64,000 bases of DNA, taken from NCBI GenBank assembly GCA_030374765.1, contig JARGXX010000129.1, forward strand, positions 1,167,956-1,231,955, in the 5' to 3' direction. Below the pieces are notes generated by a model, which made no database searches, was not told where the DNA came from, and saw nothing but the letters and a program-made list of their open reading frames with translations. A program made the translations under genes and the position numbers. This DNA is from Agarophyton chilense. Lineage: Eukaryota; Rhodophyta; Florideophyceae; Gracilariales; Gracilariaceae. Positions 1 through 64,000 of the stretch are shown piece after piece; within the stretch, counting starts at the first letter, position 1, and each line of letters begins with the position of its first letter.

Positions 1-1
1 G

Positions 2-3000
2 GTCACAGTTGTTACCAAGCAAATTGGTGTGCATGTGGTACAACCGAACCCGTCTCTGTATACGCGGCGTCAACTCGCCCTTGCGAATGGAATTGTCTCC
101 GTGGAACCGGATAAACCTTTCAAGGTTTTGGTAGCCAACTTTGGGAAGACAACGCAGCATTTGGTCAAACACCAGATCCTGGGTTCTGTTCTTCCACACC
201 CGCATGCAGTCGTACCTACAAAGATCTCTATCGCAGAGGTCCTTGGTGTGGCGGACCCTAAGGAGGGGGAGGACACTGCCGAAACCGCGAAAGACGGTGA
301 GCATACGACTGCAGCTCCACACGCTGAACACTTTAAACCTCAGGAGGTTACCGCCCCTATCACAGGAGCAGACCAGACGGATCCTGTTCAGGAATTGGAG
401 AAATGGGATCTCAACCATGTACCCGCATCTCATCGGGAGAAGCTGAGGCACATGCTTCGTGAATTCACCCCCATGTGGGATGGTTCCCTTGGAACTATTG
501 GGATTACAGAACACCGCATCGACTTGTTACCGAACACTCGGCATATTGCCCAACACCCTTACAGGGCTGGACCGAAAGCTCTGGAAGAGGAGAAATCTCA
601 GGTGGAGAAGATGCTTAAAGCGGGCGTAATTGAACCTGCCCAGTCCGCTTGGGCCTCACCCGTGGTGTTAGTTCCGAAACCGGATGGATCGTGGCGTTTC
701 TGCATCGATTACAGATGCCTGAACGAGGTAACCATTAAGAATGTGTACCCGATCCCTCGGATGGACGAATACATCGACTCCCTTGGGAGCGCTACTGTTT
801 TCTCTACCCTCGACGCCAATTCGGGCTACTGGCAAGTCCCTATTAGGGAGGAAGATCGAGACAAAACGGCGTTCGTGTGTCATCAAGGACTTTTCCGATT
901 CCGGAGGATGCCTTTTGGGTTGACAAATGCCCCCGCAACCTTTCAACGGGCAATAGACATTCTGTTGGCTCCCTTCAAGTGGAGGACGTGTCTAGTGTAT
1001 TTAGACGACATTATTGTCTTCTTCAAAAACCTGGATGACCACCTCGAACACGTCAGGGACGAAATGAAGATACTCCGCGACGCGGGAATCACCTTGAAAC
1101 TCAAGAAGTGCGAGTTTTTCACCGATTCGGTTAAGTATCTGGGTCATATCGTCCGTCCCGGACAGCTTTCAATCGATGAAGTGCGAGTGAAATCCTTGAA
1201 GGAAGCAAAACACCCGAAAACTCAAACGGAGTTGCGATCCTTCCTAGGTCTGTGTAACGTGTATCGCCGATTCGTCCCGAACTTTGCGGATATTGCCACC
1301 CCCCTCAACAGGCTCCTGACGAAGGGACAACCAGTTGAACTGGAACCTTTTGGCGACGCGGAAGCGTCTGCCTTCACGGCACTGGTGAATGCCGTAACAT
1401 CACCGCCAATCTTGGCTCTACCCAATCCTGGGCCCCCTTACGAAGTGGACACCGATGCTAGTGCAAACCAAGTAGGGTGTGCACTGTTCCAATCCTCTGA
1501 GGATGGCGAAGGTCACCCTATTGGGTACTGGTCTCGTTCCCTGAATGTCCATGAAAGGAACTACTCGGTCTGCTAGAAAGAATGTTTAGCCGTTGTGTGG
1601 GCCTTAGCTGCACTTCGCCCCTATCTGATGGGTACTCGTTTCAAAGTCCATACGGACCACGCATGCTTGCGTTGGCTCCTGGAGATCTCCGAACCCTCGG
1701 GCCGCCTTTTGCGCTGGCGTCTCCGACTGTCGGAATTCGACTTTGAGATCCTGTACAAGAAAGGGAAGCTGAACACTCAGGCTGATGCACTATCCCGCTT
1801 GGGAACCACAGCGGAAACGGAACCCTACGAGGACGATGACATCCCATGTTTTATGGTATCGGACCTCGAGGGAGGAGCTCAACCGCTGACGGATGATGTT
1901 TGTGACGATATACTCGTCAACGAGAGTCTGGATTCGCCGACCGGCTCTTTTATACCTATCTCTCCAGAGGAGATGATACGCGAGCAACAGCTCGACCCAT
2001 TCTGTACACGGATTCGGGCTCGCCTCAACGGAGGATTTCAGTTACCTTTCGAGGACGACGATCAGGGTTTCCTAATCAGGACCGTTGGACCTCGCCCGAG
2101 GATAGTGGTGCCGCACACCGTACAACAGAGGGTATTACACCTCACTCACTATGTGAAGGTTGGCGCCCACCCCGGGGGAAGAAAACTGTACCTCACGTTG
2201 AGAAGGGACTTTTACTGGCCGTAAATGGCATTCGATTGTTACGCCGTCATACGAGCCTGCGCCAATTGCGCCAAGAATGACGTCAAACTTCGGAAGCACT
2301 CTAAGAAGTTGACGCTGTTCCCGGCACGGGCTCCACTCGAATTCATGGCCATAGACATCCTAGGGGAGTTTATCAGGACGCCCCGAGGTCATCGGTATCT
2401 GCTTGTCATTTCTGACAGATTCTCTAAGCTAACGAGAACTGTGCCGCTGAAGCGGATCACCGCCGCTACCGTCGCGCAAGCGTTCGTGACCCATTGGGTG
2501 TTCGTATATGGACCGCCGGTGCAGTTTTTATCCGACAACGGAGGGCAATTCGCATTAAAGTTCTTTCAGGATGTATGTCAAATCCTTGATGTAAGGAATT
2601 TATTTGTTACTACGTATCACCCTCAGGGGAATGGCCAGGTGGAGAGGTTTAACCGCACGATACTCAACGCTTTGAGATCGTATGTTGCGGATCACCCCAA
2701 AAATTGGGACTTGTACACAGACGCTATCACGTATGCATACAACACCCAGGTACATCGGGTTACATCGTTATCCCCATTCGAACTGGTACTGTCGAGGACA
2801 CCGCCGCCGGTCGCCATCGAGGCTCAACCGACGCTGTCGACGTACTCATCACCGGGATTGTACCGAGAAGCCTGGAAGGAGTGGCTTACGAAGATGGTGC
2901 CGATAGCCCGGAAAGCAATGGACAAAGTTCAACGCGCCTACAAGAAGGACTTTGACAATCGGGTTCGCAAACCTCTACCTCAGGTGGAGCCCGACGACTT

Positions 3001-3820
3001 CGTTTTCCTTCGAAAGGAATACTACACTCCTGAAAAGGAACGTAGGCAAAAGCTTTCGCCAATTGTGAACGGACCCTATCGTGTGGTTTCTGTAGACCCG
3101 GACACAGTGGTATCGGATATCGCTAACCGCCACGAACGGATCTCCAGGGACCGCATCACACGAGCGCCCAACCCAAATGTGAAAGTGGTGTCGGCACCAA
3201 CGCCCTCCATAGGGGATGATTCAACGGAAGTTAACCCGTCAGGCGGAGATTCGAACACCCGCCCCGTTATACTTCCGCACCCGGAACGTGGTTTAACCGA
3301 CCTACCGGAAACTTCGGATACTCCCGAACCTGGGCCCGCTCCCTCAAGGGCCCAGTCAACGAACTCTTACAGAGTTACTCCCCCACCGGAGGTAATCAAG
3401 CCTCCTGGCTCTCCGCCTAAGGAGGGGGAGGAGGACTTAGTTCCTTCGCAGGACGATGTTTCGGCGTCAGCCAGTCGCCCTAACAGGGAATCTAGTTCTC
3501 ACAGTGAGACAGCGAGCCCGACCGAGCCGGCGACAGAGAAGTCACAACCCCAGCGTATGGGTAGCGACATTACCGCCGACCCAGCCGAGCACGACGTCAG
3601 AAAAGATAACGAAACCCCGCCTAGGGAGAGTCCTGTGGAGAACTCCGCACCCGGAACGCCTACAGAGCCGACGATCACCCGCCGCCGCGGACGAGACACT
3701 GAGGTGTCGCACACTCAAACCCCGCTTTATCGGGAACGAGCTGTGTCAGCGGACCCACACGGGGAAGATCTCGACGACGAGGTTGACCAAATTGGGCTCT
3801 CCGTTATGGAATGGGAATAG
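2..3820 (+). pseudogene. gypsy-1 pol: reverse transcriptase, RNase H, integrase
   Basis: One frame (codons starting at 2, 5, 8 ...) stays open from the window edge to 3820 except for two nonsense codons: TAG at 1574-1576 inside RNase H and TAA at 2222-2224 inside the integrase zinc-binding domain. RT has LDANSGYWQVP near 811 and the catalytic YLDD at 998-1009. RNase H has DTDAS near 1449 and TDHACLRWLL after the first stop. Integrase has the HHCC finger (2130-2280) and a full DDE triad: Asp in AIDILGEF, Asp in SDNGGQF and, exactly 35 residues on, Glu in QVERFNR. A Pro/Glu/Ser-rich tail of about 200 residues follows the core. The upstream linker matches gypsy-2 pol at 53100-53300. There are no frameshifts, only point stops, so the copy looks young or was recently constrained. 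Confidence 0.92.
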
Positions 3821-4396
3821 AAACTCCTATGGAGACACTGGAACCCTCAGGAGTGGGAAAGAAATGAGTGAGACCCGTCGGGGACAGCTCAGGAGAGTGC
3901 TAGCGCGTGTCAAAAGCGCCACCTCACATCCGCATATGCAGATTTTCCCGCACAAGGAACGGTCACCCCACACGGGGCGCCTGCGCATTTGTGTGGCACC
4001 CGTCGAATGGCACCGAGCCATTCAAATGGCTCTGACGACCAACCGTCGCGCAAACCGCCTCCGTCGCATGGCGCGTTTGACGGGAGCAACCTTCGTCCCC
4101 GTAGCTCGGGTTGACGTTGAAGTCTTACCCCCCTGAGGTTGGAGACGCTACTGCGTCGCGGTTTCTCAACCGTCACGGAATCTAAGAACACCGTTGCTAT
4201 TGGGAAGATCTCATCTTTAAGAAGAACCCAAAACTGGGCCGTTTTGACTCCGTAGACAGAAGTTACAACGTAGCCCACAGGCCACTCGGCGCCGTTTGGA
4301 CAAAGTGCTGAGACCCGCTCGCAACACGGAAAAGAACCCACCAGGGTGTGTCTAGACCCTACGTTGACACCCTCAAGGGAACTAGAGCGTTCCAAG

Positions 4397-4636
4397 ATGG
4401 AAGAGAAGCCCGAACAGGGAAAAGTGTACCCGCAGGAATTCGTTATCGATTGCATCGTGCGTCACATCTACACCCCCGAGGGAAAAGCTCGCTACCAAGT
4501 CCGATGGTACGGATTCTCGCCTGATGAAGATACAGTGAAACCCATTGAGCACCTTCCGAGGTCTAAGGTTTTATCCTATCACCGACGCGCTTGGGTAACC
4601 TTGCCTCCAAGTCTGGATCGTGCCCAAGTCGGGTAA
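4397..4636 (+). pseudogene. Chromodomain reading frame behind gypsy-1 integrase
   Basis: The frame encodes a chromodomain: an EFVIDCIVRH strand, RYQVRWYGF, then DEDTVKPIEHL, which fits the usual aromatic-cage pattern (YxVRWxGY ... DxTWEPxxxL). The usual Trp is replaced by Val (DTVKP), so histone binding may be weakened. In chromoviruses this domain is fused to the integrase C-terminus and directs insertion to methylated-histone chromatin. Here it is in the same frame as integrase but about 580 bases beyond the integrase stop at 3818-3820, with further stops between. ATG at 4397 is the first within the domain; the frame is open back to 4346. Whether it is expressed separately or is a stranded domain is not visible. 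Confidence 0.7.
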
Positions 4637-4639
4637 GCC

Positions 4640-5129
4640 ACCACGGGAACTGGTGTGGATGGCACCTCGAAGTGAGGAAGATGTTGGACCTCTGAAGAGG
4701 AATTGAGGAGAGTATCCCGAAGACCACGTATTGAGAGGGAATGTCTACTGGCCCTCGGCCTAGCGCCGTTAACCGGGGAACACAGCACCGGTTATCGGGA
4801 CAGTTTATGATGAAAAAGGAAAAGAAGACCCACGAAGTGGAGAAGAAGATTAAGAAGAAGATTGGACCCTAGGAAGGGAAGAAGATGAAGACGAAGATAA
4901 AGAAGATCTTAAGAAGGAATGAAGAAGATGAAGTAGAAGTTAAGATCCTAGGAAGGAAGAAGACAAGAAGTTATGCAAATATCAGAAGTTTACTATTGTC
5001 GCCAAGCTATGGACTCTACAATTGCCCGAAAGCGGAACTACGGAAAGCCCGAGGAGGGACCTGCCCCATCGTTGGGATTCTGACCCTGATGGTACGCCGA
5101 GGCGAAAGCCAACATCTGGCTCACATCCG
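4640..5129. other. Purine-rich spacer of gypsy-1, no gene seen
   Basis: About 4800-4960 is almost pure purine on the plus strand (GAAGAAGATGAAG-type runs). It could be read as Lys/Glu-rich peptide in several frames, but no frame carries a recognisable domain. Confidence 0.5.
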
Positions 5130-6932
5130 TCATACCCAGGGAATCGGAATGCCCGCGTTCACGAGGCATTGTCGCACACTATCCGCTTGCGGAGTGGCAA
5201 CCGGCGCCTGCGCAAGGGTGTTCACACCCCACCCGGGGGGAGCAGATGGACCGCCACCGGATGCATTCGCCGCCGCAGCTGAGGTCGTCCCCACTGGTTG
5301 GAAGGGTGCAGATGGCTCCACAGGGAGTACTCCACTAGGAGCTGGCATGTCGTTATCCAACGCTGGATCGTCCAGGTCTACTGGAGGCTCGTACTCGTAA
5401 TCGTCGGTATAAATGAACCCCGTCGGGTGTCCCACCGGCATCGGTCGAGGCGAGTCCATCAGCGCCCGTGCTTGCGCCGCGCTGATGCGAACCCCTTCGA
5501 AGGGATTGTAATAGACCTAGTTACCGAAGCCCGGATCGTACCGGCCAGGAGACTTGTCTCGCGCGGATCCTTCCCCTGCGGGCTGATTTTCCACTGGGAC
5601 TCGATCCCATTGGGTGTTGTCGATCACGTCCAAGATTGGATACAGGTCATGCACGTTGCTGACCGAACCCAACGCTGGGACAAGGTCGATCGGACGCATG
5701 ATGGTCCGTAGCATCGGAGGAATATACCAGATACGGAAATGGTCATGAGCATCCCAGAGGAGGTGCGCCGCTACGCGGGCTGCCCACTCGGCTGCAACGA
5801 GGGCCCAGTATCCCGAGTTCGGGTCGTGCATCAAACGAGAACCGATATAGTAGATGCACGGGGGAAGTTCAGCAAAGCACCCTCGGGGGACCTCGACCTT
5901 ACTCCACCAAGCTGGAAGGGACACGAGTCGCCCAACCTTCGCCGTGTTACGGATACGCTCCAGTTCCACGTAAGGATACGGGACAAGGAGCCCGAAACGG
6001 GAGCGCGAGCGGCGCTCGAAGCGCACGCGTCGATCGAACCCATACTGGGTAAACTGCCGTTGAAGGTACCTGAATTCAGCCCGAAGGATGGGACGACTCC
6101 ATTGGAGCATATCTTCTCGGAGAGGAAAACCCGGTCCGCGGAACTCGGCTTCGGGAAAGGCTGCCAGGTTATCCCCGTAGGAGACCTCACCGTACGTGCG
6201 GTAATAGGCGACATCGAACCCGTACTCTGGGGGAACCAGATGGTCAAAGCGTGACCTCTCCAATCGCTGGTAGGCCAGAGCTGCCATCGCTGCGCGCGCC
6301 TTGTCCAGGGACTCCCCGCGACCGCGGTATACATACTGAGGCTCTATGGCTACCCGCACCCTCCAATCGGGAGAACGTACAACCTCGACAGGTAGGCCAC
6401 CCGGCAATAAGCCGTCCTCCTCGTAGGAGTCGATGAGCTCATCGTCGCGAACCGCTGTCGGATGGAACCACGGAGCGCGGGAATATATTACCGGATCGGT
6501 AAGGGGACTCCACCTTCGAAAGGATTCGTTTGAGATCCAACCTCTGGAGTTTGCTACCAAGGGCATCACATGAGGGGAGTTCCACGCCACCGCGTTAATG
6601 TCCAAATCCTCCTGAGGATGTCGGTTGCTCGCCGAGGCGGAAGGTTCGGTACCTGACGGAGCCGCATGCAAACCGGAGAAATATCCACCCTGCTGCGGAG
6701 CTTCGTTGTCCGCCGGCGCGGAGGCCGATGGCCCCGAGAGTGGGTTGAGGACGTATGGGTTCATTCCCTTGAGAGGGCTGGTTGAGACTGCTGTTGCGAG
6801 AAGTTGCTTATCGCCGAAAGTCGGAGGAGTAGAAGAAAGTTGTACCGATGTGCCGGTTTTGTGGCGATCCTCAGAAGTGGTGAAGGACCCCATTGGGAGA
6901 GAAGTATATATAGTGACCGGAAAGCGAGACAC
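5130..6932 (-). pseudogene. Unidentified antisense protein inside gypsy-1, one in-frame stop
   Basis: A minus-strand frame opens with ATG at 6930-6932 and codes 471 residues to a TAG at 5517-5519. It then continues open in the same frame for about another 130 codons to 5130, so the original protein was near 600 residues. I do not recognise it. The N-terminus is Ser/Pro/Thr-rich. The middle and C-terminal parts are rich in Tyr, Arg and Trp and look globular (for example the segment YYRTYGEVSYGDN). The very C-terminus is Pro/Ala/Gly-rich. It lies between the chromodomain and the polypurine tract, opposite to pol. Additional antisense genes in this slot are known from some plant Ty3/gypsy elements, usually of unknown function. 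The length against a GC-balanced background argues against chance. Confidence 0.6.
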
Positions 6933-6960
6933 CCGCGGCTCGGAATGTTCTTCCTCGTCT

Positions 6961-6974
6961 TAAGGAGGGGGAGA
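6961..6974 (+). promoter_or_regulatory. Polypurine tract of gypsy-1
   Basis: TAAGGAGGGGGAGA lies directly before the 3' LTR start (TGTAGAGC). It is the expected plus-strand DNA priming site. gypsy-2 has TAAGGGGGGG at the same place. Confidence 0.8.
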
Positions 6975-7897
6975 TGTAGAGCAACGCCCAGTTAGGGGAT
7001 ACTTGAAGATGCAACTCATAGAATGAGGATTGAACCCTCCGAGGGTTATGACTATGATCCCCTCTAAGGTGTGCCGAGGTGGCACTGTTTTCTGGTTAGA
7101 GTTCGCCTATGAATTGAAAATTCGGATGGCCCATGGTTGGATTGGCTCCGTGATACACGTGGCTTAATTTTGGCACCGATTTTCGGATATTTGTTAGAAC
7201 GTTGGACTTTTGGGCCCTGACAGTGGGATCTCCACGTGTATGGCCCTGAGCAGGTGTGCATTACTGTAATTAGTAGAGTTTAGTTAGTGGGCCCTACTTA
7301 GGGAGGCGAGATCTGACAGTCCGAAGCTCAGAGTAAATGGTAGCCAAGGTTGGTCTTCGATACTTTTAGAGGTTCTTCGTCGCCATCGTTTCGGCCTTAC
7401 AACCCGGAACGGGCTCTGGTTAGCAACGCCTGCGTAGGGACACGACTCCACTTGGAGAGTGCCCACGTTTGGGTTCCGTGCAACCACCCCCTTGGGACCG
7501 CTCAGACGACCTGTGTGCACGATACCCCGTGGGGGTTCTGCTTACTTGTTGCGTGCTTTTTGTGTTTCCTTTCGAGGACAGGTTTTCGCCCCTGTATTGG
7601 GTTTCTTTTGTTGTTTCGCCCCTTTTCTGGTTCTCGGGTCCGGTGCCTGTTAGTGCCCGACCCTCGCCCCGTTTTTTCTCTTCGCCGGATTTTCCCCCAT
7701 TCTTTGGGATACCCATACCCATTCCCGACCCAACGGTTTCTACCCCTCACCTCCGTCGGTACTGCCGGAATCCCCCGTGGGAGTTACACCCCACACTACG
7801 GGTGGAACGAAGGGCTCTGTCTCTGAGTCTGCCTCCCTCAGGGAGCAAGGCTTCGAACACCTTGAGAGCACTTCCCGTCGCCGGGTTTTGCTCCACA
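6975..7897 (+). repeat. 3' LTR of gypsy-1
   Basis: It starts TGTAGAGCAACGCC, matching the starts of the other family LTRs (TGAAGAGCAACG at 49294 and TGTTGAGCAACGC at 18223). It ends around CTCCACA at 7891-7897; the exact end could be 7900. The inner part has the family hallmark CCCCTGTATTGGGTTTC (near 7590), also seen in the LTRs at 22300 and, inverted, near 48060. The 5' partner is outside the window, so no target duplication can be read. Confidence 0.75.
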
Positions 7898-8743
7898 ACA
7901 GTGGGCTATGCGGAAGCAGAATCGCAAGCAAGAAGGGCCACTACCGAAAAGGTGTCCGCGAGCGTGCTAGTTACACTGCATCGCCCTCATGACAATCCTT
8001 ACCTGAATAATTGTCGCTCAATTCGTGCGCCGACGTCGCCGCGCGCCCTCCCCAACCGATACTGGCGCCGAGTTTTGAACCTCAAGGGATCGCGCGTTGC
8101 GCACAGACACCACTCCGATGCCCACGCCGCTGTCGCTCGCTACAACTCTATGGTTTGATGAAAGGAGACACGGGGCGTGCCTCACGGGTAGGAAGGGAAT
8201 CTGTCGTATAATGGCAGAAGGGCTGACCTTTGAGGTTGTCAATATACTACACTGACCTTGTAGGTGATGGATGCGAGGAATCATCGGCCATGCAGCTCCG
8301 GGCGAGCTACCATCTAGGTGTTGTCAGCCACGTGTAGTGTTGACATTTACCTTCTGGTTGAGTAATTGTTAGTAATTGTAATTGTAATTTTATTCATTTT
8401 AGTACAGTAGTGGAGTGGCCACCTGTCACTGTAGCCAGTGCTGGCCAGGTCTCTGACACTAGGTCAGAGACCGTGCCTTGCTGGCACCTTCCGGGTGATC
8501 TGGAGAGTGCAGTTCACTGCATATAGGGAACTGCACCTCCCCCATCCTTATCTGATAAAGACAGGCAGCATTTGGGTCACGACTATACCTTTTAGTTCAT
8601 CGTTTCTCAACTACCACACAGGCTTTCCCGCGCGTCGACGCCTACCATCGTTCACCTACACGGTATAGGCTAGTTGCCCCACCGTTTGCCCCTGCGGGTT
8701 TTCACGCTGCCCTGTTACCATCGAGGTTTACTACGTCTACCTT
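7898..8743. other. No gene seen; probable old repeat
   Basis: Only short, low-credibility frames. The stretch 8340-8400 is AT-rich with GTAATTGTAATTG repeats. The base composition resembles LTR DNA, but I could not pair it with a partner or find a target duplication. Confidence 0.4.
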
Positions 8744-9877
8744 CTAAGGTTGAGCGTCAACACGCTCTCTACGATTGAGCGTCACCCGGCTCCCGAGATA
8801 AGACAGTAGCATACCCCAAAGGTTATTGTACGACCGTTTTTGCACGGGACCTTCTTCGGCCCTCTTTTTCTCCTCCTCAAACCTCCGGCTTTCGAATTCT
8901 ACCCTCTTCTTTTCAAAATTATTACGCTTTTCAGCCGCTATATATTCAGTCTCAGTGTGGGGGTCCTCTAACGCTACGCGCTTTGATTCAAACGCCATTC
9001 GACGCTCATCTCTGCTCTCTTGACGCGCAAGAAACGACAAACGCTCAGTCTCGGCTTCTTCGACCGCAGATATCGCCAGTCTCATCTTGGATGACGCTTG
9101 GGTGTGGCTCGTCTTTCTCTTCTTGGGCGTTTCTACAGCGTCTTCTCCACTTTCACCGCTCATTTATCTGTGCAAACCTCTAATTTTGATTGCCATATTC
9201 TGCACGCGTTGGCCAACTGCGAGAAGAGCAGCCTCCTTTTCGGCGGCTTTGGTCTTAGCTGCGGCCTTCTTCAGCTTGAAGTCAACGTTCTGGCTGACTA
9301 AGTCTTTTCAAAGCTGCTAAAGTTCACCAAGCTCTTCTTAACTGCCATAACCAGCTTTTTTTTCACGATCCTCATTACAAAACTTCCCATTCACTACAAA
9401 AAAGACGAGGGTCTGTACATGAGGCGCACAATGAGCACCTGCGATGTAGACATCTTTTACAAGCGCCAAATTAAGATTGGTCGTGAATTTGCGGCAAGGG
9501 GACCCAGGGCGGTTCGTATTGCGATTTAGTGAAGTCTTTGGAGTGTTTTTCTTGCCTGTGGACCGCACTGTACTTGGCCGGTGTGGAAGAGCGCTTGAGG
9601 GAGCCGGAGTCGGCGTTAGAGGTGCTACAGCTGTCGGTGGTGCAGCGTGGGGTGTATCAGGGACCACAACACCACCAGAGGAAGCTGGATGTATGAAGAG
9701 CGTATGTAGTTGGTTTGGTGAAGGCATGGTGTGGGTTGTGCCCTGGCTACCTAGGGTAGTGGTAGACGTGCTCGATCTACCGAAGAAGCACTTCGGGAAA
9801 TCAATACGATTGCTCAAGTGTACGAAATCTTGTGGCCAATTTTCGTTTTTTTTTCGTACAACTCCAGCTTGTGTCAT
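8744..9877 (-). pseudogene. Myb/SANT-like protein with coiled coil, dead copy
   Basis: A single minus-strand frame spans the interval, broken by four nonsense codons: TAA 9338-9340, TAG 9317-9319, TGA 9308-9310 and TAA 9164-9166. There are no frameshifts. The N-terminal half is Ser/Thr/Pro-rich. Then comes a helical block (ALVKDVYIAGAHCAPH ... KFCNEDREKKAGYGS) resembling the Myb/SANT-like domain of transposon- or transposase-associated proteins. Next is a Lys/Ala/Glu-rich helix, then a strongly charged coiled coil (ERRMAFESKRVALED ... FEEEKKRAEE). The TAG and TGA sit where Gln and Trp would be expected, so they look like CAG>TAG and TGG>TGA transitions. Family assignment is by resemblance only. 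Confidence 0.5.
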
Positions 9878-9905
9878 AATTGTGTTACGTGGCTGCGAAA
9901 ACTAA

Positions 9906-11426
9906 ATGAAACTGTTTTTGCGTAAATCATCTATTGCGGTGCTTTTTCTTCAAAAGTATGCAATTGATCAGCGGTTTTGGAATGATATCAGTGAGGTTGT
10001 GGTTCAGTATCAAACGGAGACTCAAGAAGCTCCAGATCTTCAGAAATGACCTCTTCAATGTCAAAGCTGCGCTCATCCACGATCCATGCTGAAGACGCCA
10101 TGCGGGGCGAAGAGAAGTGGTCGGAGTAGAGGATAGAGAGAATGGTTTTTTTCTCTAGTTCCTCGAGCGCTATGCCAAAAAAGTCCAATCCGAACCTTCC
10201 ACTTTAAACCGCCATTATCTATGCATAGTAACATCCAATTAATCTAGAAATCATGTCGTAGTAACTTTGAAACAACTAGGATTAAGGCAATGTATCTATC
10301 TCTACTTCAGAAAAAAGTACCTTTTGGAAAAAGTGAATTGCTACATATTTACGATGGACTCTGAGTTGCATTGACTTTCACTGACAATTCTATCTCACCA
10401 GTCTAGCTCTGCGTCAAGCACTCAAGATGGGGCCGACATCTTGGAAGCATTTGAAGACTTTCCTGATGTGTGCTTGTGTCTTCTGTAGTTCGTTGTAACA
10501 TCCCGCCCGATTTTCTTACATTTGGAAGAAGTGTACAGTGGCAGTAATCCTGCTTCAACACTGGGAGAAGGATTAGCGAATGGCGGAGTGTCAACCTTGC
10601 GGCGTTTCTAGTTTGTCAAAAGATATTTCTACTAGTTTGGTAGGTCCATGCCTTTTGTTTCCACTGGAAGCAACAAAACGCCCTGTTCTTGTGTCGTTAC
10701 ATTGATCTATGGACATTTCTTTCTGTATTTTTTGCATCCCAGAAAATGATTCCGGTCGCCAAATTGCGCGAAAACGGGGGCGAGGACAGTTTGTTGCTCT
10801 TTCTTTGGATTTTGTGATGTTCAAACGGTGAGAAGGAAGTGAGTGCGACGATGTGAGATATAGGTGGGAGCTCGTTGAGTGGTGGAATAGGTAAACTAAC
10901 AAGAGGTTCCCAACCCCGTATGGAGACACGTGGGATTTCGGTACACAACGCCGTACAACTGCTCCAAAAGGATATTTTTTCGATCCTCGCGAACTGTGGT
11001 GACAGTGGAACGTTGAGCCATGCTGCGTACTCTGCCAGCTGCTGGGATGTTGGGGGAGGTGGCCGAAAAGACAATCTTGAACGAGAAGTATGGACATACA
11101 AGGATACGAGCAATTATTCATGAAAAGCCAGGGCTAAAGTATGCCATAAACACTTGCGAGCACAGTCGATGGATTCTGTATCTTTTATGGACACGACTAA
11201 ATAACTACACTAGTTCTCGACGCGGGAGCCAGAACTTACGCGTCCGGGGATAAAGGACCAAGTGAAAAACGAAAGTGTCCAGCTGGAGAGTACATTTGCG
11301 TTATTTTTGACGAACTTTACACGCGTTATGCATTCTTGCTCGGAAGCTCTCTCTTCGTGCTTCTTTATGTCTATTTTTCACACCAATAACAAAACGATAT
11401 CTGAATGAGTTGACAATCACCATTCG
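9906..11426. other. No supported gene
   Basis: Several short overlapping frames exist, the longest on the minus strand at 10591-11121 (176 codons) and 10697-11113. They overlap each other in different frames and show no domain, so I cannot support either. A short acidic frame at 9988-10188 (minus) is also unassigned. Confidence 0.4.
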
Positions 11427-13112
11427 TCATGACTTCGTGGTTTCCCAAGCATTGCTCTTGTGTCGGGGCGCAAATTGGAATTGTTCTGGAGTCTTTCCGA
11501 GCAGCATCTCTGTGATTCTTACCCAATCCTGGCTTTTCGGAGAACCTAGTAACGTTTCAAGTTCATCACGGCCACGAAAAAATGGCGCTCTATGGGACAT
11601 AGTGAGTACTGTATCTGCACCGCCTTCAACGATACCTATAGGTACATAACGGTATAAGAAAGACAGCCACTCCAGCAGGAATCGGCGGGTCTTCTCTACC
11701 CCTCGCTCGTCAGCACCCCAGTGATCCAGGCCATAGCGCGTGAATTCTTTGTAAAGTTCAAGCCTTTCCGAGCTGCGTATGTCCCAGTCACGTCTTTCCT
11801 TAATCTCTGTAAACAGCCATGGTTTAATCAGTGCACCACGGGCGATCATAACAGTATCCACACCACATCCTTCATGTTTGCCGCCCTCGAAATAGGGAGT
11901 TGCATCTCGCCAATTGTACACATCGCCGTTTCCTAAAAGCGGAATACCAGAGCGCCGAGCAGCAGGGGCACATTCGTTTTCGATGTAAGTCCAGTCAGCA
12001 AGCTTAGAATACCGTTGTTTTCGAGTTCGACCGTGAACAGTTACCCAACTTGCCCCCACAGCAGCCAAATCCGGAATCAACTCGTGCGCATTTCGAGAGC
12101 GTAAAGAGACGCCCATACGCACCTTCACCCCAACTGGAATATCCACGACTCCGTTGATGCTCCACACCATTCTCTTAAACTTGTTCCGTCTCTGCATCAG
12201 ACTACAGCCACCTCCCCTGTTAAAGACGATTTCAATCGGGCACCCCGCATTCAGTTCGACAAAATCGATTTCACACTTGTCTGCAATCAGCTCAGCTGCA
12301 CGCGTGACCACTTCTACGTTGGATCCAGCGATTTGTACTCCAAACAGATCTTCACTCTTATGGCGCCTTAGCAGTGCCCACTCGCTACACTGACCCTTCA
12401 ACAAGTTGACTGCAAGCGCCATTTCCCCGCAAGTGACGTCGGCACCAAGTCTTTTGCATACGCGACGGAACGGAAGATTTCCGACAGTGGTCAGTGGTGC
12501 AAGATATAACTTTTCGCGCATGTCAATCCCCTTCTTTGTGCGCGTCAAGCCAGCAACGCCCTCATGGGCGCCACTTTCGAACAGCTGCTCATTCCACGTA
12601 GGCAAGATTTTCTTGCTGCGCGGAAACTCGACCTGCCGCTTCCTTAGCTGCTTTCGCAGCTGGAAGTCCAGAAAATTGCGCTGATCTTCGCGCATCTCAA
12701 GACGCGCCGACAATTTACCATGCTCTGGCAACGCGACGAGAGCTGACTGGGATAGTCTATCAAAGAAAGCTGGCGAGTACAGGGCAACGCCCCGAGTATC
12801 TAACTGAAGAGTGCCATCCTCATTCCTTCGCGTTCGTAAAAGGTACTGCGGCTTGACAGGGGCGTCGAAGGTCACGAAGGAGCGGATGTCTTCCTCGCGA
12901 TCTTCAAGTGGTGCATTGTGTTCGGGCTTATGGGCGCCATCGGGGGTGGCTTGTATGGATGGAAGTTTTGGCTGATGCGAGGGTCGAGGGCGCTTGCTCG
13001 ACTTGAACTCGGGCTGTAGAGTGACGGTGCGTTTTCGCGATGAATTGGGCGGGGGTGGTGTGGCGAATTGCGCCGGGGGAGTTTGTTCTGCCCTTGAGAA
13101 TGTGGACCCCAT
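11427..13112 (-). CDS. DUS3: tRNA-dihydrouridine(47) synthase, DUS3 type
   Basis: 561 residues. Reduces a uridine to dihydrouridine in the variable-loop region of cytoplasmic tRNAs (U47 in the yeast enzyme), using FMN and NAD(P)H. The first ~190 residues are a basic, Pro/Ser-rich extension without the CCCH zinc fingers found in many DUS3 proteins. The TIM-barrel starts near residue 202 with LAPLTTVGNLPFRR. The catalytic Cys is residue 291 in NAGCP. VTVHGRTRKQRYSK and GNGDV are the usual FMN-contact regions, and MIARGALIKPWLF follows. The C-terminal helical RNA-binding domain ends in the DUS3-specific block GRDELETLLGS ... APRHKS. This C-terminal signature separates it from DUS1, DUS2 and DUS4. 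ATG at 13110-13112 is the first in frame. Uninterrupted and probably functional. Confidence 0.93.
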   Translation of the reverse strand: MGSTFSRAEQTPPAQFATPPPPNSSRKRTVTLQPEFKSSKRPRPSHQPKLPSIQATPDGAHKPEHNAPLEDREEDIRSFVTFDAPVKPQYLLRTRRNEDGTLQLDTRGVALYSPAFFDRLSQSALVALPEHGKLSARLEMREDQRNFLDFQLRKQLRKRQVEFPRSKKILPTWNEQLFESGAHEGVAGLTRTKKGIDMREKLYLAPLTTVGNLPFRRVCKRLGADVTCGEMALAVNLLKGQCSEWALLRRHKSEDLFGVQIAGSNVEVVTRAAELIADKCEIDFVELNAGCPIEIVFNRGGGCSLMQRRNKFKRMVWSINGVVDIPVGVKVRMGVSLRSRNAHELIPDLAAVGASWVTVHGRTRKQRYSKLADWTYIENECAPAARRSGIPLLGNGDVYNWRDATPYFEGGKHEGCGVDTVMIARGALIKPWLFTEIKERRDWDIRSSERLELYKEFTRYGLDHWGADERGVEKTRRFLLEWLSFLYRYVPIGIVEGGADTVLTMSHRAPFFRGRDELETLLGSPKSQDWVRITEMLLGKTPEQFQFAPRHKSNAWETTKS

Positions 13113-14117
13113 CTCTTCGTACTTGGCGGAAGATGGATCTGATCCCCAGACAACACTGTTGAGGAGTCCGAAGAGTTGGTGAGATGGCAGGATCCAGTTT
13201 CAGAACCGATTTTTTCAAAAGAGCATGCACATGCACCTCAACGCGTGAATGCCTATCACTGCTGCGTACTGTAGCTACGAAGGTAGTAGCTAGCTGAGGG
13301 AATTTTATCACTGGGACCTGATCTCGTCGCGTCTCTTGGTTTGGCGGTCATAGGGTCTTCTCTTCCCAATCACAGACCCATCCAATGCAATGGACGAAAA
13401 TCCCGAACATTGACAATTGTGAGCGCTCCAAATGGTCACATACCCTTTCGAATGATTAAGTCGAAAACAAAAAAGCCAAAGTTTTGCCCATCACAGCGAT
13501 GAGAAGGACAAAGCCATTGTTTCAAGAGGTTTGTTATAGTGCATCTGCTTTGCGAAACATGCGGTTGCCTCATGAGAAATTGTGTAGAATGAATCATAAC
13601 AATAATTGGCGTGCAGCGCTCGGGTTGCAGACTGGACAAAACATCTTGTGATGAAGTAGATACAAGATATCACCCTTACATCCCGACCCAGCAAGTGAGC
13701 GCGGCATACTTTTTCCCGAAAACTTTACATGTGCTTTTTCCTCTGGAAGGAGCGGAAACCACGTCGTTGTGCAGGAAACGCTGCGATAAAAACCGGGCCC
13801 CTAACATATGGTTTTTTCACTGAAAGACCGGTGCCGTTTCCAGCATCAGCTGGGTTACACGAGCTACTGCAGGAAAACTTAAAGAGTACTTCCCCAGACA
13901 GGTTGAAACGGCCCAAAAAGCACTTCGAAATGCTTCAGTCGTTTATTAAGTATTTAGCCTCACACTTTGTAATACCAGTGCGTTTCAAAAACATAATATG
14001 TTATTATCCTTTCCCAAAACCGCGCCAAAAATGGCTGTAGAGATTGTTCACCGAATAAAACCTTTGTAGTCAGAAACGTTTCATAAACATATCTTTTATA
14101 CCATATAGAGCTTCATT
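13113..14117. other. Upstream region of DUS3, no supported gene
   Basis: Frames such as 13729-14040 (plus, 103 codons) and 12928-13311 (minus) show no domain and overlap frames on the other strand. The promoter of DUS3 should lie near 13113-13300, but no TATA box is evident. Confidence 0.4.
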
Positions 14118-14444
14118 ATGGCCCGTGTACCGCGTGTATCTTGCCAAAAACAGCTGCAAATTATTCGCTTGGACTAGGAAGGCATGATCCCAGCTACAAT
14201 CGCAAAAAAACTGAAACGCGGCCCAAAAACTATAAGCAATGTTATAAAAAGACCTGTCTCGTATGGAATCAAGCGATCCCCGAGACGTCTCTCATTTCTT
14301 TCTAAAACCGAGATGCGTCGAATTCAGCGTCAGCTATTGTGTGATATGTCTTCAAATGTATCCACAGAATGCGCGCGCCTACCCACAATAGAAAAGAGAT
14401 TTTCCGAAAGATTCTACAGCCTCGTGGACTATCTTGAGATCTAA
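14118..14444 (+). pseudogene. Tc1/mariner transposase N-terminal fragment
   Basis: ATG at 14118 opens a frame with one in-frame TAG near 14175 and then a helix-turn-helix of Tc1/Tc3 type (IAKKLKRGPKTISNVIKRP). A GRPR-like basic linker (RSPRRLSFLSKTEMRRIQR) follows. That pairing is the DNA-binding half of Tc1-family transposases. The catalytic DDE half is absent, so this is a truncated remnant. It is separate from the Tc1 copy around 49041-55395, which has lost this N-terminal part. Confidence 0.6.
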
Positions 14445-14841
14445 ATGTTACCGAGAGAAACGGAAACTGCTTCCATACTCTCGTGCCCAAAGATTTAGTG
14501 GTTGCATCCGACTGGCTCAATTCGTGATCGTCGGTCGTTAAGGACGTGTCTAAACAGGCGTGAACGATCAAGTCAAGGCATGAGTTAAAGCACAAACCAA
14601 TTGCAAGAAGCGTCGACACAAGTCAAGGAGTTTGCTCACACACTTACTTGCCGTGCCGAGACACGCGAATTAAGTAGGAATGCGATCCCGAGACCGGAGC
14701 GCAATGCTTAAAAGGCGGCGCGCTGATAGGCAGTACACACTCTGCTCCGCCATCCACAACACCCCTGCCGTCGGAAGCGACTTTTCTGCATAGCATCCAT
14801 CCTCTACACTTCCTCTAAGCTTCGTACGTCTTGTGGTCGCA

Positions 14842-15240
14842 ATGGCTTCTTCCGCTGAGTATGCAACAATCCCGGTGGGCCATCAGCCCGGTACATTCAA
14901 CCATCCGATGTCGACCGCGTCAAACAAGATGACCTACGTCATCGGCGCCGTTCTTCTGGTGTTGGGCACCGCTGTGGTTACTGCGCATGTGACTAGCAAT
15001 GAGCACAGATTCGGCGTTGCTCGTGTGATGAACGTTGGACGTGAAGCTAAAGGCGTTCGTTTGCACGATGAATATGCACATCTGAAAGCAACTGGTGCTG
15101 GTATCGTAGATGAAAAGATGCTCCAAGTTGTCCGTGGAATTGTGGATGATATTTGTAGTTCCATAACGTACACCGCTTGTAGGTCTTATTATAATGCCAA
15201 AGATACAGACTGGTGTAAGATATGCTTGGCGTACAAGTAG
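14842..15240 (+). CDS. Small single-pass membrane protein, unknown
   Basis: 132 residues from the ATG at 14842; the frame is open to a GTG at 14833, but the ATG is the credible start. One hydrophobic segment at residues ~31-49 (VIGAVLLVLGTAVVTA) would cross a membrane. The C-terminal ~85 residues are soluble and end in a Cys-containing block (DICSSITYTACRSYY ... WCKICLAYK) with four cysteines that could form two disulfides or a metal site. A TATA-like TTAAAA lies at 14709-14714. No family recognised. Conserved-looking composition and start context make it more likely real than not. Confidence 0.5.
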   Translation: MASSAEYATIPVGHQPGTFNHPMSTASNKMTYVIGAVLLVLGTAVVTAHVTSNEHRFGVARVMNVGREAKGVRLHDEYAHLKATGAGIVDEKMLQVVRGIVDDICSSITYTACRSYYNAKDTDWCKICLAYK

Positions 15241-15918
15241 CTTTCCCAATTGAGACTTTCATTTTTAGTTGCCAGGTTTAAATCGCAACCCCGGTGCGCT
15301 AGCGGCAAATCTCTGCACGATTCTAGCAAAGTGCGATAAAGGTCTTTGGAGAGAATAATTCGATTGAGTTGTTCCTCTTGAATCCAAGTAAAACATCTGT
15401 TCGACTGTTGATTGTTTGATCACTGCGTATGTGGCAAACGCGCAATCCCACACCACATGGTTAACAACATGCGCTGCGAAGCAGAGGCCATATGCGGTAC
15501 CGCGATCCGTTGTGGGAACTCTCACCACGTCGTGCTTCGCGAGCAAAGCCGTTGGCAGCGGAGCACTGCGTACCGTTGGGGAAGAACATCACCGAAACAG
15601 GAGCGCATTGGCGTGGGGCGACACGATCTGCAGGAATAGTGCTGTGGACGTCTCCGCAGGCCTTATGACTAGCGACAACAACAGTGTCGCGGGTGCCAGC
15701 GGCGTTCCGATCTGCGCGCGCGCGGCGGGAAGGCGGCCGCTTCCTTCTGCACTCGGGCGCCGATGCGTCGCGCGCGCACCGCGCAGCAATCGGCGCTCGC
15801 CGCAATGGCACCGCTGCGCTCAGCGCGCGCGCCACAGCGCTGAAAAAGACGGCGCGCGCGGTGGGAAAGAGACCTCATCGCGCCGCGACGCGCCACGCAC
15901 CGCTCAGCGCCCGCCGCC
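15241..15918. other. Spacer rising in GC, no supported gene
   Basis: GC content climbs sharply from about 15680. Many long frames appear on both strands from there to 16900 only because stop codons are rare in GC-rich DNA. Confidence 0.5.
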
Positions 15919-17022
15919 ATGCGAGCGCCAGTGGCGTTCCCGACGCGCGTTGCGCTGCTGCTCGCCCCCTTCGCTGGGCTGCTGCTGCTGCTTTGGCGCG
16001 CGCCGCCGTCGTGCTCAGCGTCAAGTTGGTCGTCGTCCTCGTCGCCGCGGCGCGGCGCCTTCTCGCGCGCGGCTGCGCGCGTGCCGCAGCTGTCGGCGCT
16101 GGGCGCAGGCACGGGCGGCGAGGCGGTGAGGCGGCGACTGCGCGCGGCGTGCGCGCTGTGCGCGCGCGACGCGGCGGTGGTGGACGTGGCGCGGCTGCGG
16201 TCGTACGGGCCGGCGTACTCGTCCATCGTCGTGTCGCACGCGCTCAAGGTGGTGTACGTGCCGGTGTTCAAGGCGGCCACCACGGCCACCATGTGGCAGA
16301 TGGCGTACCTGGAGCGCAACGCGCGCGTGCTCGCCGCCGCGCGCTCCCAGCTGGACGTGGCGCTGCACGACATGGCGCACCCCGCGTGGCGCCGCCACGC
16401 CATCCACCGCTGGCCGTCGCACCGCATCCGCGCCGTGCTGCGCAGCCCCGCCTACCTCAAGTTCGGCTTCGTCCGCAACCCCTACCACCGCCTTGTGTCC
16501 GCCTACGTCGACAAGATTCACCGCCCCGCCGTCCATTCGCCCGAGTATCAGGCGCAAATGTACAGCCTCTTCGGCCACGACCTCGCCGCGAGGGCCGCGG
16601 CCAACCGCTCCAAGCCCTCCTTCCAGCACTTCGTCGCAACGGTGTCGGTCGTGCTCAGCCAGCCGCGCGCCGGCTCCGCCCATCAACCCCTTCCCTTCGA
16701 GGACAACCGCAGCCGGCGCGATCTTCACTGGCGCCCGCAGGTCGAGCTACTGCACCCCGATATCATCCCTTTCGACTTCATCGGCACCTTTGACAACCTG
16801 CATCACGACAGGCGCCTTGTACTGCAATGGATGTATCAGCACACCACGCGCCGCATCCCATCCCACCTACTTGAGAAGCGCCACGCAACAAACCCTGCCC
16901 ACAAGCAGCATCTGTACAAACTCATTCGCCACAATCACTCCTTACGACAACGCATCATTCAAACGTACAAGCAGGACTTTGAAACATTCAACTTCTCCAC
17001 TCTTCCTCCTTCGTCCGAGTGA
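15919..17022 (+). CDS. Carbohydrate sulfotransferase, Sulfotransfer_2-like
   Basis: 367 residues. Predicted type II Golgi membrane protein: short basic N-terminus, membrane anchor at ~11-25, low-complexity stem to ~90, then a lumenal catalytic domain. The 5'-phosphosulfate loop is VYVPVFKAATTAT (113-125). The 3'-phosphate site is KFGFVRNPYHRLVSAY (181-196), with the Arg and Ser expected to bind PAPS. This pair defines the HNK-1/chondroitin-type sulfotransferase family, which moves sulfate from PAPS to sugar hydroxyls. The C-terminal PHxxxQ-type block is weak (LHWRPQVELL, near 275). The first two thirds are extremely GC-rich and the last part much less so, which may mark a transferred or compositionally biased gene. 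ATG 15919 gives a sensible anchor. Confidence 0.85.
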   Translation: MRAPVAFPTRVALLLAPFAGLLLLLWRAPPSCSASSWSSSSSPRRGAFSRAAARVPQLSALGAGTGGEAVRRRLRAACALCARDAAVVDVARLRSYGPAYSSIVVSHALKVVYVPVFKAATTATMWQMAYLERNARVLAAARSQLDVALHDMAHPAWRRHAIHRWPSHRIRAVLRSPAYLKFGFVRNPYHRLVSAYVDKIHRPAVHSPEYQAQMYSLFGHDLAARAAANRSKPSFQHFVATVSVVLSQPRAGSAHQPLPFEDNRSRRDLHWRPQVELLHPDIIPFDFIGTFDNLHHDRRLVLQWMYQHTTRRIPSHLLEKRHATNPAHKQHLYKLIRHNHSLRQRIIQTYKQDFETFNFSTLPPSSE

Positions 17023-18222
17023 GTGCGAGGCGCTGCCTTTTCTCTTTTTCCTTTCTTGTTTTCTCTATCAATCTCTTGTTCGCTTTGCATTCCTTCGCTC
17101 GCAATGCTCACATGGTAAACATTTCCCAACGTGCACACTCGCACCTATACCCGGCGTCACTATATCTCTACTCGTCATCGATTTCTTTCCGCCGACCTCA
17201 AAACAACCCAACGACTGCGAATCCTGCTGCGTCATGGCTTCCGACCCAAGGTATCCGCTTTCATTCGGTTCACAGTGCATCATCTCGCGTTCAACGTGAG
17301 CTTGCGTCTGAACGCGGGGTCGTCTCATGTGTCCTTTGAACCTGAGTTCCAGTACGATACATATTACCCTGCCTCTACTTGTTGGCAGCCAGAACATTAG
17401 AATCTCATGCCAGCATTAGAGCAAAGAGTTTGTGCTCCATCTGCGAAGAATGATCACAGGAAACCCAGGAGTCATGAGTAGTATGCTGAGGGAAGTGGGT
17501 GGGTTGCAAAACAAAAACATTCTTTTTGCTTGGCGGGAACGACGACGGCTTTCGCTTGAGAATGCGGTGCAGTGCCATTCCGTTTACCCTTGATGGTCGT
17601 GGCGGTTCCCCTATCGTAATTGCCACAAAATTACATCGGCCTACCTTCAATTTCCAATGTAGTATAACGCTGCGCATCAGGACGCTTCCCCATGGCCGCT
17701 TGTCTCCTTACGCCGCAACAACTGATAATTGCCTCATCGATTGGTAGGCGTCTACCCTTCGTACTACACTCCGCCATATACCGAGTGTAACTCGGCGAAA
17801 GGCACTTCTCGAATAATGGCGAGTGCGGACTATTTTCTCCAGTACGCTTCGCACAATGCTCTCATACGTTGTGTATCGGCGACAATTGGTGAACCAATCG
17901 TCATACCAGTTGGATTTGACGCTACTCCTGCTGGCCGATGATGCCTTCTGCCATAGTGTTGGTGTTTTCCACCAACCTTTTCTGCTTTCTGTTGCTCGGT
18001 GCGACCTCTTTACGCGGAAACCCGTTTTGGCTGGTTAATGCATGGTTTTTTATTGGCTCCCCTTCAATGGCATGATTTATTGTAGCAGTTTTCTTTTGCG
18101 GCAATCAGACCCTAAGACATGAAAACCGGGTGGAACCTTATTTCTGATGCCTTGCTCTAGCTGCATGCCAGTATACCTCGTGGTGGACACTTCGCAGATC
18201 TTCCACGCTCAGCAGTTCAGAC
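17023..18222. other. No supported gene
   Basis: Short frames without domains. The left flank of the gypsy-3 insertion ends at 18222. No coding signal crosses it. Confidence 0.45.
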
Positions 18223-18342
18223 TGTTGAGCAACGCATGCGCATATAACGGGTCGGGGCATCATTTATATGGCATCCGATATATCGGGGACCACGTCAACG
18301 ATTTTATGAGAAGTATTAGTTTTTAGTATTTTAGACACCTTA

Positions 18343-18361
18343 GAGCATCTCCACCCGTGCG
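18343..18361 (+). repeat. Left terminal inverted repeat of the Harbinger element
   Basis: GAGCATCTCCACCCGTGCG, preceded by the TTA target duplication at 18340-18342. Confidence 0.88.
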
Positions 18362-18754
18362 AAACAAAAGCAGAAAACGACCAAAAGTGTCATGCTCTAA
18401 CATTTGCGCGCTTTTCGGACATCCGCACCGGATAACAGCAAACTACGAACGCACTTTCTCATCACACCAAATAATAAACCGAGGTGGCAAATCCGCCTCT
18501 TTTCCCACCTCGATTTGCTTCCGGACTATTCAAGAGAACCAATTACGTTGGGGAGAAGTTAGCAAGGTCTTCGTCGGCTGTTCGCGAAAAAAGCAAACCG
18601 AAACTGCAATACATCTCCGAAAGTTCACTACATCCTTTCCTTGGTCGCACAAGTACAGCTGTAACACTATGCCTCTCTCCTGCTTTCCTATTGTTTTCTT
18701 ATCATTTTGTCTCTTCCTGCACTACTCTTACACCAGACATCGGAGCATCTCGTC

Positions 18755-19768
18755 ATGTCTGCCGCAAACGTTCGCGGCTGCAACTATTCTGCGGAAGAAA
18801 ACGTTGTGCTTGCGAAATCTTGGATTCGAGTTTCCGAAGATCCTATTGTGGGCTCAGAGCAAAAATTCAACACGTTTTACGAAAAGATATGGAACAAATA
18901 CAAACATTTAAAGTCAGTAGATCTTCCTGTCCGACCGCTTTTTTCTACCTGTACCCGAGTTAAAACCATTTTGAAACAGTGCGTACATTTGTAGGCCTGC
19001 CACAGCACTGTGATTAGAAACCAACTAACTGGAGTTAACGAATCTGACGTCCTGCGTATCACAACAGCGCTTTTCAACGGGAAGAAGATCAAGGATTCAA
19101 CTGAAGATATTGGAAAGACTTTCATGTTTCTAGAAGCTTGGAAAATCATTCGGTTTAACGAAAAGGTTTCAGGAGGTGGGGCTGTGTCAGAAATGCAATC
19201 ACCTAACAAGAGCTCAAGGTCTCTATCAAGTACACATGAGTCCCAGCCAGATTTCGACGACGTTTCTGATAGCTCATTACCATTGTCTACATAAAAAGTG
19301 AAGCCGTTATTTTTGCGCTCTTCCAAGCGGCCAACTGGGCGTCGCAAAGCAAAGGAAAACAAGGAAAAGCAGCACAACACCAACAAAAGGATCAAGATCG
19401 CTCAAGAGGCTGGAAAAGTGCAACAAATTCGCAACAATGCGTTTGAACGTCATAAAGAAATTCTGTTTTTCATGAACGGTCCCGGTGGTTTCGAATCTAC
19501 GCAAGCAAGAGAATGTTTTGCTCTCATGCAGAAGAAGATTTTAGAGACTCTGTATGAGAGAGCAGCTGCCCCTAAAGCCAACTGCTTTTCTGAAGATGCG
19601 TCTAGGAAACAAAAGGAGGCTGCTGGTTGTACCGACCCCGGTTGTGAAAAAAAACATTCCAGCATCGCAGATAAAGCGTCACTTGTGGATCAGGAGAACC
19701 CATCTGAAGACGCAAACGCCATTGATGCTATTTCTGGAGCTGCTGTATGCCGTAAAGATGTTCTCTGA
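18755..19768 (+). pseudogene. Harbinger ORF1: Myb/SANT-like DNA-binding protein
   Basis: From ATG 18755 one frame reads through to 19768 except for TAG at 18992-18994 and TAA at 19292-19294. The N-terminus YSAEENVVLAKSWIRVSEDP followed by IVGSEQKF is the hallmark of the Myb/SANT-like partner of PIF/Harbinger transposases (related to the plant NAM-associated domain). A middle helical part (ALFNGKKIKD ... LEAWKIIRF) and a Lys/Glu-rich coiled coil (GRRKAKENKEKQ) complete the usual layout. In working elements this protein binds the ends and brings the transposase into the nucleus. No frameshift is seen. Confidence 0.8.
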
Positions 19769-19957
19769 CGTGTCGTCAACAACTATGGGCCTGCTTGCAC
19801 GCAACTGAAAATTAAATATCACCCTTCCGGTGCCATAGGTCTCCCATATGCAATCTCTGAGTTTTGAAGTACTCTGTGCTATCTTTTAGAAAACCTTGCG
19901 TCTCACACATAGCAGCCAAACTCCCGATCGGTGGTGGTGCATGCCCAGGTACTCGTT

Positions 19958-21807
19958 TTAGGGCACTCCACATAGGCTCTGCTCCATTACCGATAAAATA
20001 TCTCCATCTCCAGGGACGGCGTTGGCTTCAACATCGAGCCCACCGCGGTCCTCCACCATCATTTTGTGTAGAATTATACATCATTGCATAACAGCTTTCA
20101 TAGTTTCTTTCTCCCAGAAGCGAGCCGGCCTCTCTACGATGTTCCACTTGCTCTGTAGAACGCCGAACGCTCTTTCAACATCTTGTCGGCGCGCTTCTTG
20201 ATGCTTCGCTTAGAATTCTTCTTTCTTATTTGCCGGGAATGCTACGGTTTGTACGAAAACCGACCACTTCGGATATATTCCGTCAGCGAGCCAATACGGC
20301 TTGTTTCTTCTCACTCCGTCAATGATGTACTCTAAGGGTGGTGCGAACGTCCCATTACTTATTTTTCCAATGAGAGTGGATGCCTCAACGACATTTATAT
20401 CGTTCCCGGAGCCAGGAAAGCCAAAAAAGGCATTCCATATCAACAGCGAATTGTCGCAGATTGCCTCAAGAGTTACGACAGGTATACGCAAGTATTTTTC
20501 TTGAGAAGCAAGCAATTAATGATTTGACGAAATGGTCAAGACAAAGTAAGGCTGTCGTCTCGCTCATTGCCAAAAGTTCGTCAACAGAATCAGAGGCCAT
20601 TCCATAAGCCAAAATGCGAAAAGCTGCTTTCACTTTTAGATTAGGATTCAGGCAAAGTCGACCGGTGCAGTCCCGCCTTTGCTGAAATAACAGGTCATGT
20701 TTTGTGATTGCGTCAAAGATTCCGTAGTATTCTACTATGCCGGGGAATCCGATAGGTTGGTTTTTTGCGAAGTCGCGGTTGGAACTCATAAGTGAGTGAT
20801 TCATCAGCATTGTGATATGAAACGGCATCCCGCATAGGATGCCTAGAGGCAGAATGTCTTAGTGGAACATGTGGCGTCATGGGTCGAGTGGCTTACGACG
20901 GCGCGCGCATAGTTGCGACCCTGCCTAGGGGAATACCATATTGGCAACGGCGCATGTAGTGGCGATCCATGTGGAGGGCTTTACTACCCTTTGTAGCTAG
21001 ACGTCCATTAGGGACCATACCCATACAGTGGTTTGGCTTAGTGGCTGACCACTGGGTATTATTTATATATTTATTTGGGCACTCACCCTGGTACATGGTA
21101 TATAGTGTACCAGAGGTGAGCGCCGACTCCAAGTAAAGGAGACAACATGGGCATCGTGACTATTCTGTTCCTCGCTTAGGATTCCTTAACCGGAGATCCG
21201 GAGGAGCTATAATAGATAGTCAGCCCCCAACCACTTCACGAGCCGTCCCGTACCTACGTTCCATCAACGTTTTACAGTTGCACTGTTCACCCTCGCTGGC
21301 GAGTAGTGGCCTTACACCCCACTTCCAGCTCGCTCGTGTTGTAGCTCTACCACCCCTTTTCCTTCGCCGCAAGCGACCCATCGGCAGTCCGAACGCTGTC
21401 GCAGGTGTCTGCTCTGTCCGTTAGAGCGGATACTACAGATTCGGTTAAAAAACTTTGCGGGAAGTGCGATATCGGCGTTTGAATGTTTCGTCATCGTATA
21501 TAGGATTGGCACAGAAGTATTGTCGATGTAGTCTCTGAGAAGCTTCTTGAGCTTTACGGTCAATATTTGGAGCTTTTCCTGGCTTTGAGCCTCCCCATTC
21601 TCGCGCAGTTTCATTGCTACTGCTGTGGAGAAGGTCACCAATGTCAATGGTTCCTTCTGCAGTGGCCTCATACCACCAGACGCTCTCGTTCATGGCGAAG
21701 TTCGAAAACGAAGCAGTTGATCGAGGGGAACGGTTTGCTTCCAGGAAGGTTGAGAAAATGTTGGAATGGCCACCGGTTCGTGCGAACCGGTGGAGAGGTG
21801 CAGCCAT
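19958..21807 (-). pseudogene. PIF/Harbinger transposase, deleted and interrupted
   Basis: Minus-strand pieces in order: N-terminus to 21445 (ANPIYDDETFKRRYRTSRKV); a 714-base insertion; 20828-20466 (ITKHDLLFQQRRDC ... FRILAYGMASDSVDELL); 20515-20210 (WNAFFGFPGSGNDINV ... YWLADGIYPKW); then QDVERAFGVLQSKW after a TAA at 20210-20212 and a TGA at 20081-20083. The second catalytic Asp (GNDINV) and the final Glu (DVERAF) are present. The expected segment with the first Asp (GSIDCxHW type) is missing: YLRIP runs straight into VVTLEAICD, so an internal deletion has removed it. A one-base change in a T run also shifts the frame next to the insert. It cannot be active. Confidence 0.85.
20723..21436. 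mobile_element. 714-base insert in the Harbinger transposase
   Basis: Flanked by AGATTC at 20717-20722 and again at 21437-21442. Taking out the insert plus one AGATTC restores a continuous transposase sequence across the join, which supports the boundaries. The ends carry a short inverted repeat (GTAGTAT ... ATACTAC). No coding frame inside is credible. It looks like a small non-autonomous DNA transposon of undetermined superfamily. Confidence 0.65.
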
Positions 21808-21908
21808 CCAATTTCAAATGATCAAATTCACAAATTCCTTTTCCTATTTCAACCACTAAACACCGCACACGTGACCCTTTACCGATAGCACTTTGTTTTT
21901 TTGTACGA

Positions 21909-21926
21909 CGCCCGGTGGAGATGCTC
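21909..21926 (-). repeat. Right terminal inverted repeat of the Harbinger element
   Basis: The reverse complement reads GAGCATCTCCACCGGGCG, matching the left repeat for its first 13 bases. It is followed by TTA at 21927-21929. Confidence 0.88.
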
Positions 21927-22627
21927 TTAGAAGGTATGTTAGTTAAGTCTCTACATTTGTACCGTAGTGGACGGATAGACGTGCAAGTCTGGGGTTACAC
22001 AAATGATACGTGTATGGACCAGGATTGGTTTGCACTACTATAGTCTACACGTGTAGTTCACTGCCTAAAATAGACTTTAGCGATGGCTTCACCGCCATGG
22101 CTACCACCAACTAAATGGCAACCGAGTTCTTGGCTCTAGATTATGTTGCCTACGCGAGTCTACATCTCTTAACGGGAGGAACCGCGACCGGTTTGGCTAA
22201 TCTATCCTCTAGGGAAGCTCAGGCGTCACTGTAACCTTGTTTGTGGTGTGTTTTTTTCTTTTGTTAGTTTTTCAGTGTTTAGGACAGTACAACGCCCCTG
22301 TATAGGGTTGTTTTTGCCTGCCATGGTTTCGCTTATCCAGTTTGGATACCCCTTTTGTAGGTCTGTACGCTTATTCGTGCGTCCCATTTTGCCCTACATT
22401 TTCGTCCTACATTTTTCTGTTGTCCACGGAATTCTCTTGTCTTTGGATCCCCCTTTTATTTTTATCCTTCTTTTGGGTTCATCACCTTCGTAGGTATTTC
22501 CTGAAGCACTGTGGTCTTACACTCACGCATCGGTGGCACTAAGGCTCGTTCACTGAGTTAGCCCTCTTCGCGAGAGCGAGACTCGAACATCCGAGAGGTA
22601 TTTCCCCATCTGGGAATGCCCTACATC

Positions 22628-22646
22628 TGGTCTCCCGACTTAGAAG
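22628..22646 (+). promoter_or_regulatory. Primer-binding site of gypsy-3
   Basis: TGGTCTCCCGACTTAGAAG two bases after the LTR. It is identical to the site of gypsy-2 at 50162-50180. The complement ends in CGGGAGACCA, a tRNA 3' end with CCA. Confidence 0.7.
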
Positions 22647-22786
22647 GGAAGAAACTGACAGGTATTGCAGATTTGAATATTGGATCCCGTTTGCTACGGG
22701 TATTAATTGCTTCTTTGCTATCGCTTTTCGAGGCTTTCGGTTTGGTTTAATTGGTATTCCGAAGTGGTCGGTTCACTGTGTACATC

Positions 22787-24514
22787 ATGTCACAGCCTAC
22801 CCACACGTCGAGGAAGGGCTTCATACGAGCGGAAAGGGGTACAGCACGTTCTGAACCACTCTCGCGGATGTCCGCCCCGGAGGAATTAATTGCTGATGAA
22901 ACTGATATTGAAGGTCGTGGAGCGCCCTCAGCCGCTCCTGAACCTGAATTGGTGGCCTCTGCGGTACCAAAACTAATTGTTGAAACACCATCAGCGGTAA
23001 ACCGAATCATTGAGTAGACTGAGTACCAAAACTTGGACTCGCGTTTGCACATTGCTAATATCGCTCATATTTCTCTGTTACAAGAGGTTCCCGAACGTCG
23101 TCGTATTGCGGATGACGCCCATGTTCGGGATGTTTCAGGAGAAATTCGAGTCCTTCGAAGAGATGGTATCTGCATTTTGGAATGTCTGGGTGTTCCAGGA
23201 ACTTTTAAAAAGGAATAAGCAGACCACGTTGATGTCGTCCGCGCCAACACACAATGACTCCAAGGTCGTTTGGACACGCTTGTAGCGACAAACCGATTGG
23301 ATAAAGAAGTTGCCGCCAAGGCGGATGAAATTTCCATGTCAGTTCATTCGATTGGATTCGAGAAGAAACGAAGTGGTCGTCATTCCAAAAAAGAGGTACA
23401 TTGCACTTCGGGTTCGTCTAGTTCAGATTCTAACCGCCACTCTGCCGAATCATCCTCTGACTCCTTAGAAGAAGATAATCACCACCGAAATTCTCGAGTG
23501 ACACATTCGAAGTCTACTCGCAATGCTCAAGGAGTTATTCGCTCCCGCGAGAAGGGTCGCCGTCACCTTGGATTGAAGGAGCTGAAGTCGACGAATCCGT
23601 TATAACGGAAGCTACTTTCGTACCGTTACTATCGGCTGGACGATTCCTCCTCGAGTCACACACCCCAGGGCACTGGAAAATTCAAAGACTGTATCAAAAG
23701 AATGGGTCTGAAACTGCTTTCGCAGGAATTCAATGGTGAAGATTCTATTCTAATACTTGACTTTCTTGCAAGATTCGTTCAGGAAGCTGACATCCTCCAA
23801 ATGAACGAGGCGCAAGTTTACATTTCTCTACCGTATTTCCTTAAAGGAATGGCTGAAGATCAGTACAATTTAGTTCGAGGATCCTCAAGAGTCTTGGAAA
23901 GAGGAGTTACTTGTTGGCTCGAAGCCGTTCAATACCTTTTGAGGTCATACGCCACTGGTACGGCGATTCAGGATGCAATCCTCGCTCTGCGCGATACGAA
24001 ACAGAAGCCTGGTGAAACTGAAATGGTCTGTTCAACTCGTTTGGATAAGGCGTTTCACCGGTGTGGTAACGGTTATTCTGCGTCCAAGCGGTTTAAAATG
24101 TTTGTTGATGGACTTGATCTGCCATAAGAGCGCTTGTTGCACGACGCCGTGAAGAAAAACGGAGGATTTCCTACTTGGAACTGGTACAGTTGGCCCAAGC
24201 TAAGGGAGATTCACTCCGTGCCCGACAATCTACTGGACGTCGTCCGTCAAATGTACTTCACGCCGAAGTGTCTTCACCGTCTCTTTCACTCTTAAACAGA
24301 GAACACGTTGCAACGGACCACGATAACGTCCACTTCATTGGGAATGATGATTATTCGATGGCCGCTATGGACTTGCCGTCTACTTCTGTTGAAACCTCTG
24401 AAGGAAATTCAGTCTTCTATGTTGGCACAAGAGTCACCGCAGCTCAACTCGCTCCTGTGACAAACTGTAACGAAATGACGGGTGGATCAGCGTACGGGTC
24501 TCGGCCGGTAGTAG
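22787..24514 (+). pseudogene. gypsy-3 gag, truncated by gypsy-4
   Basis: ATG at 22787. One frame with stops TAG 23015-23017, TAA 23216-23218, a TGA near 23256 and TAA 23603-23605; then a one-base loss near 24120 moves the frame and it continues to 24514. It shows a Ser/Asp-rich linker, a basic block (SREKGRRHLG) and the retrotransposon gag core (PILVLDFLHRF-like, here SILILDFLARFVQEAD; FHRCGN; VQLAQAKGD). It aligns along its length with gypsy-2 gag. The stop after NPL (23603) coincides with a stop in gypsy-2. The zinc knuckle is lost with the truncated end. Confidence 0.8.
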
Positions 24515-25077
24515 TGTAGTATAGTGAATCCGAGCGGGTTGTCAGGTAAGAAGGGCGTGGTCAGGACTGAGTGCAAGTGGCCTGGTCGCACACGTGTGCG
24601 AAGATGGCACACCGGACGGAAATGTACAGTAGGTTAACACGTAGCATTGTTGTAGGTAGTTGGCGTCCCCCACCCCGTCATATTTCCGCCCCGTGGGTGC
24701 AGGAGCCACCACGGACTGTAATGCGGGTTGCAGCTCGGAGGTGCACACTACTTATGCACCTCCGCTCCCCACCACCCTCCAAACAGTAAAGGGTAAGCAC
24801 CACCGTCCTAGTGTAAGTATCGTTTCTAAAGCAGACCTGAAGCGTTACTCCGCACGGGATATCTACAGGTTTACAAGCCGTTCGGACTCTTCGCGCGTAC
24901 TTCGATCGCGCCTGACGTTCCCAACCGCCTAGTCTCCCTACGACCGCCCGGTGCTGGCGCTCGTCTCCACGCGTCACCGTTCCCCGACCGGCCTCGTGTG
25001 ACACGCACGCCCCGCTTACGGACTCCGCACGGATCGCGCCTCTAGGAAACTTACACGCCTTTCGGCGCTATCTCACA
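24515..25077 (+). repeat. 5' LTR of gypsy-4
   Basis: Inferred from TGTAGTATAG at 24515 to CTCACA at 25077, immediately before a primer-binding site. It is more compact (~563 bases) than the other LTRs and not visibly similar to them. The left edge is set only by the loss of gag-3 homology and a TG, so it may be off by some bases. Confidence 0.5.
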
Positions 25078-25078
25078 T

Positions 25079-25097
25079 TGGTCTACCGACATAGAAG
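25079..25097 (+). promoter_or_regulatory. Primer-binding site of gypsy-4
   Basis: TGGTCTACCGACATAGAAG, the gypsy-2/3 site with two changes, one base after the LTR. Confidence 0.6.
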
Positions 25098-25151
25098 TGG
25101 GATTCGTGTTTACCGAACGGGTTAGATCAGATCTGGGAAAGGAGTCACGCG

Positions 25152-27455
25152 ATGCAGTCCCGTGACGCAAACGTGGATTCGACCGCACGGGTTGATGTCG
25201 AAAAAGAATTGGCTCCGTCCGGCGAGCCACCCCTGCAGACCGCTTCGGGCACCGCTTCGGTTGGCCGCCGCAGCACCCGCAGCACTGCACCTACCCTGGA
25301 ATTCCCCCTTGGGAACCCCGAGGTTCTCGTCCGAAAATCCTCGAGGCCCCCTGGGCCCTCCGCTTCCTCGTCCGCACGGTACGAAAGCCCCCCAGTGAGT
25401 TCGGCCGCTGCAGGGGCTGCCCAGCAGTCCCCCGCTCCAATCGGACAGGACCCTCCGAATAGCCCTCCGCGGACGCTTGCAGAACTGTGGAAGGAACTTG
25501 AACCGTATTGGCACTATAAGGTCAAGACCGAGATCGAGTCCCGTGTTCCCGTTGGGGTTGAGCGTTATCTGCACGAGCGCCTACCGGAGTTGCTCTCCGA
25601 AATCATCTCCCCGATGGTGCGCGAGACCGTCGAAGAGGTGCTGCAGCAGTTGACACCGATCGGGTTTGGAAAAGGAAATAAGGAAGACCGATCGGCAGTT
25701 TACACGGCAACGGCGACGTTGCCACCCCTCCCAAAGTTTTCAATGGGCTGCCCGGACGTAGCCCCAGACCACGAACCCGAACGGATCCTGGAACCACATG
25801 AAAGGGGACAGCAGAGTGCCCCCATGGTCCCAGCCCGTCCGGTTAATTCACGCCGAGATGATCCGAACGGAGATTCAGACGACTCTTCCTCTGATGACGT
25901 GGGAAGAGGCCGCCGCAAGAAGAGCGGTAGGGCTGATTCCAACTCCGATTCGTATCGCCACCGTCGCGCGCGGAAGAGCTGTCGTCGTAGACAGAAACGA
26001 CGCTCCTCCGATTCGGACACTGATTCTGACCGCTCGGATAGTTCGGATGCCGTTTCCTGGACTGACAGTGACTCTGATTCAAACCGTTCTGATCGCAGAA
26101 GACGCTCCGACCGGTATCGTTCCCGTTCGGAGAAATCTGCACCCAGGCGCATCAAGCCGCTGAACGAACTGTTCACCAAGGTGGTGGACTACCGTACGTA
26201 CCGGCTCAACGACCGTAGTCGTAAGTACAACTCGAAGGTAGCGCGGGGAATCGCGCGCTACCAAAAGAAGTTGAATGTTCAGATGAAGGGGCATTCCTCC
26301 TCTGGAGCTGAAGCTATTTCAGTTCTGAACTTCTTGCAGCGGTTTAAAACCGCCTGCAACCACAACGGACTGTCCGAGGGAGCAGCACTCTGGTGCTTCC
26401 AATTCTACCTGACCGGACCGGCTCACGCGTTGATCCAGTCTCGCCTCTTGGGAGAAACGGGCGCCGTTGACGTGCGGCGCAGCGAAATGCTCCGTACGTA
26501 CTCGGAAGTCGTCAACTTTCTGTTGACTACGTACGCCACGGATGAATTCATTGCCGACGCCTACTCGGAGGTTATTTTGTACCACCAGTCCTCGGGAATG
26601 TCCGAAACGGAATACTCTCAGAAACTGTGGACGAAGGCCCTCCGCTGCGGCAATGTCTTTTCCGACCGGAGGTTGAAGTCTATCTTCGTAGAGGGGTTGC
26701 TTCCCGCAATACGGGCGAAGGTGAGAAATCATCTCTCGTCTCATCCCCACATCGGATACGACGCACTCGCCCGATACGCCGAGACCTACGGGGATACCCA
26801 CCGCTCGGCTAGACGCCAGTCCATCCGGACCGAGACACCGCCCGGCACGAAGCTGATCACTCCCCGGAGTTCCGCACGGAAAAATCTGAGCGTGGGGACC
26901 CCAACGGAGTCCTTTGACACCGACTCGGAAGATGGCGAAGCCATTCTCGCCTTTGGACGTGGAAGCTCCACCCCGTCGGTCCCGACAACACCGTCGTCGT
27001 CGACCTTTTCCAACTCGGGCACATACCGCACGGAACAAGCTATGACCCCAGGTACCGGCCAGACGCCTTCGGTTAGTACGGCACCGCCCTGTCAGTTAGA
27101 GAGTCGCCCGTGCCGGATCAGTCTCTCGCGAGAGCCCAACAGCTGTCAAATGGTACCTCCGGGCGTCCGGGAAGACTTACTGGCCGCACGGGAGAGAAAC
27201 TACCAACTCCGTCGTGAAGAGGGATACTACACCCGTGATGGTACTAATGGCTCCGCTCGGGTCTCTACTGGAGTACGCTCGGGCAACCCTGCACGGGCTA
27301 CCCCATTCCGCACTAGCTCACCCCGGCCGGTTATGCTCATACAGAAAGAGCCCCCGCGAGCTAGATTGCCGTGCGCCGCCCAAGTGCCGACCAATCAGAA
27401 TACGTTACGGCACCTCCGACCCTCAGGCTCCAAAACAGCATATATGGTGCACTGA
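25152..27455 (+). CDS. gypsy-4 gag with Arg/Ser-rich domain
   Basis: 767 residues from ATG 25152, uninterrupted. Layout: Pro/Ala/Ser-rich N-terminus (1-110); a helical segment (LAELWKELEPYW ... VEEVLQQL, ~115-175); a long Ser-Asp/Arg-Ser-rich stretch (~240-345) resembling SR splicing-factor domains; then the gag/capsid core (~380-560: VLNFLQRFKTACNHNG, GPAHALIQSRL, FVEGLLPAIRAKVR). A Ser/Thr/Pro tail follows. No CCHC knuckle is visible before the stop, so the C-terminus is probably truncated. It is the only gag in the window without nonsense codons. It is related to gag-2 and gag-3 at fold level. Confidence 0.78.
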   Translation: MQSRDANVDSTARVDVEKELAPSGEPPLQTASGTASVGRRSTRSTAPTLEFPLGNPEVLVRKSSRPPGPSASSSARYESPPVSSAAAGAAQQSPAPIGQDPPNSPPRTLAELWKELEPYWHYKVKTEIESRVPVGVERYLHERLPELLSEIISPMVRETVEEVLQQLTPIGFGKGNKEDRSAVYTATATLPPLPKFSMGCPDVAPDHEPERILEPHERGQQSAPMVPARPVNSRRDDPNGDSDDSSSDDVGRGRRKKSGRADSNSDSYRHRRARKSCRRRQKRRSSDSDTDSDRSDSSDAVSWTDSDSDSNRSDRRRRSDRYRSRSEKSAPRRIKPLNELFTKVVDYRTYRLNDRSRKYNSKVARGIARYQKKLNVQMKGHSSSGAEAISVLNFLQRFKTACNHNGLSEGAALWCFQFYLTGPAHALIQSRLLGETGAVDVRRSEMLRTYSEVVNFLLTTYATDEFIADAYSEVILYHQSSGMSETEYSQKLWTKALRCGNVFSDRRLKSIFVEGLLPAIRAKVRNHLSSHPHIGYDALARYAETYGDTHRSARRQSIRTETPPGTKLITPRSSARKNLSVGTPTESFDTDSEDGEAILAFGRGSSTPSVPTTPSSSTFSNSGTYRTEQAMTPGTGQTPSVSTAPPCQLESRPCRISLSREPNSCQMVPPGVREDLLAARERNYQLRREEGYYTRDGTNGSARVSTGVRSGNPARATPFRTSSPRPVMLIQKEPPRARLPCAAQVPTNQNTLRHLRPSGSKTAYMVH

Positions 27456-28110
27456 TGATGATGAACCGGGTCAGTCAGACAACTCGGATCTTGACCCTAA
27501 CCACAAAAAAACCTCCAAATTTCAGGCATGGGCCACAGCACTCTATATGACAAGACACTGAGTGCTGTGACTGCCCTGAGACCTAGGCAAGGCCGAGCTC
27601 GTGTGCAGGCAGCCATCGTAGTAACCCACTGAGTATGAGTACCACAGATCTGGGAAAAGTCAGGTGCTGCGTGGTACACTGATCGTTTGACGGCGATTCA
27701 AAAATTCATGAGGGTTTCCCAGACCTTATACCAGCAGACCTTTCTGTGCAGGGTCTGGGGCGGCCGCCGTGTCGTACCTCTGGGGGCTGGAAAGCGCTTG
27801 CTCCACTGCGTGTCAGGGAGTATTTCCGTGAGTAATAGCAAACCCATCCCAACAACCGGACGCGGGTTAAACGGCATACGGCTTGAAAACCGGCTGGGCA
27901 CACTTCGTCCGTCACTTTTCAACAGAGGTGTGTCAAGAGTCCCTGTGCTGCGCATGAGTTGCATTGGGTAATATAAGTCTTGCAGCTTTTTTTTTAACTA
28001 AGACAGCTGCATGCAAGCAGCCCCGGTGGGTGCAAAGCAACAAACTGCAACCAAAGATCAAACATTTTTCTTCACACACGGTTTAGTTGTGTTTGTTTTT
28101 TATATTACAG
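27456..28110. other. No supported gene; junction of gypsy-4 and Helitron
   Basis: The gag-4 homology stops and no pol motif appears. TTTTTTATATTACAG ending at 28110 looks like a 3' splice site just before the first Helitron-frame codons, but this is only a motif match. The Helitron 5' end (TC next to A) could not be fixed. Confidence 0.4.
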
Positions 28111-31100
28111 AAACTTTGTCGTAGATTCGAAGAGCTAGCACAAGCTCAAAATAAAATGAATAAAGAAGAAGAAGAGAGACAAAACTATGGAGGCGTGAGA
28201 TGGAGACGAAGAAGAAGAGGTTCTGGAGAAAACAGAGGCGCGACAATCGCATGAGTGGAAGGACCCGAAAGAGTAACGGTTACTGTCGAAGATGCTCCAG
28301 ATGAAGTACAAGTAAACGAAACTGGTCAGCATGTGCAAGATCCAGTCGTCGTCGCGGATTTGAACGAAGATGAAATCATTACAGCTCCAATCATCAGTGG
28401 ATCACTTCCAAGTACCACGAGAACCACTGAAAACCATCCTCGGGCTACTGTCGAAGAAGAGATGCCTGCTCCAATGAAAGTTGAAGAAGATGAAATCACT
28501 CCAGCTCCCGCACCATCCGCTGAGTCAGAGCTTCAGCAGGTTCCTACTTTTGCTATTCATTCAGAAGAACAACAATCGCTCCAAGAGCTTGATTCGACCG
28601 TCATGCTGTTTGCCGGACGTCCAGATCGTGGATTGTATCGCGTTTACTACGCATGGGATTCCGATGCTGCTCAAGCATGGATTGATCCAGCCACTCGTGC
28701 AAAAATCCTGAGTTTGAGACGTTGTCCACCGTAGGAACCCGCAGATGCAGAAGATGCGGTGAGTTTTCACACACCTATGGTTCGTGTCCGTACGAAGACT
28801 GGACGTTACGAATTCATAGTTGCAAGTGCTGTGGGTGTGTTCTTTTAGGAAAAGAGGTACATGGAGTCTGTTGTGGCATGAAACGAAATTCAGGATGGGG
28901 GGTCACATTTCGTAGACGCCATACTAATACTAATGAAGAAATACGAAGCATATACCGTTCAAGAGCATTCCACTCGGACTCCTTAAACTTGAATACGCTT
29001 TTTGACACCACTCAAGCGCGTTTATGGACATGTCCTATGTCACAGGATGTGGCCCTTCGTTTCTCAGACTAGAAGGAACTGCATCACTCGCTCTCCCGGC
29101 ACACAGACAGAGCAGCACGCGGTATAGTTTTCTTTTGGGCGCAGGGCCTCCTTCTCTGGATCCTGGTCACTATACACGAGCAAACCTGCGAGCGTTTATC
29201 CAAGACATCAACGTGAAACACATGGTTCCGAGACTTTACGAGGTGATTCAGCCCAAACCTGATGTGGTGCGAGAGCGGTATCGAGCGATGCTGACAACGG
29301 AGCAAATGCAGGCACAAGAAGAAAATACGGTTGACGTAAGCTCGCAAGCTGCGAACGAGGGAGTGATAGTGCGCGGATATGAGGGCACCAGAACTGCAAC
29401 AGTGTCTGGTGACAACGTAGGTGCAGGTCCGAAGTCCGAAGATGCTCCTGGAGCTGGACCATCTATGATGAGAACCTTCGTAGTCGATCCAGGCGGTCTG
29501 TACCATGTCGAGGCCCAGGTGCCTCAGTTGACTGAGGGCACAGTTACGGAAGAACACGCAGCTATCACAGGCGACACGGAGCAAGCAGGGGCTGCAGTAA
29601 ACTCAAACAGCAACCCCCGAGTGCGGTATAAATTTCTGAAACCGTCTTCTATGCTAGCAGAGAGAGGTACATTTCCCCTTCTGTACCCGTATGGCGACAA
29701 GCATAAACCGTTTGACCTGCATTTGTATCTGCAAGCACGAAATGGTACGCAAGAAAGCTTAGGGCTCGGTTTCGATCAGTGGAATCTTCAGAAGCTTACT
29801 TGGGCACAAAATGCAAAGCGTCGACTGTATTCAGATAACTTTTTGCTTAATAGTGGTCCATTAATGCAAATGTGGTTGCTTCGCACACAAACAAACATTT
29901 TGAAGACATGCGACTTCAATACCTAGAACGGCAGCAGCAAGCACGCCTAGTTCAAGAGACGGAAATCGTTCAAGCGCAAAATCAATCGACTGGCGGAATG
30001 ACTGACGCGCAATTCAGGCTTATGGGACGCATTTTGCTTCCTGATGACTCAGTGAACTCTTCTAAGTACTGGAAAAGTAAACGAGAGGATGTACAAGCGA
30101 TTGTGGCAAGAAAAGGACCCCCTTCGCTATTCATCACCGTCACAATGAACGTATGGCGAGCGGATGTGAAGCGTATAGGCATGGATACGACTCATCGGAG
30201 TGCTATCACAGCACCAGCTAATCGTCCACGCCCGTTTGACCGCCCGGACTTGATTGCCAGAGTTTACAACCAGTACATCAACGATATTGTGAAAGACCTC
30301 GAAAAGAATTCAGAACAGTTATTTGGGTCCTAGTGCTTGGGACTTGCAGCAAAGCTGGAGTTTCAAGAACGAAACGTAGCGCACCATCACATCCTGCTAT
30401 GGTTAGAAGGAGGTGTACTAGAAGACGTAGATGCCATTGACAGTCTGATTCGAGCCGAAGTACCAAGTCCAGGGGAAAATGACGAACTGCGCGCCCTCGT
30501 TTTATCTATGCGCCGCCACCGCCACTCTTCATATTGTCGTAATCTTGCAGGTCGTTGCCGATTTGGGTACGATAGCACAATGATTGTACAAGAAACATAC
30601 ATCGAAGAAGGAACAAACCGTGTTGTTTACCGAAGAAGAAATGAAGAAGATCTCAAAATCGTGCCATACAATCCTACACTCACTAAGAAGTACCGCTCAC
30701 ACATCAATGTAGAGCGCACGCAGGGTGGAGGAGCGGTAGCGTACCTCATGAAGTATGCTTTTAAGCAGCCCAAAGCACAAGAAGTTGCTCTGAATGTTAG
30801 CAACCAGAATGAATCGGGTACAGATACCCAACAACCAGCTGTGGTGCAGAATGAAATCCGTTCCTACATGCGGGCACGTGTGGTGGGTGACGTGAATGCT
30901 GCTTGGCGAATCTTTGGGTTTCGTCACGTCTCCATTCTGCCCACTGTGGAGCGACTTGCAATATATTTGGAGGGAGAGAGAACTTTTGTTCTTCGCAGCC
31001 CTAATGACATTCACACGGCTTCACAGCCATCAACACTGGAACGGTACTTTCAGAGACCTGAGACATATGCCAGTCTTGATTACCTCTCCTACTATGAAAA

Positions 31101-33274
31101 GGTGCGCCTGTATCGAACCCTCCCAACTAGTGTACTCAATCAGTTTGATGGAGACAGTACTCAAGTGCCGAGAGACGATTGTGATCCGTCGATGTATGTC
31201 GTGGAGAGGTCAGAAGAGAATCAGTGCGTCGCCAGAATTCGAGCCGTCGTTCCTGCCGAAATAGAGCTTTTTCACTGCGTTTATTACTTATGAATCGCGC
31301 CTCAAGTTCTTACGAAGATGCGAGGACCATTGACGGACAGCAGCTTTCCACATTTCGGGAAGCAGCGATCGCAAGCGGGCTGCTCCGTGACGGTACCGAG
31401 TTTGCCATTGCGTTTGAAGAGGCAGTTCAAATATACAGCACTTCATCTGAACTGCGGCGGTTGGTAGTTACGCCGTATCAGCAAGGCGCAGATGCAGAGA
31501 AAATGGTTGTTGATCACTGGGAGGCGCTGTGCAGCGATATTCACGCCGGGGATGAACAACAGCGAAAGCTGGAAATGTATCGACGAATTATTAGCATATC
31601 TGACAACCATGGAGGTCGTTTGCTCCGTGAGCATAGCTTCTTTGTTCAATATATCCAGCAAAATGAGGAACAAACTGAGACTGATCGTGCAGTAGTCACT
31701 CGCCAATTAAGAGTGGTGCGAAATGCAAGCACACTGCAATCCAGGTATAATACATTGAAACCAACACAAAAACACGTTCTGGATACGATTGTGAATGCTT
31801 TAGAACTCCGACAGCAATCCGATCAAGATCGTCTGACCACTCCTGGAAACGTTTTCTTTATACAAGGATCTGCAGGCACTGGAAAGACGTATATGTTGAA
31901 TTTGTTGCGGGATATATGTGAATCAAAAGGAATGCTAGTTGAATTGAATTGACAGCTACAACGGGAATCGCTGCATCCCTTTACGAGGGAGGTCGCACAT
32001 TGCACATTCTGCTTGGTTTGGGTGTGGGAGATAAAGACAGTACTACTACACAACTTTCACTGTTGTCCAAGTACGGTCCTCGGTCTCAACGAGCGGAACT
32101 TTTGCGCCATCTACAGCTACTCGTACTTGACGAGGTTTCGATGCTCTCCAGAAGGTTGTTTGAGCTCATGGACGTGCTACTCAAAGACTTGCGAAGTTCT
32201 CAAACACAAACGCAACCGCCATGTTTCGGTGGACTGTCTATAGTGTTCGCCGGCGACTACTCACAGCTGCTTCATGTTGTGCCTCAGTCGTACATGGAGC
32301 CTGAGGCGGGTGCGAACTTTCGAAGAGTGTATACAAACATTTTGAACGAGCTGCCATGGAAAAGCAATCTCTGGACAGATTCCTCTGTGCAAGTTCTTTA
32401 TCTCACAGAACAAGTTCGCCAAGAAGATGATCCGGGGTTTGCGGCTTTTTTGCGTGCCGTTGCGCGCAACACCATCTCGAGTACTATACCACCTCCACTG
32501 CAGTCTACTGGAGTGATGCAAACCGCATATACGTTTGTGTATAAGTGGGTCACGACGCGGCGCAAAGAAGATGTAGATCTCAGCAAAATGATAATTGCAT
32601 CCACAAATCATTTGGTGGATGAACACAATACTGCTGCCCTGAATCTTTTTCCGGGTGAGCAAATCACTTTGCAATCCGCAACTACAGTACAGCCACTTCG
32701 AGCGCAGACTGCCGAGTCGGATATTTCGGACACTATTGTGCCTGAGTTTGCCTATGAATATGCTCCTACTGGTATCCCTCCACACAACCTGTGCCTCAAA
32801 ATTGGTGTTCCTGTGATGGTTATTCGAAACGTTCTGCATCCAGTGTTGGTAAATGGAAAAATGTTTGTCGTAGTTCGTGTGGATCAGTTTACGATGCATG
32901 TGGCAAGGTTCAACGAAAACGGTCAAGTAATCGAGTCACAAGTGCTGCATCGCATTGATTTTGAGTTTTCCTTTGCAGAAATTCCTATGATTCGAAGACA
33001 GTTCCCCATTCGACTTGCATTTGCAGCAACAGTTCACAAAGGACAGGGCAAAACTCTGAACGGTTTAGTTGTTGATGTGCGATCAAATTTCTTCTGTGCA
33101 GGTCAGCTGTATGTGGCGCTGTCACGAGTGCGAAGGAACGAGCATTTGTTGTTACTGCACGACTCTAGCCTTACGCCTGACAATCCACAGACGATACATC
33201 CGAAGCCAGTTCCACTAATCAATCCAGTGCTTCCTGAGGCTATAGAGTTTTGCAATCCTCACCCCACTACGTAG
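28111..33274 (+). pseudogene. Helitron Rep/helicase, decayed
   Basis: The remains of one Rep-helicase protein lie in consecutive frames. An acidic N-terminus (28111-28734) is followed by a Cys-rich part (CRRCGEFSHTYG, CCGCVLLGKEVHGVCCG; 28722-29072) and the Helitron-like N domain (29024-29926). The Rep HUH nuclease is at 29872-31293, with VAHHHILLWL and the tyrosine motif AVAYLMKYAF. A Pif1-family helicase is at 31224-33274, with Walker A GSAGTGKT, Walker B LVLDEVSML and the C-terminal HKGQGKTLN ... GQLYVALSRV. Breaks seen: TGA near 28252, TAG at 30331-30333, a one-base loss in a T run near 31270 and a 5-base tandem duplication (TTGAA) at 31939-31952. Rolling-circle transposition needs both activities in one protein, so this copy is dead. 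Confidence 0.9.
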
Positions 33275-33465
33275 ATATGCATCAGTGCTCAAACACTCAG
33301 CCAAAAAAATGTTATGCTTTTCTATTTGTTTGCGTGTAAACCTGTTTTGATCTTCATACTTTTTCCCATTCCGGATTAGAAACGCACGGAGCCATAAAAA
33401 GCCAAATCACCAAGATATTTTGAAACCAATGCATTCTCGTGCTACAAAGAGATATCCGGCGCCAC

Positions 33466-33705
33466 TGTGCGTGCCGCGGCCGCTGCTAAGGCGCGCAGCG
33501 CCGTTAGCGGCCGTTAAGTTGCAAAGTCCGTCACTTGAAATCTATACTGCAAGTTACAGTATTGGCGGCAGTTCAAGCGGAAATATGTGCGTGCCGCGGC
33601 CGCTGCTAAGGCGTGCAGCGCCGCTAGCGGCCGTCAAGTTGCTAAGTCCGTGCCTGTACGTCGACACTGCAAGTTACAGTTTCGGAGGCAGTTTGAACGG
33701 CATTA
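33466..33705. repeat. Two tandem 120-base GC-rich units downstream of the Helitron
   Basis: The block starting TGTGCGTGCCGCGGCCGC at 33466 recurs at 33586 with period 120 and a few substitutions. Each copy holds CGCGGCCGC and GGCGCGCAGCGCC-type inverted repeats able to form hairpins. A related GC palindrome (GCGGCCGAAGGCCGC) is at 34036-34050. These may be Helitron 3'-end hairpins, but no clean CTRR end followed by T was fixed. Confidence 0.7.
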
Positions 33706-36176
33706 TATGCTACAACTACCCCATTTCTTTTAAAATAAAAGGTCCTTAACCAAGCTCACCATACATTTCAGAGCTCGTTTCACGATATATCTTTAATATA
33801 TCGTGCACCAGCTAATGCTAAACGGCACAGCGCATTTAGTAGCCGATAACCTGCTATGATCCATCACTGTACGTCGACACTGTCAATAATAGAATGTTCA
33901 GCAAGCTTGGCCTTATATCTCTGCAAAAGGCTACGCCTAGAGCTACAAACGCTACTAAAAGCTCTAGTATAGTATAATAAGCTTCATAGAAACGAAATAG
34001 TCGAGCAGAACGACCGCGGCGCGCAGCGCCGCCTGCGGCCGAAGGCCGCTTTCTCTTGTGCAGCATGGTAAATATTGGCACGTCTTTTCTTGATTACAGT
34101 ATTCTTTGTAATCAAAAAGATAGGGAGAAAGAAGAGAAAAGAAAAGAGTAACTCTTCATCGGCATCATAGAAAAATAAAATCCAAGTGAGGTAGTCGCGG
34201 AAAAAGTTAGCTTTTTCGTAGTAGGATGGCCTTTCGCAGTCTACAGTTGTCAAATGAGATATAGTACCGTCACTCATGATGTGCGAGGGTTGTTCTGTGG
34301 TTCGATGGAGGAGGGCAAGTCAAGATCAAGACAAAAGTGCCTGCGCTTCTGGGTCGTTCTTCGTTCCCCCTCCGCGGTTCTCTTATACTGATCGTTATCG
34401 CTGCATTTTATAGCCTAGTTTCTTGACCTTTCGTAGGCTGAGGCTCACGGCGGAGCTTTCAATTCTTCGGTACACTCGGCGGAGTGTTAGTGTTTCAATT
34501 GGGTGCCTTTACCCAGCGAAGGCAGCTTTGCACTTCTGTTCGCCTTTAATCATTTTCACACGCCTCACAACAGAATAGCAGTATAAAAGACTATGAAGCA
34601 AAAAAACGTCCAGAACGCACTCTGTATCGCGTTGGGTTCCTTTGAACCGACTTTTCACCAAGAAGACCATTCTTTTTCGTTTCTACCGTTTTTCAATGAA
34701 GTAACCTAAATTTGACTTCAGGTTAGCTTTACGTGTCCACCCTATTGTGTTATCTAGAAAAGGCTCATCACTTTCTTTTGTAGGGTATTCTGAAAACCTT
34801 GGAGTTGCTCTATAGTACTTAGTTCTTAATCTTTTCGCAATCCTTAAAGCACATATTACTTCCTTGTAGCCTCCCTTTCCATGGCTCTTCTTAGACGACT
34901 CAGTGCTTGAGTTTGTTGAATTTGGATCACAGACTCTTGGAAGGCTGGCGCAGCCGTTCAGTCCTTCTTACAGTTCTCCAGCTGGGTTGCAGCTTGGTCT
35001 GAGAACTGCTTTTCACAGTTCTGTTCTGTCGGTCTGTTTCTAACATTTGAGTTCTACAAACTTCTAGAAAACAGTTTGTCCAGTGGTCACTGCCGGGAAA
35101 GGGCAGGCTCTACCCTAAACTATATTTCAGTTCCTTGGGAACGTTTTCCCACAATCTTCGAACAGCTTTCAGGACTGATTTGAAATTTCATTTCCACAGT
35201 ATGTTTGGTACTAGCCATATCGTCAAACCTCAGGAACAAAGAATCAACTTCGCCAATGTTAGACATGTTTTCATCAACTGCGTACTGCGTTCGATGAACA
35301 ACTGTCTTTATTTATATTGTTACCGTCTCTAGTACGAGCTGTTTTGTTGCCTTCTAGTTTTTCGGACGGAACAATCGCATTTTTGTTGTTGCATCAATAC
35401 CAGTTTTTCATTTATGTTTCCCTCCTCTTTGATTAAATACAATGTCTGGTTTGAAAACTCTGCAAAATCCGCGAATGCTGTTGTTTCGCAACTTTTATCA
35501 CGGGAACAGGTTTTTTAACGCAGGTCGTCTAAAACGAACCCCCAGAAACCATTCTCATATCTCCTTTACTTTTTTCAGCCTATGGTTTACCTGTCGTACA
35601 CAACCCTCTCTTTATTGGGTTTGCATCAACATTTACTCTCTTCTTCATGTACAAGTTACAGTGCTTACAGTACTAGGACCACGGCCCCAACATTGCCTCA
35701 AACTGCTACACGTCAACTTCTTGCAGGGGAAAATGGTTTTGTCATGCGGACAATCAATGGCCATGTCGCCTTCGGCTTCCACTTATCCCTTCTTTCTGTA
35801 ACGTAGCACCCCGCAGAGTGGCAGGGAAGGTATGGCCAAGTAGCGAGAAACATCAAGCCAGTAGTGGCTGGTTTTTATGTCTCTGTCCCTCTTCGTAGCC
35901 AACTACGTACACAGCAGTAAAAATCGAACAAAGCACCTGCACCAGCTTTGATTCAAGAATAACAAACGCGTCTGTTGTCCGTGGTGTCCCGTATGAAATA
36001 CAACACAGTGATAAATGCGTACGGGCAAGACTTGCGGAATCCGGTAGATGCTTCAGTCGCCCTTGTTTGTCGCCTTGATTCACAGGGTCAATCGGGATTC
36101 ATTTGAATGGCAATTATCATTGCGGATCGAAATTCTAGTACACATGAGTCCAATGAAGTCGGACTGCACTAACTCC
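33706..36176. other. Long spacer, no supported gene
   Basis: AT-rich, with an ATATATC palindrome near 33786-33804 and GC-rich hairpins near 34011-34052. Short frames (for example 35135-35332, 35442-35801) carry no domain. Confidence 0.5.
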
Positions 36177-36184
36177 TATAAAAA
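36177..36184 (+). promoter_or_regulatory. TATA box of the secreted Ser/Pro-rich protein gene
   Basis: TATAAAAA, 88 bases before the ATG at 36265. Spacing is like that of the amylase and peroxidase genes. Confidence 0.6.
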
Positions 36185-36264
36185 CCATTTCCGCTCCAAG
36201 ACTTGGATTCTTTCGATCGTCCATCACACCAGTAGTACTCAAAACCATATATTCTACTGATATC

Positions 36265-37086
36265 ATGAACATGAAACTGACAATTTTCCCTTGCTTCTTC
36301 GTGCTACTGTCTCTTCTGGCACGATCGGCATCTGTAACGGCGCTTCCCCTCAGCCGGCAAAACAATGCTGCAGTTGGCAATCAGAGTGGTGCCGCGGGGG
36401 CCTCAGGAAACAATGTGGTCGCCGTGACTGCGGACAATAACAGTGGCAGTGGAGCAGCGGCGGGTGAGGATAGTGCGGGGGCAGTGGCAGGACCAGGCGG
36501 AGCGGCGGCCGTTGCTAATTCGCGACCGTCCCCAAGCCCGAGCAAGTCTCGCACTCCGACGCCAACTCCATCGCCCTCTGCATCCAGCTCCGCCTCACCA
36601 TCTGTGACGCCCTCTGTCTCGGCTTCGCCGTCACCAACCGCTTCGATATCGGTTTCACCTTCGATGACGCCCTCACCGTCTGTGACGCCTTCCGTGTCGG
36701 TTTCTCCGAGTACTTCCCCGACGCAATCAAAGTCGCCTTCCAAGCCCACTCCGTCGGCATCCCCCTCAGTCTCGCCCGCGAAGGGCGACAAGGGCGAAGG
36801 AGGAGACGAGAGCGACGGAAAGGAGGATGAAGAGTCAACGCCGGGCACAGTGTTGGTCGGGTTGCAAGACGGCACCGGCGCAGGTGCGACGGGCAACAAC
36901 GCGGCAGCCTCAGCAGCCAATGGCAACAGCGGCGCGGCGGGTGCATCCGGACAGCAGGCGGCTGGCGGCTTCGCGGGCCCCGGTGGGGCCGGATCGTTTG
37001 CGTTTGGCGACAACTTCGGTGGAGCGTTCCCGTTCAACTTCGGACCGTTCGGGTCAATCTTTGGCGCCGCGTCGCCGAGCATGTGA
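36265..37086 (+). CDS. Secreted mucin-like Ser/Pro/Thr-rich protein
   Basis: 273 residues. Signal peptide 1-~27 (hydrophobic LTIFPCFFVLLSLLAR, cleavage near VTALP). Residues ~33-85 are Ala/Gly/Asn-rich. Residues ~88-170 are a Ser-Pro-Thr-Val repeat region (PSVSPS, PSMTPS, PTPTPS types), a typical O-glycosylation substrate. ~172-192 is Lys/Glu/Asp-rich. The C-terminus is again Ala/Gly/Asn-rich and ends in Phe-Gly repeats (FGDNFGG ... FNFGPFGSIFG). The flanking blocks share GAAGASG ... AGPGGA, so they look like an internal duplication around the mucin core. Probably a cell-wall or matrix protein; no enzyme fold. The long opposite-strand frame is a composition shadow. Confidence 0.75.
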   Translation: MNMKLTIFPCFFVLLSLLARSASVTALPLSRQNNAAVGNQSGAAGASGNNVVAVTADNNSGSGAAAGEDSAGAVAGPGGAAAVANSRPSPSPSKSRTPTPTPSPSASSSASPSVTPSVSASPSPTASISVSPSMTPSPSVTPSVSVSPSTSPTQSKSPSKPTPSASPSVSPAKGDKGEGGDESDGKEDEESTPGTVLVGLQDGTGAGATGNNAAASAANGNSGAAGASGQQAAGGFAGPGGAGSFAFGDNFGGAFPFNFGPFGSIFGAASPSM

Positions 37087-38596
37087 GATATGTGTAGCGT
37101 GCGCACGTGTGCAGTGATGAGTAGTGCCCGTCGCTGCGACGGCTGTCGGGTTTTTTTGGTGAGTCGCTAAGGTTGCGACGGGTATCCTTACAGTTCTTGT
37201 AAACATGTCCACATAGAAGCCCTTTGTATGTGTCGGCCTCTCATATGAGGTCAAACTGTAAATTTTTGTGCTGAGTTTTAGTTATTTTGACCGGATTTTT
37301 TTCGTGTTTTGCGCTGGGAGAAGTGAAGACTCTGTATTTTCTTTTCAAAAAAAATTGGCGCTTCACGAAACTGCTTCTATGTGAAAGAATACACTTTGAG
37401 TAACAAAAAGTATAGAATATATATGTTTAACTGATTAGCATGCTTAGTTCTTTATTAGAATAAAAAACCTTGTTTGGGTGCAAAAACAGTGGTTGCACTC
37501 TAAAAAACCGTTGTGGAGCTGTGTATGAAACAGAACTATCTTTCACAAAGTAATCAATTTCGAACAGTCGCCCCGGTCGAATAGACACTAGCTAGCGAGC
37601 TGAAATATCAAAACCTTCCCTTAAGCGGTGGTAGACAAGAAAGACGACAAAAAAAGTAGACAGAAGGGTAAGATTGTCCGTGACAAGCCTTACAGTATGT
37701 ATATATAACTGTCGGAAGGTGATGTTGAAGCAATCGCTGATTTGGGCGCACCTGACCGCCCTACTCTTGCAGCGTTGTCACCGACCCACGCCACCCATTT
37801 ATCTTTCCCGACTACATCACGCCGCGTACGTTGGCCACCTAATGAAAGCCTCACGTGGTCGCCAACTTAGCAACACATGCACCACCCAGCATCCATTCAC
37901 CCACACCCCCCACAGTCCTTGCTTTGTATGATGATTTCCTTGTGCCAGCCCTTTCGCAAATTCGACACAAGCAGATAGAAGATGGGCGCGCCCACCATGC
38001 TGGTGAGCCCCACCATGCTGGTGAGCCCCACCATGCTGGTGAGCCCCACCATGCTGGTAAGCCCCCATCTTCTCCATAAACACTCCCCAACATATCCTGC
38101 AGGGGCAATTTCCGCCTCCAATCGCTTTGTATGCATCAGGCATCGAAATTCGACCGCTAACCTGCTACATGCCAAATGCATTATGTTTTTTTCGCCACTT
38201 AGCTAATTCCATACCTTTCATTTAAACTACATATCAAGTTTTTCCCACAGTTCCTGCTTCTTACGTTTTCTCACCCTCTGTAAGTTTGTTGCACCATTCG
38301 AACTGAGCTCAATTGATTCTCCGAAGTCGTCTTGTCTCATCTCTCCGGCTCCATTCCACGTCTTCAATGCACTGGTTTTTTTTCTTTTTTGATAGAAGCA
38401 CGTGGTCTCACCATGTTGCGCCATCGCAACTATCTTCGTTAAATCATATCCACGGATGCTCCGGGAGTGGCACGTACTGTACTTCCCTTTACCGCATCAG
38501 TTGACATGATTCTGCTTTTGTGTAACAACTCTTCTTAGCAAAAGTTCTCTATGAGGATGAAAACGTGCAGCTATCGTTACCATGCAGAATTTGTGT
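37087..38596. other. Spacer, no supported gene
   Basis: AT-rich to 37670. Overlapping frames around 37817-38143 on both strands owe their openness to an 18-base tandem repeat, and none is supported. Confidence 0.45.
37990..38061. repeat. 18-base tandem repeat, four copies, palindromic core
   Basis: CCCACCATGCTGGTGAGC at 37990, 38008, 38026 and 38044 (last copy with one change). Each contains CACCATGCTGGTG, an inverted repeat with a 3-base centre. The 18-base period keeps every frame open on both strands. Confidence 0.95.
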
Positions 38597-38604
38597 TATA
38601 AATA
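38597..38604 (+). promoter_or_regulatory. TATA box of the alpha-amylase gene
   Basis: TATAAATA, 77 bases before the ATG at 38674. Confidence 0.65.
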
Positions 38605-38673
38605 GGGCATCATTGTCGGTCTGAATGTTTCAATGCCTCTATCATCGCATGTTTTTCCTCATCACAACACGCG

Positions 38674-40383
38674 ATGGCTCTTCCCAACTCCCTAGTCTTC
38701 ATCACTTTGGCTTTTGCGTCGTTATTGTACGGTGCCCTGTCAAACACGCGAACGGCTTTTGTCCATCTCTTTGAATGGAGCTGGAACGACATTGCCAATG
38801 AATGTGAGCAACATTTGGCACCCAAACGATTCTCAGCAGTGCAGGTGTCGCCCCCCCAAAAATCCGTCGATAGGCCAGAATGGTGGTCTCGATATCAACC
38901 TCTCAGTTACGCAGTGGAAGGAAGAAGCGGCACACGTGATCAATTTATCTCCATGGTTCAGCGTTGTGCTAAAGTAGGTGTTGATATTTACGTAGACGCA
39001 ATAATTAATCATATGGCCGCATTGGATCGAAAATTTCCACAAGTACCGTACGGCCCGAATGATTTCCATAGTTGTGTCACTCCAATCAAGTACAATAATC
39101 GTTTTCAGGTGCAAAATTGTGACTTGGTTGGCTTAAATGACTTAAAGACAGAATCGGAATATGTTCGATCCACCATTGCACAATACTTGAATGATCTCAT
39201 TGGCATGGGCGTGAAGGGGTTTCGAATCGATGCTGCCAAGCACATGCCGGCTGCTGATGTTGCAGCCATAGTCGCAAAGTTACAGAAACCAGTGTACATT
39301 TTCCAAGAAGTAATTGGGGCTGGAGGAGAAGCTGTGCAGCCAACGGAGTATACTGGTCATGGTTCTGTTACTGAATTCAACTTTGAACGCACATTGGGCT
39401 TCTATTTCAAGGGAAGAGGGCCTCTTAAAGAACTTCAAAATATTGTCAACTTTAAAGGATGGCTCAGCAGTGATGAAGCTGTTGTATTTGTTTCGAATCA
39501 CGACGATCAGCGTCAAAATACGTACAATACTCTCACTTATAAGGATGTTGGAGATTTGTACTACATCGGAGAGATTTTTAGTTTGTCTTATCCGTATGGC
39601 TATCCCAAGGTCATGTCCAGCTATTTTTTTGAGGATCATGATCAGGGTCCGCCCTCGAAGGGGGTACATTCGGGCGCGCGATGTGGAAAAGAATGGGTAT
39701 GTGAGCACCGATGGAGAGGAATCGCAAACATGGTTGAATTTCGGCGCGTCTGCTCCACTCAGTTCCAAGTCACAAACTGGTGGGACAATGGCAATAATCA
39801 AATCGCATTTGGACGAGGTGGTCTGGGTTTTGTCGTTATCAATCGTGAGGACAATCTTTCTATGGATCAAATATTCGATACTGGAATGAAATCAGGTAAC
39901 TATTGTGACATTGTGAACGGTGAATTTGAGAGTGGTGTTTGTAGTGGTAATGTGATCGTTGTAGGAGGGGATGGGAAGGCTCGGTTTCAAGTTGATACTA
40001 TTGGTGCAGCTGCAATACATGGGGGAACCAGGATTGGAGATATATCCCTTGAAATGGGCAACCTGAGGGTTAAGGATCAGAGCAGTAACGTGGTGCAAGT
40101 AACATTTTCTTGCCGAACTGGAAATGATCGACCCGGACAAAGCGTGTTCGTGATTGGTAGTGAGGATGAACTTGGTCAGTGGGACGTTTCGAAGGCTGTA
40201 AAACTCCTTCGAGGGGAGAATGCTGTATGGACCAGAGATATCACGATAAAGTACGGCAAAACGGTTGAGTGGAAGTGCTTGAAGCGGGATGATTCAAACG
40301 TAAGAGAAGCAGTTCAGTGGGAGAGGGGAGAAAACAACATTTTTGTTTCACTTTCAGAGCAAAAGGTTGTCGGCCAGATATAA
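38674..40383 (+). CDS. Secreted animal-type alpha-amylase with starch-binding domain
   Basis: 569 residues. Hydrolyses internal alpha-1,4 bonds of starch or glycogen. Signal peptide 1-23. GH13 barrel with VHLFEWSW (30-37), the VQVSPP region (57-61), DAIINH (108-113), nucleophile Asp186 in GFRIDAAKH, acid/base Glu212 in IFQEVIG and Asp277 in FVSNHDDQR. Arg184 matches the chloride-ligand arginine of animal amylases. Domain C follows to ~470. A CBM20 starch-binding domain (474-569: VFVIGSEDELGQWDVSKAVKL ... RDITI) is fused at the end, which animal enzymes lack but some bacterial animal-type amylases have. Role: extracellular or vacuolar starch breakdown. Complete and uninterrupted; ATG 38674 gives the signal peptide directly. 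Confidence 0.95.
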   Translation: MALPNSLVFITLAFASLLYGALSNTRTAFVHLFEWSWNDIANECEQHLAPKRFSAVQVSPPQKSVDRPEWWSRYQPLSYAVEGRSGTRDQFISMVQRCAKVGVDIYVDAIINHMAALDRKFPQVPYGPNDFHSCVTPIKYNNRFQVQNCDLVGLNDLKTESEYVRSTIAQYLNDLIGMGVKGFRIDAAKHMPAADVAAIVAKLQKPVYIFQEVIGAGGEAVQPTEYTGHGSVTEFNFERTLGFYFKGRGPLKELQNIVNFKGWLSSDEAVVFVSNHDDQRQNTYNTLTYKDVGDLYYIGEIFSLSYPYGYPKVMSSYFFEDHDQGPPSKGVHSGARCGKEWVCEHRWRGIANMVEFRRVCSTQFQVTNWWDNGNNQIAFGRGGLGFVVINREDNLSMDQIFDTGMKSGNYCDIVNGEFESGVCSGNVIVVGGDGKARFQVDTIGAAAIHGGTRIGDISLEMGNLRVKDQSSNVVQVTFSCRTGNDRPGQSVFVIGSEDELGQWDVSKAVKLLRGENAVWTRDITIKYGKTVEWKCLKRDDSNVREAVQWERGENNIFVSLSEQKVVGQI

Positions 40384-43090
40384 TAGTGCATCCACTGCTC
40401 TCTCTGCAGCGTGAAGCACGCTTCGCTGTTCGTGTGGTATTTTACTGGGATTTGTGGGGAGTTTTGTGCTTGGTACACACATAGTTGCCTGACATGACCG
40501 CTCATTGTGTAGTGACCCAGGCTACACCAAAGGTCTTATTGTGACTCTTTGGCAGTGTCATCTGGGGTTGACAATCCTGCACATGCTAAAGAGAATTTAA
40601 TCATTTTATTGTAGAAGACGTGGTGCCATTTGTAGTTTTGTCACACCCTTCGTGGCAGTCGACTTCACAATACAAAGAGACTGTAATGCACTTCTTAGCC
40701 AAAGGCTACATACCATGATACTTTGTGTAGATGCGAAAATTCCAGACGACAACAACGCCACCTATGACATCATTTCCCATGTTTCAGTGGTCATAGTTGG
40801 TGAGATTACGGCTGCAGCGCATAGTGAAAGGTCTTCAACGGAGGGTGCGGTAAACTATCAGTTTTCGCGGTGGTTGCTCGTAACCGTTCATAATCAATGA
40901 CTGTTTCACTTTCTCACTTTCGAACCGCTTCTCTCGGCTACTTTTCCAAGCTTTTGATGGCACTACTGTGATATCTTTTTCTGTATTCTAATTCAAGGTC
41001 TGGGAAAAGAAGAAGAGAACAAGAAATCGGATATGTAATTTTGAAGTAGTTCATATGAGTAGAAATGTGGTGAGAAGAGTTGTGCTTCAAAGAACAGGCT
41101 CAGAGAAAGCTGTTTTGGTGGGAAACGGGTCTGGCATGTTGGGATTTGAAACGACACATTTTGCTTTTTCGGAGTAAATCCTAACGTGCTAAAGAGCGCA
41201 AATTATAGATAGTACGGCTTCTGATTATAGAGTAGTATACTTGTTGGGACTGTAACATGCAACTACTGTTATGGTTTGCGTTGAGAAAGACCAGCAGCGC
41301 GTCGTCCAGGTGGGTTTGCGCTGCGTAGTCAGGCGAACGGTTGCTGGGATGCGGTACGTGGCGCGGTGGTGGCGTGTGGTCGTCAGAGTGGGCGATCATG
41401 GGGTTGTTGCCTTGCACGAGGGGGCGTTGAGCCAGAGCGCTCAGGCGGACCTGTGCGTTACGTAAATCTTGTTTTTTGCAGATTTTTGAACAGACCACCA
41501 GCCATGATCAGGGGCACTTTACAGTTGAAGCCCCCCGTTCACAGCGCGGTGGAAGTATCACTACGAGCATTGTGGATATAACTCGATTGTCGAACGCTGA
41601 TTGGCCATTGAATACCATGCTGATATAGCGAAACTCAACGGGTGAGTTGTGCAAAATCACTCCTGCAATATCACTAGCATTAGTAAATTTCGTCATACAG
41701 TCACATGTACAGTATTCTTCATTGGAATGGTCTCTGATATAAGTTACACGAACTCGTCTGTGACATATTAAATATGCTGGTAGCCGGCTACTAAGATATC
41801 ACCCTGCTTGCAGTGTGATATCGAAGGACTGTTGAGAAATCGGCCCTCATTAAGTTCAACAAGGTCAAAAAAAGACATTACGGGTTGAACAGTTGACCGA
41901 AATACTTCTTTGTGTTCTTGTTTGTGTGTTTTGGCTGTATTAATTCTAGTTTGGTGACCTTGTCATACAGTTCGATAAGCACAGCAACTGAAAAAGCCCA
42001 CAACACGTCTGCTGTGTTTATTGTCGTGCACCCTTCTCTGACGCCTTGTTCTCACAAATGGTTCTACCCCCTTCAAACTGTAAGTGATTGCAAAGCATAA
42101 TCCAAAAACGTTGGATTGCATCAGCCATCTTGACGCAATGGCGTTGAAAAACTCCGAGTGATTTCCACCCCATATCCAACCTGGCGTCAAGTGTTGGAAT
42201 GCATCAGGCACCTTGACGTAATGGCGATGATAGCGCAAAGCGCAAAGCCTTGGAAGGTGCCCTCTTTAATTTCGAAATCATTGGCTTTGCTGGGGCGCTG
42301 GCAAAAACCTTAACTCATTTCGCGACCAAGCAGCTGTGCGATTGCGTAAACTTGCCCTGTCACATCGCTTGAACATGTTCATCACGCAATCTTTCTAATT
42401 TAGAGTTCTTTTGTTCTTAGTCAAAAACCTCCCAGGCGTCTCCTCAGATTCCACGAGGAAGGGAAGGCACAGAGTAAACCATATTTTCATCATGCCTTCC
42501 AGGAGCTCTTTCATTTGGATAATACTTGTTTCGTCCTTTCTGCCCGAGCTTTCTTCTAGCAGAGTGCTCCAGTTGTAATCTGCTCATAGATAAGTGTAAT
42601 CATCTATTCTACATGCGTTCACTAGTTGTTTTTCCGATAGGTTCTAGTCGCAATCGTCGCACAAATTTGTACAACTCTCTGGTTTCCATCCGTTCACTGT
42701 CTACCTATACGTATTGATTAGATGTTCCATGCAGCCCGTAACACTTCGTATTTTGATGGAACACTCACGCAAACTATTGCTGTGTTGCACAAGTAGGCTC
42801 CTCTACCTGACAATCGTACGCGCGTGGTCCTGAAGTGCACCAGAGAAGGCTTACAATCTATTTGAATCTTAACTCACTACGCACACAAAGAAACATGCCA
42901 TGCTGTTGAGCAGAATGCTTGCGCGTCCCCTTTCGAATACTGACTCAATGGAATTCTCGTGCAGCGAATTTGCCATTTCCGCGAGGACCGAACGTATATT
43001 ATCCTTATCAATACATATGTGTGTTGGATGCGTTGCTTAATTCGTTCTGCGTGTATACCCGTGAGCCGCCTACGTGATCATACCCGCTTG
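40384..43090. other. Long spacer between amylase and peroxidase, no supported gene
   Basis: Short frames only. A direct repeat of TTGGAATGCATCAGGCACCTTGACG type occurs near 42110-42140 and 42193-42225 in diverged form. No RNA gene was recognised. Confidence 0.45.
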
Positions 43091-43097
43091 TATAAAT
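43091..43097 (+). promoter_or_regulatory. TATA box of the peroxidase gene
   Basis: TATAAAT, 99 bases before the ATG at 43190. Its position inside the longer open frame supports the downstream start. Confidence 0.65.
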
Positions 43098-43189
43098 GTC
43101 TCCACGCCCGGCATGGGACATCCACTCCCTCGAGAGGCATCACTCGTTTCATCAGCAAATACGATCCAGGACAACGTCTCAACTCAACC

Positions 43190-44590
43190 ATGACTCTATT
43201 ACCTGCAGTTTTGGGTGCCATATTCTTTCTGTTCACAGTCAGTGCACAGCTTTCGGTACCTACACGGCCTGAAGGACCTACCATTTTCCCGGATAGGCCA
43301 GAAGCACCTTCATTTGGCGCCCCTATAGGCTTGCAGAATTCTCCTGGAACCCCCCTCATAACCTCGAGAAGAGAAACCCTCAGTGAACGTGTGCAGCGAC
43401 TCAGGGGTGAAATCCCAGAGGCCGCGCCCGATGAGGAACCGAACATCGAAGAACTCTATAACCCAATGCGAGATGCAAAGTGCTTCAATGCCGATTACGA
43501 CACTTCCGTGCCCACGTCGAAGATTTCATCTCTGTTCTCTGACTACGTCAACATCTTCGAATGGGGTTTCAACATGCCTCGGAGTTCCCCTATATTCTCG
43601 TTTTCTGAAAATGGCGTCACCAACAACAGATTTCCTGGCATGTGCCTCAGGATGGCCTTCCACGACAACTCCATAAATCCTGCACTCGGTGAGTATGCAC
43701 CGTATGTTTCTAGTTTCATCGATGGAAACGACAATTGGACAGGTCCGAACAGGTTCCTAAGAACTTCTGGTGGCGACGCATCCGTCTTGACCTGTCGTAT
43801 CGAGCGACTTCATCCTAATCAGAACTACGACCAAACAGCATCCCGAATCCTGTTTGCTTTCCAGACACGTGACGTTCCCGGACTCGGAGGGCAGTCTCTC
43901 ATGGAAAAATACCAGATGTCATACGCAGACGCACTCCACAACTGCGCGCTTGCAGCTGTTTCTTGGTTGAATCCAGGAGAAGGAGGCAGCAGCAAGAATC
44001 AAATCCGTTTTGGAAGAAAAGACGCTTGCTTTTTTTCCGATGATGCCATTCTGGCAACAGATGCCTTAAGTTTGGATGGAAACAATCCCCTGTGTGGGCC
44101 GACTGAGCTCTTACCTCCTGTTACATTCAGTGCAAGGCAATCTAACAGGTGGTTTACATCTCGCGGACTACCTGAACGTCAGTGGTTGTCTTACATGGGC
44201 ACTCATACCACTTTTGATAATTTTGGTAGGACTGAAACCTTGCGCCAGATGCCAGTGCCTGGCGATGACTACTTCACGAACTACGTGGGTGTCCCAGTAC
44301 ATGTACCGGACGTCGAAGAGGCTGCAAATGATCCTGAGAATCCCGGATGCGATTGGACCGTAAATGGACTTGAACGATTTTGGCCAATGTCACAGGCTGA
44401 TTGCGCACTTGGGATTGATGTCATTTCCGAAAATTTGGACCTACAGGAATTGGAAACCGTGATGGATAGATACATCAGTGTTCCAGCCTCCTGGATTCGG
44501 AACGACTTGGTATGTGCTATGACTTTGCTGGGTAGTCGTTCCAACGAAGGATGTGACGGCGTAAACCCATTATTCGGGTCCGTTTATTAA
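43190..44590 (+). CDS. Secreted haem peroxidase (plant/fungal/bacterial superfamily)
   Basis: 466 residues. The frame is open back to 42959, but ATG 43190 is chosen because it opens a clean signal peptide (LLPAVLGAIFFLFTVSA, cleavage ~19/20) and lies downstream of a TATA box. Distal haem site MCLRMAFHDN with Arg154 and His158; GGDASVL (194-200); MSYADALHNCALAAV (243-257), the SCADxxALAA-type helix; IRFGRKDA (272-279); proximal His339 in YMGTHTTFDNF. This fits PF00141-type peroxidases, nearer fungal class II than ascorbate peroxidase in layout, with many Cys. Uses H2O2 to oxidise small phenolic or other substrates outside the cell. The proximal motif is unusual (GTHTT for GAHTxG). A Pro-rich stretch (21-60) precedes the domain. 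Confidence 0.85.
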   Translation: MTLLPAVLGAIFFLFTVSAQLSVPTRPEGPTIFPDRPEAPSFGAPIGLQNSPGTPLITSRRETLSERVQRLRGEIPEAAPDEEPNIEELYNPMRDAKCFNADYDTSVPTSKISSLFSDYVNIFEWGFNMPRSSPIFSFSENGVTNNRFPGMCLRMAFHDNSINPALGEYAPYVSSFIDGNDNWTGPNRFLRTSGGDASVLTCRIERLHPNQNYDQTASRILFAFQTRDVPGLGGQSLMEKYQMSYADALHNCALAAVSWLNPGEGGSSKNQIRFGRKDACFFSDDAILATDALSLDGNNPLCGPTELLPPVTFSARQSNRWFTSRGLPERQWLSYMGTHTTFDNFGRTETLRQMPVPGDDYFTNYVGVPVHVPDVEEAANDPENPGCDWTVNGLERFWPMSQADCALGIDVISENLDLQELETVMDRYISVPASWIRNDLVCAMTLLGSRSNEGCDGVNPLFGSVY

Positions 44591-46080
44591 TCTTCGTTTG
44601 AAAATGTCTATATCTCACGCACAACGCAGGGTTAACACTTCGAGGTTCATCTGATTTGCGCATCATTAAAATCTGGCTCAATTGAGTAGAAAAACTTTGG
44701 GTTCAATACGGACACAAATATAAAATGCATATCATCCACTAGTCACGTGCGCAATACCGAAAACAATGACACATCCCCATGTCAGACACTCGCTCCTGCA
44801 CTACAAAAGTCGGGTCCTGCACATAGCGGTTAAGTCGCTATATCCGAATATTCCGCTTGTGATATTAAAAATCTTTGACAGCTTCCGGGTACTTTTTCCA
44901 CGTACACTTCAGAGGGTTACCGGCCCTGCGCATGGTGAGGGCATCAAGAAGGGCCCTGGATAAGAAAACTCGCGGGTCATAGTTTGATTGATATGCCTAA
45001 ATGTAGAAAACGATTTAACAAAGTCAAAACCGGGAATTTAAAATGTTCGTAAGCCGTAGCAATTTTGGTGTAATCGTCTGATACTACCTTTGCAGTGCCC
45101 GTGCAGAGAGCTGCAACAGAGATCTTCTCTCTTTGTTCACACGATTGGTGTTCCTGGTGGTGTCCCCGACTTGTGCCGTTGCGGTCGAGCTTGTGTACAT
45201 CCTGGGACACCCCTTCCCCTTTCTTTTCAGGTGCGGTCGCTCCGCAACATGAGGCAGGAACATAGCTTTATGCCAGGCAAAAATTTTGTGTGACTTTTTG
45301 GCTTTCTAGCAGGTATTAAACGACTTGATGTTCTTCTCCCACCCATTCTTCGCCACGGGGCAAACGATCCGATGAACTGCTTTAAGTCTTACGGCGAACT
45401 TGAATGGAATAAAAAGGATTATTTTCTCCATCAGTCATGAGATCTAATGCTTCAAGGAGGCTCACCTGGGAGATGCGGGAAATTCCATATATACATTGTA
45501 ATTGGCACGACTGTGCTGCTCGAGTAATAAACCAGAAGTCTTCAATGATTCGTTTCTCATAGGCAGGGTTACAAAAAAAGATTACTTAATCCCTAACTAT
45601 GTACATATGTACTAAGAAAACGTTAACGGAATATGGCATATCTTTCATGAAAAATTCAAGATAAATGTGCTGGTATGTATTATGACAGCATCGATGAAAT
45701 AGAAAGCAACAGTAACACAGCGTCGATGTCTAAATTATTTCTGTCGAATAACGGTTCTCCATTCTTTACTGAAAGCTGTGTAATTTTCGCCACAGCATGA
45801 AAGCAGATCTTGTGGAAAATCAGACCGTGACGGAATGTAAAGTCCGTAGTAATTTGTAGCTTATTAATGGTCAGTCGCAGCACTCGAGCCCGACCCCGAT
45901 CTATCCTGAGCGCTATGTCTAACTGCTCAAGTGCAAGTTGCGTTCACCCTCCACCCTGGGGGGGGGGGGAAACAGATCTTTGAAGTTCCTAAAACATCAA
46001 GCAATCTGCAGTGGTGTACACAGAACAATTAAATGATGTTCTCTTAGAACACCATTTCTTGTCCTGCACCATTTCTAAAT
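44591..46080. other. No supported gene; possibly copia-like LTR DNA
   Basis: It lies downstream (minus sense) of the copia-like RNase H, where a 3' LTR is expected, but no TG...CA pair or match to 57061-59500 was established. A run of 12 G is at 45958-45969. Confidence 0.4.
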
Positions 46081-47640
46081 TCACTTTCCCCTTTGTCGTA
46101 ATCTTTCACCCATTTGATCTGCTTGAAGATCTACTATCCGACTGTCCAAAATCCAGAGGTATCTTTCTACTAAACAGCAATGGTTCAAGAGTCTGAAAAT
46201 GTAGACTATTTGGTTTCGTGAGCGGATCAGAAATGATTGTTTTCCTCGGTGTCCAGACCATACGGTCGATGTTGTTCGTCTCACATTAATACCGAATCAC
46301 GTGGATATCCGCTCCAATAGATCTCACGCTGACATTCTGACATATAGATGGAATGTCAAACAAATTTTTGGTGTCCAAAACAACCAAAGGCGCCACCTTC
46401 ATACCAAGAAGTCTTCAATAGACTTTGACCAAAAGCCTTTTTTCATCAATAGCCTCTCCTGCTGCGAGGATCTCAGCCGTGCCAATTGATCTCACTGGCC
46501 TATGGGACTTATGCGGATCCCAGGACAGTTTATGAAACACTGCATCCTTCTCGAAGACAACTATCCGAAGCCTTGCAATGCATCCCAATTTTTCATGATG
46601 TACGACACGGCTAGCACCGGAAAAGACGATTATCGACAGATCGTATCGTTTCTTTGTCCATAGAACGCCTGAAGTTTACTGCAGTACCTTGATTTTTCAA
46701 CCAGTGCAGTGATTTTATCTGCGTAATCATGATCTTCACCAAATATGAAGGTACTTTCTCCTGCAAATAGTTTGCTGTTAATGCAAAAAATGGTGATGCA
46801 GCAATTCGTAACCACGCAAGCGAACTATTTAGGGATCTAAACGATGCCAATTCCAAATCATTCAGCTTCTATTCATATTGTTTCCTTTTGTTTCTCGTGA
46901 TGAGATAAGTTTAGTATATATTTAGCTTATCCTCTGCATGAATTGATGCAGAGAAGTCTTCAAATTTTGTGAGAGTAAGTTCGTAAAACTTGAACGTTCC
47001 TGGACCGTACATTATCGTTCCTAGCTTGTAAGACTTTTGATTCTGCTCAATTGCTGCTGACAAAAAGTTTCTAGGTTCAGAAAACAATACATCATCAATA
47101 ACTTTCACTGCGGCGATACTCAACCGCCCTTCTTGAACCTTAAAGAACAGTTGCGGAACAAACACTAGCTGTTTGAAACCAAGATCGATTAGAAAATCGT
47201 CACTTAGCTTCTGCAACTTGGCGCTGGCGTTAACCAGGCCATAGGTGACGGTCCACAGTAACCAATAAAACTTCTTACGCTCACAGAATTGTTGCGGGGG
47301 AATGACATAAACATCTCTTGTAGCATCGCCAGTTCGAAGGAAAGCTGTTTCGAAATAAATCTTCGCAATAATCCACTTAAACAGCACAGAAACCGAAAGC
47401 AATATTCTGATACCAACTGGAGGGCGAGTAGCGGAGTCAGTCTTCAAGTGGAGTTTGTCCTTGTCCTTGTTTCCGTGTGGTGCAATCCTTGTCTTCCAAA
47501 CCAGCGAATCGTCATCGCACTTCACCTTGTAGAAATCGTCGCTCTTGAGAATGTTTGCTTCCTTAGGCACCTTTGTGACAGGCACTTCGCGAACTTCTTT
47601 CTTGGAAGACTTTTCTTCCTTTTTTTAAGTGTTCTCTGTT
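46081..47640 (-). pseudogene. Copia-like reverse transcriptase and RNase H
   Basis: The frame 47585-46911 holds copia RT motifs: KTRIAPHGNKDKD, ATRPPVGIRILLSV, FETAFLRTGD (usual DVKTAFL), RDVYVIPP, LLWTVTYGLVNASA (usual KALYGLKDAP) and VIDDVLF (usual YVDD). RNase H continues at 46856-46611 (ELASFRSLNSSLAWL) and, in other frames, down to ~46081, with SIGTAEILAAGEAIDE and TPRKTIISDPLTKP. Many substitutions at normally fixed residues and several frame changes make it clearly dead. Confidence 0.8.
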
Positions 47641-47707
47641 AGGAAGGAAGAGAGGACTTGAGACTAATGTAGCACAAACTCCTTAAATCCAAACATCGGA
47701 AAATATT

Positions 47708-48594
47708 TGTAGGACAACGCTTGGAGCGGAGACACCACGAAGATGTTCGGGATCTTCCTCTCTTGAGAGACACGCCTCAGGCGGAGGAGACGCGTCCCAG
47801 CCGAGCACAGAAACAGAGCCACTCTGGAAAGGCACGACGGAGTCGGGTGTAAGACCGAGGCCAATCCGGCGGGATGTACCTAGAGTGTTTAGGTGAGCAC
47901 TTCACAGTCCGCGATGTGACCAATCCTAGGCGGAGCGGTATCACGGCGATTGTCGGAAAAGGAGCGAGGAAACACTCGTATGAGGGGGGCGAGCGGGGTG
48001 AGTGAGGCGGCCACTCACGAGAGCCAAAAAAGAGAACAAGAGGAAAACGGGGGCGAAACCCTATACAGAGGCGAGACTACGACAAGTTTCGGCGATTAAA
48101 TATGAACCCACGGTGGTGGTAGCACTCTGGTTGATAGAGGGGTGGATGAACTAACGTGCAACGGGCGCTCACGCAGTATGCGGTGAAGACGCGCCGAAGG
48201 GGAAAAGTTCAGAGCCAAGACTCCCTCCTTGGCATCTCCCAAAAGGGTCTTTACTGGGTAGCAGTGCTCAACCTCCTAAGTAGTGTGGCGCGCGGCCCCT
48301 GACAGTGGGCGCGCGCCCGAAAAGTAGACACTAAATAGCGATAGCGTAGCTAAATAAATACTAAAAAATACTAAATAATACTAACCATTAGGTAGAATCC
48401 GGGCCACGTGTGGCACGCCTCGCACTCGAGCGTCGGCATCCGTGCAGTCCACGTGTTCCACCAGTGTGCACTTCCGGTCCTAACCGGCCGTCAGCACGCA
48501 ATAGCGGTATAGCTTGTCATAGACCAAGCTAGTCCTCAAGCGAGCGAAATCTCTAAGTCCTGGGAAGAAACCCCCTTGAAGGGCATGGTCCTTC
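47708..48594 (-). repeat. Solo gypsy LTR in the copia-like element
   Basis: Read on the minus strand it starts TGAAGGACCATGCCC and ends TTGTCCTACA, matching gypsy-2 LTR ends (TGAAGAGCAACG ... TTGTCCTACA). Length 887. Flanks are ATATT (47703-47707) and ATACT (48595-48599), a 5-base target duplication with one change. It is the product of LTR-LTR recombination that removed the body of the element. Confidence 0.8.
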
Positions 48595-49040
48595 AATACT
48601 CGCCAACTGTATCTCGGTCGGCGCTTTTTAACTTTTTCTTCTTGCTCTGGGGACCGCTGCACCTCATTTGCCGTAACAAGAGTTTATTGAGACGAAATAT
48701 TTCTCCATGTCTTATCTTGCATCTTCAGCGACTCCTGCTACCCATCATCGAAAAAAATAGTGTACTTATCCTGGTTTGGTGAGTAGCTGGCGACCTTTTC
48801 CGGATAGTAGCGCGCATTTAAAGGCCAAGGCACTTCCATCAACTCGCCAACATTCGGTAATCGAACGTCAACTCCTTCAGAAGAGTCCAACTCTGGTTCA
48901 CCCTCACCTGCAGAGCTCAATACTTCTACAGAAGCTTCCTCAGCATCAAACTCATCTAGCTCCGCGAGAGAACTTCGTGAAGATCTTTCTCTTTCGGTTT
49001 CTGTCAGGCGCATACAAAAATTGTTACATGATGATCCAAA
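48595..49040 (-). pseudogene. Tudor-like linker of the copia-like element
   Basis: The minus-strand frame gives a Ser/Glu-rich stretch, then PWPLNARYYPEKVASYSPN followed by KYTIFFDDG. This is the strand pattern of a small Tudor-like (chromatin-reader-type) barrel, and QESLKMQDKTWR follows after an in-frame TAG. In this type of copia element the domain sits between integrase and RT, which is its place here once the inserts are removed. The right end at ~49040 is where Tc1 sequence begins. Confidence 0.65.
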
Positions 49041-49293
49041 TCTAATCATTAAGAAGATAAAGAACGAACTAATGATGACTAAATATATATATATAAAAAG
49101 GTTTATATGGGCTTGAGAGAAGATGACTTTATCTATGACAAAATGGAAGAAAACTATTTTTTTCGATGAAAAGAAATATAACGTAGATGGAATAGATGAA
49201 TCTGTTCATTATTGGCATAATAAAAGGAAGAAAGATATCATGTTTTCTAAGCGACAAGATGGAGGGGATTCTATGATACTTTGGGGTGCCTGT

Positions 49294-50158
49294 TGAAGAG
49301 CAACGTCCTCCAGGGAGGTTTATGGGGACTTAAGTTTTTTCCGGATCCTCCGGCGTGCAACCTCGTTATGAGTAGGAGTAATCCGTTTTCACGGCGACAC
49401 CCGGAACGCCGGTGATACACCGGCGGGACTGGGTGCCATACACGTGGCCGCGGCGCCCGCGCGACACGTGGCCGCCAGATTGGCCCCTTTGTTAGACGGA
49501 CATTTAGCTATTTAGGATAGACTTTATTTATTCTATTCTACGGTGACTACAGTACTTAGGCCGCCGGCCTCGCGGCCGCCGGTCCAGTAAAGTCTCCCCA
49601 ACAAGGGTGATCTTGGTCTTCCAGATCTTGGCTCTGGGTCGAACCACCTGCGCGGATATACAACTCCTTACGGAGAGATTTCCCGTGGTGCACGGCTTCC
49701 CAACCCCCTTGGACGTTCAAGCAGCCTTCGTGTGTTGGGTATCTATTCCCACTTTCGTGGTTCCGCCCGTGTATACGGTTTGCTACACACGGCAGTGCCG
49801 GCTACTCCCGAGTCCCCTCTTGCGACTCGTGGTCAACCTCGCCCTCTTGCCTCCGTTCCCATTTTTCCTACCCTCTTCCTCCCATTCATTGGGCAATTCC
49901 CGCTCTTGCGGCTCGCACTGACACCTGTCGTGCTCGCCCCTCTCGTGGGTTTTGCCTCCTCAGAGGATACGCAAGCACCGCTTCGGCGGATATTCTCTGC
50001 TTCTTTCAGCCTCCCTGCGCCCGTCGCGACAGTTCGGCTCCAGCTTACACCCGGCATTGCGCGCCGATCCCTGGGAGGGCTCTACCGCGCCGGTTACCTG
50101 GTGAGAGGAAGATCCGGACGTCTTCGTAGGTTTTCCCCCTTGGGGGCATTGTCCTACA
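49294..50158 (+). repeat. 5' LTR of gypsy-2
   Basis: TGAAGAGCAACG ... GTCCTACA, 865 bases, the same length as the 3' copy with scattered substitutions. Confidence 0.93.
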
Positions 50159-50161
50159 AAT

Positions 50162-50180
50162 TGGTCTCCCGACTTAGAAG
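50162..50180 (+). promoter_or_regulatory. Primer-binding site of gypsy-2
   Basis: TGGTCTCCCGACTTAGAAG, three bases after the LTR. The complement CTTCTAAGTCGGGAGACCA has the layout of a tRNA 3' end (T-stem C, acceptor TCGGGAG, discriminator A, CCA). A tRNA beginning CTCCCGA is implied. Budding-yeast tRNA-Tyr has a similar CGGGAGA end, so a Tyr tRNA is the best guess. Confidence 0.7.
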
Positions 50181-50281
50181 TCAAGACCGCTTGTGTCCTC
50201 TCTGAGGTTGTTTTCCGTTTAACGGGTTATCTCCGGTCTCACCGGTTTGCTTTCTATTCTTTCGTCGAAACGGTGTGGCCA

Positions 50282-52393
50282 ATGCCAAGAAAACCGCCTA
50301 GCATGGAGCCTCCTGCAACACGCAGCCGTTCCCGCCAAAGCGGTGATGCCAGAGGCACTGATGTTCCACAGGCCCTGGCTCCAACACCGGATTCCCGGGA
50401 GATACCGGTCACCGGCACTGAAGACCCGCAGCCCGATTCCGGGTTAACGGCCGTCGCAACGGTGGTTTCTCCGCCTCCGCGGTTGGTCGACCAAGCGCGG
50501 ATTGTACGCTTGGAAGAGTAGCTCCGCTCCCTGCGGCCTGCTCACAATACCCTCTCGAGGGAGTTCACCTCTTTACGAGGAAGCCTCGCTAACCCCACTC
50601 CAAGTGAGTTAGCCGAGGATATCCGCGTATTGCGGTCGGACGTCAATACACTACTCTAGTGTTTTGGCGCTCCGTCTTCCTTCGCAGGAGGTATGGAGAA
50701 TCGCTTCGAGCGTCTCCGAAGCCGACCTGAGTCGGTCGAGAGGACGTTAACCTCGCCCGCGAATGCAGCTAGACCGGTTGTCTCTCATCGAGAGACCCAG
50801 TCGCGGAACCGGAAGAGCCGGAAGCACCGGGATTCTAACCGTAAGCACGGACACCCGTCCGACTCATCATCTGAGTCGGACGGTAAACCGAGTGACTCGG
50901 AGAATTCCGATTCGTCGGTGAGCGATGACCCACAGGATGGTTATGGGCGCTCTTCCCGCTCAAAGCGGTCCTCTGCCACCTACGGGGCCATCCGGTCGCG
51001 CCCCAAGGGTCGGCGACATCCGGGCCTCAAACCCTTGAAGCCCACCAACCCTCTGTAGAGGACACTCCTGTCCTACCGTTATTACCGGCTAGAAGATTCC
51101 TCTTTAGGTCGGACACCGCGTGACACGGGTAAAGTGAAAGACTGCATCAAGCGGATGCAGCTTTCACTTTGTAACCAGTCGTTTACTGGGGATGATCCAA
51201 TTCTGGTCTTGGATTTCCTACACCGCTTTGTATTGGAAGCCGATATACTCGGAATGAACGAAGGACAAGCCTACGTGGCGCTACCCTACTTTCTACGGGG
51301 TGTCGCTGAAGATCAGTTTTTGTCGGTTCGGGGCTCGTCGCGAGCCTCCGAAGGAGGTGTGACCTGCTGGCCCGAGGCCGTGCAGTACCTCCTGCGTTCC
51401 TACGCAACCAACTCCGCGATACAAGCGGCGATACTCGCTTTGCGAGACACTTGACAACGCTCCGTCGAGCTCGAGACCGATTACTCGGTACGCCTCAATA
51501 AGGCTTTTCACCGTTGTGGTAATGTATACCCCGCTGGGGAACGCTGTACGATGTTCATTGATGGCTTGGATCCAGCCATCAAGACTCTTGTCGCCCGTTA
51601 CAGGGAACAAGAGCCGAAGGTGACCTACCTTGGACTCGTACAGTTTGCCCGCGGAGAGGGAGATGCACTACGTGCACGCAATCCGGGAACCCGGTCGAAG
51701 GCCGCTAAAGCATTGCTGCTTGAGTCGGACTCTTCTTCACCGTCATTTGCGACGGATGGCATCCCCAAACAGGGTTATGACAATATGAATGTCATCCATC
51801 ACGATGGCTTATCTATTCCGACAACGGAACTACCGTCTACGACGGATGGCTCGGTTGACTCAACCGCAAGGGACACGGAGAACGGGCAGATCTTTTATCT
51901 TAATGACCGCTGCACTCGGGCCCCCGGTATGCCGTACTCGAACGGAATGACACGAAGTCAGCGCCCTGGATGGGTTGGAAACCGGGAACCCGGAAGATAC
52001 ACCGATGCTCGGAATGCCGTACCGCGAAACGCGGGAGTGACGTTGGTGTGCCACTTGTGCTACGAGCGCGGGCACACCTCCCTGCAATGCCTTTTATCGC
52101 TACGCGATATGGCGCCAGTGGTGGATAATTACGAAGCCCTCTCCCCGCAGGAGAAGGGCTCCGTGCCACTCACGTCATACCTCCGCGCGAAGACGGACTT
52201 CCCCAACGCATTGGCTCACACTCCGAATTCTCGGTACAAACCGGCTCAGCCGGCACGCGCCGCACCAGAGCCAAACCACGCTGGTGGATCTCAACCCGCT
52301 CCTGCGGTAGCTACCGTGCAACGGAATCATGCACTCGTTGCCGAGGAAGTCGGGCCTTCGCCCGACCAGGACCCTGTACAGGGAAAAGAATAG
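50282..52393 (+). pseudogene. gypsy-2 gag with zinc knuckle
   Basis: One frame from ATG 50282 to the natural-looking stop TAG 52391-52393, with in-frame stops TAG 50519-50521, TAG 50657-50659, TAG 51056-51058 and TGA 51452-51454. It shows a Pro/Ser-rich N-terminus, a Ser/Asp-rich basic linker (KHRDSNRKHGHPSDSS), the gag core (PILVLDFLHRFVLEAD, AVQYLLRSYAT, FHRCGN, VQFARGEGD) and a perfect CX2CX4HX4C knuckle, CHLCYERGHTSLQC, near 52050. No frameshifts. The stop at 51056 follows NPL exactly as in gypsy-3 gag, where it is TAA. The C-terminal codons overlap pol in the -1 frame. Confidence 0.88.
52381..52387 (+). promoter_or_regulatory. -1 ribosomal frameshift heptamer at gag/pol overlap
   Basis: GGGAAAA read as G GGA AAA in the gag frame, the X XXY YYZ pattern. 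It lies three bases before the gag stop (52391). pol is exactly in the -1 frame, open through this point. Confidence 0.75.
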
Positions 52394-52399
52394 AGGGAG

Positions 52400-52445
52400 T
52401 CTCCCCTTCGGGAGAGGCGTCCTCAGAGTTGAGGCTGACGACGCC
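52400..52445 (+). promoter_or_regulatory. Stem-loops downstream of the frameshift heptamer
   Basis: TCTCCC (52400-52405) pairs with GGGAGA (52410-52415) over a CTTC loop. Directly after, GGCGTC (52416-52421) can pair with GACGCC (52440-52445) around an inner CCTCA/TGAGG hairpin. The spacer from the heptamer is 12 bases, longer than the usual 5-9. Structure was judged by eye. Confidence 0.6.
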
Positions 52446-53992
52446 CGAGGCGCCGATGCCTCGCTCCCGGGTGAAAATCCTGACAAGGAAGGACACCGCA
52501 GACGCGGACTCTAAACACCTCGGTGTTTTGCGTCGACCGTGGATACGGATTAGAAATAACCGGGTCCCGGATAGAGTCTTGAAAATGGCCAAGCGTAACT
52601 ACAAGGTTTACGCTGACCTTGGTCTGCACACGCAGTTTATGGTGAGATATCTCACTGTCCTGGATACAGGTGCTGGGCCGAACTTTATTGTGGAATCGGT
52701 TTTACCCCCGCCATTGCGGTCACTCATCCGTTCTGAAACGGTACCCGACGTCTCAGACGCCAATAACAACCCGTTGAAAACGGTTGGTGTGATCGACCTG
52801 GTCGTCAGGCTAGGGCGGATGGTGGTTAAACTAACTTTTATTGTGTGCCGCTCGCTGGCCGCGCCAGTTATACTGGGATGTGACTACTGCGACAGGTTTG
52901 TCGACGCCATCCGCCCACGCCTTAAGCAGGTGGAACTTGAGGACGGATCGACCGTCCCCATTGTTCGTCAACCGCTGAAGCGGGCATCGAGGAAACACGT
53001 TCCTGTACCTGCTGCGCAGGAACCCACACCGGCGAACCGGGATTCTACGAAGCTAAGCGTTGCCTCGTCAGTCACCATACCCCCGGAGAGCCATGTTATG
53101 GTTTCAGTCAATTCCCGTCAACACGGTCTTCGGGTTGTTCAGCCCTTGCCCTCGTTGTACGAGAAATTTCAGTTAACCGTTGCGAACGGAATCGTGCAAG
53201 TCACGCCGAATTCCCCTTTCAGGGTGTTGGTTGCTAATCTGGGAAAGGCTCCCCAGACGCTGGCAAAGAACCAAGTCATTGGGTCTGTGACGCCGCACCC
53301 GCTCGCGATGCTCCCTACAAAGGTGACGGCTGCCGAAATACCCGGAATAACTCCCTCTACCGAGGAAGGTCTCCCGGTATCCGGTGCAGAAACCTCCGGG
53401 GAGGCATAGCAGTTGGCGCTCGATAAAACCGTCAAAACGGATGCATTTCCGACCTCGTCGGTTCCCACACCTGACACCAGGGCACAGCCTACGAGCTACG
53501 ATAAGATAGACCCGATCAAGGCCCTCGAGGATCTGGACCTAAGTCATGTACCGGTCTCACACCGGGACCGCTTATGCGGAATGCTACGCGAGTTAACCAC
53601 AATGTGGGACGGCTCACTGGGTGAGATCAATACAACCGAACATCGGATAGACTTGCTACCGGACGCACGTTCAGTTGCACAACCCCCTTACAGGGCGGGA
53701 CCGAAAGCTCGGGAGGAGGAAGAATTTCAGGTGGACAAGATGCTCCGTGCTGGAGTCATCGAGCCCACCCAATCTCCTTGGGCTTCACCGGTGGTGCTGG
53801 CCCTCAAGGCTGACGGCACGTGGCGGTTTTGCGTTGACTACCGCCGCCTCAATGCCGTTACCGTGAGGGACACCTACCCGATTCCGCGCATGGACGAGTG
53901 TATAGACTCGCTCGGGGACGCTACCGTGTTTACGGCTCTGGATGCTAACTAGGGCTACTGGCAAGTCCCAGTCCGGGAAGAAAGGGATCCTT
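52429..53992 (+). pseudogene. gypsy-2 pol: protease and truncated RT
   Basis: The frame is -1 to gag and open from inside gag. The aspartic protease has VLDTGAGPNFI (catalytic DTG) and VILGCDYCDRF. A linker homologous to the start of gypsy-1 follows. RT begins with PPYRAGPKAREEE and RFCVDYRRLNAVTV, reaches LDAN, then TAG at 53950-53952 in place of Ser, then GYWQVPVREERDP, where homology ends. Another TAG is at 53407-53409. The fingers and palm beyond this point, including YxDD, RNase H and integrase, are deleted. It cannot replicate alone. Confidence 0.88.
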
Positions 53993-54090
53993 GGTGAAGG
54001 TGTGTTGGTTTCCGGAGACCCGGTGTCGGACGCGCTCTTATCATGACGAGCTGCCATGCCAACTTCCTCTTCGAGGTGTTCGCCCTGTCT

Positions 54091-54103
54091 TAAGGGGGGG
54101 ATA
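54091..54103 (+). promoter_or_regulatory. Polypurine tract of gypsy-2
   Basis: TAAGGGGGGGATA immediately before the 3' LTR. Confidence 0.75.
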
Positions 54104-54968
54104 TGAAAAGCAACGTCCTCTAGGGAGGTTTTTCGGGACTTAAGTTTTTTCCGGAGCCTCCGGCGTGCAACCTCGTTATGAGTAGGAGTAATCCGTTTTC
54201 ACGGCGACACCCGGAACGCAGGTGATGCACCGGCGGGACCGGGTGCCATACACGTAGCCCCAGCGCTCGCGCGACACGTGGCTGCCAGATTGGCCCCTTT
54301 GTTAGACGGAAATTTAGCTATTTAGGATAGACTTTGTTTATTCTATTCTACGGTGACTACAGTACTTAGGCCGCCGGCCTCGCGGCCGCCGGTCCAGTAA
54401 AGTCTCCCCAACAAGGGTGATCTTGGTCTTCCAGATCTTGGCTCTGGGTCGAACCGCCTGCGCGGATATACAACTCCTTACGGAGGGATTTCCCGTGGTG
54501 CACGGCTTCCCAACCCCCTTGGGCGTTCAAGCAGCCTTCGTGTGTTGGGTATCTATTCCCACTTTCGTGGTTACGCCCGTGTATACGGTTTGCTACACCC
54601 AGCAGTGCCGGCTATTCCCGAGTCCCCTCTTGCGACTCGTGGTCAACCTCGCCCTCTTGCCTCCGTTCCCATTTTTCCTACCCTCTTCCTCCCCTTCATT
54701 GGGCGATTCCCGCTCTTGCAGCTCGCAATGACACCTGTCGCGCTCGCCCCTCTCGTGGGTTTTGCCTCCTCAGAGGATACGCAAGCACCGCTTCGGCGGA
54801 TATTCTCGGCTTCTTTCAGCCTCCCTGCGCCCGTGGGGACGGTTCGGCTCCAGCTTACACTCGGCATTGCGCGCCGATCCCTGGGAGGGCTCTACCGCGC
54901 CGGTTACCTCGTGAGAGGAAGATCCGGACGTCTTCGTAGGTTTTCCCCCTTGGGGGCATTGTCCTACA
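54104..54968 (+). repeat. 3' LTR of gypsy-2
   Basis: TGAAAAGCAACG ... GTCCTACA, 865 bases. Differences from the 5' copy are clustered in the first ~250 bases. Confidence 0.93.
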
Positions 54969-55552
54969 CCTGTTCTTACTATGGTTTAAGTAATCTTAAT
55001 CTGGTGGTTTGCGTCGGTAAAATGGATTCTATGAAGTACTGCAAGGTGTTTCAGAAAGAATTGTTACCATTTGCGGCTGAAACAAATGGAAAACTTTTAA
55101 TTTTCAGCAATACGGGGCTTATATACACCGTTCATTGTATACTACGGAGTGGTTGGCTGATCATAATGTTAATGTTTTACAGTGGCCAGCCAAGTCACCT
55201 GACTTGAACATTATGGAAACCATTTGGCGGGTTTTAGCACGCCGCGTTTACGCCAATCAGCGCCAATTTCTAGATGTTGGAACGCTTTTAGAATGTGTGA
55301 TTGAATGTTGGAATAATTTGAGATAAGAATTCATTAAATCACTTTACAGCTCTACAGGAGCGCTGTATTTAAGTGGTAGAGAAAAATTGTGAAATGACTA
55401 AGTATTGAATGAAATAAATGTGTTTCTTTGTTTTGGCCTTTAGTTAGATTTCGCTATCGTGTTCAGGATTTTTTAAAGGTAAGAAAACTGTGGGCTAGGT
55501 ATGGTTCTGCGAAGCTCTTAAACTAGTTTTTTAATAGTTTTCTAAGAACTGA

Positions 55553-57060
55553 CTACGGTAAAAGTCCCAGTTGCCGACTGTGAATGGAAGTAAAGAGGAA
55601 TAGGGTGGTGGCTTTATCCAGATTTCGCGCACCGTAGGACAGTACGGGCTTCGGATTGGTCCAGTGGCCTCTCTTCCCTTTTTCCTTCTTCAGTAACACC
55701 TCGATCAAATCTCCAACTAATATTGGGCTTTCCTTTGCACTCTGAGAATGTTGGATCAACGTGAGTTTGCGCTTTGCCTTGAAGATCTCGTGCGCCTTGA
55801 TAAACTCGTCGGATATCTTGACCGGTAGCTTCCCTACTAACACAGGCCTTGTATAGCACTTTGCCATTTCTTGGGCCGACAGCACGTCGTTTCCATAAAG
55901 ATCGTTTGATATACGTATCGTCTGCTGAATCAATAGCTGGCAATGTTCAGTTTCTGACGCATATGCAGTCTTCAGTCGCAAAACAGGTATCCCTAATAAT
56001 CCTGTGTTTGGATTCCAGGATATCCTTGTTATGTCTGCGAGGGGGTATTACCAGCGCCTGGATCCTATAACGACCGAGATATCAATGAAATATGCTATTG
56101 TTGAACGCCGGGTCGAACAAAACACAAATAGGCGTTCAAGACTGGGAGATCCAATGACCGTCAAACGCAACTATAGCCTCATCCATCGCAGTTCCAGCTG
56201 AGTAGCGCGTACTGGCATCCATTTTGTTAAACACACAATATTCGTCGAGAAACATATGATCAATGCACACAACATCATTGAATGTCCGTGCCATTGAGCT
56301 CAAAGACACCTTTCGGGCGGGCTGTGGGGTGGCAGTGGTCCTACAACTGGTGCATTCTTTAAGAACTTGCGTCAAGTACTTCTTGACATCTTCTTTCCAA
56401 AGCTCATTTCTCTGCATAAGAATCTGAACATCGGAATACGAAGAATGGTCACACACATGCTTTTGCACTTTGTCCACAACATGTTTAACTTTCTTCCATG
56501 GGCGGAAAAGTATCTGTCTCCTCCACCGAGGCGGTGGCGCAAAACAGTTGTTTCTGGCCTTCATTGGTCACTTCTGGAACGCGAGAAGTGAACACGTCGT
56601 AATTGATGTAACTGTGCATGTCATGAGGGACGATCGATATCGATCCCTGCGGCCAGCCATTTGTATCGTTAGGCAACTGCAAAACATTCTTATCGATACG
56701 AATGATTTTGCAGTGCTTAGTGACGTTCTTGCCAATCACCTACTGAGAAGATCCTTCAATGATCAAATGTCGAAAAAGAACTGCTCTACCTTCATTGGTA
56801 CGCGTTTCGAGAAGAATTGAACCTATTATTATCCTCGGATCGCTCGAGTGTGCACCAGTTCCGTACTGCCAGTACGGTCTGTCAGAGATTGACGCAGGAA
56901 TGGAGTCAAATGTACCATTCCACATTGGGATTACCCAAGGTTTAATCAGATCAAACTCCTTCTCTGTTATACCATTGTATGGAGCACCATCATCCAAAAG
57001 TGGTCCCATGAAATTGGCATCTCTTGTGCAAGCGCTACTCTCAGATTTTCACTCAGCCTT
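55553..57060 (-). pseudogene. Copia-like protease and integrase
   Basis: Minus-strand pieces in three frames. The protease has LLDDGAPYNGI, an unusual DDGA in place of D(S/T)GA, and RHLIIEGSSQ. TAG at 56740-56742 stands where Trp is expected. Next is the HHCC pre-integrase finger (HVVDKVQKHVCDH ... CTSC). The integrase core has all three acidic residues: CIDHMFLDE, LFDPAFN and LESKHRIIR. The downstream integrase part (RISNDLYGNDVLSAQEMAK) and a basic domain (KRGHWTNPKPVL) end near 55553. Several frame changes and stops make it dead. It pairs with the RT half at 46081-47640. Confidence 0.82.
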
Positions 57061-59514
57061 TTTTGTCTGTGTTTTCGGAAAGCTAGTATTGGGTTCTAGA
57101 TATCTAATTTGGGTGTGCTAGAATGTCTATGGTTAGCATTCATAGATTCGCAGATTGTTGATGCCAGAATATCTAGCGCAAAAATACTAGCCCAAGTGAA
57201 TTTTGGGGAGAATGTAGAAAACTAGCAATCATCCGTACTAACACCGGCACACTAGGAAGAATGGAAGAGAACTTTGAAGATATCTTTCGATACTCATTAA
57301 TCCTAGACCATGAACTCTACGGACAATGAAAGGAATACTGAACGCTATCTAGCGCATGATGGTTCATTTCGCGCAGGTATCGTAGCTAGTATGAGCCGTT
57401 CAAATGCCCTGCACATTCAATTTAATGTCCTCTAATGACCCTAATGGCCAGTGCATAATACGGCGATCCTGCAACTGAGACCCGAAACGGGTCCCCGTTG
57501 CACGTGAAATGAGATCTTCCCAATTCGCATGCGGTGACCCGCTTTGCATTACGGCCCCCCGTGTGTTGCGCTTCACCTCGCGTCGCGCTTCGCGCCACGC
57601 GAAGAACCCTCCATTCTCCGAGAACCGTCCAAGCAGTACACCAGTTCACCCTTCATCAATCCCAAATTCCTACCTAAGTAGATAGACATCACAAAATCAC
57701 TCAAGTTAGAGCCCAATTCCTCGCTTCATGCAAGCACATTCCATATAAACAAACTTACCTCTGTCAAAAATGTGCTCCTTGTCTTGCCTGAATACATTGG
57801 TGTTTTGGCATGCTGAAAAATCAATGAATTTTTTGATGTCTGTGTCTGAGTTGAAAACAGGGCCGGCCAGACAAAAAATTGTAAAAATTATGCTGTGGCG
57901 CAGGTCAAGCAGCCAGACATGTATTTTGATTAAATCTACCGAATAGCAGGCCTCAGTACACCGCAAATGCAAGTCTGATCGAGACTAGAAAAACGCGATA
58001 GAAGGTGCCAAAAATGGAGGTTGTCCGAGACAAAACGGGTGTGTATGAACTTGTGACAGTTGCCATACCAAACTCATCTCTGGGCACTGGACTACACGTT
58101 GCACGGGCCTGTAACGCGGCTAAACACGTAGAAAGACGTGTGAGGGAGGATCTTAGAGAAATCCAAAGTGTACAGTTGAACATGGTGGCCGCTAGATGAT
58201 CTGATCTAATTTTCGAAAAGCTTCGGATTTGGGTGTGTTTGGGAGGGGTTTTACAATCTGAGAAAAGGTCTTTGCCGTGTGTGCGGTAGACGGCAGATGA
58301 CTAGCTCGTGATTCACCGAACTGTGGACACGCACAAGTAGGGCTGAGGAGAGTGTGTTGGATGTGAATGATGTGTAAGAGTGCTGAAGAGGGACCGAGTT
58401 GGACACGAAAACCGTGTGATGATTGGCGTTTTAGCATGCCGGAAAATGTTTGAATGACTTGCAGTCCATTGAGAAAAGAGGTGGGTTTAGGGGAAGATGC
58501 ACCATTACGGGGGTTTATATTTGCAGTAAGGAAAACAATCTTCAATATAATGGTGTTTTAGTAAGCTGAAAAGGCATTGAATTCTAAACCCCTATATATA
58601 TTACAGGTTGTAAGTGTGGGCTGGCGCTTGGTAAAACGCAGTTGTCAGTAGCGCTTGGTAATTACATACACCAAGCGCCACGCGCTGCATTCGACGTATG
58701 TGCGATTTTGACCCCCTGGATGGAAAACGTTGTGCTGGAGAGCGCGTATGACACATTGGCACGCTCAAAAAATCGTGGCTAATTGCGCTCAGGCGCTTCG
58801 TTCGGGTAACGTAGCGCGCGACTTGCCAGATGTTGGGGCGCAGCACCCATTTTCGCAATTTTCGCTTTTGAAAAAATCATAAATTTTACGCGCGCTGGGC
58901 TTCTGCCAAATCCTGCGTTTGCACATGCTTTATTGTAACATTTTTGCTACACAACGTGGAGGCGTGCGTCGAGTGTGGCACTCAAAGGCGCTTGGTTTCA
59001 GCCACATCTCCGCTGCACAGTCGAGCTGTGTTGTAAGCTGGATAATGTGCGAAAATTTTATCAAAAGAAAGGGTTAGGGTATGCGTTTGCGCTTGGTTCT
59101 GTGGCGATTTCGTGGAGGCAGTTGCCACATTGTCAGGCGTTTTGTATGTGCGTTTTTGGGGTCGTGGACGCGGCTAAAAAAGGTGCGTTTGCGCTTGGTT
59201 CTAGGATGGTTTTCATATCCGGCAACACTGGGGGCCGATATTCGTTGGTATTGTCAAGTTCAATGTAGGTTGAGTGTGGTGAGTAGTAGGTCAGGCGAGT
59301 GCTGGCGCCACACTCTCAGCTAAAGAAGACGCGTGCAGTGCGTTTAGTGAGGTAGGGATGACGTATGCTTAACGATGCCAGGTAGGGTCTTATGACGTTA
59401 AGGTTTGTCCAACAGTGCCATCGCCACAAAGTAGCTATTGGTCAGGGCCTACGGGAGTTTACGTTTTCGTACAGGAAACCATTGTGTACGGGCTTTTACA
59501 GGTTTCAGGGGTTT
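57061..59514. other. Subtelomeric spacer, no supported gene
   Basis: It may begin with the 5' LTR of the copia-like element (minus sense), but no LTR pair was proved. GC-rich palindromic CGCGTCGCGCTTCGCGCC is near 57583. The string TTTGCGCTTGGTTCT recurs near 59088 and 59188, with shorter GCGCTTGGT copies from 58624. Small frames such as 58005-58199 are unsupported. Confidence 0.45.
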
Positions 59515-59760
59515 AGGAGTTTAGGGGTTTTAGGGGAAGCTTTACCTTTATGGGATTTTGAATTTACGGAGAGGAAAACATTGTGTAGGGGTTTTAGGGG
59601 TTTTACAGGTTCAGGGGTTCAGGGGTTCAGGGGGTTTAGGGGAAACTTTACCTTTATGGGATTTTTTATTTACGGAGAGGAAAACATTGTTTAGGGGCTG
59701 GTGGGCTTTAGGGGTTTTAGGGGAAGCTTTGCGTTTATTGGATTTTAGGGGTTTTAGGCG
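59515..59760. repeat. Degenerate interstitial telomeric repeats with a duplicated unit
   Basis: Runs of GGGGTTTAGG and GGGGTTTTAGG with point changes (TTCAGGGG, TTTACAGG) alternate with a unit starting GGGGAAGCTTTACCTTTATG. That unit appears at 59533, 59639 and, shortened, 59720. The first two copies are 106 bases apart and include ACGGAGAGGAAAACATTGT. Confidence 0.8.
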
Positions 59761-60179
59761 TCTAGAGTCGAGACGTCAAGTTCCAGTATAGTACGAATGC
59801 GTGGTGAACAGATTGTTTGAGGGTGTACTCGATATCTGCGGTGGTTGGATAAAGTTCTGTGTTGAGCGACCTGCATTCGATAAGTGTACTGGGCTTTATG
59901 TGTAGGACTGATATAGATTGTAGGTTGTTTCGTTACACTGTATTTTTGAGGCGGAGTTGGGGTATTCAGGGGCTGAGGTTGAGCTGGAGATAGAATCGTT
60001 TGAATAACGCTTGTTACTGGTTTGGGTGTAATGTAACGGTCGAATATGGGGTGTTTGGCGTTATACTTAAGTAGAAAGAGGAGGAAATGTGGTTTTCTGT
60101 GGCAAGGAAGAGAGTTGAAAGCAAAATGGAGAAAGAAGAATGGGTGTTTATTGTACCGGGTTGGAATCTAAAATCGTGC

Positions 60180-61076
60180 TTAAATGAGTGTTGTGGTTGA
60201 CTTCCACCAAGCTGCAAGGCGTAGAATGTTGGGAACGGCAAAGTGGTTGTTGTGTGTTAACCAATCATGAAACATGGCGTCTATTTCAAGGTGGAGGGGT
60301 GAGGAATCTTGGGAGGATTGGGAAATGGAGTTGAACTTGGATTGCATGCGGCCGTCAAAGAGGTGGAGTGCAATTTCGGAGCGAGTTTTGGAGCATGTTC
60401 GCCACAAGACCCATGCCAGTTGATAGAGCGAAATGAAGATGCAGTGTCTTGTTCCAAAAGTGTGCGGTTGAGAATGAGTTTTGAGTCCCTTGCAGAATCC
60501 GAGATGGCAACGGTAGCAGGTTCCTTGAGGAGATTTATCGAACCTGCAGTTGCGCGATATATGGTGCGGCGAAAAGCATCTGAAGCATCGTTGACGGGAA
60601 TGGGGGCATGCATGAGTGTCCGTCAAGTGCACTTGCGTTTTTTCGTGCAGCAAGCATGGCACACAGAGAGGGGCAAGTCGGCGGGAGAGCTCCTCGAAGT
60701 GTGACACGATTTGTTGCGGTGTTTTTCGTTCCAAGGTGTAAAAGAAGGTGGCAGAGTGGGACTGAGATTGAGAAGGAGCGACAGTGGGCGATTGGGTCGC
60801 AGCGGATGGATGCGTGGTTGTCAGCAGCGGCGATGGAGTGGAGGTGGGGGGTCGTGGTGGACGACTGGCGTGGGGTTTGGGGCTTTGTGTTGGGCCGCCG
60901 TTGGTGTTGGTGTTTTGATTGTTGAAGGATGTTCTGTTTGATTGATTGGGACCGTTTTTTGGCGGCGTGGGCGTTTGTGGGGAAGCGCTGGGTGACGGTG
61001 AAATGGATTGGGCGTGCTGAGAGGCAGAAGGGGTAGCGGAAACGGAGCTTCGTTCAGGGGTGGGAGAGGGGGTTAA
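60180..61076 (-). CDS. Zinc-knuckle protein, C-terminal part, 5' end replaced by telomere
   Basis: A minus-strand frame of 298 codons ends at 60180 and is open all the way to the telomeric repeats at ~61077 with no ATG anywhere. The first ~130 residues are Ser/Thr/Pro/Asn-rich. Then FEELSRRLAPLCVPCL and a perfect CX2CX4HX4C knuckle, CFRCFSPHHISRNC, followed by CYRCHLGFC, a likely second Cys site. The last ~80 residues look helical and end WLTHNNHFAVPNILRLAAWW. Zinc-knuckle tails occur in telomere-linked helicases of other eukaryotes; I cannot show that this is one because no helicase motif is left. The missing start suggests a gene cut by chromosome breakage and healed by telomere addition, or a gene whose start lies outside. 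Confidence 0.6.
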   Translation of the reverse strand, partial: LTPSPTPERSSVSATPSASQHAQSISPSPSASPQTPTPPKNGPNQSNRTSFNNQNTNTNGGPTQSPKPHASRPPRPPTSTPSPLLTTTHPSAATQSPTVAPSQSQSHSATFFYTLERKTPQQIVSHFEELSRRLAPLCVPCLLHEKTQVHLTDTHACPHSRQRCFRCFSPHHISRNCRFDKSPQGTCYRCHLGFCKGLKTHSQPHTFGTRHCIFISLYQLAWVLWRTCSKTRSEIALHLFDGRMQSKFNSISQSSQDSSPLHLEIDAMFHDWLTHNNHFAVPNILRLAAWWKSTTTLI

Positions 61077-61385
61077 GGGGTTTAGGGGTTTAGGGGTTTA
61101 GGGGTTTTAGGGGTTTTAGGGGTTTAGGGGTTTTAGGGGTTTAGGGGTTTAGGGGTTTAGGGGTTTAGGGGTTTAGGGGTTTAGGGGTTTTAGGGGTTTT
61201 AGGGGTTTAGGGGTTTTAGGGGTTTAGGGGTTTTAGGGGTTTAGGGGTTTTAGGGGTTTAGGGGTTTAGGGGTTTAGGGGTTTTAGGGGTTTTAGGGGTT
61301 TAGGGGTTTAGGGGTTTAGGGGTTTAGGGGTTTAGGGGTTTAGGGGTTTTAGGGGTTTAGGGGTTTTAGGGGTTTTAGGGCTTTA
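61077..61385 (+). repeat. Telomeric repeat array, inner block
   Basis: Uninterrupted mix of TTTAGGGG and TTTTAGGGG. It starts abruptly next to the zinc-knuckle frame and continues into the first 349-base unit. Confidence 0.95.
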
Positions 61386-61549
61386 GGGGTTTAGGTGTTA
61401 AGAAATGCGGTGGGAATGTGCGGCGTCGCTGTGCTCTGGAGGAACTTAATTTGCTAATTAGGGGTGGCCAAACCTTAATTGCAAGTGTTACCTCGTCATT
61501 AAGCTAATTACATGATATTAGGGGCGCTACTCCTAATTGTAATTGTCCT

Positions 61550-61620
61550 GCAAACAATGGGAATTGAACCCACGACTTGTGGAAAATATTAACAAATATT
61601 AACCACTGAGCTAAACGTAC
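61550..61620 (-). pseudogene. tRNA-like sequence, unit 1
   Basis: The minus strand reads TAGCTCAGTGG (A box, 61603-61613) and, 44 bases on, GGTTCAATTCC (B box, 61559-61569), the spacing of a tRNA gene. The T-stem GTGGG/CCCAT is intact. The centre contains TTGTTAAT, as in the anticodon loop of tRNA-Asn(GUU). The D stem and acceptor stem do not pair, so it is not a working tRNA. It could still be transcribed by RNA polymerase III. Confidence 0.7.
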
Positions 61621-61898
61621 TCATATTGGCTTGACTTATGGACTTGCGACGTTTCCATTTAAGGTACTAATCGACTTGCAACTGTTCCCCTTAAGGGTAC
61701 TTGGTTGGCGACGGCATTTTTCTATTCCGCGAACGGGGTTTAGGTGTTAAGAAATGCGGTGGGAATGTGCGGCGTCGCTGTGCTCTGGAGGAACTTAATT
61801 TGCTAATTAGGGGTGGCCAAACCTTAATTGCAAGTGTTACCTCGTCATTAAGCTAATTACATGATATTAGGGGCGCTACTCCTAATTGTAATTGTCCT

Positions 61899-61969
61899 GC
61901 AAACAATGGGAATTGAACCCACGACTTGTGGAAAATATTAACAAATATTAACCACTGAGCTAAACGTAC
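61899..61969 (-). pseudogene. tRNA-like sequence, unit 2
   Basis: Same sequence as in unit 1, 349 bases further. Confidence 0.7.
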
Positions 61970-62247
61970 TCATATTGGCTTGACTTATGGACTTGCGACG
62001 TTTCCATTTAAGGTACTAATCGACTTGCAACTGTTCCCCTTAAGGGTACTTGGTTGGCGACGGCATTTTTCTATTCCGCGAACGGGGTTTAGGTGTTAAG
62101 AAATGCGGTGGGAATGTGCGGCGTCGCTGTGCTCTGGAGGAACTTAATTTGCTAATTAGGGGTGGCCAAACCTTAATTGCAAGTGTTACCTCGTCATTAA
62201 GCTAATTACATGATATTAGGGGCGCTACTCCTAATTGTAATTGTCCT

Positions 62248-62318
62248 GCAAACAATGGGAATTGAACCCACGACTTGTGGAAAATATTAACAAATATTAA
62301 CCACTGAGCTAAACGTAC
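62248..62318 (-). pseudogene. tRNA-like sequence, unit 3
   Basis: Same sequence as in unit 1, 698 bases further. Confidence 0.7.
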
Positions 62319-62596
62319 TCATATTGGCTTGACTTATGGACTTGCGACGTTTCCATTTAAGGTACTAATCGACTTGCAACTGTTCCCCTTAAGGGTACTT
62401 GGTTGGCGACGGCATTTTTCTATTCCGCGAACGGGGTTTAGGTGTTAAGAAATGCGGTGGGAATGTGCGGCGTCGCTGTGCTCTGGAGGAACTTAATTTG
62501 CTAATTAGGGGTGGCCAAACCTTAATTGCAAGTGTTACCTCGTCATTAAGCTAATTACATGATATTAGGGGCGCTACTCCTAATTGTAATTGTCCT

Positions 62597-62667
62597 GCAA
62601 ACAATGGGAATTGAACCCACGACTTGTGGAAAATATTAACAAATATTAACCACTGAGCTAAACGTAC
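62597..62667 (-). pseudogene. tRNA-like sequence, unit 4
   Basis: Same sequence as in unit 1, 1047 bases further. Confidence 0.7.
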
Positions 62668-62781
62668 TCATATTGGCTTGACTTATGGACTTGCGACGTT
62701 TCCATTTAAGGTACTAATCGACTTGCAACTGTTCCCCTTAAGGGTACTTGGTTGGCGACGGCATTTTTCTATTCCGCGAAC

Positions 62782-64000
62782 GGGGTTTTAGGGGTTTAGG
62801 GGTTTAGGGCGTTTAGGGGTTTAGGGGTTTTAGGGGTTTAGGGGTTTAGGGGTTTAGGGGTTTAGGGGTTTAGGGGTTTTAGGGGTTTAGGGGTTTTAGG
62901 GGTTTAGGGGTTTAGGGGTTTTAGGGGTTTAGGGGTTTAGGGGTTTAAGGGGTTTAGGGGGTTTTAGGGGGGTTTAGGGGGTTTTAGGGGTTTAGGGGTT
63001 TAAGGGGGTTTTAGGGGTTTAGGGGTTTAGGGGTTTTAGGGGTTTAAGGGGTTTTAGGGTTTAGGGGTTTAGGGGTTTAGGGCGGGGTTTTAGGGGTTTA
63101 GGGGTTTAGGGGTTTAGGGGTTTAGGGGTTTTAGGGCTTTAGGGGTTTAGGGGTTTAGGGGTTTAGGGGTTTTAGGGGTTTAGGGGTTTAGGGGTTTAGG
63201 GGTTTTAGGGGTTTTAGGGGTTTAGGGGTTTTAGGGGTTTTAGGGGTTTAGGGGTTTAGGGGTTTAGGGGTTTTAGGGGTTTAGGGGTTTAGGGGTTTAG
63301 GGGTTTTAGGGGTTTAGGGGTTTAGGGGTTTTAGGGGTTTAGGGGTTTAGGGGTTTAGGGGGTTTAGGGGTTTTAGGGGTTTAGGGGTTTAGGGGTTTAA
63401 GGGGGTTTAGGGGTTTAGGGGTTTAGGGTTTAGGGGTTTAGGGGTTTTAGGGGTTTAGGGGTTTAGGGGTTTTAGGGGTTTTAGGGGTTTAGGGGTTTAG
63501 GGGTTTAGGGCTTAGGGGTTTAGGGGTTTAGGGTTTAGGGGTTTTAGGGGTTTTAGGGGTTTAGGGGTTTAGGGGTTTTAGGGGTTTTAGGGGTTTAGGG
63601 CGTTTAGGGGTTTAGGGGTTTAGGGGGTTTAGGGGTTTTAGGGGTTTAGGGGTTTAGGGGTTTAGGGGTTTAGGGGTTTTAGGGGTTTAGGGGTTTAGGG
63701 GTTTAGGGCGTTTTAGGGGTTTAGGGGTTTTAGGGGTTTTAGGGGTTTTAGGGGTTTAGGGGTTTTAGGGGTTTAGGGGTTTAGGGGTTTTAGGGGTTTA
63801 GGGGTTTAGGGCTAGGGGTTTAAGGGCGTTTAGGGGTTTAGGGGTTTAGGGGTTTAGGGGTTTAGGGGTTTAGGGGTTTAGGGGTTTTAGGGGTTTTAGG
63901 GGTTTAGGGGTTTTAGGGGTTTAGGGGTTTTAGGGGTTTAGGGGTTTTAGGGGGTTTAGGGGTTTTAGGGGTTTAGGGCTTAGAGGGGTTTAGGGGTTTA
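62782..64000 (+). repeat. Telomeric repeat array, outer block
   Basis: More than 1.2 kb of TTTAGGGG and TTTTAGGGG in irregular order, with rarer variants: GGGCGTTT, GGGCTTTAGG, five-G runs and TTTAAGGGG. It continues to the window edge. The orientation puts the chromosome end to the right. Confidence 0.98.

Follow-up and report, generated by a model that had tools for sequence, protein, structure and literature searches.

The window, the whole 64,000-nt stretch of Agarophyton chilense DNA that was analyzed, has its right edge at the end of contig C128 (position 1231955; contigs are written as C and a number). It contains an integrase-core frame (Pfam rve, 2225–3820), a PIF1-like helicase frame next to other long frames in a locus that we read as Helitron-like (29006–33274), and an alpha-amylase frame with a C-terminal CBM20 domain (38602–40383; best solved structure 1aqh). 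A 305-codon stop-to-stop frame on the minus strand (60180–61097) extends into the telomere. This frame has the Cys/His motifs CFRCFSPHH and CYRCHLGFC and no Pfam match, and its DNA also occurs on C129 (by eye).

Four head-to-tail 349-bp units lie close to the contig end, bracketed by telomeric blocks (Table 1). There are no mismatches between the units, self-identity at an offset of 349 is continuous over 61386–62439, and TRF gives the array a score of 2806. Each unit opens with GGGGTTTAGGTGTT and closes with TTCCGCGAAC. The telomeric blocks mix TTTAGGGG and TTTTAGGGG repeats, and the G-rich strand of the proximal block points to the contig end. An earlier note on this DNA had described four identical 349-base direct repeats, each with a telomeric start, embedded between telomeric blocks, and all of this holds: the 10-nt seed GGGGTTTAGG opens all four. 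The first of the two telomere repeats is a variant discussed for A. thaliana in the available part of PMC10100673. A literature search for TTTTAGGGG together with telomere returned only an unrelated match. Two additional TTAGGGG motifs occur on the G-rich strand at unit positions 73 and 133 (window unit 61386–61734); none of 5,000 shuffles had two, for a motif picked after reading the sequence. The four units in the window are a short instance of a much larger phenomenon.

Table 1. Features at the outer end of the window, with the evidence for each
Feature	Position	Strand	Basis
Proximal telomeric block, mixed TTTAGGGG/TTTTAGGGG	61069..61385	+	TRF 61069–61399, period 8/17; letters
349-bp unit 1	61386..61734	+	Same letters as units 2–4; identical copies at other contig ends
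10-nt telomeric seed GGGGTTTAGG of unit 1	61386..61395	+	Recurs at 61735, 62084, 62433
tRNA-like stretch (putative relic), alike in each unit	61549..61622	-	ARAGORN, Rfam below cut-off; boxes and stems by eye
Imperfect 32/33-bp duplication within unit	61634..61701		TRF 2.1 copies, 77% matches
349-bp unit 2	61735..62083	+	Identical to other three units
349-bp unit 3	62084..62432	+	Identical to other three units
349-bp unit 4, complete; outer junction is the unit end	62433..62781	+	Identity; junction letters
Distal telomeric block up to contig end	62782..64000	+	TRF 62783–64000; contig end 1231955

Copies of the unit across the assembly

The assembly searched comprises 79.8 Mb in 135 contigs. 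It has 353 exact unit–unit boundaries (185 forward, 168 reverse) compared with none for a reversed control pattern, which excludes chance. The first 100 boundary places listed are all on C1, C2, C12, C31, C64, and C71. A hand count among the matches listed gave at least 102 units that cover at least 348 of the 349 bases, 84 of the 102 being exact, over nine contigs. In a 9.9-kb stretch of C75, 27 exact units were found, every spacing being 349.

Tandem, near-identical units with telomeric sequence occur at several chromosome ends. The search of other ends that the earlier note had proposed found the same unit in arrays reaching or within telomere at ten contig ends (C1, C2, C12, C71, C75, C92, C93, C99, C128, and C129), with further arrays on C64 (a 23-kb contig; 41 boundaries listed) and C87 (a 60-kb contig). 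Sizes estimated from coordinates are ~65 units for the inner C75 array, ~55 for C92, ~52 for C99, and ~37 for C87; these arrays and that of C64 were sampled, and unit numbers there are mostly coordinate estimates. Copy numbers come from one assembly, in which C2, C71, C92, and C99 end inside arrays.

C31, C96, and C121 have unit fragments at a distance of 13–37 kb from a contig end, and further fragments are on C32, a 57-kb contig. No boundary falls on C6, C9, C21, C22, C28, C37, C67, or C68 in the contig-ordered list up to C71. The ends of these eight contigs are telomeric in the pieces read, which for C9, C21, and C67 omit the last 44, 301, and 50 bases, respectively. As candidates for dispersed copies or for an internal donor, the matches listed hold two degenerate relics deep inside contigs, on C22 (~88% identity) and C6 (~80%), and no others. 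The ordinary dispersed satellite that the earlier note had named as a refuting case is thus not seen among these matches.

It is very improbable that the arrays are an assembly artefact, in which a single short array was propagated to many contig ends or the copy number was inflated. Such an origin would fit the four contigs that end within arrays, the indel noise in the letters near some contig ends, and C129, which is probably a duplicate of the C128 end. However, most ends read differ in their flanks, their telomere patterns, their number of copies, and the position of the outer cut. A hand tally also placed ~147 of the 185 forward boundaries, and the shortfall pointed to C87, where an array was then found; the small pieces of C95, C97, and C105 contain no units.

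Junctions, polarity, and layered ends

The plus strand of the unit is the G-rich telomere strand in every array read. Of 16 starts judged independent, 13 are at the seed (within 12 nt of unit position 1), compared with one of ten outer ends (Fisher p = 0.0008). The 16 starts are those of C1, C2 (shared with C64), C12, C31, C32 (which may be artefactual), inner C71, outer C71, inner C75, outer C75, C87, C92, C93, C99 (the array and a 38-nt stub), C121, and C128 (shared with C129). Inner junctions are therefore mostly at the telomeric part of the unit, and the three elsewhere are at unit positions 90 (outer C75), 123 (outer C71), and 294 (C87). The C93 array starts at about unit position 12, and the inner C75 start has a single telomere repeat ahead of the seed. 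The ten outer ends are at 38, 54, 146, 183, 200, 201, 222, 223, 302, and 349. The end at 302 is that of C1 and outer C75; on C71 (183) and C64 (223) the unit run breaks and a further short unit piece precedes the telomere; at 146 (C32) letters of the unit and of telomere are intermingled. The count of starts omits C96, which has no telomere there, and the count of outer ends omits C31, C96, and C121, which run into other repeats. On C32, a unit copy with telomere-like stretches (~500–650 of the piece read) may be a base-calling or polishing artefact.

Telomere variant patterns at 11 starts, compared by eye, all differ except for those of C128 and C129. On the inner side of the telomere, the flanks of some ends show partial relatedness (e.g., C128–C71, C128–C93, and C12–C31). 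Telomere is present on both array sides at C1, C12, C64, C71, C75, C87, C93, and C128, an arrangement that departs from a tandem repeat proximal to the telomere only, as in an ordinary subtelomeric satellite.

Two ends, C71 and C75, have two long arrays with telomere between them. Read outward, the inner layer of C75 consists of the single telomere repeat, its units, a cut at 201, and ~1.4 kb of telomere; the outer layer starts at unit position 90 and has 12 full units, a cut at 302, and then telomere. On C71, ~0.5 kb of telomere separates the inner array from a second one, which is cut off by the contig end. Some junctions are common to two ends. C1 and outer C75 agree in having 12 full units, in being cut at 302, and in an odd TATAGGG directly beyond the cut; their letters differ past that point, with noise at the C75 end. 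C2 and C64 both have the odd start GGGGTTTTGGTG. These common junctions suggest end-to-end copying. C12 is cut at 200 and inner C75 at 201, and the telomere letters after these cuts differ.

Two arrangements are less simple. C64, read apart from positions 401–3000, has non-telomeric sequence beyond its outer telomere. This sequence resembles the one directly internal to the C1 telomere, and the C64 array is therefore not simply terminal. On C96, units are joined to non-telomeric sequence.

A second repeat of 931 bp (window 58590–59520) begins where a truncated 349-bp unit stops, at C96 and C121. Many of its copies are near contig ends, and some are tandem (C28, C97, and C4).

The arrays could belong to an ordinary subtelomeric satellite (Y'-like or Sultan-like) that expanded by unequal crossing over and was kept uniform through exchange among ends, with interposed telomere as relics of terminal breaks and with neither a circle nor overhang priming. 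We regard this as a real alternative, although on the whole an unlikely one. It would account for end-associated, head-to-tail arrays of high identity, for junctions common to several ends, and for the C64 arrangement, and homologous exchange would likewise favour the telomeric seed. The 931-bp repeat, nearly complete at no fewer than 42 places, 97–100% identical, and partly tandem, also speaks for it. What it explains less well is the position of arrays outside a telomere block at ends that have partly different inner flanks and different start-side telomere patterns, and the clustering of inner but not outer junctions at the seed; two-layer ends would in addition require repeated fresh starts.

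Five arrays have a first unit with an internal deletion. The inner and outer edges of these deletions are at unit positions 26 and 182 on C2, 33 and 226 on inner C71, 42 and 238 on inner C75, 32 and 121 on C92, and 32 and 58 on C99. In 200,000 trials with five random points, all five lay within 17 nt of each other 7 times; this width was chosen post hoc. The C2 deletion may be a later event, since C64 has the same start and a complete first unit. Because five first units are cut 26–42 nt after the unit start, telomerase copying beyond its own template (seed plus stub) was considered and provisionally rejected; it would place unit positions 1–42 in a telomerase-RNA gene, and no candidate gene was found. 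A pattern of seed plus flank not preceded by C has 11 matches (7 forward, 4 reverse), of which ten are known starts after telomere and one is a C31 boundary with T for C; a gene whose template follows a C, or whose sequence departs from these 17 bases, would escape this pattern.

The tRNA-like stretch of the unit

The units had been described as tRNA-bearing, each with a pol III promoter. By eye, the stretch has a T-arm as well as an A-box-like TAGCTCAGTGG and, at a spacing of 32 nt, a B-box-like GGTTCAATTCC; we presume the boxes to be such from the general form of these motifs. No D or anticodon stem was seen by eye in 61549–61622. ARAGORN with default settings identifies no tRNA genes in the window, and Rfam at the gathering score identifies nothing. 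In a permissive search, the Rfam tRNA model scores 15.9 bits (E = 2.7), the cut-off being 29, and ARAGORN with a lowered threshold yields a doubtful Ile-type tRNA overlapping the stretch and an equally doubtful Thr-type on the other strand. The tRNA-bearing description is thus not borne out: neither an ARAGORN cloverleaf nor a score above the Rfam cut-off was obtained, and by these tests the stretch would be a relic and not a working gene. On the transcript strand, the sequence that separates the two boxes includes a TTTT run, and such a run tends to stop pol III. Of the promoter proposal, the box-like motifs stand, a valid tRNA does not, and the TTTT run weighs against it, so that a promoter is weakly indicated. 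Structure on the minus strand of the unit is likewise weak (z = -2.28; 3 of 100 shuffles are as stable).

The stretch was compared with 52 different tRNAs from the assembly, of which 18 are plastid, 18 mitochondrial, and 16 from an incomplete nuclear set. C39 (227,691 bp) has many tRNAs and frames that match TPP-enzyme, amino-acid kinase, MlaE permease, AAA plus M41 peptidase, and magnesium-chelatase families, and loci on C132 and C133 match NADH dehydrogenase and TatC. Judged from content and size, C39 would be the plastid genome and C132 and C133 the mitochondrial genome of a red alga. The mitochondrial-type contigs have a repeated tRNA-Ser/tRNA-Arg block, and the tRNA set of C133 recurs at 27.2 kb, a period that suggests a circular genome assembled more than once. 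The best score is with mitochondrial tRNA-Phe (20.5), followed by mitochondrial Ser (17.0) and His (14.5); the best plastid score is 12.0 and the best of the 16 nuclear scores is 8.5. The highest score among 200 shuffled queries, measured against an earlier set of 38 tRNAs, was 12.0. The C22 relic is closest to mitochondrial tRNA-Ser (16.5), and the C6 relic scores only 11.0 with tRNA-Phe compared with 8.5 for nuclear Thr. No mitochondrial contig carries the unit among the matches listed. From these scores, the tRNA-like part may be of mitochondrial origin.

A telomere-primed, SINE-like retroposon would give a role to the boxes: a pol III RNA driven by them and ending in CCUAAACCCC would anneal to the overhang and be reverse-transcribed, leaving inner ends locked to the seed and truncated outer ends. 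The tRNA-like strand runs inward, the inner end of the unit is telomere-complementary, and the starts and scattered outer ends agree with such a process. It is nevertheless a quite unlikely origin, given that many units are complete, including ~113 bp upstream of the boxes, that the TTTT run would tend to end transcription between them, and that the matches listed include no dispersed family. Nor do the ten outer ends lie at or inside one transcription start, as in a tRNA-derived SINE or a telomere-primed retroposon; they are scattered, with no concentration at the 5' end expected for the RNA (around unit position 237), although 222 and 223 are fairly close to it.

Proposed recombinational copying, telomerase, and related systems

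A TERT frame of 1158 aa without stops is present on C73. The 1051 aa examined match Telomerase_RBD (E = 1.8e-29) and RVT_1 over the cut-off and TERT_C under it. Roll-and-spread arrays arise where telomerase is absent or telomeres are uncapped, and the telomerase that this frame would encode may or may not be active. The telomerase-independent maintenance invoked by the earlier note is not supported, given this uninterrupted frame and the arrays themselves, beyond which telomere begins again.

The reading that we favour, with moderate confidence, is a telomere-embedded satellite propagated by recombination, in which seed-primed template copying, end-to-end spread, and telomere recapping are combined ("roll-and-spread"). 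The 3' G-rich overhang of a chromosome (..GGGGTTTAGG) would pair with the 10-nt seed of a 349-bp template and be extended across it. Repeated rounds on a circular template, or copying of an array at another end, would produce tandem units in one orientation, and array-bearing ends could then serve as templates for other ends through break-induced replication. If copying of an end halted or the end broke, telomere would be put onto the truncated last unit by telomerase or by recombination, and another array could then stack outside the recapped end. The inner junctions at the seed, scattered outer junctions, constant polarity, near-identity of the units, and layering fit seed-primed copying, spreading, and recapping in a genome with a telomerase gene. 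From these we infer that the overhang primes the copying, that the template is circular, that spreading proceeds by break-induced replication, and that telomerase is the healing activity.

Several observations run counter to this reading. Three starts are not at the seed, and inner C75 has its lone repeat before the seed; the five first-unit deletions that begin at unit positions 26–42 are not predicted by the model; and the seed is itself telomeric, so that any homologous exchange also favours it. The non-terminal C64 array and the non-telomeric joins on C96 are further points, and we hold the reading slightly less firmly because of the C64 arrangement and because the matches listed are a lower bound. 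The rolling-circle copying onto chromosome ends proposed in the earlier note is in agreement with the seed, end location, near-identity, mostly seed-locked starts, and scattered outer ends; its circle would be a presumed intermediate and its telomerase independence finds no support. Its mechanism is plausible, for a feature far larger than four units and alongside a telomerase gene.

The comparisons with other systems draw on the available parts of the cited papers. In Kluyveromyces lactis, roll-and-spread is described for telomerase-deletion survivors and stn1-M1 mutants, where an introduced telomere-bearing circle gives tandem arrays at chromosome ends and one source sequence is found at many telomeres (PMC3486848). 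These are laboratory mutants, some of them transformed with circles (PMC3486848), whereas in A. chilense a TERT gene is present, the unit family includes degenerate relics, and most arrays read are followed by telomere. The TALT1 and TALT2 elements of C. elegans and mouse mTALT are likewise non-telomeric blocks with telomere-like borders, copied in one orientation to several ends (PMC4595603, PMC7889907, PMC9066243). Wild C. elegans strains have five (CB4856) or six (DL226) tandem copies of telomeric repeat plus TALT1 (PMC4595603, PMC9066243), and mTALT follows short telomeric repeats in telomerase-proficient mouse strains (PMC7889907). TALT1 is 1,464 bp, mTALT is ~7.4 kb, and few copies are described in wild strains (PMC4595603, PMC7889907, PMC9066243). 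The A. chilense unit shares the telomere-like bounds, single orientation, and duplication to ends, with a seed in every complete unit. It differs in being 349 bp long, with one 10-nt seed per unit, hundreds of copies, and layered arrays at many ends, and telomerase loss is not known in A. chilense.

Sultan arrays of Chlamydomonas reportedly (Chaux-Jukic et al. 2021) adjoin the telomere and are not interleaved with it as in A. chilense. A telomere-like role is said to have been suggested for the tRNA-gene arrays of Entamoeba. The former are similar as algal subtelomeric tandem arrays (mentioned in PMC10030371), and the latter as tandem units with tRNA-type sequence (PMC2652664). The Entamoeba units carry real tRNA genes (PMC2652664), whereas the A. 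chilense unit does not according to ARAGORN and Rfam, and A. chilense has ordinary telomere repeats. In the titles and abstract openings covered, 15 of 32 for red-algal telomeres and all of those matched for tRNA-derived telomeric satellites and for algal non-telomeric arrays, this feature is not described.

A more speculative view, which we consider doubtful, sees in the 349-bp unit a minimal selfish telomere element: persistent, probably circular, and non-coding, using telomere overhangs as primers and amplifying by roll-and-spread in a telomerase-bearing alga for long enough to leave relics that have diverged by 12–20%. If so, the tRNA-like promoter relic and the extra TTAGGGG motifs would aid the binding of pol III or telomere factors.

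According to the available parts of the papers cited, recombinational telomere growth from small templates has been reported in mutants of telomerase or of telomere capping, in ALT cells, and in a small number of wild nematode strains (PMC3486848, PMC4595603, PMC7889907, PMC9066243), and red algal telomere data in 2020 were mostly missing or fragmentary (PMC7046594). A genome with a telomerase gene and hundreds of near-identical, mostly seed-locked, layered units would offer a natural setting for reading priming, spreading, and recapping from sequence and for tracking them with cultures and long reads. The A. chilense arrays bear on the turnover of red algal telomeres.
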